Below, one piece after another: positions 1-64,000 of a stretch of 64,000 nucleotides of DNA. The notes beneath the pieces were generated by a model, which saw nothing but the letters and a program-made list of their open reading frames with translations, searched no databases and had not been told where the DNA came from. The stretch covers positions 248,001-312,000 of the forward strand of contig NZ_FWZT01000004.1 in assembly GCF_900177345.1 (NCBI RefSeq), given 5' to 3'. The position numbers and the translations under genes are program-made. Source of the DNA: Pseudobacteriovorax antillogorgiicola. Lineage in GTDB: Bacteria > Bdellovibrionota_B > Oligoflexia > Oligoflexales > Oligoflexaceae. How positions within the stretch are numbered: position 1 is the first letter of the stretch; the number at the start of each line of letters is the position of its first letter.

Positions 1-54
1 GAGATCGTCCATGATATCTCCAGAACAGTTGGTTTGCTAAATAATCGCTATTGA
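1..54 (+). CDS. Possible 3' end of an upstream gene (partial)
   Basis: Frame 1 is open from the window edge to a TGA at 52-54, giving 17 residues that end in LLNNRY. This could be the C-terminus of a gene lying to the left. The stretch is too short to identify and may be chance. Confidence 0.2.
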   Translation, partial: EIVHDISRTVGLLNNRY

Positions 55-87
55 TTGATTTAATATCAGAATAAGTCATAGGGCACC

Positions 88-116
88 ACGCTCTTTATTG
101 GAAAAATAGAGAGCGT
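88..116. terminator. Hairpin, possible terminator
   Basis: ACGCTCT at 88-94 pairs with AGAGCGT at 110-116, and the stem extends inward through TATT/AATA with one mismatch around a short loop. A T-rich stretch follows about 15 bases later (near 127). It lies between the left edge and the first secreted-protein gene, so it may end the upstream transcript. Confidence 0.35.
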
Positions 117-225
117 AGGGACGCTTAATTTTTAGAGTGTCACGCTTGTATGATTGAGCTTAGAAAAATCTAGATATACGTTAGGTGCATAACTTCTTTT
201 TTGAGAAATTTCATAGGATTATGTT

Positions 226-732
226 ATGGCTATTAAAAAGTTAATGGGTTCTTTGGTATTAATTTCATCTATGACTGGAACACTAGAAGCCGCTGACGAA
301 TTTAAGTTTAGGTCGAAGTCAATAGCTGTCAATAAAACGCCTTCTTCTGCCAATATCTACATAGGCAGCCACGGAGCGCTTTTCACATGGACTAACAAAA
401 CTGGGGAACAGAAACAAGCTCTCAATTTACGTCTATTCACTAGCGAGGAAAGCACGCTAGTCTCGAACGAGAAAAATTGTGCAAAGCAGATTACAACAGT
501 AGTTCAATACTGTAGGCGACCAAATGCTTGCCAAGTGGGCACTGATAACGCATATGCTGATGAGGCTAAATGCCTAACTGATGTTAAGGTGATTCTAGAG
601 CCAAGCGGTGGTGAATCTGAGCGTCTTTCAGATTGGGAGGATGTTGTGTTGCGTAACGCTCATACAGGTGAGATTATCCCCACGTTTCCTGCGGATGAAT
701 TTTATAACGCGCAGACAATCCTAAACCAGTAG
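226..732 (+). CDS. Small secreted protein of unknown function
   Basis: A 168-residue protein with a Sec signal peptide: Lys residues near the N-terminus, a hydrophobic core, and cleavage probably after ...GTLEA near residue 22. The mature part has five cysteines, most of them in the middle (KNCAKQ, QYCRRPNACQ, AKCLT), which suggests disulfide bonds in the periplasm or outside the cell. An AGGA motif precedes the ATG. It is the first of three closely spaced genes (8-15 bp gaps) that all encode secreted proteins of 168-179 residues, so they are probably co-transcribed. I recognise no family. The nearby RHS fragment makes an accessory or toxin/immunity-type locus conceivable, but nothing in the protein shows that. 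Confidence 0.75.
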   Translation: MAIKKLMGSLVLISSMTGTLEAADEFKFRSKSIAVNKTPSSANIYIGSHGALFTWTNKTGEQKQALNLRLFTSEESTLVSNEKNCAKQITTVVQYCRRPNACQVGTDNAYADEAKCLTDVKVILEPSGGESERLSDWEDVVLRNAHTGEIIPTFPADEFYNAQTILNQ

Positions 733-740
733 GGGTTCCT

Positions 741-1280
741 ATGATCAAAGCGTTAGTACTATTTGTTAGCTTCGCACCGAGCGTTTCGGCTTTTTCAACT
801 GGTTATAATCTTACTAGTAAAGAGATCATAGATAGTCTAAGTGTCACGCCGGAGCATGAGAGGCCGCCGCCGCAAGGAGTTTTCCCAAATCCTAACAACG
901 GTCTTGGGAATGTGTGTTTTACCGATGGCGGCAAGGGTTCTTCCATACCCTCTGCTGCTCTTGAGTTGAATAGGCGCAACTATAATTTAGAGGCCGTGCA
1001 ATGTAAAACTAAGGAGCAGCTAGTTAGTATCCTCGGGGGAGTTGGGCTAGGGCTAAAGTCAGGTTCTTACGTCTGCAAGTTGTTCCCTCACCCATACGCA
1101 CAGGTTAGTGCTGTTGTTATGGACGGGAGCGCCAACGTATTTGCATGGCTGACTTTTGGTGCCAGCGTCTTAGATTGCAAAGATGATACTAGGATTGAAT
1201 TACTACTATCGGCATGTGACGAGCTTCAAAAACAAGGTATCAAGTGTCGTGCTATTGCCAGAAAACCACTATCAACATAA
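741..1280 (+). CDS. Small secreted Cys-containing protein
   Basis: A 179-residue protein with a signal peptide ending near SVSAFS. The start has a good AGGGG ribosome site and lies 8 bp after the previous stop. Just after the cleavage site it carries SKEIIDSLS, which resembles SKDILDSLS at the same place in the next gene, so the two may share a sorting or binding segment or a common origin. The mature part contains a Pro-rich stretch (HERPPPQGVFP), a Gly-rich stretch (GGVGLGLKSG) and several cysteines spread along the chain. It is exported by prediction. The function is not recognised. Confidence 0.75.
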   Translation: MIKALVLFVSFAPSVSAFSTGYNLTSKEIIDSLSVTPEHERPPPQGVFPNPNNGLGNVCFTDGGKGSSIPSAALELNRRNYNLEAVQCKTKEQLVSILGGVGLGLKSGSYVCKLFPHPYAQVSAVVMDGSANVFAWLTFGASVLDCKDDTRIELLLSACDELQKQGIKCRAIARKPLST

Positions 1281-1295
1281 GTAGGATTTAGAGAT

Positions 1296-1817
1296 ATGTT
1301 AAAAAACGGAATTACCGTTATTACTATTCTTTCTTCGAGTGCAGCTTTCTCAAGTGTTGAGTCGTCAAAAGATATTCTCGATTCGCTTAGTAGTGAAAAT
1401 ATCGGAAACTACATTCAATTAGAAAGTATTTCTAGTGGTAATATTGGTGTGATCGATGTTCCTGATTTTTACGAAACGAAGAAAAAAATGCAGTTTAGGG
1501 CGTATAATGGCTTGCCAGTGATGAATCCGCAGATTTTCATTAAAGAGCTATCTTGCAAGTATTCTTATGTTGATGTTTGGAGCTTTCCCGATGGGAGTGG
1601 TGTCGCAGCTAAGCAGTTTCGAACATGGCCTGGTCGTGAAGCTATTCTAGAAAGCGATCAGATGAAGTGCGTTGTTGAGTTTGAATGTACCTATACTTTA
1701 GCTGTGGACGGTGAAAACTACACTCGAACATTCGATCCTATAAAAGTTAACATTGACGATCATGGAGGAAAGGGCTGCTTTGAGTTTGGTAGAATCAAGC
1801 TCGTGAATAATGGATAG
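1296..1817 (+). CDS. Small secreted protein, third in operon
   Basis: A 173-residue protein with a signal peptide cleaved near SSSAAFS, followed by SKDILDSLSSEN, the motif shared with the gene before it. The remainder is probably beta-rich, with three Cys residues in the second half (SCKYS, MKCVVEFECTY) and one near the end (KGCFEF). It lies 15 bp after the upstream stop. After its TAG stop the same frame stays open to 1967 and encodes a hydrophobic segment; see the entry at 1818. No family is recognised. Confidence 0.75.
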   Translation: MLKNGITVITILSSSAAFSSVESSKDILDSLSSENIGNYIQLESISSGNIGVIDVPDFYETKKKMQFRAYNGLPVMNPQIFIKELSCKYSYVDVWSFPDGSGVAAKQFRTWPGREAILESDQMKCVVEFECTYTLAVDGENYTRTFDPIKVNIDDHGGKGCFEFGRIKLVNNG

Positions 1818-1967
1818 GTTGTTTTATTTGAAGGGCTGGTTATAATTACAATTGTAGCCAGCTTGATATATAGAGACAGCTTGCTAGAAGGTCTTGCAAT
1901 AGTTTTTCTATGCGACTTTATTGTCGAGTTAAAGCAAAGAGCTAAAGAGGACAAAAGACGGAAGTGA
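1818..1967 (+). other. In-frame extension with a membrane-like segment
   Basis: After the TAG at 1815-1817 the same frame continues for 49 codons to a TGA. It encodes a hydrophobic stretch (VIITIVASLIY), then LAIVFLCDFI, then a Lys/Arg-rich tail (KEDKRRK). That is the layout of a small inner-membrane protein, but the frame has no ATG or GTG of its own before the hydrophobic part. It could be a decayed gene, an extension of the preceding gene lost by a nonsense change, or chance. Confidence 0.25.
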
Positions 1968-2088
1968 GGAGATTGCGACTCGTTCTTATACCTACGATCC
2001 TGATGGAAACATTATTTCTGAAACCGATTGGAATGGGCACACGGAGGTGTCATCGGGAATGATGATGTACGCTCAGATTTCTAGTTGA
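1933..2088 (+). pseudogene. RHS/YD-repeat gene fragment
   Basis: An open frame without a start codon encodes SYTYDPDGNIISETDWNG, one typical YD repeat (YxYDxxGNxxxxTDxxG), then about 17 unrelated residues and a stop. YD repeats occur in RHS and related polymorphic-toxin proteins, usually in tens of copies. A single repeat with no flanking repeats is therefore a remnant. It lies 0.6 kb from an insertion sequence, and nearby DNA has few convincing genes, consistent with a decayed accessory locus. Confidence 0.55.
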
Positions 2089-2248
2089 GTGCTAACTTCG
2101 GATCAAAAACTAGCAGTGTATCGAGACCTCCTACCCTTGATCGATTGAAAACAGATCTTTTTCTCAAGCTCCTCGATCAAAAGTGGAATTTCTAGTGGTG
2201 AGTCACTGGAATACCTAGGGACCAAGAAAAGCTTAAAAATAGGTTACA

Positions 2249-2440
2249 ATGCTTCCAGGGATGAGTGAAATTATCTTCATGACACTAACAATCATACTAC
2301 TATGTCTTGTAGTAGTTTATTCGATGTACCTCGCTAAGAAAAAGAATCGATCGATCTGGTTTTGGGGCGTTTTGTCAGTTGTCGCTTTTCCCCTGCCTCT
2401 GCTAATTCTACCATTCCTGTCAGATCTTAGTCTTGACTGA
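2249..2440 (+). CDS. Small two-TM membrane protein
   Basis: A 63-residue protein with two hydrophobic helices (about residues 8-28 and 40-58) separated by a basic loop, AKKKNRSIWFWG. This is the layout of many short bacterial inner-membrane proteins. The start may be the ATG at 2249 or the in-frame ATG at 2261 (MSEIIF); neither has a strong ribosome site. Function unknown. It lies between the RHS fragment and the insertion sequence, so it may be an accessory gene. Confidence 0.5.
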   Translation: MLPGMSEIIFMTLTIILLCLVVVYSMYLAKKKNRSIWFWGVLSVVAFPLPLLILPFLSDLSLD

Positions 2441-2508
2441 CCTAAGAAATTCTAAGATTATCTCAAAGTGATCTTTTCCCATTTTGAAGGAATGGGTCGC
2501 ATCAGATA

Positions 2509-2723
2509 GTGAATTCAACTTCTATATCTGGTTATTATCGAATAGAATTTTGTGCTACAATTCATATTGTAAATATCAATGCCTTTCATTGTAAAGATAT
2601 TCTGGATAGCTATAATGGTAGCCGGCGTGAATCGATAACAACATTAGACTCAAATACAACTCCTAGCCTTGGCTTCATCAAGCCAGACCAGCTTCGTTTC
2701 TTAAAACATCAACAGTTCCTAAT
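2509..2723 (+). pseudogene. Open frame cut by the insertion sequence (doubtful gene)
   Basis: The frame from 2509 runs into the left end of the IS. If the element and one target copy are removed, it reads on for only a few codons past the junction (...FLIGC) to a TGA, so the IS sits at its very end. It contains CKDILDSYN, reminiscent of SKDILDSLS in the secreted protein at 1296. There is no signal peptide or ribosome site, and it may be chance. Confidence 0.2.
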
Positions 2724-2738
2724 CTCGACTTTGGCTGA
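2724..2738 (+). repeat. Left terminal inverted repeat of the IS
   Basis: CTCGACTTTGGCTGA, directly preceded by the target duplication CTAAT at 2719-2723. It matches the reverse complement of the right end except at one base. Confidence 0.9.
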
Positions 2739-2771
2739 TATATGAAATTTTCAAGAGTATCAGTTTCTGAA

Positions 2772-4148
2772 CTACCCGCTCTGACACAAGGCTCCTATGA
2801 TTTTTCTAATTTCAGAAGATCTAATTGCGTACGTCCCTTGATCCATCTGGGTGTTGATATTTAAATACGCCTCCCAGGTGTTTCTCCTCAATATAAGGAT
2901 CATATCTGAAAAAGTAGGCCCTTTTTTCCCTGGCCAACTTATTGGGAACCTAGTGGAGTTTGTCACCTTGTCCTTTGTTATCAGTACCACCATTGAATAC
3001 ATACCGAAAATAAGAGGAATAAGTGATAACGTGGACCTTTCAGACCATACCCGTGTTGACTCGATCTTAAGCTGTCCTTTGCATTCTTGGAATGTAGTTT
3101 CTATGGCCCACCTGCTAGTGAATAGAGAAATGACTTCCTCAGGACTTAAGTTAGTATCAGTGGTGTAAAGGTACTCATCTCGATGGGTTCCAGTTATGTC
3201 TCTGACAAACACCCATTTGACTTTTACCACTCCCTTTCCTTGTCTATACCAAAACCCTTCGTTAGCTATAAACTCGACGTCTCGCTCACCTCCTCCATAC
3301 CAAGATACTGTTGCTTTACTAAAGTTTTCCGTTAAATTTACTACTTCGCTAGGTTTCGGGAGTCTTGCTCCCATGGTTTGCTGTCGCCCTGGCTGCCCTT
3401 TCTTTTTGGGTTGCGGCAAGCCCCTAAGGACAGCGTCTGGATAGAACTTACTTACTAACGTGAGTCCTGGCTTCGAGAAATCTTTAGCGGATTGGTGCTG
3501 TCCGAAGCCTTGATCGCCAACTATGATGAAATTGATCTTTGGAAAACTTCTTTTGATTTTAGCTACCAAAAGTCTTCCAATGTGTGCAGGTGTTTTATGT
3601 CTCTTTTTCTGTGACTTCGCAAACTCCGAAGAACGACACAAACCGACAGCAATAGGCAACGCCCATTGACGAAAGGTTCCAGGTATTCTCACAACTATGG
3701 AAAGTACCACCCACTTATGCCCCATAAGAGGAACTAAAGTACCATGAGAGGACCTGACTCCATCCCTATGTTTAGCACGACCAAAAACTTTGGGACCTTT
3801 ATGAAGGCAAGTGGTATCGTCAATAGCTAAAATGACGTTTCTGCTAATTGAAAAAGTACTTATAATCAGGCGAATCAAGGTGAGTGAAAATGGCCACAGG
3901 GAGATAGAATATCTAGAAAATACGTGATGCCAAGGGCAAGCATAGGGATCCAGTCCATAGACTCTTGCTAAATTACTTATAGTACTTTTTCCAATAGCGA
4001 GAATTCTGGCAGTAAGAAGCTCGCAAAGCCTTGTCATAGAGGGCTTAGAGGCACACTCTGAAAAAATCGACATGAAATCGCTAATGAAAGATGGTACAGA
4101 CATGGTAAGCCGTTCTGTGATTAAAGATGATTTTTCGTTTGGTAGCAA
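2772..4148 (-). CDS. DDE transposase (IS701/DDE_5-like)
   Basis: A 458-residue transposase, predicted to cut and join the ends of the surrounding element. The first acidic residue is in LAIDDTTCLHKG (about residue 110), followed by the family block HRDGVRSSHG and GHKWVVLS. The second is in IIVGDQGFGQ (about 213). The glutamate is in RWAIETTFQECKGQL (about 352). This D-D-E order and the RHKT-like block (KKRHKTPAHIGRL) fit the IS701/IS4-like DDE_5 group. The frame opens at a TTG (4148); the ATG at 4101 (MSVPSFISDF) is an alternative that fits the usual N-terminus of these proteins. The gene is full length with no frameshift. Confidence 0.88.
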   Translation of the reverse strand: MLPNEKSSLITERLTMSVPSFISDFMSIFSECASKPSMTRLCELLTARILAIGKSTISNLARVYGLDPYACPWHHVFSRYSISLWPFSLTLIRLIISTFSISRNVILAIDDTTCLHKGPKVFGRAKHRDGVRSSHGTLVPLMGHKWVVLSIVVRIPGTFRQWALPIAVGLCRSSEFAKSQKKRHKTPAHIGRLLVAKIKRSFPKINFIIVGDQGFGQHQSAKDFSKPGLTLVSKFYPDAVLRGLPQPKKKGQPGRQQTMGARLPKPSEVVNLTENFSKATVSWYGGGERDVEFIANEGFWYRQGKGVVKVKWVFVRDITGTHRDEYLYTTDTNLSPEEVISLFTSRWAIETTFQECKGQLKIESTRVWSERSTLSLIPLIFGMYSMVVLITKDKVTNSTRFPISWPGKKGPTFSDMILILRRNTWEAYLNINTQMDQGTYAIRSSEIRKIIGALCQSG

Positions 4149-4209
4149 AAAACCATCTCACAAGCGGCTTACTTTTTATACATACTATTCGTAATCTCTT
4201 TCCTGAATT

Positions 4210-4224
4210 TCGGCCAAAGTCGAG
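4210..4224 (-). repeat. Right terminal inverted repeat of the IS
   Basis: TCGGCCAAAGTCGAG, directly followed by the second CTAAT copy at 4225-4229. It lies about 60 bp upstream of the transposase start, so it may carry part of the promoter. Confidence 0.9.
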
Positions 4225-4306
4225 CTAATTGGCTGTTGAATTTTCCTAGCGCAGGTTAGATGATCGTGGGACGATTTTTGAACGTCATTGTTGGAGCCTG
4301 CGATTT

Positions 4307-4771
4307 ATGCTTTGGATTCTGCCTATACTAGTGTTCTGGACTGCCTGTCAAACCACTCCTGATCAAAATCGTACGTTCAGCCGCGAGTTTGTGGCTGAGT
4401 ACGTTCTCTTGTCGAAACAGGAGCAGCACCTGGTGCAGATTCACCAAACCGTGGGGCGTGCTCGGGTGATCCTTGTCAATACCTTTGGTGAGGTCGCAAG
4501 CCAAGGGGTGTGGGAGCAGGGCCAAGAGTATACCATCAAGCACTATCTGCGCGAGCCTTCTGAGCAGCTTGCTCTAATCCTGGCTGCATTTCAAAACATG
4601 GATGAATCAGGTGAGGTGCCTCTTGGAAAGCAGCTTCCCCATAGTAGCGGTACCTATCAGTTGGATGGACTTAGGCGCCGTCAGAGCTGTGTCGTGCCGG
4701 AAACTGTAGTCATGAATCTGACAAGCCCCCCAAGGCTATTGCAGTTGGAGCTACTTAGCTTTCGCTGCTAG
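4307..4771 (+). CDS. Lipoprotein of unknown function
   Basis: A 154-residue protein with a short lipoprotein signal (LVFWTAC, Cys near residue 14), so the mature protein should be lipid-anchored in the outer or inner membrane. The mature part has no recognised domain and ends in a Cys (SFRC). GGAG lies about 10 bp before the ATG. It converges on the carrier-protein/aminotransferase gene, with only 14 bp between the stops. Some PKS-like aryl-polyene clusters contain a small lipoprotein (DUF3261), but I cannot establish that relation here. Confidence 0.7.
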   Translation: MLWILPILVFWTACQTTPDQNRTFSREFVAEYVLLSKQEQHLVQIHQTVGRARVILVNTFGEVASQGVWEQGQEYTIKHYLREPSEQLALILAAFQNMDESGEVPLGKQLPHSSGTYQLDGLRRRQSCVVPETVVMNLTSPPRLLQLELLSFRC

Positions 4772-4785
4772 GAGCCGATGTCTTC

Positions 4786-6672
4786 TCAGCCTCCTGTGGG
4801 AAGGAAGTTCAGATTGGTCATCTCAGCAACAAGCTCATCCATGATCTGAAGAGTCGTTGCGATGTCACTGTCGCTGTGAGCAGTAGATACAAAAAATGGA
4901 AAGCCGAATAGTAAGTGTATTCCACGATAGCGGAGCCAAGCTCCGAAAAGTTCACCGAAAGGATAGTGACTCGGTATTTTAAGGTATAGCTGTGAGCTAA
5001 AGCGCAATACCTTAAAGTCCACTCGGTGCTTCTTGAAAATCTCGTTCATGCCATCGCATAGAACCTTGGCACGAGCAGCAGTGGTTTCCTGTAGTGATGG
5101 ACCGGCATCCTTGAGGTGCTGCAAGGTAGCTTTGGCTGCCGCTAATGTTAAAGGGTGACGGACAAATGTTCCCGCGAAGTAAGTGACTCCCACCTCGGGT
5201 ACTGAAGAATCTCCAAACATCCAGGAACCGCCATCAAGGGTATCCATCGCAGAGCTTTTGCCAGCTATAGCGCCGATCGGCAATCCTCCGCCAGGAATCT
5301 TCCCATAAGTGACGAGATCAGCGTCAATCTTGTGATGGCCATTGATACCGTCAGCAGTGTATCGAAATCCTGTGATGACCTCATCAAGGATCATAAGACT
5401 ATCGACGTCCCTAGTGAGACTGCGAAGCTGTTTCAAAAATGCCAAGGGAAAAAAGTCTGGTCGTCGACTTTGAACTGGTTCTACTAAAACAGCGGCAATA
5501 TCTTGCCCGTGCTGACGGATATATTCTAAACTTTCGGCTTCTCCATATGGTAAGACAATGGTTTGGCTCACCGCTGCTTCGGAGATTCCAGGGGCTCCAG
5601 GAATAGGCTTATCGTATCGACCACGGACGATTACATCATCATTAATCCCATGGTAGGCACCTTCAAAGACAACGATCTTGTCTTTTGCTGTAACTGTCCT
5701 TGCTATTCGAATGGCACCAAGAACGGCTTCCGAACCAGTGTTCGCAAAACTCACGCGCTCGTGGCCTGTGAGCTCCAAGAATAGATTGGCAACCTCACCT
5801 GCTAGATGGGACTGGGGGCCAATTGCAAAACCATGGCTCAATTCTTGTTGAAGGGCAGTCTGGATGAAATCGGCCTGATAACCAAGAAACATACTTCCAA
5901 AGCCGCAGGTGTAATCGATGTAGCTATTATCATCAAGGTCCCAGATTCTCGCACCCTGAGCTTGCTTGGTAACGATGGGGTAAATGAGCTCTTTTAATAC
6001 TGGTGAAAAGCCAGTGACAACCCGTGGGTCTGCGTAGGCTTGACGATGGGTTTGGCAAAAGGCTTTCGATTTAAATGTTTTTTTGTTGTATTTTTCTGTA
6101 AAAGTTTGAATGGCATGCTTTTGCTGGTTCTCTAAACTAAATCGTTCCCGCTTGATCTTGGCCATAGCTCCAAAGTTCTCCGATTTTTTCGATGGAGACT
6201 TCATTGTAGGAGCTGAGCGAAACGTGGACATCTTTGTTTCGCCCATGATGGGGCCTGGTGCAGGACTGTTAGATGGTGTTGTAGACAGGAGTTCAAGCTG
6301 CTGTTTCATCAAGGCGATCTGGGCCATGATTAAGTTGCTAGAGTTCCGATTTGTGGAGCCTATATTAGGTTCAAGCAATTGAGGAGTTTTTGCACTATCT
6401 TGAGTCTTAATCGTTGGCCTTACATCGTGGGGCATTCGTTGGGCGATGAAGTCACCCAGTTTTTCTAGGCTATCGTGACTTTCCATAAGAACTCTGAGAC
6501 CAACCTTTACTTTGAAGGTTTTTTTCAAAGTTGCTGCAACCTGTGTCATTAGCAAGGAATCGAGCCCTAAGGCGAGGAAACTATCATCTTGATGCCACTG
6601 CTGGGTATCGGCACCGGCAGCATCCTGAAAAATGGTCCGTAATTGATCTATAAGCTCTTGATTTCTTGCCAT
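4786..6672 (-). CDS. Acyl carrier protein - class III aminotransferase fusion
   Basis: A 628-residue protein with two domains. Residues 1-80 form an acyl carrier domain with LGLDSLLMTQ; Ser39 would take the phosphopantetheine arm. Residues about 112-130 (IMAQIALMKQQLELL) resemble the helical linker seen between PKS/NRPS modules. Residues about 200-600 are a PLP-dependent class III aminotransferase like glutamate-1-semialdehyde aminomutase, with EGAYHG, the cofactor Asp in LDEVITGFR (430-437) and the PLP Lys458 in YGKIPGGG. It closely resembles the aminotransferase region in iturin/mycosubtilin-type synthases, which aminate a beta-keto acyl chain bound to the carrier. Here the unit stands alone, without ketosynthase, adenylation or thioesterase genes nearby. 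The ATG at 6672 has GGAG five bases upstream, better than the longer open frame from 6738. Confidence 0.88.
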   Translation of the reverse strand: MARNQELIDQLRTIFQDAAGADTQQWHQDDSFLALGLDSLLMTQVAATLKKTFKVKVGLRVLMESHDSLEKLGDFIAQRMPHDVRPTIKTQDSAKTPQLLEPNIGSTNRNSSNLIMAQIALMKQQLELLSTTPSNSPAPGPIMGETKMSTFRSAPTMKSPSKKSENFGAMAKIKRERFSLENQQKHAIQTFTEKYNKKTFKSKAFCQTHRQAYADPRVVTGFSPVLKELIYPIVTKQAQGARIWDLDDNSYIDYTCGFGSMFLGYQADFIQTALQQELSHGFAIGPQSHLAGEVANLFLELTGHERVSFANTGSEAVLGAIRIARTVTAKDKIVVFEGAYHGINDDVIVRGRYDKPIPGAPGISEAAVSQTIVLPYGEAESLEYIRQHGQDIAAVLVEPVQSRRPDFFPLAFLKQLRSLTRDVDSLMILDEVITGFRYTADGINGHHKIDADLVTYGKIPGGGLPIGAIAGKSSAMDTLDGGSWMFGDSSVPEVGVTYFAGTFVRHPLTLAAAKATLQHLKDAGPSLQETTAARAKVLCDGMNEIFKKHRVDFKVLRFSSQLYLKIPSHYPFGELFGAWLRYRGIHLLFGFPFFVSTAHSDSDIATTLQIMDELVAEMTNLNFLPTGG

Positions 6673-6834
6673 TTCATCTCCACACAACATCAGCAACATC
6701 CAACTCAGCAAGCACGCCTTGCAATTTGCAATTCCCATTCCTCAGATTGCCAGAAGGAATGCTAATGCTTTCTTGATATTCCAGAAAAGCCAATTCAATA
6801 GACTGTCCAGGACATTGGCACGTGTGCAAGGAAC

Positions 6835-6865
6835 AAAAAATGGCGAAGCTAACAAAGCTTCGCCA
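6835..6865 (-). terminator. Rho-independent terminator of the Ala/Asp lipoprotein gene
   Basis: TGGCGAAGCT (6841-6850), loop AACAA, AGCTTCGCCA (6856-6865) form a perfect 10-bp stem. On the minus strand it is followed by six T residues (6835-6840). It lies 114 bp downstream of the lipoprotein gene that ends at 6979 and separates it from the aminotransferase gene. Confidence 0.85.
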
Positions 6866-6978
6866 CAGGAGTGTATGGGTGCCCAACTTCCGTATTGGGC
6901 GGCTGAACACGACTCGACTCAGAATAGACCATTCTGATTCATTGAATACCCTAAAATCCCCGATTTTTTAAATGGCTA

Positions 6979-7530
6979 TTACTTCTCTATAGCATCGATT
7001 TGTGCGTTTACAGCATCTAGATCTACCTGAAGAGCGTCAAGCTCTGCACCTAGAGCAGCGACGAGATCCATTAACGCGTCGATGACACCATCTACATCAC
7101 CATCCATTGCGGCATCGATCAAGTCTTGAATCGCATCGGCATCGATAGCTAGCGCGTCCAGATCAAGAGCGCCAATGTCAAAGGCTGCCCCTAGATTACC
7201 AAGGTCGGCGACAGCACCGATTCCGGCTTCTTGAGCAGCAGCGGCGTTCACCTGTACCTGAGCATCCTGAGCTTCGCTCATTTCCACATTAATTTCTGAC
7301 ATTCGTGATTCGATAGCAGACTTTTCAGCTTGAAGTGCTTCTAATTGAGCGTCGTTTTCTTGATCAACCTCAGCACTTACTAGATCGTCGCTGCTGGCAG
7401 GGCTGTTTGATTCTGCCTGAGCGGCTCCCTGACTGCTACTTGCTTGTCCCACCGGGCTTGATGGCTGCTGACCACAGGCGCCTAGAAGTGCAGTGAGTGC
7501 AAGTGGGCAAATTTTTCCGATGATTTTCAT
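6979..7530 (-). CDS. Ala/Asp-rich coiled-coil lipoprotein
   Basis: A 183-residue protein with a lipobox (LTALLGAC, Cys19) and a Ser/Gln/Pro-rich linker to about residue 50. A long helical part rich in Ala, Asp, Glu and Leu follows. Residues about 60-95 (LEALQAEKSAIESRMSEINV) and the C-terminus (ELDALQVDLDAVNAQIDAI) have heptad spacing for a coiled coil. In between is an Asp-rich stretch containing DGDVDGVID, which resembles a calcium-binding EF-hand or dockerin loop without the last acidic ligand. It is a likely envelope structural or spacer lipoprotein. AAGGGA precedes the ATG, and a clear terminator follows at 6835-6865. Specific function unknown. Confidence 0.75.
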   Translation of the reverse strand: MKIIGKICPLALTALLGACGQQPSSPVGQASSSQGAAQAESNSPASSDDLVSAEVDQENDAQLEALQAEKSAIESRMSEINVEMSEAQDAQVQVNAAAAQEAGIGAVADLGNLGAAFDIGALDLDALAIDADAIQDLIDAAMDGDVDGVIDALMDLVAALGAELDALQVDLDAVNAQIDAIEK

Positions 7531-7929
7531 TGTTCCATCCCTTTTGAAGTTTTTTCACCTATGTCTGGGGTGGTGCAAGCCTGATACCATAGCCAGGAGT
7601 CGCGGAATCTGAATTTTATAAGTTAATTCTTATATTTACATTCTTAGCTCAGATTCTTGCTTTGTCGCCAGGATCGCCAGGTGGGGAGTAGAATTGAGGT
7701 GGGATCTGAATAAATTGCGTAATATTCGTAAGTTAAGGTGATTGGTTTTCCGTACAGGATGTCAGAGCTGGCTCTGAACGCTGTGGTTTCCTATAAGTTG
7801 GAGACAAGAATAAGTTATTTGAAGAAGGATGGCTGGCTCTTGAAGCATGGGTCAGGATCAAACCTTTCGCCACCAAAAGCGTTGCAAATCTTTGTCCAGA
7901 GAATCGGGAAAGTGAAGGGGCTTGCCCCT

Positions 7930-8337
7930 CTAGCTCGCAGTGATAAACTTCAAGGCATAGCCGTTGCGCTCCTGGCGAGCGACACGAGCCTTGGCTCGAA
8001 AAACCTGTTCACCGGTTTCTAACTTAATAATCAGGTGCACAGTGTCGTTCACAAAAATATTCTCATCAGGATAGCAGGCTAGAAACATACCTGATGCGGA
8101 GATGTCCTTACAATCACCAATGATGTAGATTTCACCCTTGTTGAGATTGACCTGAGCGCCCATGCTGAGCCTATCGTGTTGCCTTTGGTTGAGGCTACTA
8201 ATCTCACTGAAAGTAATATTTAGCGGGTTTTTCGGCCTCAGTGGTGTGCTGCTGATGGCCTGTTCCACAGAGTAGCGGTCCATGCACTGGAGCATCGACA
8301 TGACGAGTTTCTCGCCAGGATTGCTGGATTTAGACAT
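7930..8337 (-). CDS. PilZ-domain protein
   Basis: A 135-residue cytoplasmic protein. The PilZ signature for cyclic-di-GMP binding is visible: RQHDR at about residues 51-55 (RxxxR) and DISASGM at about 78-84 (D/NxSxxG), followed by the beta strands of the barrel (VHLIIKLETGEQVFRAKARVARQERNGYALKF). The N-terminal 50 residues have no known domain. AGGGGA lies upstream of the ATG. Proteins of this type usually regulate motility, adhesion or exopolysaccharide in response to c-di-GMP; the target cannot be read from the neighbourhood. Confidence 0.85.
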   Translation of the reverse strand: MSKSSNPGEKLVMSMLQCMDRYSVEQAISSTPLRPKNPLNITFSEISSLNQRQHDRLSMGAQVNLNKGEIYIIGDCKDISASGMFLACYPDENIFVNDTVHLIIKLETGEQVFRAKARVARQERNGYALKFITAS

Positions 8338-8823
8338 ATTTGGTCCCCTTGTCCTTCAAAGTCCAATATCTATCTGACATTCGGGGAAAAAATCTCGTTT
8401 ATTAAATCATTTTTAATCAAGCTAAACATTCTCGTATCTTAAGTATTTTTAGGTGCCTGATGATAGTCTGTTCGCATCTTGGCAATTCTGGATTTCCCTA
8501 AAATTCGAAGCTTAAATTAGGTACTTCTTTCCCATCCTCGTAGGTGCCCAAGTCCGTTTGGAAATCGTAATATTTAAACGAGCAATAAAAAGGCTGCAGG
8601 CCGAAAGTTTATCAATTCTGCCTTAGGGAAATCGAGCTAGTTTAAAAATCGTTCGTTTTGGAAATAAATAAAGAATAGCCAAAATCGTCGTTAAACTAAG
8701 TAGCTACCCGAGAGGCAGAATCTCACTTGATAAAGGGCCGTTGCTTTGGACTGGAGCCGGGGTTGCCATGTCCCGATGCTGGAGTCTAATCCAAGCTCCA
8801 ACGATTAACCTAGAGGAGGTCTT
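8338..8823. other. Divergent intergenic region
   Basis: 486 bp between the PilZ gene (leftward) and the VWA lipoprotein gene (rightward), with long AT-rich stretches expected to carry both promoters. Bases 8701-8800 are richer in G+C and contain short complementary segments (GAGA/TCTC, TGGAG/CTCCA), so the mRNA leader of the VWA gene may be structured. I could not match it to a known riboswitch. Confidence 0.35.
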
Positions 8824-10911
8824 ATGAAGCTCAAGCTTCAAACTATGGTTACCTTGGTAACCCTCAGCGTTACAGGCTGTGACGAAAGCCCCCCACCATT
8901 TAAAGAATTGCCAGCGGAATATGACGGAGAGCTGGTCAATCAGAATCCATCTGATGACCTGACTCAATATAATAGTTTGCAGTCGGCAGAATGGAAATTT
9001 CAGGCATCTACTATAGATGATGTCGAAGTTGAGGTGGACCTTGAGTCAGAAACAATTAAGCAATTCGGAACGATGCAGGAGCAAACAGTTAAGGCTCATC
9101 TAACTCATGAGCAGGTGACGAGAGCCCAGAAGGTAGAGGTATTCAAACAGGGCTCAGATCAGCAGACTATCAGTGAATTTTTCAAGCAGAATGAGAACGA
9201 TGATGCTCAGGGTCTTCTTGATGTCTTGGTTGTCATCGATAACTCAGGTTCGATGGCAGAGGAACAGGCAAACCTTTCAACTAAGCTTATGCCACTCTTA
9301 AGCTACGTGGCCCAGAGTGATTGGCGCATTGGAGTTGTGACCACCGATGTTGCCGATGGTTGTTTGAGAGAAATGATACAAAAAAATCAGAGCAATCCTC
9401 AGCAAGCCTTCTCGAATGCCATACGAGCTGGTACTTCGGGATCTGGTATCGAGGCTGGTGTTCCTCAGGCGGTCAGCGCACTCAGCCCGGCTTGCCTTGG
9501 TGGGAGCTCTTGGATTCGACCAAACTCGACACTCGCGATCCTTTACGTTTCGGATGAGGACAACTGCTCCGATGGTACCAAGTGTGCGGTAGACGAGCAG
9601 AATAGTGCAGACTACCTTCTAGACTACTTGGCAACCATTCGCCAGGTGGGTGTCAACGCTAAGGTTTTCGGATTGATCTGGCACACAAGCCAGGAGCAGT
9701 CACAGTGTCAAACAGCACTTCGCCAAGGGGTGGTCTATTCCGATTTGATTGAACAAACCGGTGGTAGCTGGGGCTCTATCTGCGACAGTGACTATAGCGC
9801 CACACTTCAAGCGATGAGTCTAGACCTGAGTTTAATTTTGAAAACTCAATTTGCCTTGCAATATACGCCGTTTACGGAATCAATCGAAGTGGTGGTCAAC
9901 AATACAAAAGTTAGAACAGGTTACAACATCATCGGTAATGTTGTGACTTTCGATGAAGCGCCTCCAGCGGGAGCAAAAATCTCAATCAACTATCGATTTA
10001 CAACCTCTGCACCGCAGGCTAGCTTTACTCTGAATGGCAATGCCGATCCTTCTGCAATTACTGTCTATCTTGATGGTCGGCCGAGCACCGATTTCAGTTA
10101 CGACTCCAGCAAGAAGCAAGTGCAATTCACCAAACCACCCCAAGCTAGAGAAATTAAGGTGGTGTATCGTGAGCCAGGTTCGCTTCTCAAAAGCTTCAAG
10201 ATTGAGCCAGGACTTGTTGCTAGCTCAGTGAAGGCTTCAGTAGACGGTCGACCAGTTGAAGCCAGTGCTTTCAGTTATGATTCAGCAAGTGGTAATGTGA
10301 CTTTTAATTCCGCTCCGAAAGACTCGTCAAAGATTGAATTTCAGTATGAAAGGGTTATTGGTCCACTGCTTTCTTACCCTGTCTTCGCGCCACTGGAGGC
10401 AATGGCTAGTGTAGTTGTTTACGATCAGTTTAGCAGTCCCTTGTCAGCAACTGTTGGGCAGCAAGAGATTACTTTTGATGCTGGAGAATATCAAAAGGGT
10501 AAGTCTTACGTGATCGAATACGACAACATCTTTAAGAATCAATCGCAGATTGATTTGGGTTATCCCATTTTCAGCGCGATGGTTAAGGTCACTGGTGATT
10601 CAACAGGAGACTGTGGAGATCTCAAGCCGAATGGTACGATTGTAGACATCAGTGCTTGCGGTTTCAACGGAACAGAAAATATTCTCTTCAGCTTCGACTA
10701 CGTAAAAGAGCATCTCCAGGAGTTCTCTCTCGACACCGGTGAGTATGATCTCGATGCCCTGCTATCGTCAGTAGATATAGCTTATGCAGTGACGATTAAC
10801 GGCGAAGCCACAGATAAGTTCGTAGTAGAGGATCGAACTATCAGCTTCTCAGAAGAACTGCCAATTAATGCAGAGATTACTGTCAAACTCATTAGAGGCC
10901 ATGACAGTTAA
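8824..10911 (+). CDS. VWA-domain lipoprotein with tandem beta repeats
   Basis: A 695-residue lipoprotein (LSVTGC, Cys19) with a strong GAGGAGG ribosome site. Residues about 130-330 form a von Willebrand A domain whose metal-site motif is DNSGS (139-143) in LLDVLVVIDNSGSM; the SDEDNCSDG segment and paired cysteines fit the bacterial metal-dependent adhesion type. From about 340 to 520 there are three repeats of roughly 70-80 residues built on the pattern V.VDGR...FSYD...VTF..AP...I.V.Y (for example VYLDGRPSTDFSYD and ASVDGRPVEASAFSYD). The tail ends with another beta-rich stretch. A surface or periplasmic adhesion or scaffold role is likely. It is single, with its own terminator. Confidence 0.85.
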   Translation: MKLKLQTMVTLVTLSVTGCDESPPPFKELPAEYDGELVNQNPSDDLTQYNSLQSAEWKFQASTIDDVEVEVDLESETIKQFGTMQEQTVKAHLTHEQVTRAQKVEVFKQGSDQQTISEFFKQNENDDAQGLLDVLVVIDNSGSMAEEQANLSTKLMPLLSYVAQSDWRIGVVTTDVADGCLREMIQKNQSNPQQAFSNAIRAGTSGSGIEAGVPQAVSALSPACLGGSSWIRPNSTLAILYVSDEDNCSDGTKCAVDEQNSADYLLDYLATIRQVGVNAKVFGLIWHTSQEQSQCQTALRQGVVYSDLIEQTGGSWGSICDSDYSATLQAMSLDLSLILKTQFALQYTPFTESIEVVVNNTKVRTGYNIIGNVVTFDEAPPAGAKISINYRFTTSAPQASFTLNGNADPSAITVYLDGRPSTDFSYDSSKKQVQFTKPPQAREIKVVYREPGSLLKSFKIEPGLVASSVKASVDGRPVEASAFSYDSASGNVTFNSAPKDSSKIEFQYERVIGPLLSYPVFAPLEAMASVVVYDQFSSPLSATVGQQEITFDAGEYQKGKSYVIEYDNIFKNQSQIDLGYPIFSAMVKVTGDSTGDCGDLKPNGTIVDISACGFNGTENILFSFDYVKEHLQEFSLDTGEYDLDALLSSVDIAYAVTINGEATDKFVVEDRTISFSEELPINAEITVKLIRGHDS

Positions 10912-10929
10912 TCATATGTGTGGGTTGTT

Positions 10930-10962
10930 GAGGCTACTCTGAAAAGAGTAGCCTCTTTTTTT
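10930..10962 (+). terminator. Rho-independent terminator of the VWA gene
   Basis: GAGGCTACTCT (10930-10940), GAAA tetraloop, AGAGTAGCCTC (10945-10955), then seven T residues. It is a perfect 11-bp stem 19 bp after the stop codon. Confidence 0.93.
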
Positions 10963-11151
10963 ATTCCAGGTGGCGATCCCTGCCATGTAATATGTTAGGC
11001 GTTCACCAGGGAACAACCTTGGGGCTCTAGTAGGAGATCCTAAGGCAAATATAAGCCACCAATGTCAATAAACTATGGAATGTGAGGCTCGTTTTGAGCT
11101 AGCATTATGAATATACGATTGGTTTCGCGGTCACTGATGTACTTTTAATCG

Positions 11152-12744
11152 TTGGCGATATCTGAGGTTTTCTTGAAGCATTCCGATGGAACACCGTTTC
11201 AAAATCAAGTGTGGGACGAGCGGATCCGCCGCTATGGCTTTTTCGGAATCACCCTCCTGGGTTTTTTTCTGGTCTACACTAGCTTTCCTCGCGACATTTG
11301 GATCGATGAACATTGGACCTATGAAATGCTGCTCTATCCCAGTTACAAGGAGATGCTGGGAAGGCTAGCCACGGATTTTCATCCAGCGCTTTACACCCTT
11401 TGTCTAAGAGCCTGGTGCCACTTTGGGGTGAGTTTAGAAAGCATGCGACTATTCTCGGTTTTTATTGCTTTCCTCACTGTATGGGTGGCCTATCGATTTT
11501 GGTGTTGGAGAAAATCGCCAATTGCGTCTTTTATAGCTGCAATTCTACTTTTATCGAACCCATTGTTTTTGAGATTTTCACAAGAATTGCGTGGCTATGG
11601 AATGCTAATTCTTGCGAGTACCATGAGCCTTGCCATCACCCTTTATCTTCTCGAAGATCTTGCAAATCGAAGGCTACAAATTCTGTTAGGCTTCGCCTTA
11701 GCTGCTGCTGTTTCAGCGAAGCTCGTGGGCATTTTTTTGCTTCCTTGCTTAGCAGTGTTTATAGTTTTGGTAAAACCTATGCAATTTCGTGATGCTTGCA
11801 AGGGCCTCATGATTCCTTTCTTCGTATGTCTGAGTGTCTTTTTCTATTGGTACGTTTTCTTTCTGGAGCTGCCTTTCCGTGAAATCAACGACTGGTGGAT
11901 GCCTCCGATGAGCTATGAGCTAATTGCTGGCACCATAGCCTATTACTTTGGAGCAGCCCCGTTCCCAGACTATGGCTTTCCCACTTGGGTCCCTAGCATT
12001 GCTACGGTCTTATTTTGCCTGACTCTTTTTTGTCCTCGTCAAGGTCGTGTGGGTGTCTCGTTGCTTGTAGCCTGCGTTATCTATGTTCTGGGGATCGCTG
12101 TATATTCAGCACTTTTTCAGCAGATATTTTGGTACCGTAGCTTTCTTCCCATCTTACCTCTTGTCATCGCCGGAGTCATTCAATCAACAATTGAACTCAA
12201 GTCTTACCGATTACAAAGGTACTTGCTTGTCTGCTACATATTGCTTGCAGCCCTTTGGATAGGTCGGGCGGTACACCCACTGGGTTCAGAGCCTGTGGAG
12301 GAGTCAAAAACCATAAGCAGCTATATAGAAAATCATGAGTCATCAGAAAGTGTTGTTATCTTTTTTCCAGGTTACATCGTTGGGCCTGTACGATTTCATG
12401 CGAATGAAAATATTAAGCCTAAGATGTTTCCACTGTGGTCCTATTCGAAAAATGAAATACAGAAATTTATCGCTGAACTACCCAAAGTCGGTAAGATATT
12501 TCTCGTTATAAGGGCTGATTTAACCTTTGATACTGAAAGTTATCGTGAACTCATGGGGCAGCTGAAGATTAATTTCGAAGGAATACCCATTACTCGGTTA
12601 ACCATCTTGAGCCACGATATCTTCTTTACAGAAACATATCCGACTCTGAAGGCCATTGAGAGTATAGAGAAAAAAAATATTATTGAACGCACCATTATCA
12701 CAAAGCAGCCTAGCTACTCAATTATCAATGGACAACTAAGGTAA
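11152..12744 (+). CDS. GT39-like membrane glycosyltransferase
   Basis: A 530-residue polytopic inner-membrane protein with about ten hydrophobic helices and a soluble periplasmic C-terminal part from about residue 390. After the first helix it carries DIWIDEHWTYEM, the acidic loop of the ArnT/PMT (GT39/GT83) superfamily, and later DFHPALYTLCLRAW, the family's second loop motif. Such enzymes move a sugar from a polyprenyl-phosphate donor to lipid or protein on the outer face. The acceptor here is unknown, and no lipid A or polysaccharide genes are adjacent. The frame opens at a TTG (11152) with no clear ribosome site; the true start may be slightly downstream. It is probably transcribed alone. 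Confidence 0.8.
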   Translation: MAISEVFLKHSDGTPFQNQVWDERIRRYGFFGITLLGFFLVYTSFPRDIWIDEHWTYEMLLYPSYKEMLGRLATDFHPALYTLCLRAWCHFGVSLESMRLFSVFIAFLTVWVAYRFWCWRKSPIASFIAAILLLSNPLFLRFSQELRGYGMLILASTMSLAITLYLLEDLANRRLQILLGFALAAAVSAKLVGIFLLPCLAVFIVLVKPMQFRDACKGLMIPFFVCLSVFFYWYVFFLELPFREINDWWMPPMSYELIAGTIAYYFGAAPFPDYGFPTWVPSIATVLFCLTLFCPRQGRVGVSLLVACVIYVLGIAVYSALFQQIFWYRSFLPILPLVIAGVIQSTIELKSYRLQRYLLVCYILLAALWIGRAVHPLGSEPVEESKTISSYIENHESSESVVIFFPGYIVGPVRFHANENIKPKMFPLWSYSKNEIQKFIAELPKVGKIFLVIRADLTFDTESYRELMGQLKINFEGIPITRLTILSHDIFFTETYPTLKAIESIEKKNIIERTIITKQPSYSIINGQLR

Positions 12745-12950
12745 CTGCAAGATACTGGAATTACTAAATAACCCGCCGACTTGAGTTAGTGATTGGCTTT
12801 CTCACCTCCAAGACCCTATAGGGCAACTCCTTTACAATGGACAATTATTTATGCAGCCGATTGAGGCGTCTATCGTAGTATGCATCTGAGATCTTTGGTA
12901 GGCATGCCTTAAACCATCTGTGGCCCCATCTTTGCAGTATGCAGTGTCCC

Positions 12951-12975
12951 GAGGCGATAAACGTCTGGGATTTTT
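12951..12975 (+). terminator. Terminator-like hairpin
   Basis: TCCCGAGGCG and CGTCTGGGA pair with one bulged G and one G-U pair around ATAAA and are followed by TTTTT. It lies 200 bp after the glycosyltransferase stop and only 25 bp before the next start codon. It could end the former transcript or act as an attenuator in the leader of the latter. Confidence 0.5.
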
Positions 12976-12999
12976 AATCTAAACGGAGAGTTTATTTTG

Positions 13000-13893
13000 A
13001 TGAAGACCAAATTGATTTCCCTTACTGTTGCTGCTGTTGTGTTCACTGCTTGTAATAAAAAACCGAATAACGATCCTCAGGTGCAAACACCGCAGGAAGA
13101 GAAAAAAGAAGATGCCACAAAACCTCTTCCACCTTCATTTGAAGAAGCAGTTGTGAAGAAAGAAGATACTGTCAAAAAACCAGAAGTAAAGACGCCAGAA
13201 ACCACTGAAGAGACAACAGAAGAAACTACGCCCGTAGAGAGTGGGTCAGAACCAACTGAACCTACTGAAGAAGAAATTCTTGCTGGCATCAATATCGATG
13301 GTTACTACTCATTCTGTTATAAGTTTGGTGCTGACTATATAATAGAGAACTGGAGTTTGATGGCTGACGGCACTGGAAGCATATCCACTTATCGAGGCGC
13401 TGATTGTAATCTGGCTGATACGTATGATAGTACGATCTCGATTACTCATCAGCTCAATGCAATTGAAGGTGTTCCTGCTCTAAGGCTTTTTCATGACAAC
13501 GGTGTATATATTGCTGAATATCGATTTACAGTTTCAAACTATGAAGCAACTGGCTTTACAGCTAGTGCAAACTCTGTAAGATCATACGAAGTTAAGAAGG
13601 TAGATCTTACAGGTCGTTACAAGTTTGACGATGGCGCTGGATACACTGAAATTGTTAGTTTCGGCGGCGACAATCAAATCTTTGTTAAAGGAGATCACCC
13701 TGTTCAAGGTTCTTACAGCTACAAGGGAACATTCAACATTAAAACAGCTAATGCAGGTACAGAAAACGAATATAAGTACTTAGCTCTTTCTGTTAGCGGC
13801 TTACCAGAATCTGTAAGGGTATCATTCAGTGGCGATCGGATGTCTATTGTTTGGGACGATGCAGTTGGTGCTGTAACCTATAGCAAGCTATAA
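13000..13893 (+). CDS. Lipoprotein with Pro/Glu/Thr linker
   Basis: A 297-residue lipoprotein (VVFTAC, lipid-bearing Cys18 in this numbering). A low-complexity linker to about residue 88 is rich in Glu, Thr, Pro and Lys, with ETTEETTEETT repeats that could span periplasm or cell wall. The rest is a predicted beta-rich globular region of two similar-sized parts: about 95-195, starting DGYYSFCY, and about 200-297, starting LTGRYKFDDG. This resembles small lipocalin-like modules, though not convincingly. The start is the ATG at 13000 with CGGAGAG upstream. Own terminator at 13900-13924. Function unknown. Confidence 0.75.
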   Translation: MKTKLISLTVAAVVFTACNKKPNNDPQVQTPQEEKKEDATKPLPPSFEEAVVKKEDTVKKPEVKTPETTEETTEETTPVESGSEPTEPTEEEILAGINIDGYYSFCYKFGADYIIENWSLMADGTGSISTYRGADCNLADTYDSTISITHQLNAIEGVPALRLFHDNGVYIAEYRFTVSNYEATGFTASANSVRSYEVKKVDLTGRYKFDDGAGYTEIVSFGGDNQIFVKGDHPVQGSYSYKGTFNIKTANAGTENEYKYLALSVSGLPESVRVSFSGDRMSIVWDDAVGAVTYSKL

Positions 13894-13899
13894 ATATGT

Positions 13900-13924
13900 G
13901 GGAGACCTTGTGTCTCCCCTTTTT
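13900..13924 (+). terminator. Rho-independent terminator
   Basis: GGGAGAC (13900-13906), loop CTTGT, GTCTCCC (13912-13918), then CTTTTT. It is 7 bp downstream of the lipoprotein stop. Confidence 0.85.
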
Positions 13925-14176
13925 AGCCATAAGTTCGTGATTGTATATACCTAGGTGATATTGCGGTAGTTTTGCTGCCAGCCTCGTTATGAGCTTCTTC
14001 CGGTATCTTCCTCCTCTCAAGTTTTACACAAAAAACCTTTGAAAACGTTTAGTGAATTGTCTAGAACCAAAACTATGAACATCGGCTGGCCAGCCTAAAA
14101 TTCCACTTCATCGCTACGGCGACGCCTGTAAAGCATTGTAGCGAGCAAGTTTCAGTGATTTTAGAAAGGAGTCCTG

Positions 14177-15862
14177 ATGACTAACCACCGACCTTTGTTG
14201 AGATTTATCCTATTGGGGTTCACGGCTTTTGCCTGTCAGGAACCTGAAAATTCTGCTCCCAAGGACGAAATATCAAGTGTTATCGATGATGCTTACGTTA
14301 TGGGTCAAGCCTATCGCTCCGATCTGAAATCTGTCCTTTCAGATCGCTGCGTGACAACTACAGCACAACAATTAGGAAATCAAAGCTCTAGTCTGAAGAT
14401 TGAAAAAGGTCTGCAATTTGATCAGGTTCTCGATCAGCTGGACATCAATAATACGGTTGCAGCCAAGATTAAGTTTGTTGATGTTAAGGCTACCCTTAAC
14501 ATTGCCAAGTCACATTCGGCGACAGATTTGGAACAGAGCTTCACTCTACTCTGGAAAGGTAACTATCAAGACGATGTTGCTGAAACGGTTGCTTGGTCTG
14601 AACTAGGTCAACAGCTTCTCGCCGAGAATAACCCGGAGACATTCAAACGTTTTTGTGGCCAGGAGTTTATTTATCGGGTCAATCATAAGGCCTGGTTGAT
14701 TGCGACTTTAAAGCTTCAGTTCCAAAGTAGAGAGGACAAAGATCAAGTGACCTCAGCACTGGAAGTTTCCATTGAAAACGTTGTCTCTAAGGCTGCATCG
14801 GCTGCAAGCACAGATGGTGAGGATGGTGGTAAACCACTGGCTCAAATCAAAAATGAAGTGAGTAAATTAAATGAAACTCTGAGCAAAAGAGTAAAGGTTC
14901 TCATCGAGATCCATCAGCTTGGAGGTGCTCCTGAAGCCAGCTTAGGTGCTGTGAAAAGCCTTCAGTGTAATCTGTCATCGATCGAAGAATGTTTGAATGA
15001 ACTTGTCCAGTTTCCAGAATATCTAGAGATCTATAAATCTAGCCTAGCGGAAGCTGAAACCTTGCCGGTTCATTCTTTTGAGACTAAAGCATATACGGAC
15101 TACTATGCACTGAGAGATGCTCCAGTATCGAATATTCAAGAGAATTTACCTTTAAATCGCGCCATCGAAGATGTTTGGGTGCAGGTGAAGAGAAACTTTC
15201 AAGTGAAAGAACTGGCTGAATCATTAAGAAATCAGGCACTGGCTAGCCATGCCAATAGAAATATTGAGCAGCTGCTTTCAATTAAAGAGGACTTAGTACA
15301 GTGCTTAAGGGACAATTGCAATTACGATCAGAGCTTAAAGGAGAGAACAGAATCCATCTTGGAGAGCACCAAGCCAGCAGAAATCGATGCAGATGGTGTT
15401 TCTAAATCCTGCATTCAATTGCCAGCAAGAGTCACTATCAAGTCTTTAGCTAACGACAACTATATAGCCTATAACGAACGCTACGAGTCCTATACTGCCG
15501 AAGGTCGTTCCCCAGCTGTTTTTACTGTCAATGGGAATGAAACCACCCTTACAAATAATAGACAAGTTACTTTCTACGAGACTGTTAACCGCGGACTATC
15601 CCGGTATGGACGGGCGAGAGGCGCCTACTCTTGGGGTTTAACTTACTATCCAAAAGCTGAGCCTGTATTAGTACTGGATGCGGATTCTCAAAGCGATGAG
15701 ACTTGCATCAAGAATGGTAGTAAGGTCTTTTTGAAAATGAGTGGTTATTATATTCGGACTTGGATGGAAGGTTCTTGGAAGGGGTATCTCTTCAGTTGGG
15801 ACTCGCATCCAGAAAAGCCGAGTTTTACGTCTCATCTGTTTGAGATTCGTGAAGCTGAATAG
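14177..15862 (+). CDS. Large lipoprotein with possible beta-trefoil C-terminus
   Basis: A 561-residue lipoprotein (FTAFAC, Cys20) with AAAGGAGTCCTG before the ATG. Residues about 40-410 are mainly helical, with Cys residues in pairs (SLQCNLSSIEECLN, VQCLRDNCNYD) and no recognised domain. Residues about 415-561 look like a beta-trefoil of the fascin/actin-crosslinking kind: ARVTIKSLANDNYIAYNERY, then VFTVNGNETTLTNNRQVTFYE, then KVFLKMSGYYIRTWM, each with a strand-turn-strand pattern. Such modules often bind carbohydrates. The gene converges on the next one at a shared hairpin. Function unknown. Confidence 0.75.
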   Translation: MTNHRPLLRFILLGFTAFACQEPENSAPKDEISSVIDDAYVMGQAYRSDLKSVLSDRCVTTTAQQLGNQSSSLKIEKGLQFDQVLDQLDINNTVAAKIKFVDVKATLNIAKSHSATDLEQSFTLLWKGNYQDDVAETVAWSELGQQLLAENNPETFKRFCGQEFIYRVNHKAWLIATLKLQFQSREDKDQVTSALEVSIENVVSKAASAASTDGEDGGKPLAQIKNEVSKLNETLSKRVKVLIEIHQLGGAPEASLGAVKSLQCNLSSIEECLNELVQFPEYLEIYKSSLAEAETLPVHSFETKAYTDYYALRDAPVSNIQENLPLNRAIEDVWVQVKRNFQVKELAESLRNQALASHANRNIEQLLSIKEDLVQCLRDNCNYDQSLKERTESILESTKPAEIDADGVSKSCIQLPARVTIKSLANDNYIAYNERYESYTAEGRSPAVFTVNGNETTLTNNRQVTFYETVNRGLSRYGRARGAYSWGLTYYPKAEPVLVLDADSQSDETCIKNGSKVFLKMSGYYIRTWMEGSWKGYLFSWDSHPEKPSFTSHLFEIREAE

Positions 15863-15874
15863 AAAGCTACGATG

Positions 15875-15912
15875 CTTACGCCCACCAAGGATAGTCCCTT
15901 GGTGGGCGTAAG
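15875..15912. terminator. Bidirectional terminator hairpin
   Basis: CTTACGCCCACCAAGG (15875-15890), loop ATAGTC, CCTTGGTGGGCGTAAG (15897-15912) form a perfect 16-bp stem between two convergent genes. Neither side has a long T tract, but the stem is strong and the location is right for both directions. Confidence 0.75.
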
Positions 15913-15913
15913 A

Positions 15914-16786
15914 CTATTTCGAATTTGCAATATGATTGAAAAGAGTGTGACCGACCTTCTGATTGAGAACGCTCAGGGTTGCCTTGATTCTGTTAACATC
16001 GATACGATTTCTTATCTCTTGCTCTGTTAGAAAGACAAAATTCGAGTAGCCCGCTGTTTCATCTTTGATGCCCAAGACGAGGCTACGACTCACGTCATAA
16101 TTGGGGTGAGCTTCGGATAGGGCTTCGGTCGCCAGGACAATATCTGGATTCTTTTCGATAACCTGATAAATATTGAACTTAGTTCGACGTTGATCGAATA
16201 TCGCGGCACCTTCAGCTTTTTCGATATCGTAGAACAAGGCGACTTCTTCAAGACTGCCTTTGCCAGGGAAAGCGGTTCGGGATTCCACATTCACAACCAT
16301 GCGCGAAGTCGATTCCGCAAGCGGTTCGAGCATTAGTACATCGTGTGGCTTAAAGTCCGAGAAGCTCGTAGGCTTTTCGATGGGTAGCTTTAAGGCGTAG
16401 GCGTAAACCAAGCTAGTTTCATATAGCTCATTGCTCTCATCTTTCAAGTAGATCACCTTAGGCTGTTCTTCGCCGCCAGCATAGGCGCCATTGACAAGGT
16501 TTTTGAAGATGTCATTGACGTCGCCATCGGTGCAAAGGTAGCTAAACGCCTGATCGAATTGATCGTCATAATTCTTCTGCACACGGCTCAGCCCCTTCTG
16601 ACAAAGGGATTGGGTCAAAGTCAGGTTTTCTTCAGGCTCGCCAGTAGCAACTTCTGCGTTGCCAGTGGTGACAGGCTCTAAATCACTCTGCTTTTTGTTT
16701 TGTTCGCCACCGCCGACGCGGCCATCAAATGAATTTTGGCTACAGCCAACTGTAACTACGATCAAAGTTATTCTCAAAATTCTCAT
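15914..16786 (-). CDS. Lipoprotein of unknown function
   Basis: A 290-residue lipoprotein (VVTVGC, Cys15) with a Gly/Asn/Gln/Glu-rich linker to about residue 50. The rest is a mixed alpha/beta globular part with one Cys pair (QSLCQKG, SYLCTDG). No known domain is seen. Its ATG overlaps the stop of the small upstream gene (ATGA), and GAGGTGAA precedes it, so the two are translationally coupled. The leftward transcript ends at the 15875-15912 hairpin. Confidence 0.75.
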   Translation of the reverse strand: MRILRITLIVVTVGCSQNSFDGRVGGGEQNKKQSDLEPVTTGNAEVATGEPEENLTLTQSLCQKGLSRVQKNYDDQFDQAFSYLCTDGDVNDIFKNLVNGAYAGGEEQPKVIYLKDESNELYETSLVYAYALKLPIEKPTSFSDFKPHDVLMLEPLAESTSRMVVNVESRTAFPGKGSLEEVALFYDIEKAEGAAIFDQRRTKFNIYQVIEKNPDIVLATEALSEAHPNYDVSRSLVLGIKDETAGYSNFVFLTEQEIRNRIDVNRIKATLSVLNQKVGHTLFNHIANSK

Positions 16787-16962
16787 AGGTTCACCTCGTT
16801 CATATGCACTTGATAAGCTTCCGCGATAGATTGCTGGAAGAGTTCAAGGAAGGTTTCCGCGGTTCCCTCGGCGACTTTACCATTAGGGTTTTCACGGGAG
16901 TTCATAATTATGTTCACAATGTTAAAGGAAGTCACTGCTTCAGCATTGTTCGGGTCTGTCAT
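16783..16962 (-). CDS. Small protein coupled to lipoprotein gene
   Basis: A 59-residue protein, from the ATG at 16962 with AGAGG just upstream; the frame extends to a GTG at 16980. It is acidic and helical, has no signal peptide or Cys, and ends NEVNL. Its stop overlaps the start of the lipoprotein gene by four bases (ATGA), which supports a real translated gene that may mainly couple translation. No family is recognised. Confidence 0.5.
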   Translation of the reverse strand: MTDPNNAEAVTSFNIVNIIMNSRENPNGKVAEGTAETFLELFQQSIAEAYQVHMNEVNL

Positions 16963-17146
16963 GAAACCTCTCATAGCCACAAAGACGCTTACAGTGCTTC
17001 GGACAAGCTCTGCACCTGATCCCTGTCTTTACGATCTATACTTTCATGGGCCAGTGTTGCAAGACTTTGGCCAGGGTTGGGCTTAGTAATTACAGTGACA
17101 TAGCTTTGCTAATGGCTTTCGGATTTCAGTCAATCTGAACGTTTGT

Positions 17147-17228
17147 CGGATCTAAGGGACTGATATTTCATTGTAATATTGGGTAGCAGCCTAAATCACA
17201 GAGCTGTGAACAGTAGTCCTCAGATCCG
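17147..17228 (+). other. Possible structured RNA upstream of dcd
   Basis: CGGATCT (17147-17153) pairs with AGATCCG (17222-17228), and just inside GGACT pairs with AGTCC across a small internal loop. CACAG/CTGTG forms an inner hairpin. A run of T residues follows near 17247-17252. The 82-nt closed structure lies 220 bp before dcd. It lacks tRNA landmarks, and I cannot assign a class. The 17000-17447 interval otherwise holds no convincing gene. Confidence 0.3.
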
Positions 17229-17447
17229 TGAGTTCTTGGTGCGGTCTTTTTTCCCAGGTGCCTTGGAGGCCCAAGGCTAATATTAGTCGGAAAGAGCCTT
17301 AAACTACGGGCTATGAAGTGCCCCAGGCCCACAAAAATGATTGGGGTGTCTCAGAAGGCTGTTGAACTGAGTCCCTTCTTGGATAATGACAAATAGTTTA
17401 GGGTTTGTTATCGTTGCGCACTCGACTCCAGATATAAGGTGGATGCT

Positions 17448-17996
17448 GTGATACTTACCGATCTTAAAATTCTTGAAGAAATCAGTGCCGGCAATATTGT
17501 TATCGAACCGTTCCGTCGGGAGTGTTTGGGATCCAACTCCTATGATGTTCATTTGGGTTCAAAACTAGCGGTTTATCGCGATCGGGTTTTGGATGCGAAG
17601 AAGCATAACCCTATCCAAAATATTGAGATCCCCCACGATGGTTATATCCTTCAGCCAGATCAGTTTTACCTAGGCGTGACATCGGAATACACAGAAGCTC
17701 ATTCCCATGTTCCCTTTCTTGAGGGCAAATCGAGTATCGGGCGCTTGGGTATTGATATTCATGCGACTGCTGGGAAGGGCGATATAGGTTTTTGCAATCA
17801 TTGGACCCTAGAGATCTCTGTAAAGCAGCCTGTGCGCGTCTATGCTGGAATGCCGATTGGTCAACTTATCTACTTCACTGTGGAGGGTTCACTGAACACG
17901 CCTTATTCCAAGAAGTCTTCTGCAAAATACAATAGTCGGTCCGACGCCCCGATGGAATCCATGATGTTTAAAAATGCTGATATGGGCCTTTGGTAG
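17448..17996 (+). CDS. dcd: dCTP deaminase
   Basis: A 182-residue enzyme that deaminates dCTP to dUTP, feeding dTMP synthesis in the cytoplasm. Family blocks are clear: MILTDLKILEE at the start, IVIEPF, LGSNSYDVHLG, the substrate-binding EGKSSIGRLGIDIHATAG, the catalytic-Glu strand WTLEISV and GMPIGQLIYF. It is slightly shorter than the E. coli enzyme. Starting at the GTG at 17448 restores the usual MILTD N-terminus and has AAGGTGG five bases upstream; the GTG at 17439 is less likely. HATAGKGDIG resembles forms that also act on dUTP, but bifunctionality cannot be settled here. It appears monocistronic, with a convergent neighbour 20 bp away. Confidence 0.93.
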   Translation: MILTDLKILEEISAGNIVIEPFRRECLGSNSYDVHLGSKLAVYRDRVLDAKKHNPIQNIEIPHDGYILQPDQFYLGVTSEYTEAHSHVPFLEGKSSIGRLGIDIHATAGKGDIGFCNHWTLEISVKQPVRVYAGMPIGQLIYFTVEGSLNTPYSKKSSAKYNSRSDAPMESMMFKNADMGLW

Positions 17997-18016
17997 CAGC
18001 TCGTAGTCAAATCATT

Positions 18017-19132
18017 TTATCGAATGGCGGCAATGACCTCTTCCAGGTTCTCCCGCCTTAGTTTGACTATGTCTGGAAGCTCAGCGGTGGCGGACATTTC
18101 TCTCTTCTTCGCGCTGAGCCAATGATTCAGGCAGGACAAAGAGAGATCCTTCTTCACAGCGATACGGACGCAGGCTTCGAAGTAAGGCTCGCTGTAGGGA
18201 GTGCCCAAAGTTGGGTCCAAATGGACTGCATTTAATCCCGCAACTCGAAGTGTTTCTTGATAGGTGCGATCAAAAATAGCTTCACTCAATAGCTTCTGCT
18301 GCAAGGCAAAGGCTCTCGATCTTTCTATAAATCCACCATCGAGCATTTCCTGATCTTTTTTATTGGCTGTAGCAACAAGGCTTGATATGCGGCGCAGGCG
18401 TTGCACTCGGGTCATCGGCTCGATCTTCTCTGCCGCCCAGCTAAGGCTACTCCTCTGCCAAGCTTTGATAGTCTCAAGATTTTTAGGTTTGCTTTTTAAT
18501 CGGCCAAAAGTCTTGATAAAGTCGCTAGTTATGGGGGCTCTTTGAGTGGTGGTTATGACCATCAGTAACAATCGCTTGAAATCCAAATACCATTTTTCAG
18601 TCTGATTTTTAAAGTAGGAATTGTCATTCAGGGCTGTTTGAAGGTTGCGGATTGCGTCACCGTAATCGCCAAAGAATATATTGAACCGTGCTCGTTCGGA
18701 CGAGGTCCATGGAGTTTGGTCTACATTGAGATTTCTGAAGAAATTTTCCTTTTTCTCTGAATCACGGGCATGGCAGCGTGCGCAGTAAGACAGATAGCGG
18801 AGTAGCGTCCTTCTGCCAAGTTCAGGGTGCTTGTTAAAAAGATCCTGATCTAAGAGTTCCAGCTCACCAGGAATGTTGCGGGCGACTAAGGTTAGGGATG
18901 GATCCTTACCAAGTGAAGGCCTAAGGGGATCGATAGGGTGGCTTATTTTGTGTAGCTTAGTCGCGAGATTCTGATCAACTTTTGCCTCATTTTGGGTTTC
19001 AAACAGCAGTAAGGTGGCCAAATCTCCAATTACTTCGTACAGACTAGAATTTTTGCTTGAGCTTGAGGCGAAGGCGCAAGTGACATTCACTAAGAGTAGT
19101 GCGCTTAAACTTAGGCCGATTATGCTATACAT
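18017..19132 (-). CDS. Secreted protein with one c-type heme motif
   Basis: A 371-residue exported protein with a signal peptide cleaved near AFASS. It contains a single CARCH heme-attachment motif (Cys117-Cys120-His121) in LLRYLSYCARCHARD, in an otherwise helical protein rich in Lys and Arg. The remainder (about 140-370) looks like an all-helical repeat domain without recognised motifs. Covalent heme attachment in the periplasm is expected if the motif is used. Three more CxxCH proteins lie at 24.0-27.1 kb, so an electron-transfer role is plausible but not shown. Confidence 0.7.
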   Translation of the reverse strand: MYSIIGLSLSALLLVNVTCAFASSSSKNSSLYEVIGDLATLLLFETQNEAKVDQNLATKLHKISHPIDPLRPSLGKDPSLTLVARNIPGELELLDQDLFNKHPELGRRTLLRYLSYCARCHARDSEKKENFFRNLNVDQTPWTSSERARFNIFFGDYGDAIRNLQTALNDNSYFKNQTEKWYLDFKRLLLMVITTTQRAPITSDFIKTFGRLKSKPKNLETIKAWQRSSLSWAAEKIEPMTRVQRLRRISSLVATANKKDQEMLDGGFIERSRAFALQQKLLSEAIFDRTYQETLRVAGLNAVHLDPTLGTPYSEPYFEACVRIAVKKDLSLSCLNHWLSAKKREMSATAELPDIVKLRRENLEEVIAAIR

Positions 19133-19332
19133 AAGTTGAATCCGTAATTTCGTGAACGGGTTGATTTACTAGAGATAATTATAACAATTCCATGCGTGCC
19201 TGTGGGCTTATCCCGCTCTGAAAGCTTGAGTGAAACTAAAAAATCGAATCATGACGGGAGTCTTCCCTGTTTTTCTACATCCCATCAACGGAGATCCGAA
19301 AGTAATCCTGGATATAGAAAGGAGGGATTCAA

Positions 19333-19452
19333 ATGGATAGAGTCAAACGTAAGATTAAGTTTCTAGTTAACAAAGCAGTTGTGGCATCTGTTCTATTTTT
19401 GTGGTTCACATTGAGTTTACCAGTTCTTGACGAAGGCACCCTTCCGTTTTAG
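19333..19452 (+). CDS. Small single-TM protein (39 aa)
   Basis: A 39-codon frame with an excellent ribosome site (GAAAGGAGG, seven bases before the ATG). It starts with a basic segment (MDRVKRKIKFLVNK), followed by one hydrophobic helix (VVASVLFLWFTLSLPVL) and a short acidic end. The strong translation signal and positive-inside layout argue for a real small membrane protein. No known family. It stands alone on the plus strand between two leftward genes. Confidence 0.55.
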   Translation: MDRVKRKIKFLVNKAVVASVLFLWFTLSLPVLDEGTLPF

Positions 19453-19583
19453 TTTCGGTTTAAAAGTGAATGCTTAGTCCCTTTGGTTTCTAGAGTAGTA
19501 TGCTGGGCACGGACAGCTGAGATCCCCTCTAAGGTTTTCAGAGGTATGTGCCCTTTTGTAGAATATCTATTTTACAGTAGCTG

Positions 19584-20705
19584 TTATGTCGCTTTTGTGC
19601 GAACTGACTGTTCAAGGTCGTATGCAACAAGCCCCAGTGCGAATGGCCATAGGGTTAGTAAATGCTGTCCAGGAATCAAAAGGTCCTCCCCTAAAATAAG
19701 GGCGATAGCGAGACCTATCCTTACCCCCTGCCTTAAGTTCATCAATTCACTAACTGGTAGGCTAGCAATAGCTGGTATAAATAGTCCAAGACTAAGTGCT
19801 TGCCAAGTATGAAAATGTTTGAAAAAGCTTTGGCTTTCTAGAAATATTAAGAAGCTTCCAAATAGTGCTGCTAAGAAAAGTGAAAGGACTTGTAAACCAA
19901 AGTAAGGGCGAGACAGTAGGATAAATAAGACGCTCGTGAAAGCCAGGTTTAACTTTTGCCATTGAGCTAAGTTTGCGAGGTTGAAAACCACCAGTAAGAT
20001 ATTTTCAGCGAGCAGCCACTTAATGGTCACAAAACCTATATAGACGGCTGCGAACCGATCCATGTGGGAGTGCCAAAGAGCAAATTGGAAGGCTAGCAGG
20101 GCAAGACCAAACCCTATGATTTTAAATGACGTTGGAATGAAATCTTTTTCGTGTCTGATGGTTGGGGGTTCGAAGTAGACACTGGGAATTTTATCGGGGT
20201 TTCGCAGATGAATGAGAATGAAATGTCGTCCATCCTGATTGATAGACCACGATGCTTCTTGCCAACCAGGCTTCGATTGGTCCAGTTTAGAGGTGCCGCA
20301 GTTTATTTTTGGTTGGGAAGGCTGTATTAAATCTGGTCCAACAACCCATACCTGGTGGGGAATCCAATGGCACCGAGTTTGGATAAATAGAGGCTGATCA
20401 GCAGGGATAAATGGAATTTCGAGGAGCAGGGATAGCTCGTCTGATCGTTGATCGAAGGGCAGGCGGTGAGGCAGATGAATCAGGTTTTCTATATTCACTT
20501 GGCTACGATAGCTTTGAATCTGATCGGGTTGAAGTAGCACACCTCTAAACATGAGCCACTCACCTTGGAGTGGCAATGTACCTTCATTTTGAAGTAGCTC
20601 GTAGAATGATGACAGTTGTCCACCCCGTGCAAGATCCTGCATCGGGGCGCTCAGACCAAGCTGGGCTATCATGAACAGGGTAAATGCTATAAGGTGTTGA
20701 AGCAT
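19584..20705 (-). CDS. 7TMR-DISM-like membrane receptor without output domain
   Basis: A 373-residue protein with a signal peptide, then a periplasmic beta-sandwich of about 160 residues containing LPLQGEWLMFRGVLL and a jelly-roll-like run ending in HFILIHLRNPD. Six or seven hydrophobic helices fill residues about 190-365. This is the 7TMR-DISM plan, with an extracellular DISMED2-type sensor followed by a 7TM block. Such receptors normally end in a kinase, cyclase or GGDEF domain, but this one stops just after the last helix. It may signal through a partner such as the cytosolic histidine kinase encoded next to it at 21109. Confidence 0.7.
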   Translation of the reverse strand: MLQHLIAFTLFMIAQLGLSAPMQDLARGGQLSSFYELLQNEGTLPLQGEWLMFRGVLLQPDQIQSYRSQVNIENLIHLPHRLPFDQRSDELSLLLEIPFIPADQPLFIQTRCHWIPHQVWVVGPDLIQPSQPKINCGTSKLDQSKPGWQEASWSINQDGRHFILIHLRNPDKIPSVYFEPPTIRHEKDFIPTSFKIIGFGLALLAFQFALWHSHMDRFAAVYIGFVTIKWLLAENILLVVFNLANLAQWQKLNLAFTSVLFILLSRPYFGLQVLSLFLAALFGSFLIFLESQSFFKHFHTWQALSLGLFIPAIASLPVSELMNLRQGVRIGLAIALILGEDLLIPGQHLLTLWPFALGLVAYDLEQSVRTKAT

Positions 20706-20991
20706 GAGGTCGTTTTTTCGATCTATTATTTGTCTTTATCGTAGCATCTTTCTATCTGAAACTAAAGATTTCAGCAGCTTAGTCTAACGAATCAATTCAT
20801 TTCTTACCATTTATCCTAGGCTGAAGAGATTATTTATACTATTGCGGAAAAATATTACCTATAAGGTGAGGTCAATAGCCTGTCGATAGATATGACTAAG
20901 CGTTACTTGATAATTGAATGGTGAATGACTAGGGCCTTGGCGTCTTTAGAGCGTTAGATGCCATTCTCCAGCCCTAACGTCCTGTAGATGG
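20706..20991. other. Divergent promoter region and possible leader RNA
   Basis: Between the leftward receptor gene and the terminator at 20992 the DNA is AT-rich to about 20910, so it is a likely promoter zone, then more balanced. No open frame with a ribosome site is visible. The part near 20930-20991 would be the body of a short transcript ended by that terminator. Confidence 0.35.
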
Positions 20992-21020
20992 AAGCGAAGA
21001 GGATCTCTTCGCTTTTCTTT
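20992..21020 (+). terminator. Intrinsic terminator upstream of histidine kinase
   Basis: AAGCGAAGAG (20992-21001), loop GAT, CTCTTCGCTT (21005-21014) and then a T-rich run. The T tract is on the plus strand only, yet the only plus-strand gene within 2.9 kb upstream is the tiny frame at 19333. It therefore probably ends a short leader or small RNA arising in 20706-20990, where GCGTTAG and CTAACGT can also pair. Confidence 0.7.
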
Positions 21021-21108
21021 TTTTCCTTAACTCCGGTCAGATACTGCCTAGTGAGTTTCCGCTAAAATAGAGTTAGATAAACTACACCTGTCATAGCAAG
21101 TTTAGTAA

Positions 21109-22854
21109 ATGAGTAAAGTCAGTAGAACACGACATGACCCAAATCCTGAGCAGCTATCGATTCTGCTCAATATTGCTCGTGCCATGGGCGAGATTCATCA
21201 CATCGATGAATTGATCGATCTTCTTGCGCGTGAATCAATTCGAGCTCTAGGTGCTGATCGCTGTAGTATCTTTTTATTGGATACTGATTCCCAAGAGCTG
21301 TGGTCTAAGGTAGCTATTGGCGAAAGCCGGAGGATACGCTTTCCTGCCTCCCAGGGCATTGCAGGTGAAACCCTGGCCAAGGGCAAGCCTATTATTATCG
21401 ATGATGCCTATCAGTATAAGGGGTTTAATAGCCAAATCGATGTGCAGACAGGGTATACAACGAAGAACATTCTGAGCGTTCCTATGAGCAATGCTCAGGG
21501 GAAAATTATCGGTTGCTTTGAAATGATCAATAAAAAGGAAGGGGCATTTTCGGAATCAGATACCTCTTTCCTCCAGCTTCTGGCGAATCACGCAGCGGTT
21601 GCTGTAGAATCAGCTTTGCTCTACGAGCAGAAAGAGAACGTGATTCGTGATCTAAAAGTCACGAAAATTTCCCTCGAAGTGAAGATGAAGCAGCTAGAGG
21701 TGGTCTATGATCTTGAAAAGGTTTTAGCTGAAACCATGGATTTTCAGGCATTCCTCCATAGTGTGGGGACGATTCTTTGCCGCTTCCTTCGCACATCTGC
21801 CGTGATGGTGATCTTTCAAGAAAATGACGAGGCCCCTGTTAAATATTTATTTAACGAGAACAAACTTTCGCAATTCGACTGCGTGGCGGAAACAAAAGGT
21901 ATTGGGCTTAGAATTAAATCAGGGTTTACCGTAGATATGCTACAGAAAGAATTGGACTTAGTTATCTCAAATCATCTTGGTGTTCCCTTTCATGCTGTTG
22001 ATATGCACAGTGATGAAATTAAATCAGATATCTGGGGTCGGGTTGAAGTTCTCAATCACCCTAAGGGATTCGATGATCATGACCTTTCCTTTTTGAATAT
22101 TGTGGCAGAAAAGGTTTCTTCGGCTATCTCACGCTTTAAGCTGCTGGAAAGTCGAGAAAAATCTCAGCGTTTGGCAACGATTGGTCAGTTGTCATCGACC
22201 ATAGTTCACGACTTTAGGAATCCCATGACCTCGATTCGTGGTTTTGCAGAGCTGATTAAGATATCTGGCGATAGTATGGATGCCAAGCAGCGGGATAAGC
22301 TTTGCACTATTATTATGAATCAGGTCGATCGTTGTACAAATATGATAGAAGAATTGCTCTCATTCGCACGGGGTGATAAAAAGTATAGCCTCCAAGTTTA
22401 CGATTCTGAAACGTTCATTGATGAAATCATCGAAATTTTGACTGTCGAAACAGAGAAGACGGGCATTGGCCTTGAGAAGATCGTCGACTACCATGGTGAT
22501 GTTTATATAGACAAAGACAAGATGATGAGGGTTATTTTCAACCTAACAAATAACGCCCTCGATATATTAGAAAAAGGGGAGAAACTGATAATTGGCATGA
22601 CTCTCAAGGGTGATGATATCGAGATCAGCGTCAGCGATACAGGGCCAGGAGTTCCCAAAGATTTGCAGGAAAGTTTGTTTGATGCCTTTGTTACCCAAGG
22701 AAAGGCAACAGGAACAGGTTTGGGATTACATATTTCAAAAGAAATTGTGGAAGCTCACAAAGGTAGTATTGTCCTTGATCGTAGCTATAAAAAAGGAGCT
22801 CGCTTTGTGATCACGTTGCCGAAGTATCGTGCCGAAGAATCCAAGTCAGCGTAA
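21109..22854 (+). CDS. GAF-domain sensor histidine kinase (cytosolic)
   Basis: A 581-residue kinase without signal peptide or membrane helices. Residues about 15-170 form a GAF domain (IDELIDLLARESIRALGADRCSIFLLD..., ending LLANHAAVAVESALLY). A helical linker and a second, weaker GAF-like region occupy about 200-350. The phosphoacceptor helix is SSTIVHDFRNPMTSIRG with His367. The ATP-binding domain has an N box (NLTNNALD), a G1 box (DTGPGVP) and a G2 box (GTGLGLHI). No receiver or partner regulator is adjacent, so the target is unknown. Its stop lies 15 bp before the next gene, so they are probably one operon. Confidence 0.92.
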   Translation: MSKVSRTRHDPNPEQLSILLNIARAMGEIHHIDELIDLLARESIRALGADRCSIFLLDTDSQELWSKVAIGESRRIRFPASQGIAGETLAKGKPIIIDDAYQYKGFNSQIDVQTGYTTKNILSVPMSNAQGKIIGCFEMINKKEGAFSESDTSFLQLLANHAAVAVESALLYEQKENVIRDLKVTKISLEVKMKQLEVVYDLEKVLAETMDFQAFLHSVGTILCRFLRTSAVMVIFQENDEAPVKYLFNENKLSQFDCVAETKGIGLRIKSGFTVDMLQKELDLVISNHLGVPFHAVDMHSDEIKSDIWGRVEVLNHPKGFDDHDLSFLNIVAEKVSSAISRFKLLESREKSQRLATIGQLSSTIVHDFRNPMTSIRGFAELIKISGDSMDAKQRDKLCTIIMNQVDRCTNMIEELLSFARGDKKYSLQVYDSETFIDEIIEILTVETEKTGIGLEKIVDYHGDVYIDKDKMMRVIFNLTNNALDILEKGEKLIIGMTLKGDDIEISVSDTGPGVPKDLQESLFDAFVTQGKATGTGLGLHISKEIVEAHKGSIVLDRSYKKGARFVITLPKYRAEESKSA

Positions 22855-22869
22855 CGCCTAAGGAGCAGT

Positions 22870-23970
22870 ATGCTGAGATCCATATCAATACTGATGATGC
22901 TAGTATCGTGCAAAAGTATGAACTTTAAGGCGCGAAATCTAGATGACCAGGTGCTACCAATGCTTGGCTCCATGGCCCTTTATGAGGAAGCTTTAGGAGA
23001 GGTTTGCTATACCTATGGCGAAAATCTTGTGCAAAATTCTGGCTTTGAAACACCTGCGATCGACGATGATTGGGCTCTCGTGGAAAGCCAGGGAAGGGTC
23101 AATTTTCATTGGCTTGTAAGTGCAGACACTAGTATTCCTAAACAGTGTGGGCGTCAGAAACCAGCTGTAGAGCTTTCTTATCAAGATCAGGGATCGCAGG
23201 TGAACCAAGTGATCCACTTGTGGGCTAATTGTCAAGAACCTCGCTTTTATCTCAAAGAGCCAATCCCTAAAACCTATCGCTATCAGGTTAAGCTTGCCCA
23301 GTCAGTTACAACAGAACGGGGATCACAGTACTTTATTGAATTTGACTATAAATACGATGGCGCGACTGACCAAAGGTTTCTGCCCCGCATGACGGTGAAA
23401 TTTGGTTCTCATACCATTTCAAGCGTGTTGGAAAAAAATGGTTGGCAGAAGTTTTCTCGTTTAGTGCGAGCGAATTCAACCAAAAGTGAATTCGAGATAT
23501 CTGTAAAAGAGCCACTGGGGCAGCTGGCTATTGATAACGTAACGATTCGTCGGTATGCTGGTTGCCAAAAACGCCGAAGGCATTGTCGGAAGATTAAAAC
23601 CGTCGTGGACTTCGATCCAGGGTATCCTCTCAAAAGACCAAAGGTGCTAGCAAATCGTCTGTTAAGAAATGGTCAGGGAATAGAGCTTGGTTCAGGGGGT
23701 ACGATTGTTCTAAAGATGGATCAGCCAGTCTTCAATCAGCCTGGCTATGAGTTTTTGGTAGAAGCGCCCCGGCCTCAGGACTGGCCGGCATCTGTTCTGG
23801 TAAGTCAATGGCCCGATGGGCCGTGGAATTTTGTTGGGTATGTGCGCCAAGCCTCTGAGTTTGATTTGAACCCCATCCAATCCGTTAGCTATATCCGCAT
23901 CGAGGATCATTCGCAGTCAAAAGATTCAGAGTATCGTGGCTTTCATCTAAAAAACACGACTTGCCTTTAG
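22870..23970 (+). CDS. Lipoprotein with CBM-like domain
   Basis: A 366-residue lipoprotein with a very short signal and lipobox (LMMLVSC, Cys14). Residues about 50-235 resemble a carbohydrate-binding jelly roll of the CBM4/9 type: NLVQNSGFETPAIDDDW at the start, YFIEFDYKYDG in the middle and GQLAIDNVTIRRY at the end. The Cys/Arg/Lys-rich CQKRRRHCRKIK precedes a second, smaller beta-rich region that resembles discoidin-like folds (WNFVGYVRQASEF, ending YIRIEDHS). AAGGAG precedes the ATG, and the gene follows the histidine kinase by 15 bp. It probably binds sugar polymers on the envelope. Confidence 0.72.
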   Translation: MLRSISILMMLVSCKSMNFKARNLDDQVLPMLGSMALYEEALGEVCYTYGENLVQNSGFETPAIDDDWALVESQGRVNFHWLVSADTSIPKQCGRQKPAVELSYQDQGSQVNQVIHLWANCQEPRFYLKEPIPKTYRYQVKLAQSVTTERGSQYFIEFDYKYDGATDQRFLPRMTVKFGSHTISSVLEKNGWQKFSRLVRANSTKSEFEISVKEPLGQLAIDNVTIRRYAGCQKRRRHCRKIKTVVDFDPGYPLKRPKVLANRLLRNGQGIELGSGGTIVLKMDQPVFNQPGYEFLVEAPRPQDWPASVLVSQWPDGPWNFVGYVRQASEFDLNPIQSVSYIRIEDHSQSKDSEYRGFHLKNTTCL

Positions 23971-24001
23971 ATCGGTCTTACGTCTCCTGCTTGTCTACCA
24001 T

Positions 24002-24424
24002 CTATTCAAGAGAGTCCGGCAGACAAAGGTCTTTGGCTTGGAAGAACGTATCGATCTTTTCTTGATCTTGGCTCGATAGGATCGCTCCACCACCATGGCT
24101 GGTGCCTCCTGATAGCTTCTGAAAGATAGCATTGCTATCGCCGCTCAAGAGATTTAAGAAAATTTGAGTATTGGCGTCGTCATCGCCATCGACAAATGCA
24201 AACACGGAGCCCGCCGAGCCGCCTTGGACATGGCACGAACTGCATGAACTATCAACAAAACCTTTGATCTCGCTGTCATAAGCAACACTGAGGATGCGAC
24301 AGGGCTGAGAAAACGAGGTGCCATCCTGAGAGTTTTCTGGTGAGCTATAATCCACATGCTTGTATTCTGTGATTCCACATGACGCAACGAATGCTAGGAT
24401 CAGACACGAGCCTAAGTACTTCAT
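24002..24424 (-). CDS. Small c-type cytochrome lipoprotein
   Basis: A 140-residue lipoprotein (FVASC, Cys16) with one heme motif, CSSCH (Cys61-Cys64-His65), in IKGFVDSSCSSCHVQGG, followed by a short cytochrome-like helical region (ILSSQDQEKIDTFFQAKDLC). The distal ligand is uncertain, and no canonical Met is obvious. GGAG before the ATG. It lies 21 bp downstream of the diheme/beta-barrel gene on the same strand, so they should be co-transcribed and may pass electrons across the outer membrane together. Confidence 0.8.
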   Translation of the reverse strand: MKYLGSCLILAFVASCGITEYKHVDYSSPENSQDGTSFSQPCRILSVAYDSEIKGFVDSSCSSCHVQGGSAGSVFAFVDGDDDANTQIFLNLLSGDSNAIFQKLSGGTSHGGGAILSSQDQEKIDTFFQAKDLCLPDSLE

Positions 24425-24445
24425 GGCAGAAACTCCTCATGATCA

Positions 24446-25849
24446 TTAGTAAAAAAGATGGAACTGAGTGCTCACGAAGCGACGCTCTGCATCAGGCAGA
24501 CCCTGTCGCTCAGCCATATCTACTACATATTGGCTTTGCAGCTCAACCCCTGGCATGATAAACCATTTGATTCCAGCCTTGTACTGCGTTGTGCGACCTT
24601 CCTCAAGAGTTTCCGCAGCATTTGCTTCGCTATATTCCAACGATAGGTAGGTTTCACGCCAGAAGCGATAATACGACTCTAATGTAACCACAGCAGTTCG
24701 GTAGAAATCGTCAGCTCGTTCGACTTGAGCTGAAATACCTTCCAGGCCTAGATGGAAGCCATTGAAGCCAAACGTTGATGTTAAATATAAGTTGTGCATC
24801 AGCACCCTCGTATCACGGGTATCCTCTTGAGGTGTTTCCTGCTGCCAGTAGGTATAGTTTAAAGAGGCTCCAAGGGTGACAAATCGCAAGCCAAGATTGG
24901 CGACAAAGCCAGATGTATCGTTCAGTGGGTTGGTTTCGTCCACTTGATTTTGGATCACATGGAGGTTTGCATAGGGAACGTTCGGTGCTGTACCGATCCC
25001 AATGGCCTTGTAATTAATCAGGTAACTTTGGGAAGGGTTGCCGGTGAGAGTCGAGGAAATGATCCGTCGGGAAAGACGAGTATGGTCGGGGTGGTCGTTA
25101 CCAAACAGCGGGCGATAGAAGCCGCCCATAACGAAGGTATTATAGGGCAGGTCATCGACCATGAGATACAAAGATCGTGATTGCCACTGATTCAGCTGTT
25201 GATCCAACGGAGCGCCTGTAAACTGGCCGAAGAACCTTGCTTCATGAACTAAGCTTACATACTCACCAGTGGGCTTATAGCGTACTCCCATGTCGGCATT
25301 CATGATGAATGTTTGAGCTGAATTATTGCTCAAGTCTTGCAGATTCAATAGCCTGAAGGCAGCCCCCGCTAGCACTTTGTTTTGTCGCTCTTGGTAATAG
25401 GGGTCTTCGTTTGGAATCGTCGCTTCAAACTCCTCTTGAGAAGTGACTGTTGTTAAGTAATTGTCGCCGTCGACCCTATCATACTGTCGTTCGTCCGCGA
25501 CGTACCCTGTTTCTCTCATCATACCCTTACTCTTGCCTTTGGCATAAGGTTGCTGGCGATAAGGAGATACGGTCTTCTTCTGCTTAAACAGTTTACTATC
25601 AAAGCTCTTCAACCAGTGATCAGCGTTCCATTTGCCGTAAGAGTTGCGAAGACCACCCCCATTAGGGTTAACATGGCAACCTTGGCAGGATAGGCTGCAA
25701 CGGCGATCTGCTGGAGGCTTATTCTTTCGTCCTGGCGCATGACAACCAGCACAGTTTTGAGAGAAGCGGCTCGCTAGCCAGGGCTCCGCAAGTGTATAGC
25801 TCGTCATAAACCAAATAAATGAAACGATCATGGCTTTGGCAAAGGTCAT
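24446..25849 (-). CDS. Diheme cytochrome - outer membrane beta-barrel fusion
   Basis: A 467-residue protein with a signal peptide ending at TLAEP. It has two heme-attachment motifs close together, CAGCH (33-37) and CQGCH (55-59, in CSLSCQGCHVNPNGGG). From about residue 150 to the end it has alternating beta strands rich in Tyr, Phe and Trp (SLVHEARFFGQF, TYWQQETPQ, LESYYRFWRETYLSLEYSEA) and ends in FVSTQFHLFY, with the terminal aromatic residue typical of outer membrane barrels. It is likely a porin-like barrel with a periplasmic diheme plug that could serve electron transfer or redox sensing. GAGGAAA precedes the ATG. First gene of a two-gene operon. Confidence 0.8.
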   Translation of the reverse strand: MTFAKAMIVSFIWFMTSYTLAEPWLASRFSQNCAGCHAPGRKNKPPADRRCSLSCQGCHVNPNGGGLRNSYGKWNADHWLKSFDSKLFKQKKTVSPYRQQPYAKGKSKGMMRETGYVADERQYDRVDGDNYLTTVTSQEEFEATIPNEDPYYQERQNKVLAGAAFRLLNLQDLSNNSAQTFIMNADMGVRYKPTGEYVSLVHEARFFGQFTGAPLDQQLNQWQSRSLYLMVDDLPYNTFVMGGFYRPLFGNDHPDHTRLSRRIISSTLTGNPSQSYLINYKAIGIGTAPNVPYANLHVIQNQVDETNPLNDTSGFVANLGLRFVTLGASLNYTYWQQETPQEDTRDTRVLMHNLYLTSTFGFNGFHLGLEGISAQVERADDFYRTAVVTLESYYRFWRETYLSLEYSEANAAETLEEGRTTQYKAGIKWFIMPGVELQSQYVVDMAERQGLPDAERRFVSTQFHLFY

Positions 25850-26094
25850 AGATGTATTTCCTCAGCAGGCGGTTAAATTGGAGGTGTTAAACACTGCATG
25901 TGCATAGCAGATATTGTGGGAAAAAGCTTGTTCCCCCTGGAATTTTTGTTCTTAGTTTTCAAATTGGCAATGCTAAATTTATCCAAACTTAACTTCCATA
26001 CGGAATAGAGGCTAGAACGTTACCTTCAAATAATATAAATAAGAGACAGCCACCTTAAAAAATATATTAGACCTTTTTTATGGGAGAGTCCGTG

Positions 26095-27117
26095 ATGAAG
26101 CTTTTTTTGCTGTTCTTTGCCCTGACTGCGGTGATTTCGTCGTGCCTACTAGAGCCGTCACCTGATCCCGATAAGGCAGTGGTTGATGAGATTGAAGAAT
26201 CTACAGAAGTCAATCTTTCCCTTTCAGCAAACGCTCTTGGAGCCTTTGCTGAAACTATGGAAGCAGTTCGTATCAGTGTCTATCAGAGCAATGATGGGCA
26301 GCGAGGTGATCTCATTGGTGAACCTCATGACTTTTCCATTTCAGAGACAGGCCGATATAAACTTCAAGGCCTGAGCACTGGCCCAAAGTTTTTTTTGGTT
26401 GAGCTGCTCGGTGAAGGGGCCAAAGTAATAGCCAGAGGAGAAACCTTCTTAAATGTCACCCTAGGGGCACAGTCAGTTGATTCTGTGACCCTATCATCAG
26501 TCGGTGACCCCTCCGTGGCTATTCGTTTCGAAATGGATGTAGCTCTCACGAACCTTCCAATCGGAGGCCCCGATGTGGAGCCGCAGGCCTTAAGTATCAT
26601 GAAAGAAGGCTTTAAGTGCCAGAATTGCCATGCTTCGACGGTGGCAGGTGGATTGGATCTGAACAGCGATCCCATCAAGTCCGGACGGGAGCCCCTTGCT
26701 TCAAACTACTTAGCTTTAGTTGAAGAGATTGTAGCTCGGGTTAAAGATGATAATCGTCCCATGCCACCATTTGGTTCTCGATTGGATGCCACGCAGATTG
26801 AAACGATGGAGACTTGGCTCATGCAAGTGAAAGCAGCGTCGACTCCTGAAGTTTCGATTGATTTCTATAGGCTGACCATAAGCCAAGACGATCAAGACAT
26901 TGGGAATTTTAGGCTTAGCCGATCAGGTGATGGATCCTGGGTGATCACACCAGACTTAGTTTTAGGGGTTGGCCAGTCCTTTCAGTTCGCTTTTTCAGCT
27001 ATGACGGACGAAGAAAGTACTTTAGACGCTTGGCAAGAAACCTTAAAGATTCCTTTGGATGGAAACTTGCGTGTGGAGCGTGTTATAACTTATCAAGAGC
27101 CCGCGATAGATATCTAA
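26095..27117 (+). CDS. Cytochrome c-type lipoprotein
   Basis: A 340-residue lipoprotein (VISSC, Cys17 in this numbering). The ATG at 26095 has GGGAGAG upstream, better than the in-frame ATG at 26080. Residues about 30-150 look like a beta-sandwich (VRISVYQSNDGQ, FFLVELLGEGAKVIARGE). Residues about 165-250 are cytochrome-like, with CQNCH (Cys175-Cys178-His179) and a likely Met ligand in DDNRPMPPFG. A second beta domain ends the protein. It is transcribed divergently from the diheme barrel operon across 245 bp, and the shared theme suggests a joint role in envelope electron transfer. Confidence 0.82.
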   Translation: MKLFLLFFALTAVISSCLLEPSPDPDKAVVDEIEESTEVNLSLSANALGAFAETMEAVRISVYQSNDGQRGDLIGEPHDFSISETGRYKLQGLSTGPKFFLVELLGEGAKVIARGETFLNVTLGAQSVDSVTLSSVGDPSVAIRFEMDVALTNLPIGGPDVEPQALSIMKEGFKCQNCHASTVAGGLDLNSDPIKSGREPLASNYLALVEEIVARVKDDNRPMPPFGSRLDATQIETMETWLMQVKAASTPEVSIDFYRLTISQDDQDIGNFRLSRSGDGSWVITPDLVLGVGQSFQFAFSAMTDEESTLDAWQETLKIPLDGNLRVERVITYQEPAIDI

Positions 27118-27233
27118 GTTGTGTTGCTACTGGCACACGATTGATCAGATTTTTTCGATGTAACGAACGTTCTCGGGAGACGTCAGGCGCTAGTCTGGCT
27201 GAGAGATCGCATTACATTTCGCCCTTAGGTTAA

Positions 27234-27269
27234 TGATACTGCCACGTATAACTGGCAGTATCATTTTTT
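27234..27269 (+). terminator. Rho-independent terminator
   Basis: TGATACTGCCA (27234-27244), loop CGTATAAC, TGGCAGTATCA (27253-27263), then six T residues. It is the end of the cytochrome lipoprotein transcript. The remaining DNA to 27500 shows only very short frames. Confidence 0.92.
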
Positions 27270-27503
27270 AGTTTTAAGGAGCGCGAGCTATGGCAACAGT
27301 TCATTTCTGTCGATCACTCCTAAAAGATGTAATGGCTTGAAATATGTAGTCAATCTCACCGAATTCTAAAGAACCAGGAAGTAAGGTGCAGCGGGCTATG
27401 CAGGAATCACATTTTGAGCTGTATAAGCGGAAACAGCCCTAAAGGTTTTGTATAAAAAGATTGCTTTTTAGCTGCTATAACGATAAATGTTTACTTTTTT
27501 AAA

Positions 27504-27558
27504 CGTTCGTTTAACAAACTGGCTTAATTGTTGTATTAATTCGACCGATAAACGAACG
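27504..27558. promoter_or_regulatory. Candidate TetR operator
   Basis: CGTTCGTTTA (27504-27513) and its inverted copy TAAACGAACG (27549-27558) lie 35 bp apart, directly upstream of the TetR gene. TetR regulators commonly bind inverted repeats in their own promoter, so autoregulation is likely. The wide spacing suggests two half-sites or two overlapping operators. Confidence 0.45.
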
Positions 27559-27577
27559 GATCGAGGAGTTCAGTGGG

Positions 27578-28201
27578 GTGAGTTACGTGAAAAAAGAAAA
27601 GGCAACGGATAAGTTAAAAGCAGCTGCAATTTCACTGTTCGCAGAAAAAGGGTTCCATGAGACCTCTGTTCGCGACATAGCACGCCAAGCTGGGGTCAAC
27701 CCTAGTTTGATCAACTATCACTTTGGCGGTAAAGAAGATCTCTATCGCAGTATCCTTGAAGAAAGCGGCAATGAGTCAGCCCTAAGATTTAACCGTATTC
27801 TTTCTGAAATCGACAGTCGTGACGAGTTCGGCTTTCGCTTTAAAATGCTGGTTGAAGAGTTGGTTCGTGCCAACTTTGATAATTTCGATGTCCAGCGAAT
27901 CATCGATCAGGTGATTCGCAATAAAGGGGACATTGGTGAAGAGGTTTTTCGTGAAAAGCACCTAAAGATCCTAGAAGACTTCGTCTTATTTATCCGTTCT
28001 GCTCAGGATAAAGGGTTCGCTAACAAGGAAACTGATGCAAGGCTAGCAGCCTTGCTTGTAGTTGCCTTTATTCGTAACTTGGGACTCATGCGCGAAGCCT
28101 TGAAGAGCTTTATAGATATTGATATTGAAACCCCAGAGGCTCAAAAAGATATCGTAGATACATTACTCCGCCTTGTCCTCACTGGCTTAAAGGCTGATTA
28201 G
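27578..28201 (+). CDS. TetR-family transcriptional regulator
   Basis: A 207-residue regulator. The N-terminal 60 residues hold the TetR helix-turn-helix (AAISLFAEKGFHETSVRDIARQAGVNPSLINYHFGGKEDLY). The C-terminal helices form a ligand-binding region of the CerR/DUF1956 size, with no recognisable ligand. Start GTG at 27578 with GAGGAG upstream. A possible operator lies in the promoter. The nearest gene is the convergent pirin; the regulated genes are not evident. AcrR-type control of efflux or fatty-acid genes is possible but not shown. Confidence 0.9.
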   Translation: MSYVKKEKATDKLKAAAISLFAEKGFHETSVRDIARQAGVNPSLINYHFGGKEDLYRSILEESGNESALRFNRILSEIDSRDEFGFRFKMLVEELVRANFDNFDVQRIIDQVIRNKGDIGEEVFREKHLKILEDFVLFIRSAQDKGFANKETDARLAALLVVAFIRNLGLMREALKSFIDIDIETPEAQKDIVDTLLRLVLTGLKAD

Positions 28202-28238
28202 ACCTTCGTATAACAGTCGGAACCATTTGCCGGCTGGC

Positions 28239-29039
28239 CTAAGATCTCGGCTTCGGCTTGGGGAACAGGGGATAGGTGGGCACTTGATCCACTGTAACGA
28301 GCAGCAAGCGGCTGTCTTGTTCAGCTTGCAAGGTGATCGTCAATCCGTCCTCGGTTGCCCAAAGTAATCCATCAGAAGGCCTTGCCACAGACTCATCGTG
28401 TTCACTTCGTCCATGAACCAAGCCTTTGATGATGAAAGCAAGGCAAGCGGTATTGGCTGCTAGATGCCATTGCCAACGTCCTTCAGCCCCAACTTCAATA
28501 TCCATGACAGACACAGGAGCATCTAGCCGGTATCCTCCTGCAGGGCTAATCAATGTCTTTATGGTTGATTTCGTGCCGATGTGTTTGGAACTTATTTCCT
28601 TGTCACGAATCACTTTGTAACGTGGTCTTTCCTTGATTTTTTGTCTGAAATTGGGGTCAAACCAGATCTGAAACATAGAGCAAGGAGTGGTTACAAAGTG
28701 CTCTTCATGCTCTAGTCCTGATCCAGTTTGCATTACTTGAAGATCTCCGGGGCCGAGGCGATCAATGTGCCCTAGGGAGTCGCGGTGCTCTAATACTCCA
28801 TCGATTACATAGGAGATGATTTCGAAGCCTCGATGAGGATGACTTGGAATTGAAGCGGCGGATCGTGCGGTCGCCCACGCCCAGTAAAATAGCGGGCCGA
28901 GACGGAGTAGAGGGCTCGGTTCACCAGCAAAGCCTATAAGCTTAACTTCAGTGATTTTACCTGCATCGAAAGATCCAGTGCTTAGCTCTGAGCTTGGTAT
29001 ATACTGGAATTGACTGAGTGGCTTTAACTTGCGAGCCAT
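28239..29039 (-). CDS. Pirin-family cupin protein
   Basis: A 266-residue bicupin of the pirin/YhhW kind. The metal-site motif is in SIPSHPHRGFEIISYVIDG (two His then Glu) with GSGLEHEEH as the second His-containing strand, and LGPGDLQVMQTG between them. The C-terminal half is the second, degenerate cupin. Some pirins oxidise quercetin with molecular oxygen, others have regulatory or unknown roles; the substrate here is unknown. The ATG at 29039 has GGAG six bases upstream and is preferred over 29051. Convergent with the TetR gene. Confidence 0.88.
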   Translation of the reverse strand: MARKLKPLSQFQYIPSSELSTGSFDAGKITEVKLIGFAGEPSPLLRLGPLFYWAWATARSAASIPSHPHRGFEIISYVIDGVLEHRDSLGHIDRLGPGDLQVMQTGSGLEHEEHFVTTPCSMFQIWFDPNFRQKIKERPRYKVIRDKEISSKHIGTKSTIKTLISPAGGYRLDAPVSVMDIEVGAEGRWQWHLAANTACLAFIIKGLVHGRSEHDESVARPSDGLLWATEDGLTITLQAEQDSRLLLVTVDQVPTYPLFPKPKPRS

Positions 29040-29214
29040 AGCGTTCTCCATTGAGCCTAATTTGCCTATCGGTTTGAGCTCCGATAAACCCGATGGGAAT
29101 GTTTAAGTATCTAATACTTATTAATAAAATATTACGGAACAGCTTGCGAACGGCAGCGCACTCATGGTTGAGTGAAAATCCCCGATGACGAACTAACACA
29201 ATAGGGTTCGAACT

Positions 29215-30147
29215 ATGGAAAAAGTACTTCCGCTGGAACATGACCTCAAAGCGTCCCTAGCAGCCTTTCGTCGTGAGTTGCAAAGGTTTCTCACGGGTAA
29301 GGAAGCTATGGCAGATACCGTTGTGGCTAGTCTAATATCAGGTGGTCATGTGCTATTGGAAGATGTGCCCGGTGTGGGTAAAACAACTTTCATCAAAGCT
29401 CTCGCTCAATACTTGGGATTGGCGATGAAAAGAGTCCAGTTTACGTCTGATTTGCTGCCATCAGATATCATAGGTGCACAGATCTACGATCAAGAAGAAA
29501 AGGTATTCACGTTTCACGAAGGTCCGATATTCACCAACATCCTACTCGCTGATGAATTGAATCGAGCTTCGCCCAAAACTCAGTCGGCCCTTCTAGAAGC
29601 CATGGGCGAGAGAGCGGTGACAGTCGATCGAAAGACTCGCAAACTCCCTGCGCCGTTCTTTGTTGTTGCAGCTCAAAACCCGAGCGACCATATGGGAACC
29701 TTCCCCATTCCAGAGTCGCAATTGGATCGGTTTGCAATCAAAATTAAGCTCGACTATCCAAGCGCAGAGAAGGAGCTTCAGATTTTTTCTCAGGCCTTGC
29801 TCAACCCTTTGAGTCAGATAGAGGAAGGTATTCTGATGAAGGATCAGCTCGTGCGTATTCAAATTGCAGTGGATCAGATCCATGTGAGCAACGAAGTAGG
29901 CAAATGCGTTCAGGCTGTTGTTGATCGTAGTCGTGATCATTCGCAGATTCAGCTAGGAATTTCCACCCGAGGAGGAGTTCAATGGGTTCGATTGGCAAAG
30001 GGAATTGCACTTCTTGAAGGTCGAGAGTATGTGACTCCTGATGATCTTATTGCTGTGGCAGAACACTGTCTCATGCATCGGATGATCTTCCACAATGGCC
30101 AAACAGAGCTCGTTCTCCAAGATCTACTGCAAAGTATGGACATCTAA
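29215..30147 (+). CDS. MoxR-type AAA+ ATPase
   Basis: A 310-residue AAA+ ATPase. Walker A is GVGKTT (53-58) in LLEDVPGVGKTTFIKAL. Walker B is LLADELNRASPKTQSALLEAMGE, the family signature. Sensor 1 (VVAAQNPSDHMGTFPIPESQLDRF) and the C-terminal lid are present. MoxR proteins act as chaperones for metal or cofactor insertion and maturation of partner proteins. It is the first gene of a tight operon with a DUF58 protein (2-bp gap) and a transglutaminase-like membrane protein, a widespread conserved trio. Confidence 0.93.
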   Translation: MEKVLPLEHDLKASLAAFRRELQRFLTGKEAMADTVVASLISGGHVLLEDVPGVGKTTFIKALAQYLGLAMKRVQFTSDLLPSDIIGAQIYDQEEKVFTFHEGPIFTNILLADELNRASPKTQSALLEAMGERAVTVDRKTRKLPAPFFVVAAQNPSDHMGTFPIPESQLDRFAIKIKLDYPSAEKELQIFSQALLNPLSQIEEGILMKDQLVRIQIAVDQIHVSNEVGKCVQAVVDRSRDHSQIQLGISTRGGVQWVRLAKGIALLEGREYVTPDDLIAVAEHCLMHRMIFHNGQTELVLQDLLQSMDI

Positions 30148-30149
30148 GC

Positions 30150-31166
30150 ATGTACTTCAAAGGTGTCAATCGTGGCCTTAATTTCACCGTACTGGGTCGT
30201 TACTTAGTAGCCATGACACTTGGCGTCGGTGCCATTGCTGTGTTTACTGGGGTCAATGGGATGTTTTTATTTCTGGGTCTTAGTCTTGGTATCTTTACGG
30301 TATCTGGCCTAATTTCAGAAAAAAATATCAAACACGTGGTGTTCCACATGAAATCGGCACCTCAATTTTTTGATGAGGGTAAGCAGGGACCTCTGCAATT
30401 TGATGTAGAAAATACCTCCAGGCAGCACAGCCTATTTGCAATTGATGCCAGCTTCTTCCTGACAAAGCCAAAGTTCTCATTTTGGGGCAAGAAGACTCTG
30501 GCTGCTGCGAAAAAGTTTGTTATCCAGATCAGTCCTGGAGTCAAGGAATCATTTGAAACTTACTTTGATCCGCAAGCGAGGGGCTATTTTGATCACCTTT
30601 ATATCCATCAAAGTACAACCTTTCCGTTCGGGATTTTTTTAAAATATAGATTTCAAAAAGTTTGTGCCAAGATATTCATACTACCCAGGGTTGATGAATC
30701 GAAACTGAAACAATGGGAGCGTATTGCGCGGAACCTAGTGCATGCGCAGGTTGGAATGGATGAATTTATCGGCCACCAACCCTATGACCGGACGATTCCC
30801 TTTAAACTAATTGATTGGAAAAAGAATGCCGGTCGCGACATGGGCCAGTGGTATGCAAAAAAATTTAGTCATGAGGCCCGTCAACATAAGTTATGCTTGA
30901 CCACCCCTAAGGAGTATGGGTCAGCTCTACATGGAGAAAACTTTGAGCTTCTCCTTAGGAAGCTTCGGACAGGATTAGAGGTTCTCCATAGCCGTGGCTT
31001 CGATCTTTCTCTGGATCTTCATGAATTGGGTCGGGCCAGTGGCTATCAAAATGCCATGATTGTACTTGCTATGGCTAATCCCAATAGGCCAGCAGAAAAA
31101 CAAAATTCCCCATCTGGCCTGCGAATTAAAGTCACACTGGATCATATACAGGTGTTGCATGATTAG
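30150..31166 (+). CDS. DUF58 protein
   Basis: A 338-residue protein with two adjacent hydrophobic helices near the N-terminus (about 12-52) and a cytosolic part. The DUF58 signature is PYDRTIPFKLIDWKKNAGRD (about residues 210-230), followed by a domain related to VWA folds but without an intact DxSxS. In other bacteria it is encoded with MoxR and transglutaminase proteins and probably recruits the ATPase. It starts 2 bp after the moxR stop and overlaps the next gene by 8 bp. Confidence 0.88.
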   Translation: MYFKGVNRGLNFTVLGRYLVAMTLGVGAIAVFTGVNGMFLFLGLSLGIFTVSGLISEKNIKHVVFHMKSAPQFFDEGKQGPLQFDVENTSRQHSLFAIDASFFLTKPKFSFWGKKTLAAAKKFVIQISPGVKESFETYFDPQARGYFDHLYIHQSTTFPFGIFLKYRFQKVCAKIFILPRVDESKLKQWERIARNLVHAQVGMDEFIGHQPYDRTIPFKLIDWKKNAGRDMGQWYAKKFSHEARQHKLCLTTPKEYGSALHGENFELLLRKLRTGLEVLHSRGFDLSLDLHELGRASGYQNAMIVLAMANPNRPAEKQNSPSGLRIKVTLDHIQVLHD

Positions 31167-33246
31167 TGGGTACTTGACAGTCGAGCGTTACTATAGAACC
31201 AGCACTTGGGCCGCAGCATTGGTAGCTCTTGCTATGGCCTTTGTATCCGATGTATTTGCTGCTGAATCCAAGACTCTCCTTCCACTACTAATCATAGCTA
31301 GCTTGTTCAGCCTACGAAAGATGGGGAGCAGAGCCTGGTTGCCATTCCTTTTTCTAGCAGGATGGTTTGGTATTGTTTGGTCTTCGGTTCAAGTGGTATT
31401 AACCAGGGATGTTGTATTACTTGGCGATGCTCTAGCTTTTCTCATGGTTCTCAACCTTCTCCATCTTGATCAGAGGGGGCGATATACTATAGTTATGGGG
31501 GGAGGCCTGCTACTCTGCTTCAGTGGCTTAGTTTTAGAACCGGGAGTTCCTGGGTATCTTCTTTTTATCCTATACCTGCTGCTATCGTCTGTATCATTGA
31601 ATAGTGCAAATATGTTTTTGAATTCTCAAACATTCCAAGATCGCAAGATGCGCTTGAAGAGAGAGTATTTTGTTTTTCTAGCGAGGTCTATGCCCGTCGG
31701 GATTATTATTGCGATTGGAGTCTTTGCTCTTTTTCCTAGAATCAACTCGATGGCGGTGGATTTGCCGTTCAATGTGAAACAACGCTTTAAGACTGGCTAT
31801 AATGGTGAGATTAATTTAGGAGGTCAGGGCGAGATCAATCAAGATGATAGCGTGGTCTTGAATGTCACATCACCAAGACGACAATGGCTGAAAGATCGCG
31901 CCATGGATCTGTATCTTAGAGGCTCCAGCCTGGAGATTTTTGATGGCGTGCGCTGGCAAAAACAGACGAGTGAATTAAGGCCCTATAATCTGTTTCAACC
32001 CATATTCGACAATAAAGCCGACGATCGTCAAACAAGCGTTATTATGGATGTGGTTACCAACCCTCTACAAACCAATGTAATATTCCTTCCTGATGGCCGG
32101 TTCTCGCTGCGAAATATCTCCCGATCAGTCGGTCGACTGTTCTTCAACCCGATAGATGGTGGTCTCTACCGGGAATCAGATACACCCCTACGCTACCATT
32201 ATCGTGTTCAAGTATATCCTAAAAAGGAGCCTCTTGATCTAAGTCTCAGTCAAGTGACTCAGAGGGTGGAAAACTCCAAGCCGAGCAAGCAAGAAAAAAC
32301 CTACGAAGTGGACCAGGGGACCTTACCTTTGTTGCTTACCGTAACTCCAAATCTTTTGCAAGAGGAGTACTTTCAGCGTTGGTTAAAGAGGTTCTCAGTG
32401 GACAGTGAGGCGCGACTGTCAGATGTTTTTCGATCGATTCGAAATCACTTTAGACGAAACTACCGTGCGACTTTAATCAACCAATTTTCTAGCAAAGCGA
32501 GCTTTCGGAGCTTTATTGAGACGGATCGGTTTGGTCATTGCGAATTTTTTTCCACTGCAACTGTCATGTTATTCCGCCATCTGGGGATACCGAGTCGAAT
32601 AGCTACGGGCTATCGTGGTGGCGACTATAATGAGGTTGCAGAAGCGGTCATGGTTCGCCAACTTCATGCTCATGCCTGGGTTGAGTACTACATTCCGGGT
32701 TCTGGCTGGTACATCTTTGATCCCACACCTCCCATTTCGGAACACTTTAATCGTAGCCAGTTACATTTCGTAACACGCTATGTACACGCCATGAATTTTT
32801 GGCTAAGTCGCTATCTTGTCGATTACAATTTACTAACACAACGGCAAATTCTAGGCAAAATGCGGCAAGCATTACCTGGCTCATTCCAAACGCCAGGAAA
32901 AAAAAACCGTCAATTCCTATATATCCTTTTGTTACCTGCTTTGGTTCTGGCCTTTTGGTACAGCAGGAAATTGCTAAAAGAGAGGAGGGCGGCACGACGT
33001 TATCCGCCTTACTTAAGAATCTTTCAGCGGTACCTTAAACGTAAGGGTTCTGCTATCGAGAAAGAAAACTATGAAACCTATAAAAACTACTGCTATCGAA
33101 TTATTAGAGAAGGCGCAGTCTCTAAAACAATGGTACTTCGTTTGTTAGATATTCTAGAGAGAGATCTTTACGGCCCCGAGCATCTAAAAGATAATCTCGG
33201 GCGGCAAATCGATGATTTTTCGAAGCTTATAAAGGGAGATCAGTAG
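31159..33246 (+). CDS. TgpA-like membrane transglutaminase
   Basis: A 695-residue inner-membrane protein. Several N-terminal helices (about 10-180) are followed by a periplasmic part with a transglutaminase-like papain fold. The triad is visible: Cys461 in FGHCEFFSTA, His505 in LHAHAWVEYY and Asp521 in YIFDPTPP. A further helix at about 575-595 and a basic cytosolic tail follow. The TgpA family (DUF3488/4129) is essential in Pseudomonas; its substrate is unsettled. The ATG at 31159 overlaps the DUF58 stop, whereas the longer open frame from 31060 lies inside that gene. It completes the MoxR-DUF58-TgpA trio. Confidence 0.9.
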   Translation: MISGYLTVERYYRTSTWAAALVALAMAFVSDVFAAESKTLLPLLIIASLFSLRKMGSRAWLPFLFLAGWFGIVWSSVQVVLTRDVVLLGDALAFLMVLNLLHLDQRGRYTIVMGGGLLLCFSGLVLEPGVPGYLLFILYLLLSSVSLNSANMFLNSQTFQDRKMRLKREYFVFLARSMPVGIIIAIGVFALFPRINSMAVDLPFNVKQRFKTGYNGEINLGGQGEINQDDSVVLNVTSPRRQWLKDRAMDLYLRGSSLEIFDGVRWQKQTSELRPYNLFQPIFDNKADDRQTSVIMDVVTNPLQTNVIFLPDGRFSLRNISRSVGRLFFNPIDGGLYRESDTPLRYHYRVQVYPKKEPLDLSLSQVTQRVENSKPSKQEKTYEVDQGTLPLLLTVTPNLLQEEYFQRWLKRFSVDSEARLSDVFRSIRNHFRRNYRATLINQFSSKASFRSFIETDRFGHCEFFSTATVMLFRHLGIPSRIATGYRGGDYNEVAEAVMVRQLHAHAWVEYYIPGSGWYIFDPTPPISEHFNRSQLHFVTRYVHAMNFWLSRYLVDYNLLTQRQILGKMRQALPGSFQTPGKKNRQFLYILLLPALVLAFWYSRKLLKERRAARRYPPYLRIFQRYLKRKGSAIEKENYETYKNYCYRIIREGAVSKTMVLRLLDILERDLYGPEHLKDNLGRQIDDFSKLIKGDQ

Positions 33247-33986
33247 ATGGCTAACTTGCTCTGATCTAGATTGATGGTAACTCCTGCTTGGGTATCAATC
33301 GTTTCCTCGGCTAGGACCTGCCATCGGTTGCCTTGGTCATGGGAACCGAGAATCTGAATATGACTAGGAGCACAAGCAACAAAAGCATCTCCGATAGCTG
33401 ATGTTCCACCATCGATGAATACAGAATCGAGCAGTACAGCTTGATCGCCAAAAGAAACTTGGAACCAAACGTCGCTCAGAGCTAGGTGGGGTGACGAAGC
33501 GCTAAATGTCCCTTGCTCTGACCACCATCCAGCGCCAAAACCTCCTCCAAAAGCCTCGTATGGATAAAAATCAGTATAGTTTCCACTCGTTGACAAAGTC
33601 GCATCGAAGGGCCCAATTTTTCCTCGGTTTTGATTGGGGTCGGGGTCGTCAAGGGCATCCTGAAAGGTATCTACCAAGAGCTCCCCATCTATGGAGAAAA
33701 TAAGCTTTGAGATATTTACAGCGTCTCCGGCGCAGGATTGCTTCATTTCCAATATCTTGATACGGTATAAGTGAAATCCCTCTATTACCGATGATGGATC
33801 ATTTTGATCAGCTGTCATAGGTTCCTCGGGTACATAGGCAACCTCTTCGACAGAGTCTGTCTCTTGCTCATCCTGTACATCGAAGCCATGTCTTTCATCA
33901 AGCTTCGTCTGGGGCATTTGAGGCGCTTGGTAGTCACAAGCCAGATCGAAGGTAATTAGGCTAACAACGGGAAGCAGCGATCTCAT
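33240..33986 (-). CDS. Lipoprotein of unknown function
   Basis: A 248-residue protein with a signal and likely lipobox (FDLAC, Cys17), an acidic linker (DEQETDSVEEV) and a beta-rich globular part that ends in strands (HIQILGSHDQGNRWQVLAEET). It includes two Cys that could pair (KQSCAGDA, VACAPSH). AGAGGAG lies before the ATG. Its stop overlaps the end of the convergent transglutaminase gene by 7 bp. No recognised family. Confidence 0.72.
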   Translation of the reverse strand: MRSLLPVVSLITFDLACDYQAPQMPQTKLDERHGFDVQDEQETDSVEEVAYVPEEPMTADQNDPSSVIEGFHLYRIKILEMKQSCAGDAVNISKLIFSIDGELLVDTFQDALDDPDPNQNRGKIGPFDATLSTSGNYTDFYPYEAFGGGFGAGWWSEQGTFSASSPHLALSDVWFQVSFGDQAVLLDSVFIDGGTSAIGDAFVACAPSHIQILGSHDQGNRWQVLAEETIDTQAGVTINLDQSKLAIY

Positions 33987-34126
33987 ACGATTCTCCTCTA
34001 AATTTGCTACTTTATCGGAGTATCATCTGTAAACTTGATAAAAAGTAACAGTTATTGGCAACTCCAAAAAAAATGGAGAAACTCACGCTATGTTGGTGTA
34101 TTACTAGCTTGATTAGAATAACATCA

Positions 34127-34139
34127 GTACACTGTGTAC
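34127..34139. promoter_or_regulatory. Perfect palindrome upstream of receiver-TPR gene
   Basis: GTACACTGTGTAC is a 13-bp perfect palindrome with a central T, 92 bp before the start at 34231, in the intergenic region shared with the leftward lipoprotein gene. It could be an operator. It is the only such site I saw and is unverified. Confidence 0.3.
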
Positions 34140-34230
34140 CGTCTTTTTCTTTTGTGAGCAGAATCTCAGAGATAGGTCTCAATCTAAAGTTTTTCTATCC
34201 GAAAACAGAAGGACATAAGGATCGCCTAAG

Positions 34231-36345
34231 ATGAAGTTCAAGGATACGAAAATAAAGATAGTAACGGTGAGCAGCAGCCCTAGTAAACGGCAGCTAGTCA
34301 ACACCCATTTACGTAGCAAAGGTTACGAGGAAGTAAGTGGTGCACCGGATCTAAAAACTGTGGTCGAGCTTCTTGAAAATGAATCCATCCATTGGCTAAT
34401 TTGCCCCCTAGCCTTAGGTGAACCTATCAATGCCTTGCAGATCCTTCAATATATCACAGAACATCCACGAGCGATGGATATGCGAATGACACTGCTCATC
34501 GGAGACGACGAGTTAAAGTATGTTGGTAAGGCTTTTGATTTGGGACTGCTGTCCTACCACGTTGGTCTAGAAGCGAAAACTGATGTGGAAGCTGCATTCG
34601 ATGAGTTCATGAATCTTTTGGAAAGCTACAATGGCCGACAGGATCTCCTTGCAGCCCATTATCTTCGGCAATACCTAAAATTGGAACAAAGGCTAGAAGA
34701 CTTGTTCACATTTGAAAAAAAGTTGCTCAAGCTGAATCCCGGTCAGGCGGAGCTTCTCATGTCTGTAGGTGAGGCACACTTTCTTCGAGGCGAGAACGAA
34801 AGGGGAGAAAACCTGTGCCGCCAAGCCTTATTGATCAACCCAGAACTTGAAGGGCGAGTTCAGCAGTACGCGAACGATTATGGTTTTGACTTGGAAAAGC
34901 CAGCTGATGATGATCAGGTTTGGAATATCCTGGGGGTCGAATCTTGTCTTGTGCTTGATCCACAGGATGAAGATCGGCGTCAGATCGTGGATTTTCTAAA
35001 GCACATGGGAGTGCCAGACATTGTCCAGGATAGCTCGCCCCAAAAAGCTATCGATCTACTGAAGCAAGGGAAAAGGTTTGATCTAATCATCTTTGAGTGG
35101 AGTTTTCCAGAAGTAGCTGGTCCAATATTAGTGCAGAGGCTTAGAGACATCCTTGGCTTTTCCATTCCGCTCACGGTAATCAATAAGGATCTTCATGAGC
35201 GTGACATGCCTATCCTTAGAGAGATGGGAGTTACTGATAGAATTGGCAAGCCACTTGACCAATCAAGTTTCTGTAAGGATGTGATTTGGATTATCAACCA
35301 GGATCGGCAACCAACTGAACCCGCTATGATTTACCAGAAGCTGATGCATGCCATCAAAGATAGAGACGAGGAGAATGTTGCATCGTTGAAACAAAAGTAC
35401 TATTCGCATCCTTCCGTGAAGGATGAAGAAAAGTTCTTTATCGATGGCATGATCGCATTTCACTCCGGTCTTTACTTGGCGGCAAAGGAGTCAGCCCTCA
35501 AAAGCCTTAAGGCGGGAGGGCACTCTCTCGATGTTCTGAATCTTCTGGGGAAATCCATGATGAAGTTGAGGGAGTTCGAGGCGGCGTTGCGTTGCCTTGA
35601 AAATGCTCAAATGATCTCGCCAAAAAACATAGAGCGAATCTGTCAAATAGCGGAAGCTCACCTTGAGGCGGGGCGCGAAGATGAATTCGAAGCCAATCTA
35701 GACAGGGCACAGGACCTTGATGAGGAGCATACAGCGATCAAATCTGCTCAAGCAAAGGCCGCCTTGAAGAAGGGTGATCACGTGACATCGAAAAGTTTGA
35801 TGTCCAGCTTGAACTCTCTAGAGGATATTGTTTCCTACACAAATAATCGTGCCGTTTCATTGATCCGAACCTCATCTTTCGACGAGGGAATCCGTTTATA
35901 TCGCGATGCGATTCGGTCTGTTCCAGAAGATCGGGAGAAAATCCGAGGTATTATCGCTTACAACCTAGCGTTAGCACATATACGAGCAGGAAAGCTCGAA
36001 GAAGCACTGAAGGCAGTCGAAGGAGTTTCTTTATCAGATAAGAACTCCATCATTATTCGAAAAGTAGGAAACATTCGCGCTCGGCTGAAAAAGTCAATCA
36101 AGACTGGAGAAGAATTCAAGCTGAAACCCGTTCAAGAGCCTGATCTTAATGAGGAGCAAGACAAGCTCGACGAGCTGAGTCGGCAAAGTGAAGAGTTGTT
36201 TAAGAATTTGAAGGTAAAACCTGGAGATATCGGTTGTCACAAGATTTATGTGGAGCGTGCTGTCGATGAAGATATTGAAAAGATGCTTGCTGAGAAAATC
36301 GCCTTCAGACGCAAGGCAAGTAAAGCCGCTAAAAAAGCGTCTTAG
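34231..36345 (+). CDS. Receiver-like and TPR protein
   Basis: A 704-residue cytosolic protein. Residues about 8-135 are a receiver-like fold without the acidic pocket (the phosphoacceptor strand reads HWLICPLAL). Residues about 150-220 are tetratricopeptide-like. Residues about 230-355 are a second receiver (ESCLVLDPQDEDRRQIV, KFDLIIFEWSFPEVAG, conserved Lys in IGKPLD) in which the phosphoacceptor Asp is replaced by Glu. From about 360 to 640 there are several TPR units (LAAKESALKSLKAGGHSLDVLNLLGKSM and similar). This is a signalling scaffold rather than an output protein. The next gene overlaps its end. Confidence 0.82.
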   Translation: MKFKDTKIKIVTVSSSPSKRQLVNTHLRSKGYEEVSGAPDLKTVVELLENESIHWLICPLALGEPINALQILQYITEHPRAMDMRMTLLIGDDELKYVGKAFDLGLLSYHVGLEAKTDVEAAFDEFMNLLESYNGRQDLLAAHYLRQYLKLEQRLEDLFTFEKKLLKLNPGQAELLMSVGEAHFLRGENERGENLCRQALLINPELEGRVQQYANDYGFDLEKPADDDQVWNILGVESCLVLDPQDEDRRQIVDFLKHMGVPDIVQDSSPQKAIDLLKQGKRFDLIIFEWSFPEVAGPILVQRLRDILGFSIPLTVINKDLHERDMPILREMGVTDRIGKPLDQSSFCKDVIWIINQDRQPTEPAMIYQKLMHAIKDRDEENVASLKQKYYSHPSVKDEEKFFIDGMIAFHSGLYLAAKESALKSLKAGGHSLDVLNLLGKSMMKLREFEAALRCLENAQMISPKNIERICQIAEAHLEAGREDEFEANLDRAQDLDEEHTAIKSAQAKAALKKGDHVTSKSLMSSLNSLEDIVSYTNNRAVSLIRTSSFDEGIRLYRDAIRSVPEDREKIRGIIAYNLALAHIRAGKLEEALKAVEGVSLSDKNSIIIRKVGNIRARLKKSIKTGEEFKLKPVQEPDLNEEQDKLDELSRQSEELFKNLKVKPGDIGCHKIYVERAVDEDIEKMLAEKIAFRRKASKAAKKAS

Positions 36346-36946
36346 AGAAATACTGCCCTTGGTGTTCCTAGTCGCTTGTATCTGCTCGTCGGATGCTCTC
36401 GCTGGCGATCAAATCTTTCGAGCCGACCAGCATTGTGTAGCTTGGCAGGCTCATAAGACAATGTTTCTATTTAAAACTTTCGACCCGGTTGGAATGAACT
36501 GTGATATTAGCGCAAAGTTTGAGCCCAGTGAGGAAGGACTTTCGCTTGTGGTCGAGGTACCCCTCCAGTCATTTGATAGTGGCGAAGAGACCCGTGATGC
36601 TGACGTCTTTGAGATACTTCAGGGCGAGGTGCAAGATCCCATGATATTTAAGTCAACAGCCGCACCCGATGAACTTTGGCACCAGATTGTTAAGCTTGGG
36701 CGAGGAATCGTTCCTGGCAAGTTGAAGATTGGCGACCAGGAGTTCAAAGTAGACTGTCCCGTAGAACTTTCACGAAGTGGCGACATCCTGATACTCAGTG
36801 GCAAATTGGAAACTCATTTCACAAGTTTCAAGATTGATCCGCCTACAGTCCTCGCAGGAGCTCTGGTGAGTGTTGACGACGCCCTCAAGCTGCACTATCG
36901 CCTACGGAGTGATAAGATAGGTGGATCTGACTTTCTTAGCAAATGA
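36266..36946 (+). CDS. Exported YceI-like protein
   Basis: A 226-residue protein with a basic N-terminus and a hydrophobic signal (ILPLVFLVACICSSDALA), so it is probably exported. The mature part resembles the YceI lipid-binding beta-barrel: HCVAWQAHKTMFLFKTFDPVG, then LQSFDSGEETRDADVFEIL (the ..RD..M...L block) and a closing HFTSFKIDPP. YceI proteins bind isoprenoid-like lipids in the periplasm. The start is uncertain: the ATG at 36266 overlaps the preceding gene by 80 bp, and its best Shine-Dalgarno candidate (GGAG) is 10 bp away. Part of a possible operon with the receiver-TPR and HPt genes. Confidence 0.65.
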   Translation: MKILKRCLLRKSPSDARQVKPLKKRLREILPLVFLVACICSSDALAGDQIFRADQHCVAWQAHKTMFLFKTFDPVGMNCDISAKFEPSEEGLSLVVEVPLQSFDSGEETRDADVFEILQGEVQDPMIFKSTAAPDELWHQIVKLGRGIVPGKLKIGDQEFKVDCPVELSRSGDILILSGKLETHFTSFKIDPPTVLAGALVSVDDALKLHYRLRSDKIGGSDFLSK

Positions 36947-37042
36947 TTCAGCAAGGTAATTGGGGATTTAAGAAAAAGGTTGAGTCTGTCGGGTGGACAA
37001 CCGAATGTTTTATGAACAGCCCACGCTTGGAAGGTAGTTTGA

Positions 37043-37837
37043 ATGATTCACAACCCCAGCGAAGACGAGGTCATTCTAGAATCCACTGACTTATGCCAAT
37101 CTTTCTTCGATCAGCTAGGAGAAGATCTGAGTACCCTTGAGGCAGATCTAATCGATTTGGGTAGGGGGCAGCGAGATCCGGATGTGATTAGACGCACGCT
37201 GCAATTTATGCATTCAAGCAAGGGTACAGCCGGCGCTCTCAGTTACATTGTCATTTCTAAAGCTTTCCATCAAATGGAAGACATGGTTATCGCCTGGCAG
37301 AAGGAAGAAGGCCTATTCAACCTAGATTTTATGCTTGACCGGGTGGATCTGGTGCGCCGTACGATGGACTTGAGCCAAGATGCTAGCCTTAGCCGAGCAG
37401 CTTATTTGGAAGAATATGAGAAGCTCCGTGCCGGGCTTCGAAGGGCTGCCAGCAATAAGCCCCGAATTCTTATAATCGACTCGTTTCAAGCAACTCTCCT
37501 ACTTATGAAAGAACATCTCGATAAGTATGACCTTGATGTTATGATTTGTAGTGATGGCTACCAGGGTTTAGGAAAAGTTCTTCACGATGCTATCGATGGA
37601 GTTGTTTGTGGAGGTATGATTAATGGGATTGATGGGCCAGCGCTGATTGCCGCTATTAAGTTGAATCCATCGACAAGTATCGTAAAAACGGCACTTATTA
37701 CTTCAAAAGTGCGGCCGAAGCTTTTTGTTGAACCGGATCAGGTCGCTCATCGGACAGAAAAAGACCTTTCTTATTTGGCGAAATGGTTTCATGAAACCCT
37801 AGCCAAGGATCAAATGGCTCGCCAAGCGAGCGCCTGA
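37043..37837 (+). CDS. HPt domain - degenerate receiver protein
   Basis: A 264-residue cytosolic protein. Residues about 15-125 form a histidine phosphotransfer bundle with FMHSSKGTAGAL; the His is in the HxxKG motif at about residue 58. Residues about 145-255 form a receiver-like fold (PRILIIDSFQATLLLM) in which the position of the phosphoacceptor Asp reads GVVCGGMINGIDG, so it is Gly. The distal Lys (EKDLSYL) may remain. The HPt could still carry phosphate from another kinase or bind one, but the attached receiver cannot be phosphorylated normally. GGAAGG precedes the ATG. Confidence 0.82.
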   Translation: MIHNPSEDEVILESTDLCQSFFDQLGEDLSTLEADLIDLGRGQRDPDVIRRTLQFMHSSKGTAGALSYIVISKAFHQMEDMVIAWQKEEGLFNLDFMLDRVDLVRRTMDLSQDASLSRAAYLEEYEKLRAGLRRAASNKPRILIIDSFQATLLLMKEHLDKYDLDVMICSDGYQGLGKVLHDAIDGVVCGGMINGIDGPALIAAIKLNPSTSIVKTALITSKVRPKLFVEPDQVAHRTEKDLSYLAKWFHETLAKDQMARQASA

Positions 37838-37879
37838 CAAACACTTCCCGATTTTCTTAACGATGTCCAAAGCATGATA

Positions 37880-38701
37880 CTATTGCTGTGCTAAAGATTT
37901 AGGAGTCATATGGGGGTTCATGAGTTCATCGATAGCAAGGACACCCTCATAGGATAGGAGAGGCGCAAACTCAGGCATTGAGAGAACATCAGCAATGTCC
38001 CAGAACTCGCCGTCGACCACGACGTTACGATCCACAAGCCGAACCCCATGACTATAGTCAGCATAGTTTGCCCAATGCCAGATACTTAGGGGTTGAATCG
38101 TTTGGCTCTCACTTTGATGCCAGCCGTAGATTGCGATGCGATCCTTGGCTCTACTGAGTACGTTTGACAAGACTGTATCTTTCTTATGACCTGCCACGAG
38201 CTTATTATGATAGTCCTGAAACACAAGGCTAGCTTTGATCCCCTGATCATGTTTCTTGATATAAGAATTTCGGATCATACTCGGCCCGGGTTTCATGGTG
38301 GCTGGTTTTAGTTTTATATCCGCAGATTTATAGATCAGATCCACCATCTTTGGTGTGGGAAGGACCGCATTGTAATGCTTTGCTATCTTGCAGGCACTGA
38401 TGAAATTGAAGGGCATAAGGAAAAAATCATCTTTCGATCCCAAGGCAAGGTAGTTTGGGCTGACGTAAAACGTTATCCGATGACCAAATTCTTCGACTGT
38501 TATAGGTTTCATACGGAATATAAAGTCCGGTATTTCACCCTGAATTGCCTTATCTAGCGCTAATCGTTCTCTTTTTGCAGGATGAACATCCCAAGTATCA
38601 ACTAGGAATCCTGAGCCACTCGCTTCTTTGCTATAGGCAGAAAAACTAAACATTATCAACGGTAAGATACAGCAGGACCAAGCCCATCTCCGACTAAACA
38701 T
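37880..38701 (-). CDS. Secreted protein of unknown function
   Basis: A 273-residue exported protein with a signal peptide ending at FSAYSKE. A conserved-looking C-terminal stretch reads AIYGWHQSESQTIQPLSIWHWANYADYSHGVRLVD, which suggests an enzyme-like fold with several Trp/His/Tyr residues, but I cannot name a family or catalytic set. The mature N-terminal part is mixed alpha/beta. The ATG at 38701 has AAGGAG seven bases upstream and is preferred to the TTG two codons earlier. Probably monocistronic. Confidence 0.72.
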   Translation of the reverse strand: MFSRRWAWSCCILPLIMFSFSAYSKEASGSGFLVDTWDVHPAKRERLALDKAIQGEIPDFIFRMKPITVEEFGHRITFYVSPNYLALGSKDDFFLMPFNFISACKIAKHYNAVLPTPKMVDLIYKSADIKLKPATMKPGPSMIRNSYIKKHDQGIKASLVFQDYHNKLVAGHKKDTVLSNVLSRAKDRIAIYGWHQSESQTIQPLSIWHWANYADYSHGVRLVDRNVVVDGEFWDIADVLSMPEFAPLLSYEGVLAIDELMNPHMTPKSLAQQ

Positions 38702-38986
38702 GATCAATCTCCTTTTCTTCTTATCTCAGGAGATGCAAGGAAAAGGCCAAGCTTATTTTCTAGAAAAAACTTGATATAAGTGGCTTCTTGGTGGCTAAGA
38801 TTTAGCCAATGTAGCCCGTCACCCCGCTATCGGAAAAGAACGCTCCATGATGACCAAAAAGGCTTGTTTTTGCTTTTTAAAGTAAGGTTGGTGTCTTAGG
38901 AAAAGCCTCCCTTTTTATTACCCCAAGTAACATTAAATTTTTAGGCGAAAAAAGCCGATTAGGGAGTCGAAGGGGGGACTAGAGGA

Positions 38987-39856
38987 ATGAACTCACTTTC
39001 CATGAGCATCGCATGTTTATCGTGCGCGGGCATCCTTGCCTACAGTTCCGTAAAAAATATAGATAATACTGTAACAATCCGAGAGCCTGATAGAACCTTG
39101 AAGGTTCGGCTTGACGACAAACCTAGGATCGACAAGGCAGTGGAGTTTTTGGGCAAGGTGCAGAAGCGCTTAGCTCGGGGGATCGCCAATGCTGCGGAAC
39201 GAGAGGGGTTAAGCCTCAGTACTCGTAAAAACGATCCTAAGCTTCGTAACACGATTAGTTTTGATCTCACAATCAAGCCAAAACGAGAAAGCTGTATTAT
39301 CGGGAGTCTAGACCTAATGTCTCTCCATAGTAAATATGTTGGTAGCGACGAGTTTCTTTTGACACTAGAGGATTTATCAAATGAAGCTCAATTCAAAATC
39401 GTTCATAAAACCAGCCTTAGCGAATTGATGAAGGGCAAAGCCTTTGAATTTCGCTTGCCACGGCGGCAGAAGCTTAGCCAGTATGGAATCTTTATATGTA
39501 GCCTGGGTAAGGGGCAAACCTGTAGTGATCATGCGAAAGGCGGGATGATTGATACCTTCCACGAGCATCGTCTCGTAAAACAGAAGGGCCGCAAATACTC
39601 GGGTCTCGATCGAATCTTTGCCTTTCAGCATTTATTGGTTCAAGATAAGAAAATTAGAGTTACGAATCAAAAGGCCGGACCAAAGCTATTCGCGATGCTG
39701 AGTCGAAGCTTGCCAGAACAGGAGCGAATTCGTCAGCAAGGGGCCATTAATCTATCAGAAAAGATTCAAAAGAAGACTTCTCCCACAGATATTGAAATCG
39801 AAGATGGGACGGTTACCATGGGGCTTGGTTATCATAAGCCGGGTTGCTTCCTTTAA
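38987..39856 (+). CDS. Secreted/anchored basic protein
   Basis: A 289-residue protein with a short hydrophobic N-terminus (SMSIACLSCAGILAYS); export or anchoring is likely, but the cleavage site is unclear. Residues about 90-180 look beta-rich (SFDLTIKPKRESCIIGSLDLMSLH). The protein is strongly basic, and the end includes ITDVEIEDG-like acidic residues and a C-terminal Cys (HKPGCFL). No recognised family. The start has GGGGGGAC and GAGGA close by. A hairpin follows the stop. Confidence 0.65.
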   Translation: MNSLSMSIACLSCAGILAYSSVKNIDNTVTIREPDRTLKVRLDDKPRIDKAVEFLGKVQKRLARGIANAAEREGLSLSTRKNDPKLRNTISFDLTIKPKRESCIIGSLDLMSLHSKYVGSDEFLLTLEDLSNEAQFKIVHKTSLSELMKGKAFEFRLPRRQKLSQYGIFICSLGKGQTCSDHAKGGMIDTFHEHRLVKQKGRKYSGLDRIFAFQHLLVQDKKIRVTNQKAGPKLFAMLSRSLPEQERIRQQGAINLSEKIQKKTSPTDIEIEDGTVTMGLGYHKPGCFL

Positions 39857-39901
39857 GGCAAACCAAATTCTACACTACAATAAATTAAAGAGATAGGACG
39901 G

Positions 39902-39923
39902 GTGTCGAGCTGAAGCTCGACAC
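39902..39923 (+). terminator. Hairpin after 38987 gene, possible terminator
   Basis: GTGTCGAGCT (39902-39911), GA, AGCTCGACAC (39914-39923) form a perfect 10-bp stem 46 bp after the stop. No T tract follows. A second hairpin, TACGCTA/TAGCGTA, lies at about 39932-39954. Together they probably end the rightward transcript. Confidence 0.5.
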
Positions 39924-39935
39924 GAATGTGATACG

Positions 39936-40208
39936 CTAACAAGTTGCTAGCGTAGTCTGAAGATAATTGTAGATGTTCGAGACACCAACAATCGAACTTC
40001 GCTCACCATAGCTTTTTTTTAATCCTCTAAGTCTTGCTATCATGACTCGACTCTCTTGTTGGTAAGGGGGTGGGCCTCCAAATCGTTTGTAAATAGGGCT
40101 GTAACTGCCTAAAAAAATTAGATCAATTGCAACCCGACAACATCTTCTCCTTCGGCTTTCATCATGGGTAATATTGAGAGGGAATCCACACCTACACATA
40201 GGGCTCAT
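39936..40208 (-). CDS. Hypothetical basic protein (doubtful)
   Basis: A 90-residue frame rich in Arg, Cys and Tyr, without signal peptide or ribosome site. The end (NIYNYLQTTLATC) lies inside a hairpin. It is the only open frame in the 590-bp gap before the SpoIID gene, so it may be an orphan gene or chance. The rest of the gap is AT-rich promoter-like DNA. Confidence 0.25.
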   Translation of the reverse strand: MSPMCRCGFPLNITHDESRRRRCCRVAIDLIFLGSYSPIYKRFGGPPPYQQESRVMIARLRGLKKSYGERSSIVGVSNIYNYLQTTLATC

Positions 40209-40447
40209 ATTTTCAGTGGCTTACAGCTTATTATCACGACTTGTAATAGTTATCCTGTATGATTTACAGGACAGCCCGCCTCAGATTTTGACATTTTTTA
40301 AACAATTGTTTGATACTGATAAGTAATTGATATAAAAGCTTTCAAAGCGTGATTTGGCCCTGTAGTAGGGCAGATCTGCAATACGCGGCTTGAACCTCAG
40401 TCTTAAAGTGTGCTATGAAGGGTGTCACTTTGAAGGAGATTCGCGTA

Positions 40448-41794
40448 TTGAATAAGCTGGTTCTGAGCTTGCTTTGGGCTCTTGCATTATGGATAACGAC
40501 GGGAAGCTTGGCTGTGGTTTCAGCCGAGGAGTACAAGTTTAGGCTGAAGCTCTCTAAATCGGTTAGCATCAAGCCAAGCTCACGGATTCGTGTTCGAATC
40601 TTTCCTCATACCAAGAACTACAAGCCTCACGGTCGAGATACCAACATGTCTCAGGTGAAGCTGATAAGCGAAGCAAACTGTCGCGTGTACAAGGGAACCA
40701 GTAGTTATGCTGGTAAGAGTAAGCAGTTCCTAAAAGAAACTAAGTCCTTGGCACTCGATGCGAATACCATGACTCACCCATTATTTATCCGTTGTGCCAA
40801 GCCTGTGATCGTTGAACGAGCTAAGAACCTCACACCATTCGCCTATCGCGGCGATGTCTACGCTCGTGTTGTGAATCGCTCAGACGCAAAGACTCTAGAA
40901 CTGATTAATATTGTTTCGCTGAATGAATATCTTAAAGGTGTTGTTCCATCGGAAGTTTACTCCCGATGGCCGATGGAAACACTAAAGACCCAAGCGGTTG
41001 CAGCGCGGACCTACGCTGTTTTTCATCTTGCCTTCGCTCGCCGTTATATCAAGCGTCGCCTCTGGGATGTTGACGATACTATTGCATTTCAAGCCTACAC
41101 GGGTATTTCTCTAAATACGAAGCGAACGAATCTGGCAGTTGAGGAGACCAAAGGTCAGATCTTGACCCACGATGGCGATGTGATTCAAGCTTATTATCAT
41201 GCTGATAGCGGTGGCCAAACTGAAGATGCGGCTGATGTCTGGGATTTAGAAATTCCTTATGTACAGGGACGGAAGGAGAGCTTCGATTTTGAAGTTTCTG
41301 ATAGTGCCTGGCGTAAGACGCTCAATATTCGTACGGTGCAGAGCAAGTTGCGACGCATTGGATTTTTGGGGCGCCGTGAGAAGTTGGTCGATTTAACAGT
41401 TCCTGTAGCTGGTCGTACCGATAGCGGTCGAGTTAGGGTTGTAACACTCAAGTTAGATGGTGAAAAGACCCGTAACATCGAAATTGGAATGTTCAAGCGG
41501 GCCTCAGGCAATCTGCCATCGACTCTATTTGCCTTTGAGAAAGATCCTGCGAATCCAAAAGTTCTTCATATTAAAGGATTGGGCAGTGGTCATGGTGTGG
41601 GGATGAGTCAGCAAGGGGCTGCGATCCTCGCGAGCGATAAGGGTTGGAGCTACGATCAGATCTTAGATTATTACTATACTGATACGACCCTTTGTCGCTT
41701 GGGTAAGGGTGATAAAGATCTTCCCAATTGCTATAGTGAAGCTATGCGAATTAGCCGTAAGAATAAGCCAGAAGTCAACGCAAACGCTAGCTAG
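40448..41794 (+). CDS. SpoIID/LytB-domain exported protein
   Basis: A 448-residue exported protein, from the TTG at 40448 with GAAGGAG nine bases upstream. The longer frame from the ATG at 40415 lacks that signal. The signal peptide ends at AVVSAEE. The SpoIID domain spans about 150-425: VSLNEYLKGVVPSEV, MKTQAVAARTYAV-like WPMETLKTQAVAARTYA, VIQAYYHADSGGQTEDAADVW and, at the end, GLGSGHGVGMSQQGAA. SpoIID-type proteins cut glycan strands lacking stem peptides, as lytic transglycosylases. The catalytic Glu would be the one in VVPSEV. It probably acts on periplasmic peptidoglycan. No operon partner. Confidence 0.9.
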   Translation: MNKLVLSLLWALALWITTGSLAVVSAEEYKFRLKLSKSVSIKPSSRIRVRIFPHTKNYKPHGRDTNMSQVKLISEANCRVYKGTSSYAGKSKQFLKETKSLALDANTMTHPLFIRCAKPVIVERAKNLTPFAYRGDVYARVVNRSDAKTLELINIVSLNEYLKGVVPSEVYSRWPMETLKTQAVAARTYAVFHLAFARRYIKRRLWDVDDTIAFQAYTGISLNTKRTNLAVEETKGQILTHDGDVIQAYYHADSGGQTEDAADVWDLEIPYVQGRKESFDFEVSDSAWRKTLNIRTVQSKLRRIGFLGRREKLVDLTVPVAGRTDSGRVRVVTLKLDGEKTRNIEIGMFKRASGNLPSTLFAFEKDPANPKVLHIKGLGSGHGVGMSQQGAAILASDKGWSYDQILDYYYTDTTLCRLGKGDKDLPNCYSEAMRISRKNKPEVNANAS

Positions 41795-41874
41795 CATCGA
41801 TTCTCATGTGGATAGGATAGAAAAGCGATCTAGGCTGATGATCAACCCAGATCCGAAATCATATTCGCTGACAG

Positions 41875-42768
41875 CTATTGCTGATGATCGATAGCATCTA
41901 GTATGGCAACCATACTAAGGATGCGTTTGTCAGTGAGAGATAGAAACTGTTGCCAGGCGTTATCACCCATCTTGAAGTCGTTTGGATAGACAATGCGGCT
42001 TCGACTTATCATATCAAAGTTTACCGTTTGTCCCTCGTAGGCGTGACTACTGATTGATGTGATAAGCTCATAATTTCCATTCGAACGGATTAAGAAAGCT
42101 CCTTCTGGAACATCTTCCGCTTTAGTCATGAATTGCTCACCACCATCTTGGTCTGCATATACAACAGGATGTGCTGACGTCAATGTTATGCTTTTGCCAG
42201 ACTCTGTGGTGAAGGTATATACATCCTCAAACTCGGGTCCCATCATTACATTATCGATAGGAAAGAAGTCGATCTCGCTTAATCCGAAAGAATCACCAGA
42301 CTTTAAGAGCAATTCCGCTAAGCGGGATTGGTCTCGCCATTCTACCAGCTGCCAAGCTGTCATTTCACCAAGGTTTGTTTCAAAGACGGTTTCTTGAGCC
42401 ACACATCCACACTGGCAACGCATAGCGGTGCCATCGATTGATACTGTAAACCAATAGCCCGATCCAAGAAATCCAGAACAAGTACCGCCAGCAGTTGGAG
42501 GACAGGCCTCCTTTTTACACATGTTCCGGGCCATAATTTGGCTGGCTGACTGTTTGCAGCGAGTACCAGCGGGCTCTAGTTGGCAAATATCAGATCTCAT
42601 CTCTGCCGGTGTAGAACAACGGCTTCCCCCTGCGGTAGCAGCTAACTTCTTGCCAATGAGCTTGCGATAATCGCCGATATCAACCAGGCGTTTTACGGGT
42701 GAGAGACTAAAGCTTTGCTGACTCATGACAAAGAAACTAAGGAACCAAAGACTGAGGATGTACTTCAT
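41875..42768 (-). CDS. Secreted Cys-rich protein with Hint-like domain (copy B)
   Basis: A 297-residue secreted protein in two parts. Residues about 22-121 are a Cys-rich module with ten cysteines (for example RCSTPAEMRSDICQLE, MCKKEACPPTAGGTC, AMRCQCGC). Residues 122-276 read as a Hint domain of the Hedgehog/intein kind. It starts at Cys122 (GCVAQETVFETNLG) and has the TxxH block (LTSAHPVVYAD, 197-206), a strand GAFLIRSNGNYELITSI and the closing VNFDMISRSRIVYPNDFKMGDNAW. Hint domains catalyse an N-S acyl shift and cut off or join the preceding segment. It is 54% of the protein and C-terminal, as in Hedgehog. Paralogue of the 43510 gene; last gene of a three-gene operon. Confidence 0.75.
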   Translation of the reverse strand: MKYILSLWFLSFFVMSQQSFSLSPVKRLVDIGDYRKLIGKKLAATAGGSRCSTPAEMRSDICQLEPAGTRCKQSASQIMARNMCKKEACPPTAGGTCSGFLGSGYWFTVSIDGTAMRCQCGCVAQETVFETNLGEMTAWQLVEWRDQSRLAELLLKSGDSFGLSEIDFFPIDNVMMGPEFEDVYTFTTESGKSITLTSAHPVVYADQDGGEQFMTKAEDVPEGAFLIRSNGNYELITSISSHAYEGQTVNFDMISRSRIVYPNDFKMGDNAWQQFLSLTDKRILSMVAILDAIDHQQ

Positions 42769-42769
42769 G

Positions 42770-43456
42770 CTACTCTCCTAAGCTCTGAGTGACGATTCGC
42801 AACTTGTAAAGGTCAAAGTCACCTTCAACTAAGTTACAAAGGGATACCCTCATATTTCTAATCTTGTGATCAAAGCGATGGCTTCTTAGATCTCCCAAAC
42901 TAACTTCAAAATCGCGGCCATCAGATGACCAGATAGCTATGGTTGGATCTTCAGCAAACATATAGCCGCGTCGCCACTGAACCGCCGGCACTTGATGGAT
43001 TCGTTGGTCAGCTACCCAATTGCCATTGCCAGTGTAGTCCATTTCGAAGTCGAGACGGACTTCAAAAGTAGGCTCAAAGCGCACTTGATCCGCATGGGAC
43101 ACATTGGCGAAGTAGGCAGTTTGTAAAGCATCGAGTTCGATATCAACTCGGGAAGGGCCAGATAAGTTGATAGCATTCTTTTGAATAGCAAAACACCTGG
43201 GCCAACGTTTATAGGATCTCATGCACTGCGCTGTATTTTGTGGGTTCCAGCATCGCGCAAACATATTTAACCACAGCATCGGTCGAGCGCCGACCTGGTC
43301 ATTGTAGTAAACACCTTTACCAGAGGGTACTTCGAACTCAGAGATGTCATAGACCACTGAGTTCTCAGGAAATCCAATTTGATCACCGTCCTGCACGATG
43401 TCCGCATGGGAGATGTTCGAAAGTAGAATTGCTAGCATGCCAATCATAAGTTTCAT
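42770..43456 (-). CDS. Secreted protein between the Hint paralogues
   Basis: A 228-residue exported protein (signal ending at NISHAD). It is predicted beta-rich, with Cys pairs in the middle (FARCWNPQNTAQCMRS, RCFAIQ) and Trp/Tyr/Phe-rich strands, possibly a jelly roll (RFEPTFEVRLDFEMDYTG). No family recognised. Its stop lies one base before the start of the 41875 gene, so the two are coupled. AGGGG lies six bases before the ATG. Its place between the two Hint proteins suggests that it is a substrate, partner or shield, but nothing shows which. Confidence 0.7.
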   Translation of the reverse strand: MKLMIGMLAILLSNISHADIVQDGDQIGFPENSVVYDISEFEVPSGKGVYYNDQVGARPMLWLNMFARCWNPQNTAQCMRSYKRWPRCFAIQKNAINLSGPSRVDIELDALQTAYFANVSHADQVRFEPTFEVRLDFEMDYTGNGNWVADQRIHQVPAVQWRRGYMFAEDPTIAIWSSDGRDFEVSLGDLRSHRFDHKIRNMRVSLCNLVEGDFDLYKLRIVTQSLGE

Positions 43457-43477
43457 TTTTTTCCCCTTTTTTATTAA

Positions 43478-43496
43478 GCACGCCTAGGAGGCGTGC
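43478..43496 (-). other. Intercistronic hairpin
   Basis: GCACGCCT (43478-43485), AGG, AGGCGTGC (43489-43496) form a perfect 8-bp stem between the first and second genes of the Hint operon. On the minus strand it is followed by A-rich DNA, so it is not a typical terminator. It may stabilise or process the mRNA and change the relative levels of the products. Confidence 0.45.
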
Positions 43497-43509
43497 ATTT
43501 GTAAATCTT

Positions 43510-44337
43510 CTATTGTTGATTCGCGAGTGCTTCTTGGATATCACCTACTGTTAGAACGCGAGCGTCATTCATTAATAGATACTGTTGCCAGGAATTATCA
43601 CCAGTTTTGAAGCCATTGGTGTATACCATGCGGCTTGGGCTCATTGCGGTGAAATTGACCGTCATACCATGGTAGGGATGAGTGTCGATTGAGACGATGC
43701 GATCATAGCTTCCATCTTGGTTGATCAGATAAATGTGATCACCTGTAGGAACCTGGCTCGCAGGGCCCATAAACTCCTCCTTAGTTTCTCGATCACCCTT
43801 GGCAAAGGCAACGGGGTGACCTTCGGTCACAGTTAAGCTCTTTCCTGTTGCAGATATAAAGGTAAATACATCTTTTTCTTCGGGACCAGCGATGACGTCT
43901 TCGATTCCATAAAATCCTGTGGCACCACCCCCAAAGTCTTCTTGGGACAAAAGCTTCAAATCTTCGGCACTATCTTGATCACGAAATGCCAGAAGCTCGG
44001 TTCCTGTAATCAGACCAAACTCGCTGACAAATTCTGTTTCTTCAGCGCTACATCCGCACTGGCAGCGAAGGGAAACAGCATCGATGCTGACGGGAAACCA
44101 TTTACCACTACCCAGAAATCCCTTGCAACCTCCACCGATAGTAGGAGGGCAGGCGGCGGCGGTACACATATTTTGAACCATGACCCGCGCAGCGCGATCC
44201 ACAGAACAACGGGTACCAGCCTTTTCTAGACTACAGATATCCTCGTCCCAGTCGGCGGTGGTACAAAGAGTAAAAGCGAATAGGGGAGATCCCCAGAGCA
44301 ATGTTAGTAACAATCCTAGCTTTACAAAAATCTTCAT
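43510..44337 (-). CDS. Secreted Cys-rich protein with Hint-like domain (copy A)
   Basis: A 275-residue secreted protein with the same layout as the 41875 product: signal peptide to about residue 21, a Cys-rich module (CTTADWDEDICSLEKAGTRC, MCTAAACPPTIGGGC) and a Hint-like domain beginning at Cys96 (GCSAEETEFVSEFG). The TxxH block is TEGHPVAFA (171-179), and the closing strand is MVYTNGFKTGDNSWQQ, where the NGFxxGDN end matches that of many bacterial Hint domains. The two copies align over most of their length, so they arose by duplication. AGGAGT before the ATG. First gene of the three-gene operon. Confidence 0.75.
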   Translation of the reverse strand: MKIFVKLGLLLTLLWGSPLFAFTLCTTADWDEDICSLEKAGTRCSVDRAARVMVQNMCTAAACPPTIGGGCKGFLGSGKWFPVSIDAVSLRCQCGCSAEETEFVSEFGLITGTELLAFRDQDSAEDLKLLSQEDFGGGATGFYGIEDVIAGPEEKDVFTFISATGKSLTVTEGHPVAFAKGDRETKEEFMGPASQVPTGDHIYLINQDGSYDRIVSIDTHPYHGMTVNFTAMSPSRMVYTNGFKTGDNSWQQYLLMNDARVLTVGDIQEALANQQ

Positions 44338-44481
44338 TGGACAAACTCCTAGCTAGGCCTGTACATAAATGACAGGCTAGCACTTGGTCGCGCTGCATCT
44401 GCTTCGCGACTCGGTTCATTGTAAGAGACGAAAAATGGGGCAGGTTCGGACTAAAAAATTAGATGCGATTCACCTCCTCAC

Positions 44482-45300
44482 TCACTCTTCAATTGGGGTT
44501 CCTTTTAAGCTATTGCTAAATAAGAATGATGCTCCCGTGCTCAAGCTTAACCTATAGCCAAAGCCGATCTGGGGAAGTAGATACGGCTGATTTGGATTGA
44601 AGAGATTGCGTACTTGTAGCATTTCATTTTTATCACTGGCGACTACGATGTCTAGGCGACAAACATCAGCATAGACACCTTCACAAATTGCGGGGTGTTC
44701 ATAGACTTCAGTTGAAACCTCTTTCGTGATCTCGCCTGGGAAAGGATTGTCTAAGAATTCACCGATTTGAACATCAGTGTCTCCGTAACGGATGAATACG
44801 CCATCGCCCTTGGTTGCGAAACTCTGGTAATTGCTGGGATCTTGAATTGTCGCATAGATCGTGGCCTCGGAGCTTGGGTCTAAACGCAAGGATGCACCAT
44901 AGTCCACATCGAGGCTGTCTTGCCCTTTGATAACCATCCCTAAGTTGAATTTAGTTTTTTCTTCATCCAGGAAGATCGGACCGTTATTTTCCCAGTCCTG
45001 ATTAATGAAAAGCCGAGCAATGAGCTTTGTATCAGGAATCATCACCGACTCATCGGTGTTCGATAAAGCCCACTTTGAGACCAGCAAGCACTTGCCTGAT
45101 TCGTCTCCTAGAACAAAGGCACATGGATTGTTCAAGTCAACCTGAGGTGGCAGCTCTTGGCTTGGGTCGCCGGAACTATTGTCGCTGTTTTGATTACCGG
45201 TAGAACTAGCTGGGTCTTGACTGTCTCCAGGGCTATCGGCACAGGCCGCAAGACTTGAAAACATCAGAGCATAGGCTGCTCCAAGAACTTTCATTTTCAT
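44482..45300 (-). CDS. Lipoprotein of unknown function
   Basis: A 272-residue lipoprotein (SLAAC, Cys20). A Ser/Asn/Gln/Asp-rich linker to about residue 50 is followed by a beta-rich globular part with paired Cys (NNPCAFVLGDESGKCLLVS, AICEGVYADVCRLD). CAAGGAGTG lies before the ATG. It is upstream of the Hint operon in the same direction with 144 bp between, and downstream of the TM-anchored gene. No family is recognised; it is one of the consecutive exported proteins in this locus. Confidence 0.72.
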   Translation of the reverse strand: MKMKVLGAAYALMFSSLAACADSPGDSQDPASSTGNQNSDNSSGDPSQELPPQVDLNNPCAFVLGDESGKCLLVSKWALSNTDESVMIPDTKLIARLFINQDWENNGPIFLDEEKTKFNLGMVIKGQDSLDVDYGASLRLDPSSEATIYATIQDPSNYQSFATKGDGVFIRYGDTDVQIGEFLDNPFPGEITKEVSTEVYEHPAICEGVYADVCRLDIVVASDKNEMLQVRNLFNPNQPYLLPQIGFGYRLSLSTGASFLFSNSLKGTPIEE

Positions 45301-45353
45301 AGATCACACTCCTTGTTAAAAATATGTCACTTACACCTAGTGAACTTCCTATG

Positions 45354-46112
45354 TTAATTTGGCATATCATAGCTTGGGTAAACATCCCGAATACGTTGCC
45401 GAGCCTGGTCTTTTGGCATCTGGGCAAGTAAAAAGCCTGTTTCAATATGTACTGCAGCATAGCTTCTATAGATAGGGTCTTTAATTGCACTAAGTTTGGC
45501 GATAGCTGCGTCAGGATCATAGCGAGCCAGGGCTTTCAGAACTTCAATATTTTCGTTTAACTTCATCGCTTTCACTTTGGCTGGCTTGATATGATCGATG
45601 GGCTGCTGTAAGTACTCAAAAACGCGAAACCTGGTCATCGGATCAAATTTCATGCGATAGCCCAAGTAGTCGACTAATGCCAGCCTCTGACTAAGCTCAT
45701 GGGTATCATACGGATTATGAGACAGTCTCTGAAGAATAGAGGCGACCCCACGGTGGCCCCTTTGATTCAGATTCGCCAGAGTTACCCGTATTTGTTCATC
45801 ATTGAGACTGCGAACGCTGCCCATGAACATGGCCTCTACTTCACCGACGAACGCTTCTTCCTCTTTAGCGGGGAGGGGTTCGAAGACAAAATAATCGGTT
45901 TTGGTGGGATCTTCATTGCGGTTACTAGCCTTCTTTTCACTTGAAGGTTGAGGTTCCACACGGGCTGTGTTCTCAGCAAGTGGTTCTGTCATGGTGCTCG
46001 GCAATAGACTTGTATCCTGATGGCCAACCTCAACTCGCTCATTTTTGTAGATCAAAGCTAGGATTAGCAATGCAGATCCGAGTCCGACTGTAGCTATTTT
46101 ACTAGTGCTCAT
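45354..46112 (-). CDS. Membrane-anchored helical protein
   Basis: A 252-residue protein with an uncleaved-looking N-terminal helix (IATVGLGSALLILALIY), a Ser/Glu/Thr-rich linker and a helical domain (about 85-252) of HEAT- or TPR-like character, judged only from helix-turn-helix spacing (HRGVASILQRLSHNPYDTHEL, NENIEVLKALARYDPDAAIAKL). GGATCG precedes the ATG. The same anchor-linker-helical plan appears in the 161-residue protein at 49404, on the other side of the divergent promoter. It follows the 46132 gene by 19 bp, so they are likely one operon. Confidence 0.7.
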   Translation of the reverse strand: MSTSKIATVGLGSALLILALIYKNERVEVGHQDTSLLPSTMTEPLAENTARVEPQPSSEKKASNRNEDPTKTDYFVFEPLPAKEEEAFVGEVEAMFMGSVRSLNDEQIRVTLANLNQRGHRGVASILQRLSHNPYDTHELSQRLALVDYLGYRMKFDPMTRFRVFEYLQQPIDHIKPAKVKAMKLNENIEVLKALARYDPDAAIAKLSAIKDPIYRSYAAVHIETGFLLAQMPKDQARQRIRDVYPSYDMPN

Positions 46113-46131
46113 GATCGATCCTTTCTTTCAG

Positions 46132-46983
46132 TTAGATTGGGAGCCCGCTAAGACTGTCTTCAAGCTTGCGATTGGGGGCAATGTTCCAAGTTGTAAATCG
46201 ATCTTGAATTCGTTGGCCTTCCTGCTTCTCATCCTGAAGTTGATTGAAGTAATGAGAGGAAGCGCTTTGAGATGCGAGATCGATGGTTTGAGGAGTAAAC
46301 GGGCTCGGCCGGCCTCTCAATTTAGCTCTCAGCACAATTTCTAGAACTGAGAAATCGTCGGCAGCATCACAGGCATCGAAGTTCGAGGAGTCTTCCATGC
46401 ATATTTCATCGTAGTATTGCTTTGCCTCAACTATGCTACTCAACATGATGTTTGATTTGGTAACATCCCATGACTCGTATTCCTCAAATGATATGGCTTG
46501 AAGGTAGAGGTCCAATGTGAGATCGATGATCTTAGCTTGGGAGATAGCTTCTTGGCTCCAAAGGTGAAGGGTATTATCGGAGGGAGATTTGTTTACGTTC
46601 TCATCTACAATAAGTTGACAGCCGGTCAAAAACGTTTTTCGATAAAAGTCGTCTTGGTTGTATGACAGTGCCACACCTTGACGACTGACGACGTTCGTTA
46701 GAGATTGCCAGTCCTGTCCCCTCCGCAACTCGTATGTTCCCATGTTGGTTTTTAGTGAGATAGGAGCGCTGTGGCCCCGGCATTGGTATTTGTATCGGAT
46801 ATCTAGGGATACTTCAAAATCTTCTGTAGCAGGGATAGAGAAGGGCTGAAGAGAGCAGCCGGTAAGGGTTCTACCTGAGTCGAAGTCACACTGGATTAAA
46901 TTGGCAGATGCCTGCGCTGATGGTCCTAGGCTGACCAGAGCAGCGGTAGTTAAGAAAATTTTTTGGTATTTTTTCTGAAACAT
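46132..46983 (-). CDS. Secreted protein of unknown function
   Basis: A 283-residue exported protein with a signal peptide to about residue 26 (SAQASAN). The N-terminal half is beta-rich with cysteines that may pair (LIQCDFDSGRTLTGCS). The C-terminal half has Cys in IMLSSIVEAKQYYDEICMEDSSNFDACD and a helical tail. CTGGAG before the ATG. It opens the leftward run 46983-45354, with its own promoter region at 46984-47206. No recognised family. Confidence 0.7.
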   Translation of the reverse strand: MFQKKYQKIFLTTAALVSLGPSAQASANLIQCDFDSGRTLTGCSLQPFSIPATEDFEVSLDIRYKYQCRGHSAPISLKTNMGTYELRRGQDWQSLTNVVSRQGVALSYNQDDFYRKTFLTGCQLIVDENVNKSPSDNTLHLWSQEAISQAKIIDLTLDLYLQAISFEEYESWDVTKSNIMLSSIVEAKQYYDEICMEDSSNFDACDAADDFSVLEIVLRAKLRGRPSPFTPQTIDLASQSASSHYFNQLQDEKQEGQRIQDRFTTWNIAPNRKLEDSLSGLPI

Positions 46984-47206
46984 GAGAACTCCAGTTGTTT
47001 GTCGTTGTCACTATTTATGGAGATAAAAGCAAAGTCCATTCCAAAAGATGATTTTTGATCGAGAATAATAGAATTGGCTTTATATGGGGGTTTATTGCTT
47101 AGAAAGCCTTGAGCTGATTAAAGTCAAGAGAGGCTGTTCAAATTTTTGAAATCGACCTTGTTCAAAATACCGAACAAAAGGTTCTCGATCTTGCACGGTG
47201 AATAAT
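46984..47206. other. Promoter region of the 46132 gene
   Basis: AT-rich DNA between the leftward terminator at 47207 and the start of the 46132 gene, without any open frame. It should contain the promoter for that transcript. No clear -35/-10 or -24/-12 pair stood out. Confidence 0.35.
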
Positions 47207-47235
47207 AAAAAGGCGAGTCTTCTTTAGACTCGCCT
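47207..47235 (-). terminator. Rho-independent terminator of the coiled-coil gene
   Basis: AGGCGAGTCT (47211-47220), TCTTT, AGACTCGCCT (47226-47235) form a perfect 10-bp stem, followed on the minus strand by TTTTTATTATT. It is 25 bp downstream of the 47260 gene. Confidence 0.9.
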
Positions 47236-47259
47236 GTGTTGGAAGTGAAGCTCTATGGG

Positions 47260-49002
47260 CTAGTTTTCTAGGGGTGTGAATTCAATACCAGTGGTTCGCT
47301 CCATCACTTGAACTTGATCAACGGTATCTGTTACCCAGACGTTGTTCGTTCTTTTGAAGTTAGACACTGTTTCCTTGCGACCAAAGATACTATCGAGCCC
47401 GCCTATGATCCAGCTGCCGACACGGCAGTAGCTGTACCAACGACACCATGAGTTGTTTCTCATAGAGCTTGAGATCGCGCCAGCACCAGTTTCTTTTGGC
47501 ATCTCCATCAATGGGGGAGGAGTCATGGTCTTGTTCACCTGAACCATGGCTAATTGAGTCATTGCTCGCTCGATCAGACCAAGTTTTACGTCACGAGAAA
47601 TCTGCTCTTGCTCAGCAGGTGTATAGTTGAACTCAGGATCATTCGCATCGAATTTTATGGTGAACCAATCGCTAGAATTGCCATCTTCGATGATACTATG
47701 AATATTCTTGGCGCTGAAGAAGCCTCCTTTCTTCTTTTTCTTCTCAACACGTTTCACAAACTGTGAAAGATTATAACGAGCAGTATACTTACGTCTCGTT
47801 TTGATAGGGTAAGTGTAGAGCGCGTTTACGACAAGGTAAGAGCTAAGTTCATCATGGTTGATGGTATCTGAACGAGGAGTATTAGGGCCTTCTGGGAAAT
47901 ATGGGCAGGCGCCGATGTTACTAAGAGTGATTTGACCACTGAAGCCTGCATCTCCAGGGCCTAGGAATGGCTTGGGCTGGGGGAGAGTCTCTTCACTAAG
48001 AGGCTCTATGGGAGTTTCACCCGAAGGAAAGGCTGCATGATCTTGTGTGGAACCTGGGATGCTCGCGTGAAGCAGAACAGGCAATGGATTGTCAGTGCCA
48101 TCGATAAATGACGACGATGCTACTCGCGCCGAAATCAAAGGAACTTTGGTGAAGAATAGGCCAGAATCTCTGTTGAGATCCCGGTATTCGTTTTGAATCT
48201 GGGCCCAACGAACCCGGTAGGACAGTTGTCCATCAAGGGCGCGCATGGGAGCATATTCTTTATAAAACTCAGCTCGTCGTGTCTCAAGATCATAGAGGCG
48301 ATCGAGAAGAGCAAAGAGAGGGTCCAAGGATTCAGCTAGGGAATCCGTTAAGCGCTTTACATCGCGATCAGCAATGTCAAATGCTGTTTCAGCATCGCGA
48401 AGTTCTGCTAAGATCGGATTGTAGGTACCTGTGATAAATTGAACCAAATCATTCTTGACAGCTTCAACAGCTTGCGCTTCAGCGTTGCAGTCTTCTGGAC
48501 TGTTTATCAAGGTACAAGTGTTGTAGTTTTGCTTTGCTGTAACAAGCTCATTTTTCTTCTGAGATAGTTGCATCTCAGCGTCGTCAAAACGTCTCTTCTT
48601 GTCTTGATAGTTGGCGTCAGCAAGATCACGAACCTTACGCAATTCATTGAGCCGTTCTTCTTGAGGCTCGAAATCGGCTATCATCCCTTCAATAGTATCT
48701 GCTGTTCTTTTGATCGATCCAGAGATAGATGAAGAGGTTTCAGCAAGCTCTAAGACAGCGGGGCAAAATCCTAGATTTGCAGTCCTTGCAAAGTTTGATA
48801 GTGATACAGTGCCTGTTTCTGGTGGTAGAACATAGGCTGTACGACAGTCCTCATCAAAGAGAACGCCTTGAGCATTGTCAGGATGGACAATGCCATCAGC
48901 CTTGTTCGCACAATTGTTTGATTGATAAGGAATCGCTGAAGCACTGCTTGCAAGCAGCACTCCACCAGCAATTCCCAAAAGTCGATGTTTCATTGAGACC
49001 AT
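47260..49002 (-). CDS. Large secreted coiled-coil protein
   Basis: A 580-residue exported protein. The ATG at 49002 has AAAGGG upstream and gives a normal signal peptide (LLGIAGGVLLASSASA). Residues about 85-250 form long coiled coils (ADFEPQEERLNELRKVRDLADANYQDKKRRFDDAEMQ). The rest contains a beta-rich region with GDAGFSGQITLSNIGACPYFPEGPN and a Cys near NSWCRWYSYCRVGSW. It shares a divergent promoter with the 49404 gene. No family found. Its length and coiled coils suggest a structural or periplasm-spanning part of the surrounding system. Confidence 0.75.
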   Translation of the reverse strand: MVSMKHRLLGIAGGVLLASSASAIPYQSNNCANKADGIVHPDNAQGVLFDEDCRTAYVLPPETGTVSLSNFARTANLGFCPAVLELAETSSSISGSIKRTADTIEGMIADFEPQEERLNELRKVRDLADANYQDKKRRFDDAEMQLSQKKNELVTAKQNYNTCTLINSPEDCNAEAQAVEAVKNDLVQFITGTYNPILAELRDAETAFDIADRDVKRLTDSLAESLDPLFALLDRLYDLETRRAEFYKEYAPMRALDGQLSYRVRWAQIQNEYRDLNRDSGLFFTKVPLISARVASSSFIDGTDNPLPVLLHASIPGSTQDHAAFPSGETPIEPLSEETLPQPKPFLGPGDAGFSGQITLSNIGACPYFPEGPNTPRSDTINHDELSSYLVVNALYTYPIKTRRKYTARYNLSQFVKRVEKKKKKGGFFSAKNIHSIIEDGNSSDWFTIKFDANDPEFNYTPAEQEQISRDVKLGLIERAMTQLAMVQVNKTMTPPPLMEMPKETGAGAISSSMRNNSWCRWYSYCRVGSWIIGGLDSIFGRKETVSNFKRTNNVWVTDTVDQVQVMERTTGIEFTPLEN

Positions 49003-49403
49003 AATTTTCCCTTTCAATGAGATGATCTTGAATTGCACATTGCAACAGTGATGTGTTGCGAGTCATGCCAAACCCAGAAAACATTGGGAGTAGGCTTGAA
49101 TTGTATTGAGTCTTTAGCAAGTCACATGCCATGAATAAAACCAGCTTCGATGTAAAGTCGTGGCCTTGATTTTCGTGACTATCTAAATCTAAAGGGTTCG
49201 ATTTATATCTCTGATTAAGGTCTAGTCATGACCATTGTTCAGAATTCGGGATATTTATAACCGAATTTAGAACTTCATTTTGACCAGACAAGGTTTCGTA
49301 GCGGAAAAAGAGGGGCTAGAGGGCCTATGATTTTTGGTACGAGATTTGCTGACTCTGTGGTGCTCGCTCAATTGAATTTTAACGGAACAAAGGAAATTCG
49401 TCG
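49003..49403. other. Divergent promoter region
   Basis: About 400 bp between two divergent groups of exported proteins. Mostly AT-rich, with no ribosome site or frame of note. The start-proximal leaders of the rightward genes are alike (AAGGAAATTCGTCGATGAA at 49404, AAGGAAATTGATCGATGAA at 49971). I saw no well-spaced sigma-54 -24/-12 pair. Confidence 0.35.
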
Positions 49404-49889
49404 ATGAAACATAAAGCCGGAGTGATTGCTTTATTAGGATTTGGCTTGATCGCCATAGCCTTTTATTTGAGCCAAAAAATCGTTCAGCAGAAATCACCAG
49501 CAGAACAACAGCTCCATCGGGAAAATGAAGAAGCTGTGTCAACCGCGCCAGTGAGTGTTGAAGTAGAAGAAGTGAGGAGTATAGAGCCTACTGAAGATCT
49601 CGAAAACGAGAGCGCCAGAATCCAGGAAACTTGGGCTTCGATCCCCACAATGGATACCGAAGAGCTGAAAGAGGAGCTGCAGTCTCATGAGGAAGAGATT
49701 GAGCGAGATGATGTTATCAAAAGACTGAATCTAGACGGTGAAGTAGCATCTAAAGAACGCGAGTACTATGGGCGTAAGTTCAAGAGAATGTCAGATCTCA
49801 GGGTTGCGATAACGAATAGAGATCTTGAAGGAATCAAAGCAGATCTTGCCGCACATAAACTTAAACTTCAAAATCAGAATGAAGATTAG
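49404..49889 (+). CDS. Membrane-anchored Glu-rich protein
   Basis: A 161-residue protein with one N-terminal membrane helix (GVIALLGFGLIAIAFYL), a Glu/Gln-rich acidic segment (EQQLHRENEEAVST, EVEEVRSIEPTEDLENE) and a charged helical end (KRMSDLRVAITNRDLEGIKADLAAHKLKLQ). The layout matches the 45354 protein. It should be a single-pass inner-membrane protein with its bulk in the periplasm. First gene of a rightward run of four; GGAAA precedes the ATG. No family recognised. Confidence 0.7.
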   Translation: MKHKAGVIALLGFGLIAIAFYLSQKIVQQKSPAEQQLHRENEEAVSTAPVSVEVEEVRSIEPTEDLENESARIQETWASIPTMDTEELKEELQSHEEEIERDDVIKRLNLDGEVASKEREYYGRKFKRMSDLRVAITNRDLEGIKADLAAHKLKLQNQNED

Positions 49890-49970
49890 AGTCGGTAACG
49901 ACAAAAAAATGAAAAACACATCGAATACTTGATGTGCAATAAAATATTATCAACGTAAGGAAATTGATCG

Positions 49971-50966
49971 ATGAAGAATAGCAAAATACGAGGATTTCTA
50001 GCTATATTAGGAACTCTCGCGGCAGGTTCAGGGCTGGCCACACCTAAATTAATTGAAGTAAAATTATCTCCTAGTGTTAAGTTGAATGCGATGGTCGAAG
50101 ACTCTGGACTCTTTTCTATAGTTGACTATCCTAATATACTTGATGGTACATTCAGCCTGAATCTTATTGGTAGTACATTTGGTAACAACTTGGATGACGG
50201 TACTTGCAGTGCTGTTGGAACTCAGGTTCGGATGTTGGACCTGCTTCCCCATCGCCGTGCCGAAATCATGAGAAAGCTTCGCGAGGAAAGTGCGGTTCGC
50301 ATCGATTCTTCTATTGCATCCTACTTAGACCAAACTCTTATTCGCCAGCAGGTGAAACAAGTTGCCGAAAACGCGGGTATTCAGGCTGGTGCATTCGTTC
50401 ATCGCAACCCCTATGTGGTCGGTACCGTAAATGTGAGCTTAAACTGGGAGTCTAGTGCGCTGATTCAAAAAGTAGGAGCCACTGAAGATCTGAAAAAGAG
50501 CCTTGAAGATATCTTCAGTATTCCTAGCCCCGTTGGTGGGCAAGTTTCAGGACGTATTCAAGCAATGGACTTAGCTTGCGACCTGCGTTCAGGAAAAGCG
50601 CATATCAGTGTCGATATTTCCGGAAGCTATCCAAAGTATTCCTATGAGTTTCGAACGCTTTTCGATCAAACATTGGCTCAGGATAGCTATCAGAACTTAA
50701 CTTTATGGGAGCAGAGCAATAAGGACGTTCTGGATGATCTGGCTCCTAGCCAAAGGTCTTTGGTCAACGGCGTGGCCTTAGCGAACATTCTACCCGACGA
50801 TACAACCTTCTCTCTTTTTGAGATAATAACACTGTCGAACTTCTACTTTGATGAGATCGGTTCGCTTAAAGACCTTAGTCTGGAAGACTTTTTAAATGGA
50901 GTTCTCATTCAAGATCCCCCTTCTGAAGTCGAGCATATTGCTAATAATCAACTCAATCATCAATAG
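49971..50966 (+). CDS. Secreted protein of unknown function
   Basis: A 331-residue exported protein (signal ending at GSGLATP). Its N-terminal part is beta-rich (VKLSPSVKLNAMVEDSGLFS), with GTCSAVGTQVRMLDLLPHRRAEIMRKL and a long helical stretch after it. The end (SLEDFLNGVLIQDPPSEVEH) looks disordered or short-helical. It has two Cys residues. AAGGAAA before the ATG. It is followed 12 bp later by the 50979 gene. No family recognised. Confidence 0.72.
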   Translation: MKNSKIRGFLAILGTLAAGSGLATPKLIEVKLSPSVKLNAMVEDSGLFSIVDYPNILDGTFSLNLIGSTFGNNLDDGTCSAVGTQVRMLDLLPHRRAEIMRKLREESAVRIDSSIASYLDQTLIRQQVKQVAENAGIQAGAFVHRNPYVVGTVNVSLNWESSALIQKVGATEDLKKSLEDIFSIPSPVGGQVSGRIQAMDLACDLRSGKAHISVDISGSYPKYSYEFRTLFDQTLAQDSYQNLTLWEQSNKDVLDDLAPSQRSLVNGVALANILPDDTTFSLFEIITLSNFYFDEIGSLKDLSLEDFLNGVLIQDPPSEVEHIANNQLNHQ

Positions 50967-50978
50967 TCGGAGCGAGCA

Positions 50979-51791
50979 ATGAAAAGATCATTATATCGCA
51001 ATATCCTTAAATTATTCTTCACTTTACTAGCGCCACTATTCTTCTCACATGGAGCAGCAGCTCAAAACCCATTAGAAGTGTTTTTAGCAGCAGCTGCTCA
51101 AAATCGCTGGGAAGTTCCTAGACTCATTAGCTCCGTTGGCAACTCACACGATTGGTTGACTGGTAAAGCTCATCATCATGAGCCTCTAACTAGCACGCCC
51201 ATTCCAAACTGTAGCGAAGTTCAAAGCAATCACAAAGCTATGAAAGATCTAGTGGCAGAACTTACAAACGTTTTGCAAGAGATGCAAGATCTTCTCAAAG
51301 TAATTGATGAAACATCAGATATAGAAGAGCTTTTTAAATTACTCGATGAACTTGATCTACTTCTACTTAGACAACTAGAAATTAGGGATCAGCTGAATGT
51401 TGTCTTTCCAGCGAGTTACCAAACAATTGATCGTCTTATGGAAGTATCATGGGATTTGCCCCAGGTAGAGGACTTAGGATTAGATCCAGATCAATGGCAA
51501 ATAGTCTCTGCCCGGCTAGAGCCGACTCGAATCAGCTTGCCCAGCTGGGAATGGCAGGAGGGAGACATTGAACCGATTCAGGAGATAGATGAATGGCATG
51601 AAGGTCCTACCCTAGAAAATGGCGCGATCCGGGTCACTCGTTGGGCTAATCCACTTTATGGCTGCGTCGAAGTAAACGATATTCGAATGAGAGCGACTTT
51701 AGAAATCACGTTGCAGAATCGAGAAAATAGAATTCTTAATGTTGAAGCTAAAGGAGTTTTTCTATCCCGAAGAGGAGGGAATGAATTATGA
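50979..51791 (+). CDS. Secreted helical protein, coupled to next gene
   Basis: A 270-residue exported protein (signal peptide ending at GAAAQN). Residues about 70-140 form amphipathic helices with heptad-like leucines (MKDLVAELTNVLQEMQDLLKV, LFKLLDELDLLLLRQLEIRDQ). The C-terminal third is beta-rich and contains one Cys (YGCVEV). The stop overlaps the start of the next gene by four bases (ATGA), so they are coupled. No recognised family. Confidence 0.72.
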   Translation: MKRSLYRNILKLFFTLLAPLFFSHGAAAQNPLEVFLAAAAQNRWEVPRLISSVGNSHDWLTGKAHHHEPLTSTPIPNCSEVQSNHKAMKDLVAELTNVLQEMQDLLKVIDETSDIEELFKLLDELDLLLLRQLEIRDQLNVVFPASYQTIDRLMEVSWDLPQVEDLGLDPDQWQIVSARLEPTRISLPSWEWQEGDIEPIQEIDEWHEGPTLENGAIRVTRWANPLYGCVEVNDIRMRATLEITLQNRENRILNVEAKGVFLSRRGGNEL

Positions 51792-52882
51792 AACGTAGGA
51801 TTTTGATTCTAACTTTGAGTCTTGGGGCTAGCCTTATTACAGGCATCCAAGCTCAAGCCGACAGTCGGCAGGATGCAAAAGATACTCTTAACGCTACAAT
51901 AGGTTCTCGAACACAGCTTGATAAGCTGTGGAGATTGGAAGAAACTTACCTCTCTAGTGAATCACGGTTTGTAATCCTCTCAAAAGAAATTACAAAACGG
52001 GCTTCATTGAGTCTTGAATCTATTGCTTCGCTTGAAGAGTCCCTGAACAATAATCCGTCTCAGATTAAGGGCTATATTGAGTCAGAGTTAGAGAAAATAG
52101 AGGTCAATATTGAAGACCTTATTCAAGTTACACAGGCTTCTCAGAAGCTTTCGGATTCAGCAATGATCTCTTTCAAGGCGATAGTTGATAAAAGTATTGA
52201 AGATTCTTTGGTCTTGGAACAGTCCATAGCCTACCTTGCAAAAGATTTTATGAGGCGTATTTCAGATCAAACTATCAAAAATGAGCAGGTTCTTTCTAGC
52301 GTAAAGCAAAGCTTTCGCCTTGCTGCCCATAAAGTTAGTCGCTACCTAATTGAGTTGGCTGCCGGAACAAGCCAGGAAAACCTTAAAAGATCACTCTACC
52401 AAGTGGAAGCTCATTTATCATACCAAGCACATCTTAGTCCATTGATTCGAGAGATGAGACTATTCGATAGCTTGCTTGACCGGCAAATTTTGTCATTTCT
52501 TATTTTCAGGAGTGAGCAAACTCTTACAGAGATGCTTCGGCTTCAAGCTCATTTTGATGATGTCCTAGCTAGTATGGTGCTCCCATCTGCTATGAAGCAG
52601 GAGGCTGCGCGAACAATAGAGCAATTAATTTCTCAGGCTCATTCAAAATTAGATAGTTTGCGATCATTGGGACCAAACAAAATTGATCTAGTTTTAAAGG
52701 CGAAGCGACGATCTCAAAGGCTCGTTGCAAGAGAATGCCGAACCCCTAGTCAAAAAGTTGATTGCGAACTTTATGACGTTTTGATAGGGATCAATAGCGA
52801 GGCTCTCAGGTCTCTTCCTCAAGAGGTGCTAAGGCAGTATGAGTTCGCATGGGACTATCTAAGAGGGCAGGTTCAGATTTGA
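51788..52882 (+). CDS. Secreted all-helical coiled-coil protein
   Basis: A 364-residue exported protein (signal ending at IQAQAD) made almost entirely of long helices: LESIASLEESLNNN, ELEKIEVNIEDLIQVTQASQKLSDSAMISF, MLRLQAHFDDVLASM and a tail with two Cys (ARECRTPSQKVDCELYD) that could form a disulfide. A bundle or filament-like structural protein is likely. GAGGAGGG precedes the ATG. It is the last gene of the rightward operon, just before the shared terminator hairpin. No recognised family. Confidence 0.72.
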   Translation: MKRRILILTLSLGASLITGIQAQADSRQDAKDTLNATIGSRTQLDKLWRLEETYLSSESRFVILSKEITKRASLSLESIASLEESLNNNPSQIKGYIESELEKIEVNIEDLIQVTQASQKLSDSAMISFKAIVDKSIEDSLVLEQSIAYLAKDFMRRISDQTIKNEQVLSSVKQSFRLAAHKVSRYLIELAAGTSQENLKRSLYQVEAHLSYQAHLSPLIREMRLFDSLLDRQILSFLIFRSEQTLTEMLRLQAHFDDVLASMVLPSAMKQEAARTIEQLISQAHSKLDSLRSLGPNKIDLVLKAKRRSQRLVARECRTPSQKVDCELYDVLIGINSEALRSLPQEVLRQYEFAWDYLRGQVQI

Positions 52883-52895
52883 AGTAAATCTGAAT

Positions 52896-52935
52896 AAAAA
52901 GCCGCTGCTTCCTTCGATCATTGGAAGCAGCGGCT
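52896..52935. terminator. Terminator between convergent operons
   Basis: AGCCGCTGCTTCC (52900-52912), loop TTCGATCATT, GGAAGCAGCGGCT (52923-52935) form a perfect 13-bp stem. The run of A at 52896-52900 becomes a T tract on the minus strand, so it ends the leftward sigma-54 activator transcript. It probably also stops the rightward one. Confidence 0.88.
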
Positions 52936-52951
52936 CCATAGCTCAACTTGT

Positions 52952-54079
52952 TTAGTCTAGTAGTGCTTGGTTATCACGATACTTGGCTCGCTTGATATGA
53001 AACTGGGTTCTTGATATTCGTAGAGCTTCATAGGCGCTAGAAATTTTTCGATGACGTTTTAATGTCGTTTCAATCATAAATTTCTCAAAGAAACTCATAA
53101 ACTTAGTGAGAGGGATATCTTGTTGAGACGCTAGGTGCAAATAATCGATGGCTTCATCAAGTTGGCTGTCTTTTTCATCGGGTTTTTTCGTGCCTGGGCA
53201 AAGCATTGTCTTGAAAATGGGAAGGTTCTTTGCTTTTATGGGAATACTATCAATCTGAGATTTAATGACAAGGTTGTCGAGTACTTTATACAGCTGGCGG
53301 ATATTCCCTTGCCAATAGAAACTTTGACATAACTTAACTAGATCGTGAAACTCCTTGTCCGGAATGGATTCTGCGATGTGTGGCACCTTGCTGAAGTACA
53401 GGCGAATGAGTGTGGCGAAGTCATCTTGTCGTTTTCTTAAGGGGGGAAGGCTGATGTCGATTCCAGTGAGTCTAGATCTAAGATCTAGGAGAAATCTGCC
53501 TTGCTCAACTTCACGATCGAGATCTTTCGTACTAGCAACGATGATCTTAAAGTTAGATCGCTGCTCTTTTACTTCACCAATACGGGTGTAAGAACCATCG
53601 TTTAAAACCCGCAAAAGTCGTTGTTGACTTTCGAGTGGTAGGTAATGGATTTCATCGAGGAAGAAAATTCCACCGTCAGCTTCGCCAATAAGGCCTTTGG
53701 TGCTTTGATCAGCGCCTGTAAAGGAGCCTTTCCGGTGGCCAAAAAGTGTGGATGTTACCAAGTTACCATCTAAGTTCGCGCAGTTTGCAGACACAAATGG
53801 CGTTTTTGGATCTCGCAATAGACAGGCTTTGTGAATGAGCTTGGCGACCTCTTCTTTGCCGGTCCCGGTTTCTCCCATGATGACTACGGGCAGACTACTT
53901 TGGGAGCTGAAGCGAATAGCCGCAAGATCCTTATGTCTAAGTAAAATTCCCTCTAACACGATGCTAGGCTTCTCGATGGATTTTTGAGTTGCACTGAAGT
54001 ATTGATCAAGTTGGTCAACAGTGAACGAGTGGGGTTGACCAAACTCCAGATTAGTTGGTTGGCTATAGCTTAGTTCCAA
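52952..54079 (-). CDS. Sigma-54-dependent activator without receiver domain
   Basis: A 375-residue bacterial enhancer-binding protein. After about 35 residues it goes straight into the AAA+ domain: Walker A GETGTGKEEVA, the sigma-54 contact loop GHRKGSFTGAD (GSFTGA in place of the usual GAFTGA), Walker B GGIFFLDEIHYL and arginine-finger region LRSRLTGIDISLPPLRKR. The C-terminus (MIETTLKRHRKISSAYEALRISRTQFHIKRAKY) is a Fis-like DNA-binding helix-turn-helix. It has no receiver, GAF or FHA domain, so activity may be controlled by expression or a partner. Start TTG at 54079, with GGAGGT six bases upstream. It ends the exported-protein cluster and may control it. Confidence 0.9.
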   Translation of the reverse strand: MELSYSQPTNLEFGQPHSFTVDQLDQYFSATQKSIEKPSIVLEGILLRHKDLAAIRFSSQSSLPVVIMGETGTGKEEVAKLIHKACLLRDPKTPFVSANCANLDGNLVTSTLFGHRKGSFTGADQSTKGLIGEADGGIFFLDEIHYLPLESQQRLLRVLNDGSYTRIGEVKEQRSNFKIIVASTKDLDREVEQGRFLLDLRSRLTGIDISLPPLRKRQDDFATLIRLYFSKVPHIAESIPDKEFHDLVKLCQSFYWQGNIRQLYKVLDNLVIKSQIDSIPIKAKNLPIFKTMLCPGTKKPDEKDSQLDEAIDYLHLASQQDIPLTKFMSFFEKFMIETTLKRHRKISSAYEALRISRTQFHIKRAKYRDNQALLD

Positions 54080-55020
54080 AATCCTACCTCCATAATACAA
54101 TACCGAAGATGCCGCGTGATGAGCATCACCGCATCCATTTTGATCAGCTTGCTGATCCCTTAGCAGTCTCTACTTCTATAGTAAGCGAGCGGCATTTTCG
54201 GTCTCAACCTTAGCTGAGACCGCTAAGAAATACGCATTTTTACGAAACTATAGTGATAACTTTCTGATAACTCTCTTCTACTAAGCCTGACACTGAAGTT
54301 TGTTTTTATTGCATATATTCTTTGTCTTGTAGCAAACTAATAGGCTTTATATTCACTTAACCTTCCGTCAGATTATCTGTTAGTGTATGAGCATCGACTA
54401 CAAACAACTCCTAAACACGATCTTCTATAATCTTCGAAGCGAGAGTTTTTTTGAAAGAAACCCTGCTCACCTGATTTCAACTTTTGCGTTAAAAAGAATG
54501 AAGCAAATAGCTTCAACCGAATGTGTACGCAAAAAGAAAACCAAGTTTATGGTCTCAATGATTTATTTTTCTAAAACACAAAAAATCCTCTTAATTAAAT
54601 AGACTTAGGAACTTGAATCACTAGCTCTGATGCCGTTTGCAGTATTTCAGATTTGCGCATGACCAGTAGGACCTCTTAGTTTTCAAGGCAACCATTCATG
54701 ATATTTCAGTAAGTAATTATTGCGTATCTAGAGCTTCTTGCTTGGCGAGATATATGTCACAATGTCAAGTGACCAGGTGGGCCTTCATTATCTTCGAGTA
54801 GAGTGGTACTCCACCTAACAAGGTCATCAAAAGGTAGCCTCTGCTCTAAGACTTCAGCGACAAGGAATGAGTGTTCACAACACGGGAACCGATAAACTCC
54901 GAAAGCCTTGGGACTCTGGCCTTCCAAAAAATTCTTATTCTTTCTTCAGCTTGAATCTTGTATCCTACCTTGGTTAATTTTATTTCAATTTTTCTAAAAT
55001 CGACATGGATGGAGAATGGA
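54080..55020. other. Long intergenic region with one weak frame
   Basis: 941 bp without a convincing gene. The first 450 bp are very AT-rich, typical of promoters or transferred DNA. Around 54773-54820, AGGTGG and CCACCT flank a GAGTA/TACTC hairpin, hinting at RNA structure. A 71-codon frame at 54387-54602 is listed separately. No repeat or IS end was seen. Confidence 0.35.
54387..54602 (+). CDS. Hypothetical small basic protein (doubtful)
   Basis: A 71-residue frame in AT-rich DNA, rich in Lys, Phe and Ile (FALKRMKQIAS, KKKTKFMVSMIYFSKTQ), with no ribosome site before its ATG and no signal peptide. It could be an accessory orphan or simply chance in an AT-rich stretch. Confidence 0.22.
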   Translation: MSIDYKQLLNTIFYNLRSESFFERNPAHLISTFALKRMKQIASTECVRKKKTKFMVSMIYFSKTQKILLIK

Positions 55021-56559
55021 ATGCTGGCAGATCTGCAAGTCGATCGTTGGATGAGGCTATGTCTGATTTTGCTCCTCTGGCCTTGCGTGCTATGGGGAGC
55101 GCCGAGTAAGGAGCAAAAGTTTTTAGCGATGGTGCCAGGTGGAGTTGTTACCCTAGACGCCATCGTTGATTTGGGCTACCGGTACTCGGATCAAGTACAA
55201 ATTCTTAAGGCCGAGCTAGAGACAAAAGAGGTTCCGTACATCAAGGCAAGCCAAGCGACGGATGGGCAGTTGTCAGCCTCTCTTACCCACCTCAGTGATA
55301 AAAATGAATTGGCTAATCCCCAAGGGTTTCAAATTGAATCTCGTCAACAGCTCGACTTTTCTTGGTCTCGGTCGTTTGAATCCGGCACTCAACTAAGTAC
55401 CAGCCTGCTATCCACTCGACAAGATCTGATATTTTCACAACCATTTCCACTTGATGATTATGAAAGCCAAGTCACCCTCAGTGTGAAACAGAGCCTTTGG
55501 CGCAACAGTCTTGGCCAGACGTTTAAAGATCAACTCGCAGCGGCAAAGTTTCACGAAAAGGCGGTGGAGTTTCAATATAGCGCGAGTCTTGGGGAATGGT
55601 TTCAAGGTTTGCAGGAGATCTATCATCAAGCTTGGATGGCACAAAACTCAGTGCGTTTTGCTAAGGAACGGATTCAAACCCAGAAGCGACTGCTGAAGAT
55701 TACAAAGTTGTTATTTAATCGAGGGACCGCGGAAAAGGCAGACGTCTTGAATATCGAGCAGAATCTGCTTCAAGTGGAGCAGGCTTATCGCCAAGCTCAA
55801 AAATCTCTTAGTGATATATGGCGTAAGCTAGTCATCTTACTCAAACTGCCGGATGAGTTTTTGAATGTTGATCCGGAAAAGATTCCCCTGGAAGAATCGT
55901 CGTTCGAGAGTCAAATCAAAGCCCTTTGTAGTAATACTGGTCTTGAAAAAGCTCGTTCGGATTATCACCCGGACGTGGCGACTCTTCTTGAGCGGATTAA
56001 AAGCCAAGAACTGAAAGTGAAAACATCTGCTGACCAATTCGATCCCGATTTATACGTCCAAGCAGCTATCGGCGGAAATTCCGTAGATAACGACCTTGGT
56101 ACTACCTATGTAGATAGCTTGTCTTTCAAAGATCCTAATTATTCTGTCGTAGTTGGCATTGATGTAACCCTCGGCCAGTCTGCTGCCAAGGCAGAAATGC
56201 TTGAGTCTAAGAAGAACCTGAAAGTATCGCGGATGCAGCTCGCGTCAAAGCGTAGCGAAATCAAAATCGATTGGACCAACACTTGCCAAGAGGTTAAGCG
56301 CTTACAAGCTGATCGTAGTTCATACCGCCGCATGCTCAAAATGAATCGAGAGCGCAAAAAATTAGAAGAAGAGCGATTCACTCTTGGAAAAGTAGATGTT
56401 CAAACTGTTATCCTATCAGCCAATGACGTTATCATCTCACAAGAGAGCCTAGCGCGCACCGAAGCAAGCCTGATCGGGGCAATTTGGAAGTTGAAGAAGA
56501 TGCACGGAGATGTGCCCAAATATATCGCAGCCGCCGTTAAGAATAGCAAGATAAGGTAG
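55021..56559 (+). CDS. TolC-family outer membrane efflux protein
   Basis: A 512-residue exported protein; the ATG at 55021 has GGAG six bases before it and gives a normal signal peptide (MRLCLILLLWPCVLWGAPS). It has the two long repeats of outer membrane factors: LDAIVDLGYRYSDQVQILKAE, TFKDQLAAAKFHEKAVEFQ and LLFNRGTAEKADVLNIEQNLLQVEQAYRQAQKSL in the first, and EERFTLGKVDVQTVILSANDVIISQESLARTEA in the second. It forms the outer membrane channel of a tripartite exporter. Five bases separate it from the RND pump gene. No membrane-fusion adaptor is encoded here. Confidence 0.9.
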   Translation: MLADLQVDRWMRLCLILLLWPCVLWGAPSKEQKFLAMVPGGVVTLDAIVDLGYRYSDQVQILKAELETKEVPYIKASQATDGQLSASLTHLSDKNELANPQGFQIESRQQLDFSWSRSFESGTQLSTSLLSTRQDLIFSQPFPLDDYESQVTLSVKQSLWRNSLGQTFKDQLAAAKFHEKAVEFQYSASLGEWFQGLQEIYHQAWMAQNSVRFAKERIQTQKRLLKITKLLFNRGTAEKADVLNIEQNLLQVEQAYRQAQKSLSDIWRKLVILLKLPDEFLNVDPEKIPLEESSFESQIKALCSNTGLEKARSDYHPDVATLLERIKSQELKVKTSADQFDPDLYVQAAIGGNSVDNDLGTTYVDSLSFKDPNYSVVVGIDVTLGQSAAKAEMLESKKNLKVSRMQLASKRSEIKIDWTNTCQEVKRLQADRSSYRRMLKMNRERKKLEEERFTLGKVDVQTVILSANDVIISQESLARTEASLIGAIWKLKKMHGDVPKYIAAAVKNSKIR

Positions 56560-56564
56560 GATAA

Positions 56565-59500
56565 ATGAACAAGCTTATCGATTACTTCGCCAAACAAGGT
56601 ATTTTTGTTGATCTGATCACTGTCTTTGTCTTTGTTGCAGGAGTGGTTTCGATTCTTTCCATCAAGCGAGAGGTCTTTCCTAATATCAGCTTCGATATTA
56701 TAACTGTGGTGACGCCTTACCCGGGAGCTTCTGCCGAATCTTCTGAGCGGCTGTTAACCAATCCGCTAGAGCAGGACCTCAAAGAGGTGGACGGCATTAA
56801 AAAGATGACCTCTATCTCTCGGGAAGGTGGCAGTACCATCATCCTTCAGCTAGACCCAGATCAAACAACCGCAGACGATGCCAAGGAGGATATTCAGGAG
56901 GTAGTCGATGCTTTCACCGAACTGCCAGAGGATGCAGAAGACCCTATCGTTACGGTTCTAGAGAATAAAACCACCCCGGCCATTGAGATCGCTCTGAGCG
57001 GCAATGTATCGGAAGACGTTTTGCGCTCAACTGCGAAATTCTTAGAAGAAGAGCTAGAGCTACTGTCCGACGTTGCGAAGATCCAATTCAATGGCCTGAG
57101 AGATTACGAGGTTAGAGTTGAAGCGGTGCCATCGAAGCTTCGGCAGTATCAAGTATCCCTGACCGATATCACCAATGCATTGGCAAGGCGCAATATTTCA
57201 ACTCCGGGAGGCACCATTGATGGGTCTGAAGAGACTGAGTTTAAGGAGATGATTGTTCGCACCATTGGCGAATTTGAGGATGCCTCTGAGGTTGACGAAA
57301 CGGTGATTCGAACCAATGTTTTCGCAGATCCCATACGTATTAAAGATGTTGCTAAAGTTACGACAGTTTTCGAGCGCGTGACGCGAACCTATAGAACCAA
57401 TGGCACAGGCTCTATCTCGCTGACCGTTTTGAAAAAGGAAAGTGGAGACGTACTTGACTTAGTTGCGGAGGTCAAGCAACGAGTAGAGGAATTGATGCCT
57501 CAAATAGATCCCAGCGTTCAGATTAGCTATGTTAATGATACCAGTTTCTATGTGCAACGTCGTATCAGTGTACTGTCTAATAATCTACTCGTTGGCTTAG
57601 GTCTCGTGTTGGTAGTTTTGTCACTTATTTTACCCTGGCGTGTAGCGGCGATTACAGCTTTCGGAATTCCGTTTTCGTTCTTAGGAGCTATCGCGATTTT
57701 CTTCGGTTATGATATCAGTATCAATCTGATCAGTATGATGGGGCTCATCATCGTCGTAGGTATGCTGGTTGATGATGCGGTTGTGGTTACAGAAAATGCA
57801 CAGCGTTTCCGGGAAAAGGGCTTCGATCCTATGGAAGCAGCGGTGAAAGGCACACAACAGGTTTGGGCGCCGGTTACAGTTTCAGTTTTAACAACCGTCA
57901 TGGCCTTTGCTCCCATGCTTTATATGTCTGGGATCTTCGGTAAGTTTATTCGCTATATCCCTATGGGAGTGATCATAGCCCTTCTTATTTCCCTCTGGGA
58001 ATGTTTCTTTGTCTTGCCTCATCATTTGGGAAAGTGGATTCGAAAAGAGAAAAGCAGTGATAAGTCTGGTCATGCTAAGGGTGGTGTGTTTGTCCAGACC
58101 TGGGAAGCCTATGTACAGCCATTCTATAGCTATGTTATCTATTACGTCATCAAGCTTCGCTACCTTGTCATCCTAGCTACTGTCTTGTTTTTAGGAGGAT
58201 CTCTGTTTGTCGCAGCAACTAAGATGGACTTTGTTCTTTTCCCTAAAGGTGGCGTAGAAACATTCATCGTCAACTTTGAAACTCCTAATGGTACATCTCT
58301 AGCGAAAACTACAGAGGTTGCAGAGCCCATCGAAAAGGCGATTGCTGAGACCTTGCCTGACTCGGTTCTGGATGATTTTATTGTGCGTATCGGTATCCAG
58401 CAGAAGGACGCCAACGATCCATCCAGTAAAGTTGGAACTCAGTATGGCCAGGCTTTCGTCTATCTCACGCCGGCTACCGAACGAGATATTACAGCACAAC
58501 AAGCCATCGATATGCTACGAGAAGCTGTCGGCAAGCCGGCTGGGGTGACCAAGCTAAGCTTTGAGCAGATTAGCGGTGGTCCTCCAGTTGGTAAGCCAGT
58601 TAATATTGGGGTTAGAGGAAAAACTTATGAGGCGATTTTACCAGTAGTGAGCAAAATTCAAGAGAGATTGAAGGAGGTAGAAGGGGTTTCTGATATCGAA
58701 AGCTCTTATTACCTAGGCAAGAAAGAGTTTCATGTTCGGGTCAAGGATGCTGAGGCGGTAGCGGCAGGACTAACAGTATTCGATATTGGTCGTGCAGTTC
58801 GTGCATCTTTTGAGGGCTTGGTACCAACTACCATTCGAAGGCTTGATGAAGAGCTTGATATTAGGGTGACCCTAACGGCAGAAGATCGATCGCGGGTTGA
58901 AACTATTGACCAGATATTGGTGCCCAATGTTAGGAGTCAACTGATTCCTCTTGGCCGTGTCGCAACGATCGAAGAAACTCAGGGCGTTTCCGTTTTCCGA
59001 CACGAAGCAAACCAAAGGCAGGTCTCGGTGCTTGCTGAGCTAGATACAGCAGTCAGCAACTCAAGAGAAGTAAATGCCAAGATGCAGCCCATTGTCGCAG
59101 ATATCTTAAAGGATCATCCTGGCATTCGAGCTAATTTCGGTGGTGAAAATGAGGACACCAACGAATCCATGGCATCCCTAGCCCGAGCATTCGGCTTTGC
59201 TTTCTTTGGTATCCTGCTTATCTTAATCTTACTTTTTAAAAATCTCTATCAACCCATGGTCATCGCTGCAACGATTCCTCTTGGAGTTGTAGCCGTGATC
59301 TGGACCTTCTTCTTCCATGGCAAGCCTTTGAGCTTTTTGGGCATGATTGGTGTGATTGCTCTCGCGGGGGTGATTGTTAACAATGCAATCGTCTTGGTCG
59401 ACTTCGTGAATCAATTGGTTGCGGAAGGAGTAGACCGGTTTTCAGCTGTCCGACAAGCGGCACGGATCAGACTTAGACCCATCTTTTTAACGACAGTGAC

Positions 59501-59711
59501 GACAACCGCAGGGATCTTGCCGACAGCCTACGGCTTGGGTGGCCTTGATCCCTTCGTGGTGCCGATTGCTCTAGCTTTAGGATGGGGAATGACGTTTGGC
59601 GCATTTTTAACAACCTTGTTGCTCCCAGCCCTTCTAGTTGTTACGGATGATATTCGCGAAGGGGTGCGAAAAATATTCTCGGGCGGGTTGAAATCGGAGT
59701 CTTCAGTCTGA
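56565..59711 (+). CDS. RND-family efflux pump (AcrB/MexB-like)
   Basis: A 1048-residue inner-membrane pump of normal family length with 12 predicted membrane helices in two groups and two large periplasmic loops. The proton-relay region contains Asp403-Asp404 in GMLVDDAVVVTENA. The N-terminus (YFAKQGIFVDLITVFVFVAGVVSI) and the second half (ALAGVIVNNAIVLVDFVNQL, IRLRPIFLTTVTTTAGILPTAYG) are typical. It exports drugs, lipids or other compounds through the TolC-like partner; the substrate cannot be read from sequence. AGGATAA precedes the ATG. Last gene of a two-gene operon. Confidence 0.93.
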   Translation: MNKLIDYFAKQGIFVDLITVFVFVAGVVSILSIKREVFPNISFDIITVVTPYPGASAESSERLLTNPLEQDLKEVDGIKKMTSISREGGSTIILQLDPDQTTADDAKEDIQEVVDAFTELPEDAEDPIVTVLENKTTPAIEIALSGNVSEDVLRSTAKFLEEELELLSDVAKIQFNGLRDYEVRVEAVPSKLRQYQVSLTDITNALARRNISTPGGTIDGSEETEFKEMIVRTIGEFEDASEVDETVIRTNVFADPIRIKDVAKVTTVFERVTRTYRTNGTGSISLTVLKKESGDVLDLVAEVKQRVEELMPQIDPSVQISYVNDTSFYVQRRISVLSNNLLVGLGLVLVVLSLILPWRVAAITAFGIPFSFLGAIAIFFGYDISINLISMMGLIIVVGMLVDDAVVVTENAQRFREKGFDPMEAAVKGTQQVWAPVTVSVLTTVMAFAPMLYMSGIFGKFIRYIPMGVIIALLISLWECFFVLPHHLGKWIRKEKSSDKSGHAKGGVFVQTWEAYVQPFYSYVIYYVIKLRYLVILATVLFLGGSLFVAATKMDFVLFPKGGVETFIVNFETPNGTSLAKTTEVAEPIEKAIAETLPDSVLDDFIVRIGIQQKDANDPSSKVGTQYGQAFVYLTPATERDITAQQAIDMLREAVGKPAGVTKLSFEQISGGPPVGKPVNIGVRGKTYEAILPVVSKIQERLKEVEGVSDIESSYYLGKKEFHVRVKDAEAVAAGLTVFDIGRAVRASFEGLVPTTIRRLDEELDIRVTLTAEDRSRVETIDQILVPNVRSQLIPLGRVATIEETQGVSVFRHEANQRQVSVLAELDTAVSNSREVNAKMQPIVADILKDHPGIRANFGGENEDTNESMASLARAFGFAFFGILLILILLFKNLYQPMVIAATIPLGVVAVIWTFFFHGKPLSFLGMIGVIALAGVIVNNAIVLVDFVNQLVAEGVDRFSAVRQAARIRLRPIFLTTVTTTAGILPTAYGLGGLDPFVVPIALALGWGMTFGAFLTTLLLPALLVVTDDIREGVRKIFSGGLKSESSV

Positions 59712-59794
59712 TCTTTTATGAGTTACTTGGAGTTCGTTTTCGAGACATCTTCTTGAAGAATGGTCGTTTACCTAGAGTTGCATGTAAGGCCCTA

Positions 59795-59828
59795 ATAGCA
59801 GTTTGGGGGAAGTTCCCCTCACTGCTAT
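59795..59828 (+). terminator. Hairpin after the RND gene
   Basis: ATAGCAGT (59795-59802) pairs with ACTGCTAT (59821-59828), with an inner GGGG/CCCC pairing. It lies 84 bp after the RND stop. No T tract follows, so it is a possible rather than certain terminator. Confidence 0.45.
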
Positions 59829-59971
59829 AGTGGGCAGCGATATACAATCTTGATATATCAACTTCACGACTTTCAAAAAGCTTTCCTCATCATCGGTTGG
59901 TGTTGGGATTTGTCCGGGCACTGGTGCAACTGCCGAAAGCTGATACGCCCGATTGAAGCAACTCAGCTAAG

Positions 59972-60034
59972 GATGCCTAGTAGGCGTCTGATCAAGTGAC
60001 GGAGCAGGAGGATAGCACCTCCTCCACAGGCATC
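59972..60034. other. Nested hairpin in gene-poor region
   Basis: GATGCCT (59972-59978) pairs with AGGCATC (60028-60034), and inside it AGGAGG pairs with CCTCCT around ATAGCA. This 63-nt element lies in the 59712-60368 interval, which has only overlapping, unsupported frames (59963 minus, 60060 plus). It could be an unrecognised RNA structure or terminator. Confidence 0.3.
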
Positions 60035-60368
60035 TTTCCTTTGATAAGCTTTCTTAGTTGTGACAGGCACGAATGTTTCTAATAGTGAGCAAGTTTCGCC
60101 AATCACGTGGAGACAAGAAAACACAGAGTTACTGGTTAATCCGCATTTCATGACACAGTTTCGCCAAAGGCTTTCTATAGATCCTTTGGCTATCTTTTCA
60201 GTAGACTGGCAGAAAAAGTCTTTCCCCAAGGCTGACCTTTCTAGGATAGCTGATAAATCATTCATAAAATCCTAGTTGTTAAGGTTTTCTAGAAAATTCA
60301 CCTCATGATTTGATGGCATAGGCCGAGTCCATTAATCTCTGGTGCTAATCTCATCAAAGGAGGTGAGG

Positions 60369-61076
60369 ATGAAAAGCTTCTTTAGTGTACTGTTTTTTTG
60401 GTTTTTTGTTTCGGCGTCAGCATATGCCAAACCTTTACAGTAAGTCACATTCAAGATTCCAATGATGGTGGAGGGGACTGACAAGGGTAAATTTATCGAT
60501 CTTACTAAAAAGGCATTTTCTGAGGCTGGTATTGATGTAGAGATAAATATTCTTCCGCCACCTCAGGCTATAGCCAGCTTCAACGAGAAGAAGTACGATG
60601 TATTATTTCCAGCTTTGGACGTAAACTTTCCAGATTTGAAAAAGGTTTCAGTATCGGAAACGATCTACATGAAGAAAGATTTTGTGTTTACCCAAAAAGG
60701 TAAACCACTTCTACGAACGGTTCAGGATCTGATCGGCAAGACAGTTGGCTTGACCCAGGGATATCCTTACGACCCCGCAGTTACAAGCAATAAGCAGATC
60801 AACCTAAGGTATCAAAAGTCAGACTTTGTGAATGTCAAAGATCTGAATGTAGGCAAGATCGATGCCTTTATCGTTGAAGAAAATACTGGTTTAAATGCTT
60901 TCGAACGCTTTCGTTCAAAAAACTACCAGTACGACAATGCTAGCCCTATTTCTGAGCAGAATGTCTACTATGCCTTTCAACAAAGCCTTGAAGACAAGCA
61001 GAAGCTTGTAACGAAAGCTATTAAAGACCTCAAAATATCAGGGTACTTTGCAAAGATTTTCGGTAACGGTGCTTAA
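60369..61076 (+). pseudogene. Solute-binding protein (SBP family 3) with in-frame stop
   Basis: A strong ribosome site (AAAGGAGGTGAGG) and ATG at 60369 open a clear signal peptide (MKSFFSVLFFWFFVSASAYA) followed by KPLQ and then TAA at 60441-60443. The same frame goes on without further stops as VTFKIPMMVEGTDKGKFIDLTKKAF to 61076 and reads as a periplasmic amino-acid-binding-type protein (family 3), with GKTVGLTQG and KVGKIDAF-like LNVGKIDAFIVEENT. The single stop separates signal peptide from mature protein. Translation from the ATG at 60462 would give 204 residues in the cytoplasm. Probably a recent nonsense mutation; recoding or a base error is possible. Confidence 0.85.
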
Positions 61077-61145
61077 CTATACGATTTCAAAAAAATATAG
61101 GAGACCCCGATGCGCTTGGCACATGGGGAATTCTAATTTTTGATC

Positions 61146-62171
61146 TTAGCTGTAAGCGTATGAAGGAGTGATCTGTTGTGCCACTCCTTGTCTTGTGGCA
61201 TCCTTAATCTGCAGACCTAACTGGGGTCCCTGGCTTGTCCAGTCGATATTGATAAGCCCATAGTTCTTTGATCCTATGACTCGACCAATGCGCCCAGAAT
61301 CGGGAAGAGGGGCATAGGTGGAGTGGGTAAGACCACTTGACATAAATTCATAGATTGGCTTACCGTTCCTTAGAGTCCGTTTCGTGAACTCTGCCATATG
61401 ACGATCTCCACTTAGCACAAGAATGGGTACATCGATGGCCTCTAGCTCTTCGTAGAGCCGTTGGCGCTCCTTCGGATATTGATTCCAACCCTCAAGCCCA
61501 AAGCCGGTAATCCCTGAGGTTAAGTGAACGCTGGAGCCTATGATAATCAAATCTGCTGTGGAACTCCTTAACTCGTTCTCAAACCAGTCCCATTGCTCCT
61601 CACCTAGCATAGATTCATATCTGGGGTTGCCACGGAAATAGCGAAGATCGAGCATGATAACTTGTGTTTGCTTGCCGTAGGGACCGAATGTTTCGCTGTA
61701 GTAGACACCCTCGCGAAGGCGCATAGGGTGATCGCCGGGTACCCCAAGAAAGTCAGCGAATTGTTCTTGGCTTTGTTCCTTATCAGGGAAGTTTTTGCCC
61801 TGATTATTGCTAGCGTAATCGTGGTCGTCCCATGTTCCCATAGTCGCTGTTTTCTGCATGAGACTATAGTAGTTAGGGTCGAACTTTAAATTGGTCCAGG
61901 CTTCGGCACGTTGCTGAAGACTAAGTCCATCTCCATAGATGTTATCCCCGAGCCATATCCATAGGTCCGGCCGATCTTGTTCAATCACACTCCAATGGGT
62001 TTGAGCCCGACTTTGTCGGTTGCAAGACCCGAATGCGATTTTTTTTAGAGCCTTATCTTTGAGGGAATCGATATTCGAACTTGCGTTGGCTAAAGCTGGT
62101 TTTGCCATGCTAACAAGCCCACTGCCTGCGAGAATTGAACTGGCGCCTACTAGGAAACGACGACGATCCAT
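61146..62171 (-). CDS. PhoD-type alkaline phosphatase, Tat-exported
   Basis: A 341-residue phosphoesterase with a Tat signal (MDRRRFLVGASSILAG). Metal-binding blocks of the PhoD family are present in order: FGSCNRQ, IWLGDNIYGDG, GTWDDHDYASNNQG, MLDLRYFRG and LSGDRHMAEF. It should be folded with its metal ions in the cytoplasm, exported, and hydrolyse phosphodiesters or phosphomonoesters in the periplasm. It is shorter than Bacillus PhoD because it lacks the N-terminal beta domain. AGGAGG precedes the ATG. No phosphate regulon partner is adjacent, and no convincing Pho box was seen. Confidence 0.9.
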   Translation of the reverse strand: MDRRRFLVGASSILAGSGLVSMAKPALANASSNIDSLKDKALKKIAFGSCNRQSRAQTHWSVIEQDRPDLWIWLGDNIYGDGLSLQQRAEAWTNLKFDPNYYSLMQKTATMGTWDDHDYASNNQGKNFPDKEQSQEQFADFLGVPGDHPMRLREGVYYSETFGPYGKQTQVIMLDLRYFRGNPRYESMLGEEQWDWFENELRSSTADLIIIGSSVHLTSGITGFGLEGWNQYPKERQRLYEELEAIDVPILVLSGDRHMAEFTKRTLRNGKPIYEFMSSGLTHSTYAPLPDSGRIGRVIGSKNYGLINIDWTSQGPQLGLQIKDATRQGVAQQITPSYAYS

Positions 62172-62310
62172 AGGGTAGCCTCCTGATATATGTAGTTTTC
62201 TTCAAAAATGTGTCGTTATTTGAGCACTCGAACTTAGGCCGCGGATGAAGTGTAATTAAAGATTCTGAAAAGTCATTTCAATTTCCTAAAAGCAAGGAAA
62301 ATGGGCTTTA

Positions 62311-64000
62311 CTATGCGGAAATGAGATTCTCGTCGGAGTAGGCTTTAGCAGGTGCTTGAAACTTAAACCAGGCTTGCTCTGCATGGTGATCGTCCCGAAT
62401 AGTTCCTCCATCTGCTTGACAATCCCAGCGTAGGAATCCTTCTTGGTAGGTTTTGCTCAAGCTTCGATAGACGCGATCTTGGATAAACACGACGCTGCCT
62501 TGGTAGCCATGTTTTGATAGAACAGGTTTACTCATCGCTTGGTAGTGACGGGCAAGGCCCACAGCACGACCCTTGATATCATACTGCATCGATCCAGATT
62601 TTGGATACCGACCTTCAAGATCGCCAATGGTGATACCAACACCGCAGTAGAGATCTTTGCTGTAAGCCATGCTCTCCATTTCCTTGCGGAAGATATAACA
62701 AAGCTCCTCCGCTAAGAGGTAGGCATGATCCACCTTGCTTAGTTCAGTGGGAATATGAAAGGGAAAGCCAACTGTAATCATCATTCCGTCATTCCACTGC
62801 TGAAGCCGGTAGGCATTCGAGCTGGTAGATGCTGGATCGTAATACTGCTGAAGAGTTTTTTCGATGCGAGCCAGCATGGAATCCAAGTGCTGGGTGTATT
62901 GAGGGTCCTTAATATCCTTGCTACTGATAACATCGAAGCATAGCACAACAGCCTCATGGGTGCCGGTAGGCATGGTTCGTTCAAGAGGAGCTCCCTGGCT
63001 AATCTGCTCTAGCACATGGGGGTGAACCATTTTTGATAGTTCAGCTTTGATATGACGAACCGTAGCGAAGCTCTTGGAGAAGCGATTGGTAAGGATCAAC
63101 GATTGACAAACTATCAATGCGAGAGTGGTGTAAGCTACCAATGCAGAGCCATCGAAGACTTGTTGTGTTTGGAGAATATCATGAATCGTTCCACCAAACA
63201 GAATCAAGAAGCCTGCGCTTAGTATCATGGCACCATCCATATTTTGTTTCAGTGCCTTGGCAAGTGACAGGATCGAAAAATAGACTGCTGATAAAGTTAT
63301 AAAGTGAAAAACCCAATTCCGAGGGCCATAGGTCTCTAAAGACGTGAATAATACCAAGAAGCAAAAACAAGAAGATAGAAACCATAGTGTCTTAGTATAG
63401 TTCTCTGGGATTGTGTGCGGGAATATCTCCTGCTGGAATGCTAAGAGGGTCGGCGGTGCGAGATAGTAGGCGATGAAAGAAATTTTCCAGCTCCATTCCC
63501 AACCTAGAGGAAGAATGGCCAGAAGAAATCCAGTTTCAGAATCTACAGCCTGCCTCGCCCCTATGAATAGGCAAAACAATGCAAAGTACAAAGGCGATCG
63601 GTCGTATCGGTTTCGGAGAAAAAATACGACTTGGTAGACGGCCGTAATAAGCATGGCACCGACAACGAAGATATTGAGGTAGTCCAGTCGTTTAAAATTC
63701 GCTTGCATAGCCTCCGGTTTGCCGATACTTATGGGTGGGATACCCATAAACCAACCGTGCCGCATGTTAGTCGTCTGTAGAACAATGTCGTAACTAAGGC
63801 GACCAGGCAAGATGACCCTTGACGACAGCCTTTCAGCTATCACCTCCCGAGCTTCAATCGACATGGTACCCTTGCTACCAACGAGAACATTGTTAACATA
63901 GAGCTTGTAAGCAGGGATCTCTGGTATTTGTAACATTAGAATCTGAGGTTTCTTCACATGAAGCCGATACCGAAACGTGGCGAATTTGCTCTCAATCTGC
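62311..64000 (-). CDS. 7TMR-DISM receptor with class III nucleotidyl cyclase domain (partial)
   Basis: The frame stays open to the right edge, so the N-terminus is missing. A GTG at 63957 exists but the DISM strands continue before it (FATFRYRLHVKKP). Then come the end of a periplasmic DISM domain, seven membrane helices (YLNIFVVGAMLITAVYQVVFFL to TTLALIVCQSLILT), a helix and a class III cyclase-like domain from about residue 335. Metal Asp positions are in VVLCFDVISS and WNDGMMITVGFP. The GxxVNxAxR motif reads GRAVGLARHY, so the usual Asn is Gly. It probably senses an external signal and makes cAMP or cGMP, but activity is uncertain. 7 helices and the C-terminal domain are complete. Confidence 0.85.
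   Translation of the reverse strand, partial: QIESKFATFRYRLHVKKPQILMLQIPEIPAYKLYVNNVLVGSKGTMSIEAREVIAERLSSRVILPGRLSYDIVLQTTNMRHGWFMGIPPISIGKPEAMQANFKRLDYLNIFVVGAMLITAVYQVVFFLRNRYDRSPLYFALFCLFIGARQAVDSETGFLLAILPLGWEWSWKISFIAYYLAPPTLLAFQQEIFPHTIPENYTKTLWFLSSCFCFLVLFTSLETYGPRNWVFHFITLSAVYFSILSLAKALKQNMDGAMILSAGFLILFGGTIHDILQTQQVFDGSALVAYTTLALIVCQSLILTNRFSKSFATVRHIKAELSKMVHPHVLEQISQGAPLERTMPTGTHEAVVLCFDVISSKDIKDPQYTQHLDSMLARIEKTLQQYYDPASTSSNAYRLQQWNDGMMITVGFPFHIPTELSKVDHAYLLAEELCYIFRKEMESMAYSKDLYCGVGITIGDLEGRYPKSGSMQYDIKGRAVGLARHYQAMSKPVLSKHGYQGSVVFIQDRVYRSLSKTYQEGFLRWDCQADGGTIRDDHHAEQAWFKFQAPAKAYSDENLISA

Follow-up and report, generated by a model that had tools for sequence, protein, structure and literature searches.

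Exported Cys-rich proteins with a C-terminal Hint domain in Pseudobacteriovorax antillogorgiicola and their putative N-side processing

Introduction

The self-cutting and lipid tagging of Hedgehog proteins are usually presented as a eukaryotic invention, with inteins and BIL domains as the bacterial relatives. A large bacterial set of proteins with the layout of Hog proteins would give a testable bacterial parallel of the latter, possibly their ancestor, and if the thioester were passed to an acceptor, it would also provide a new bacterial way of attaching surface proteins covalently.

A bacterial subgroup of secreted proteins whose terminal Hint-like domain fits neither the inteins nor the Hog or BIL domains was pointed out by Burglin in 2008 (PMC2362128) and credited there to Dassa and Pietrokovski. 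The members listed are MXAN_6253, STIAU_1829, plu1731 and those of Reinekea, Serratia and Yersinia. Two Hint proteins of P. antillogorgiicola, here termed HintA and HintB, share with this subgroup a C-terminal Hint-like domain, motifs A and B and an upstream Cys that is conserved. Also common to both are signal peptides (present in part of the subgroup), divergence from inteins, Hog and BIL, and occurrence in Myxococcota-type genomes. HintA and HintB differ from it in having an N-domain with eight Cys and a CxCGC junction, and the wider set of carriers also comprises lipoproteins and prepilin-like proteins. The two proteins probably extend the subgroup, to which they were likened by its described features alone. 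New are a G[D/S]xxxQ signature at the terminus, the parity of the Cys residues, an N-domain that stands alone, carriers of the prepilin-like and lipoprotein kinds, the expansion across the phylum and two types of neighbourhood. The Hint carriers described here are a large and barely studied set of bacterial proteins.

Results and discussion

Organization of the locus

All coordinates in Table 1 refer to the window, which is the whole stretch of 64,000 nucleotides that was analysed. The three open reading frames of the preliminary description, of 275 (HintA), 228 (middle gene) and 297 aa (HintB), were located on the minus strand at the positions it had given. Its claim of a secreted trio also held, as a signal-peptide-like hydrophobic stretch, recognized by eye, opens all three genes. 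Export was called by eye and with a hydropathy script for HintA and HintB, and by eye for the middle gene. The operon is probably larger than this trio and consists of six genes that run from 46983 to 41875 and lie 1 to 144 nt apart, and the hairpin located after HintB is probably its end. Promoter matches at the locus were no better than those in shuffled sequences. A GC-rich stable hairpin (43461-43500, z −2.7) lies in the spacer that separates HintA from the middle gene, and it may set the relative expression of these neighbours.

The 272-aa putative lipoprotein encoded upstream has a weak counterpart upstream of HintA in genome G001. Homologues of the 252-aa protein adjoin short Hint genes in G001, G010 and G007, and the protein is 27% identical to its homologue in strain DT_89 (E 1e-22). 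Homologues of the 283-aa protein were found beside Hint genes in G001 (locus L071) and G010 (L111), with E values of 3e-25 and 5e-18, respectively.

Table 1. Features of the Hint locus and its probable operon in the window
Feature	Position	Strand	Remarks
First gene of the probable operon	46132..46983	-	283-aa exported protein
Upstream gene	45354..46112	-	252-aa protein, hydrophobic N-terminal segment
Upstream gene	44482..45300	-	272-aa putative lipoprotein, lipobox SLAAC by eye
HintA	43510..44337	-	275 aa, exported; N-domain with 8 Cys between signal peptide and C-terminal Hint domain
HintA Cys-rich N-domain	44053..44274	-	Residues 22-95, 8 Cys, before the predicted cut after Gly95
HintA Hint domain and C-terminal helix	43513..44052	-	Cys96, Thr171/His174, Asn228, Gly246-Asp247, Gln251
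Middle gene	42770..43456	-	228-aa exported protein, no family assigned
HintB	41875..42768	-	Exported 297-aa HintA paralogue; start 1 nt past the middle-gene stop
HintB Cys-rich N-domain	42406..42621	-	Residues 50-121, 8 Cys
HintB Hint domain and C-terminal helix	41878..42405	-	Cys122, Thr197/His200, Asn250, Gly268-Asp269, Gln273
Terminator-like hairpin 3' of HintB	41827..41853	-	Consensus match only

Fold of the Hint domains

HintA and HintB share 48% identity in an alignment of 250 residues (E 5e-86). The landmarks quoted for them in the preliminary description were all present, namely the initial Cys (GC96SAEET in HintA and GC122VAQET in HintB), block B (T171EGH174P and T197SAH200P) and the closing strand (YTNGFKTGD247N and YPNDFKMGD269N). 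Its reading of the proteins as a Hint fold with a catalytic Cys and His, preceded by a Cys-rich exported N-domain, is supported. In single-sequence Pfam searches, the two proteins matched Hint (PF01079) with E values of 0.0034 and 0.1, which are below the cut-off. A family profile was needed because a single-sequence search of the PDB with HintA gave noise only. The profile of 14 relatives reached the solved inteins of Pho RadA (2e-8) and KlbA (6.5e-8) and the BIL domain 2lwy (6e-4).

An AlphaFold model of HintA was built from an alignment of five sequences. The block-mean pLDDT was about 72-90 for most of the Hint part. The best 50 PDB matches obtained with this model in Foldseek were all HINT folds and none was different. 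They included BIL2 6y75 as the best match (1e-6), KlbA 2jmz (2.2e-6), Hedgehog 1at0 (1.4e-5, TM-score of 0.75 on the target) and BIL 2lwy (1.5e-5). The match of motifs and fold is far beyond chance, and because of the family-profile and Foldseek matches we regard the predicted HINT fold as a firm assignment. The N-domain was modelled at very low confidence (pLDDT below 50), and it is for this reason that we only infer its fold and its disulfides.

With the inteins of Pho RadA and Mja KlbA, which gave the highest profile scores, the window proteins share blocks A and B and the aligned blocks F/G, but they have neither a terminal His-Asn nor a C-extein with Cys/Ser/Thr, and they are not inserted in a housekeeping protein. 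The bacterial intein-like (BIL) domains (such as 2lwy and Tetrahymena BIL2, 6y75) are similar in their HINT fold and in the lack of a splicing +1 nucleophile, whereas the window Hint domains are located at the C-terminus with no notable C-flank and carry Gly-Asp/Ser in place of the terminal His-Asn. In Hedgehog and other Hog proteins, as in the window proteins, the HINT domain comes behind an exported N-part that contains Cys, Gly precedes Cys1, the TxxH block is present and a terminal His-Asn is absent, and the fold match to 1at0 adds to this resemblance. In contrast to Hog proteins, the window proteins have no sterol or adduct recognition region and possess an invariant Asn and the GD/S..Q residues instead. 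In addition, no residue aligned with Asp303, by which Hedgehog activates the acceptor, although the alignment, made with a Hedgehog sequence checked against 1at0, is uncertain there; the Glu of a nearby GPE might substitute for it. The likeness to Hedgehog appears to be one of fold and N-side chemistry.

Conserved residues and their consequences

An alignment of 68 domains from 66 distinct genes, with a mean column identity of about 28%, was used to define the conserved residues. Cys1 was invariant (68/68), and the TxxH block retained its His in 67/67 and its Thr in 62/67 domains. An Asn was found in 67/67 domains in the strand where inteins carry VYD (the block-F Asp position). All 66 domains that could be compared at the terminus had a Gly followed by Asp or Ser, with a Gln four residues further on. 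The residue preceding Cys1 was Gly in 61 domains, Ser in six and Ala in one. The NGFxxGD stretch aligned with the intein ending NGILVHN, and in HintA and HintB the terminal His-Asn of inteins is replaced by Gly-Asp followed by Asn. Since the terminal Asn and the +1 nucleophile are both absent, neither cleavage on the C-side nor splicing is to be expected, and the one chemistry left possible should be that of Hedgehog, on the N-side at Gly-Cys. Judged from its sequence, the domain is a distinct bacterial type of Hint domain.

The block-F His was present in 55/67 relatives and is replaced by Arg in HintA and HintB. Cys1 is followed by Phe/Tyr in most relatives and by Ser or Val in the window proteins. 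Because of these two replacements, the window proteins may be slower or altered in processing. The Arg in both of them would also be in keeping with a HINT fold that has lost its catalytic activity and is retained for structure or binding, but Cys1 and the TxxH His stayed invariant at the low mean identity given above, and we regard a dead fold as improbable.

The tail behind the conserved Gln is only 24 residues long in HintA and HintB and about 10-20 in many relatives. A PT-HINT domain of the polymorphic toxin type, which would free a C-terminal toxin, might be suspected from the scores of some relatives with PF07591 (2.3e-8 in L106, above the cut-off) and from similar domains near the end of large exported proteins. 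However, the Hint domain is terminal in the window proteins and their relatives, with this short tail and no downstream domain, and such a function is very improbable here.

Cys-rich N-domain and its boundary

The mature N-domains of HintA and HintB each contain eight Cys, the catalytic Cys is the only one in the Hint part, and the junction of the two parts reads CxCGC. Among the 68 domains, which are homologues and not independent and a few of which come from incomplete ORFs, 64 had no Cys past Cys1, and 59 were preceded by an even number of Cys. Both groups include the window proteins and all of their close relatives. The same genome also encodes an exported, stand-alone N-domain protein of 98 aa (G000:C18:4497-4793), which keeps all eight Cys and ends as RCQC-APKKE-stop where Gly-Cys1 would start. 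Because this protein stops exactly at the Hint boundary, we take the N-domain to be a module in its own right, destined to occur apart from the Hint part, and regard the protein as the best sequence evidence for this; a truncated gene is a possible explanation instead. In locus L057, a 154-aa Cys-rich exported protein without a Hint domain (7833-8297, minus strand) adjoins two MACPF-like genes, and by eye it resembles the N-domain of the neighbouring Hint protein.

Distribution and carrier proteins

The Hint domain type was found in 39 of the 58 genomes of the phylum. It also occurred in 50 of the 146 genomes from the phylum of G085, taken to be Myxococcota, and there mostly in one family with genomes of 9-13 Mb. 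The genome of P. antillogorgiicola itself gave 14 matches, the stand-alone N-domain among them. When a profile of the closer relatives was compared with genome contigs, four loci were obtained, and a named close relative was Pseudobacteriovorax sp. DT_89. No relatives were found in viral contigs by profile scan or on plasmids by tblastn.

Where the N-terminus was complete, nearly all carriers looked exported, with the Hint domain at or near the C-terminus. Three kinds were distinguished: short Sec-secreted Cys-rich proteins of the window type, lipoproteins (L093, L097, L126, L128 and L131), and proteins of 480-1000 aa with prepilin-like N-termini (L094 and L096; N_methyl E 0.003 in L094). In genomes of the G085 type (L126-L133), the Hint genes form arrays of two to four and fall into two subtypes, namely lipoproteins with CKCGCF..GDLAWQ and secreted proteins with GCY..GSxxFQ.

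Two types of neighbourhood

A MACPF-like gene was present within the fetched region at 13 of the 23 short-Hint loci compared with none of the 36 long-type loci (Fisher 2.8e-7, the loci not being independent). The MACPF identity of these neighbours is moderately supported, with E 0.009 for PF01823 in one member and 0.014 for Aeg-L in the PDB. The window operon itself has no MACPF-like gene. At 14177-15862 (plus strand), 26 kb from the Hint operon, the window encodes a 561-aa putative lipoprotein that matches, at E 4.7e-16, a MACPF-like profile built from Hint-gene neighbours.

The long-type Hint genes are accompanied by a family of proteins of about 300 aa at 24 of the 36 loci, and some of them by a minor pilin (N_methyl E 0.0013). 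A 289-aa homologue of the former family is encoded in the window at 38987-39856 (plus strand), here without a long prepilin-like Hint gene. Two three-gene sets in this genome (L062, 2777-6252; L063, 2999-6408) each comprise a long prepilin-like protein with a C-terminal Hint domain, a protein of about 300 aa and a minor pilin with a prepilin-type N-terminus. This composition suggests that Hint domains are carried on pilus-tip proteins. The host lineage is related to predatory bacteria, and prepilin-like carriers and MACPF-like neighbours in such a lineage make the question of surface attachment concrete.

Proposed processing

Cys1-dependent N-side processing of some form, release and attachment taken together, is what we consider fairly probable, and its site is predicted at Gly95/Cys96 in HintA and Gly121/Cys122 in HintB. 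After export, disulfides would form between the cysteines of the folding N-domain, so that the Hint Cys alone would remain a free thiol. The Hint domain would then drive an N-to-S acyl shift at Gly95-Cys96 or Gly121-Cys122 and so put the N-domain on a thioester. An outside nucleophile would resolve this thioester: water would lead to release, and an acceptor, be it a neighbouring protein or one on the cell surface, to attachment. Because the C-side splicing steps cannot run, the Hint part with its short helical tail would be the discarded or enzymatic half, as in Hedgehog.

In the case of plain self-release, hydrolysis would set the Cys-rich domain free, with the Hint part serving as a disposable aid to export or folding. 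The stand-alone N-domain ending at the predicted cut is in favour of this outcome, and BIL domains without a +1 nucleophile mainly cleave (PMC7664689). On the other hand, to retain about 175 aa in two phyla, with the catalytic residues invariant, seems a high price for release alone, and on lipoproteins and pilin-like proteins hydrolysis would shed just the Hint part. Self-release is a possibility that we hold only tentatively.

The same degree of doubt applies to a Hedgehog-like transfer, in which a specific acceptor (a lipid, sugar or protein amine) would capture the thioester. It applies equally to its consequence that the Cys-rich domain, or in relatives the pilin-like or lipid-anchored protein, would become covalently attached at the surface. 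Transfer is favoured because the domain, like that of Hog proteins, is confined to the C-terminus of exported proteins, and because the C-side chemistry is lost while Cys1 and the His stay invariant. Moreover, the domain has expanded to 14 matches in one genome, whose N-termini are as diverse as in eukaryotic Hog proteins (PMC2362128), and two further conserved elements that do not belong to the usual catalytic residues (GPE; GD/S..Q) could function with an acceptor. However, a sterol or adduct recognition region is absent, given the short tail past the Gln, Asp303 of Hedgehog has no aligned counterpart, and no acceptor or partner is known.

A wider form of transfer, which we consider rather unlikely, is that these proteins are the bacterial counterpart of Hog proteins, the C-terminal Hint module forming a thioester and attaching its exported carrier covalently to an acceptor. 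The carriers would then be secreted Cys-rich domains, lipoproteins and probable pilus-tip proteins in this phylum and Myxococcota, the acceptor would lie on the surface of the own or another cell, and the two neighbourhoods would be those with MACPF-like genes for the short form and minor pilins for the long form.

The gene pair and the middle gene

The preliminary description had considered that the middle gene might be a partner or substrate of the Hint proteins and had not recognized the order Hint-gene-Hint from any described operon. A dedicated role of this kind was not borne out: no relatives of the middle gene were found in 95 other, related genomes, no family match was obtained, and the similarity of the syntenic candidate is marginal. 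This candidate, a gene of similar size located after HintA in G001, gave a BLAST E value of 0.047 and a shuffle z of 2.0, with 36 of 1000 shuffles as good, so that homology is only suggestive. A structure model of the middle gene product was not usable (pLDDT 33). A galectin identity was rejected, with an E value of 0.11 providing no evidence for it.

The order Hint-gene-Hint is indeed present, but it does not mark a special new system. Hint genes are likewise paired side by side in G002 and, on repeated occasions, in genomes of the G085 type, and because such tandem pairs recur, HintA and HintB are best read as an ordinary tandem duplication. The two Hint copies within each genome, that of the window and that of DT_89, are mutual closest relatives (support 0.90-0.98); therefore, separate duplications or concerted evolution are indicated. 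The partly syntenic cluster of DT_89 contains the lipoprotein, HintA, a secreted gene, the homologue of the gene at 45354-46112 and a second Hint gene. The latter lies in two halves at two contig ends (L069, 65-613; L071, 7816-8736; both on the minus strand). A transposase fragment adjoins one of the halves, and the gene appears to have been broken by an insertion element.
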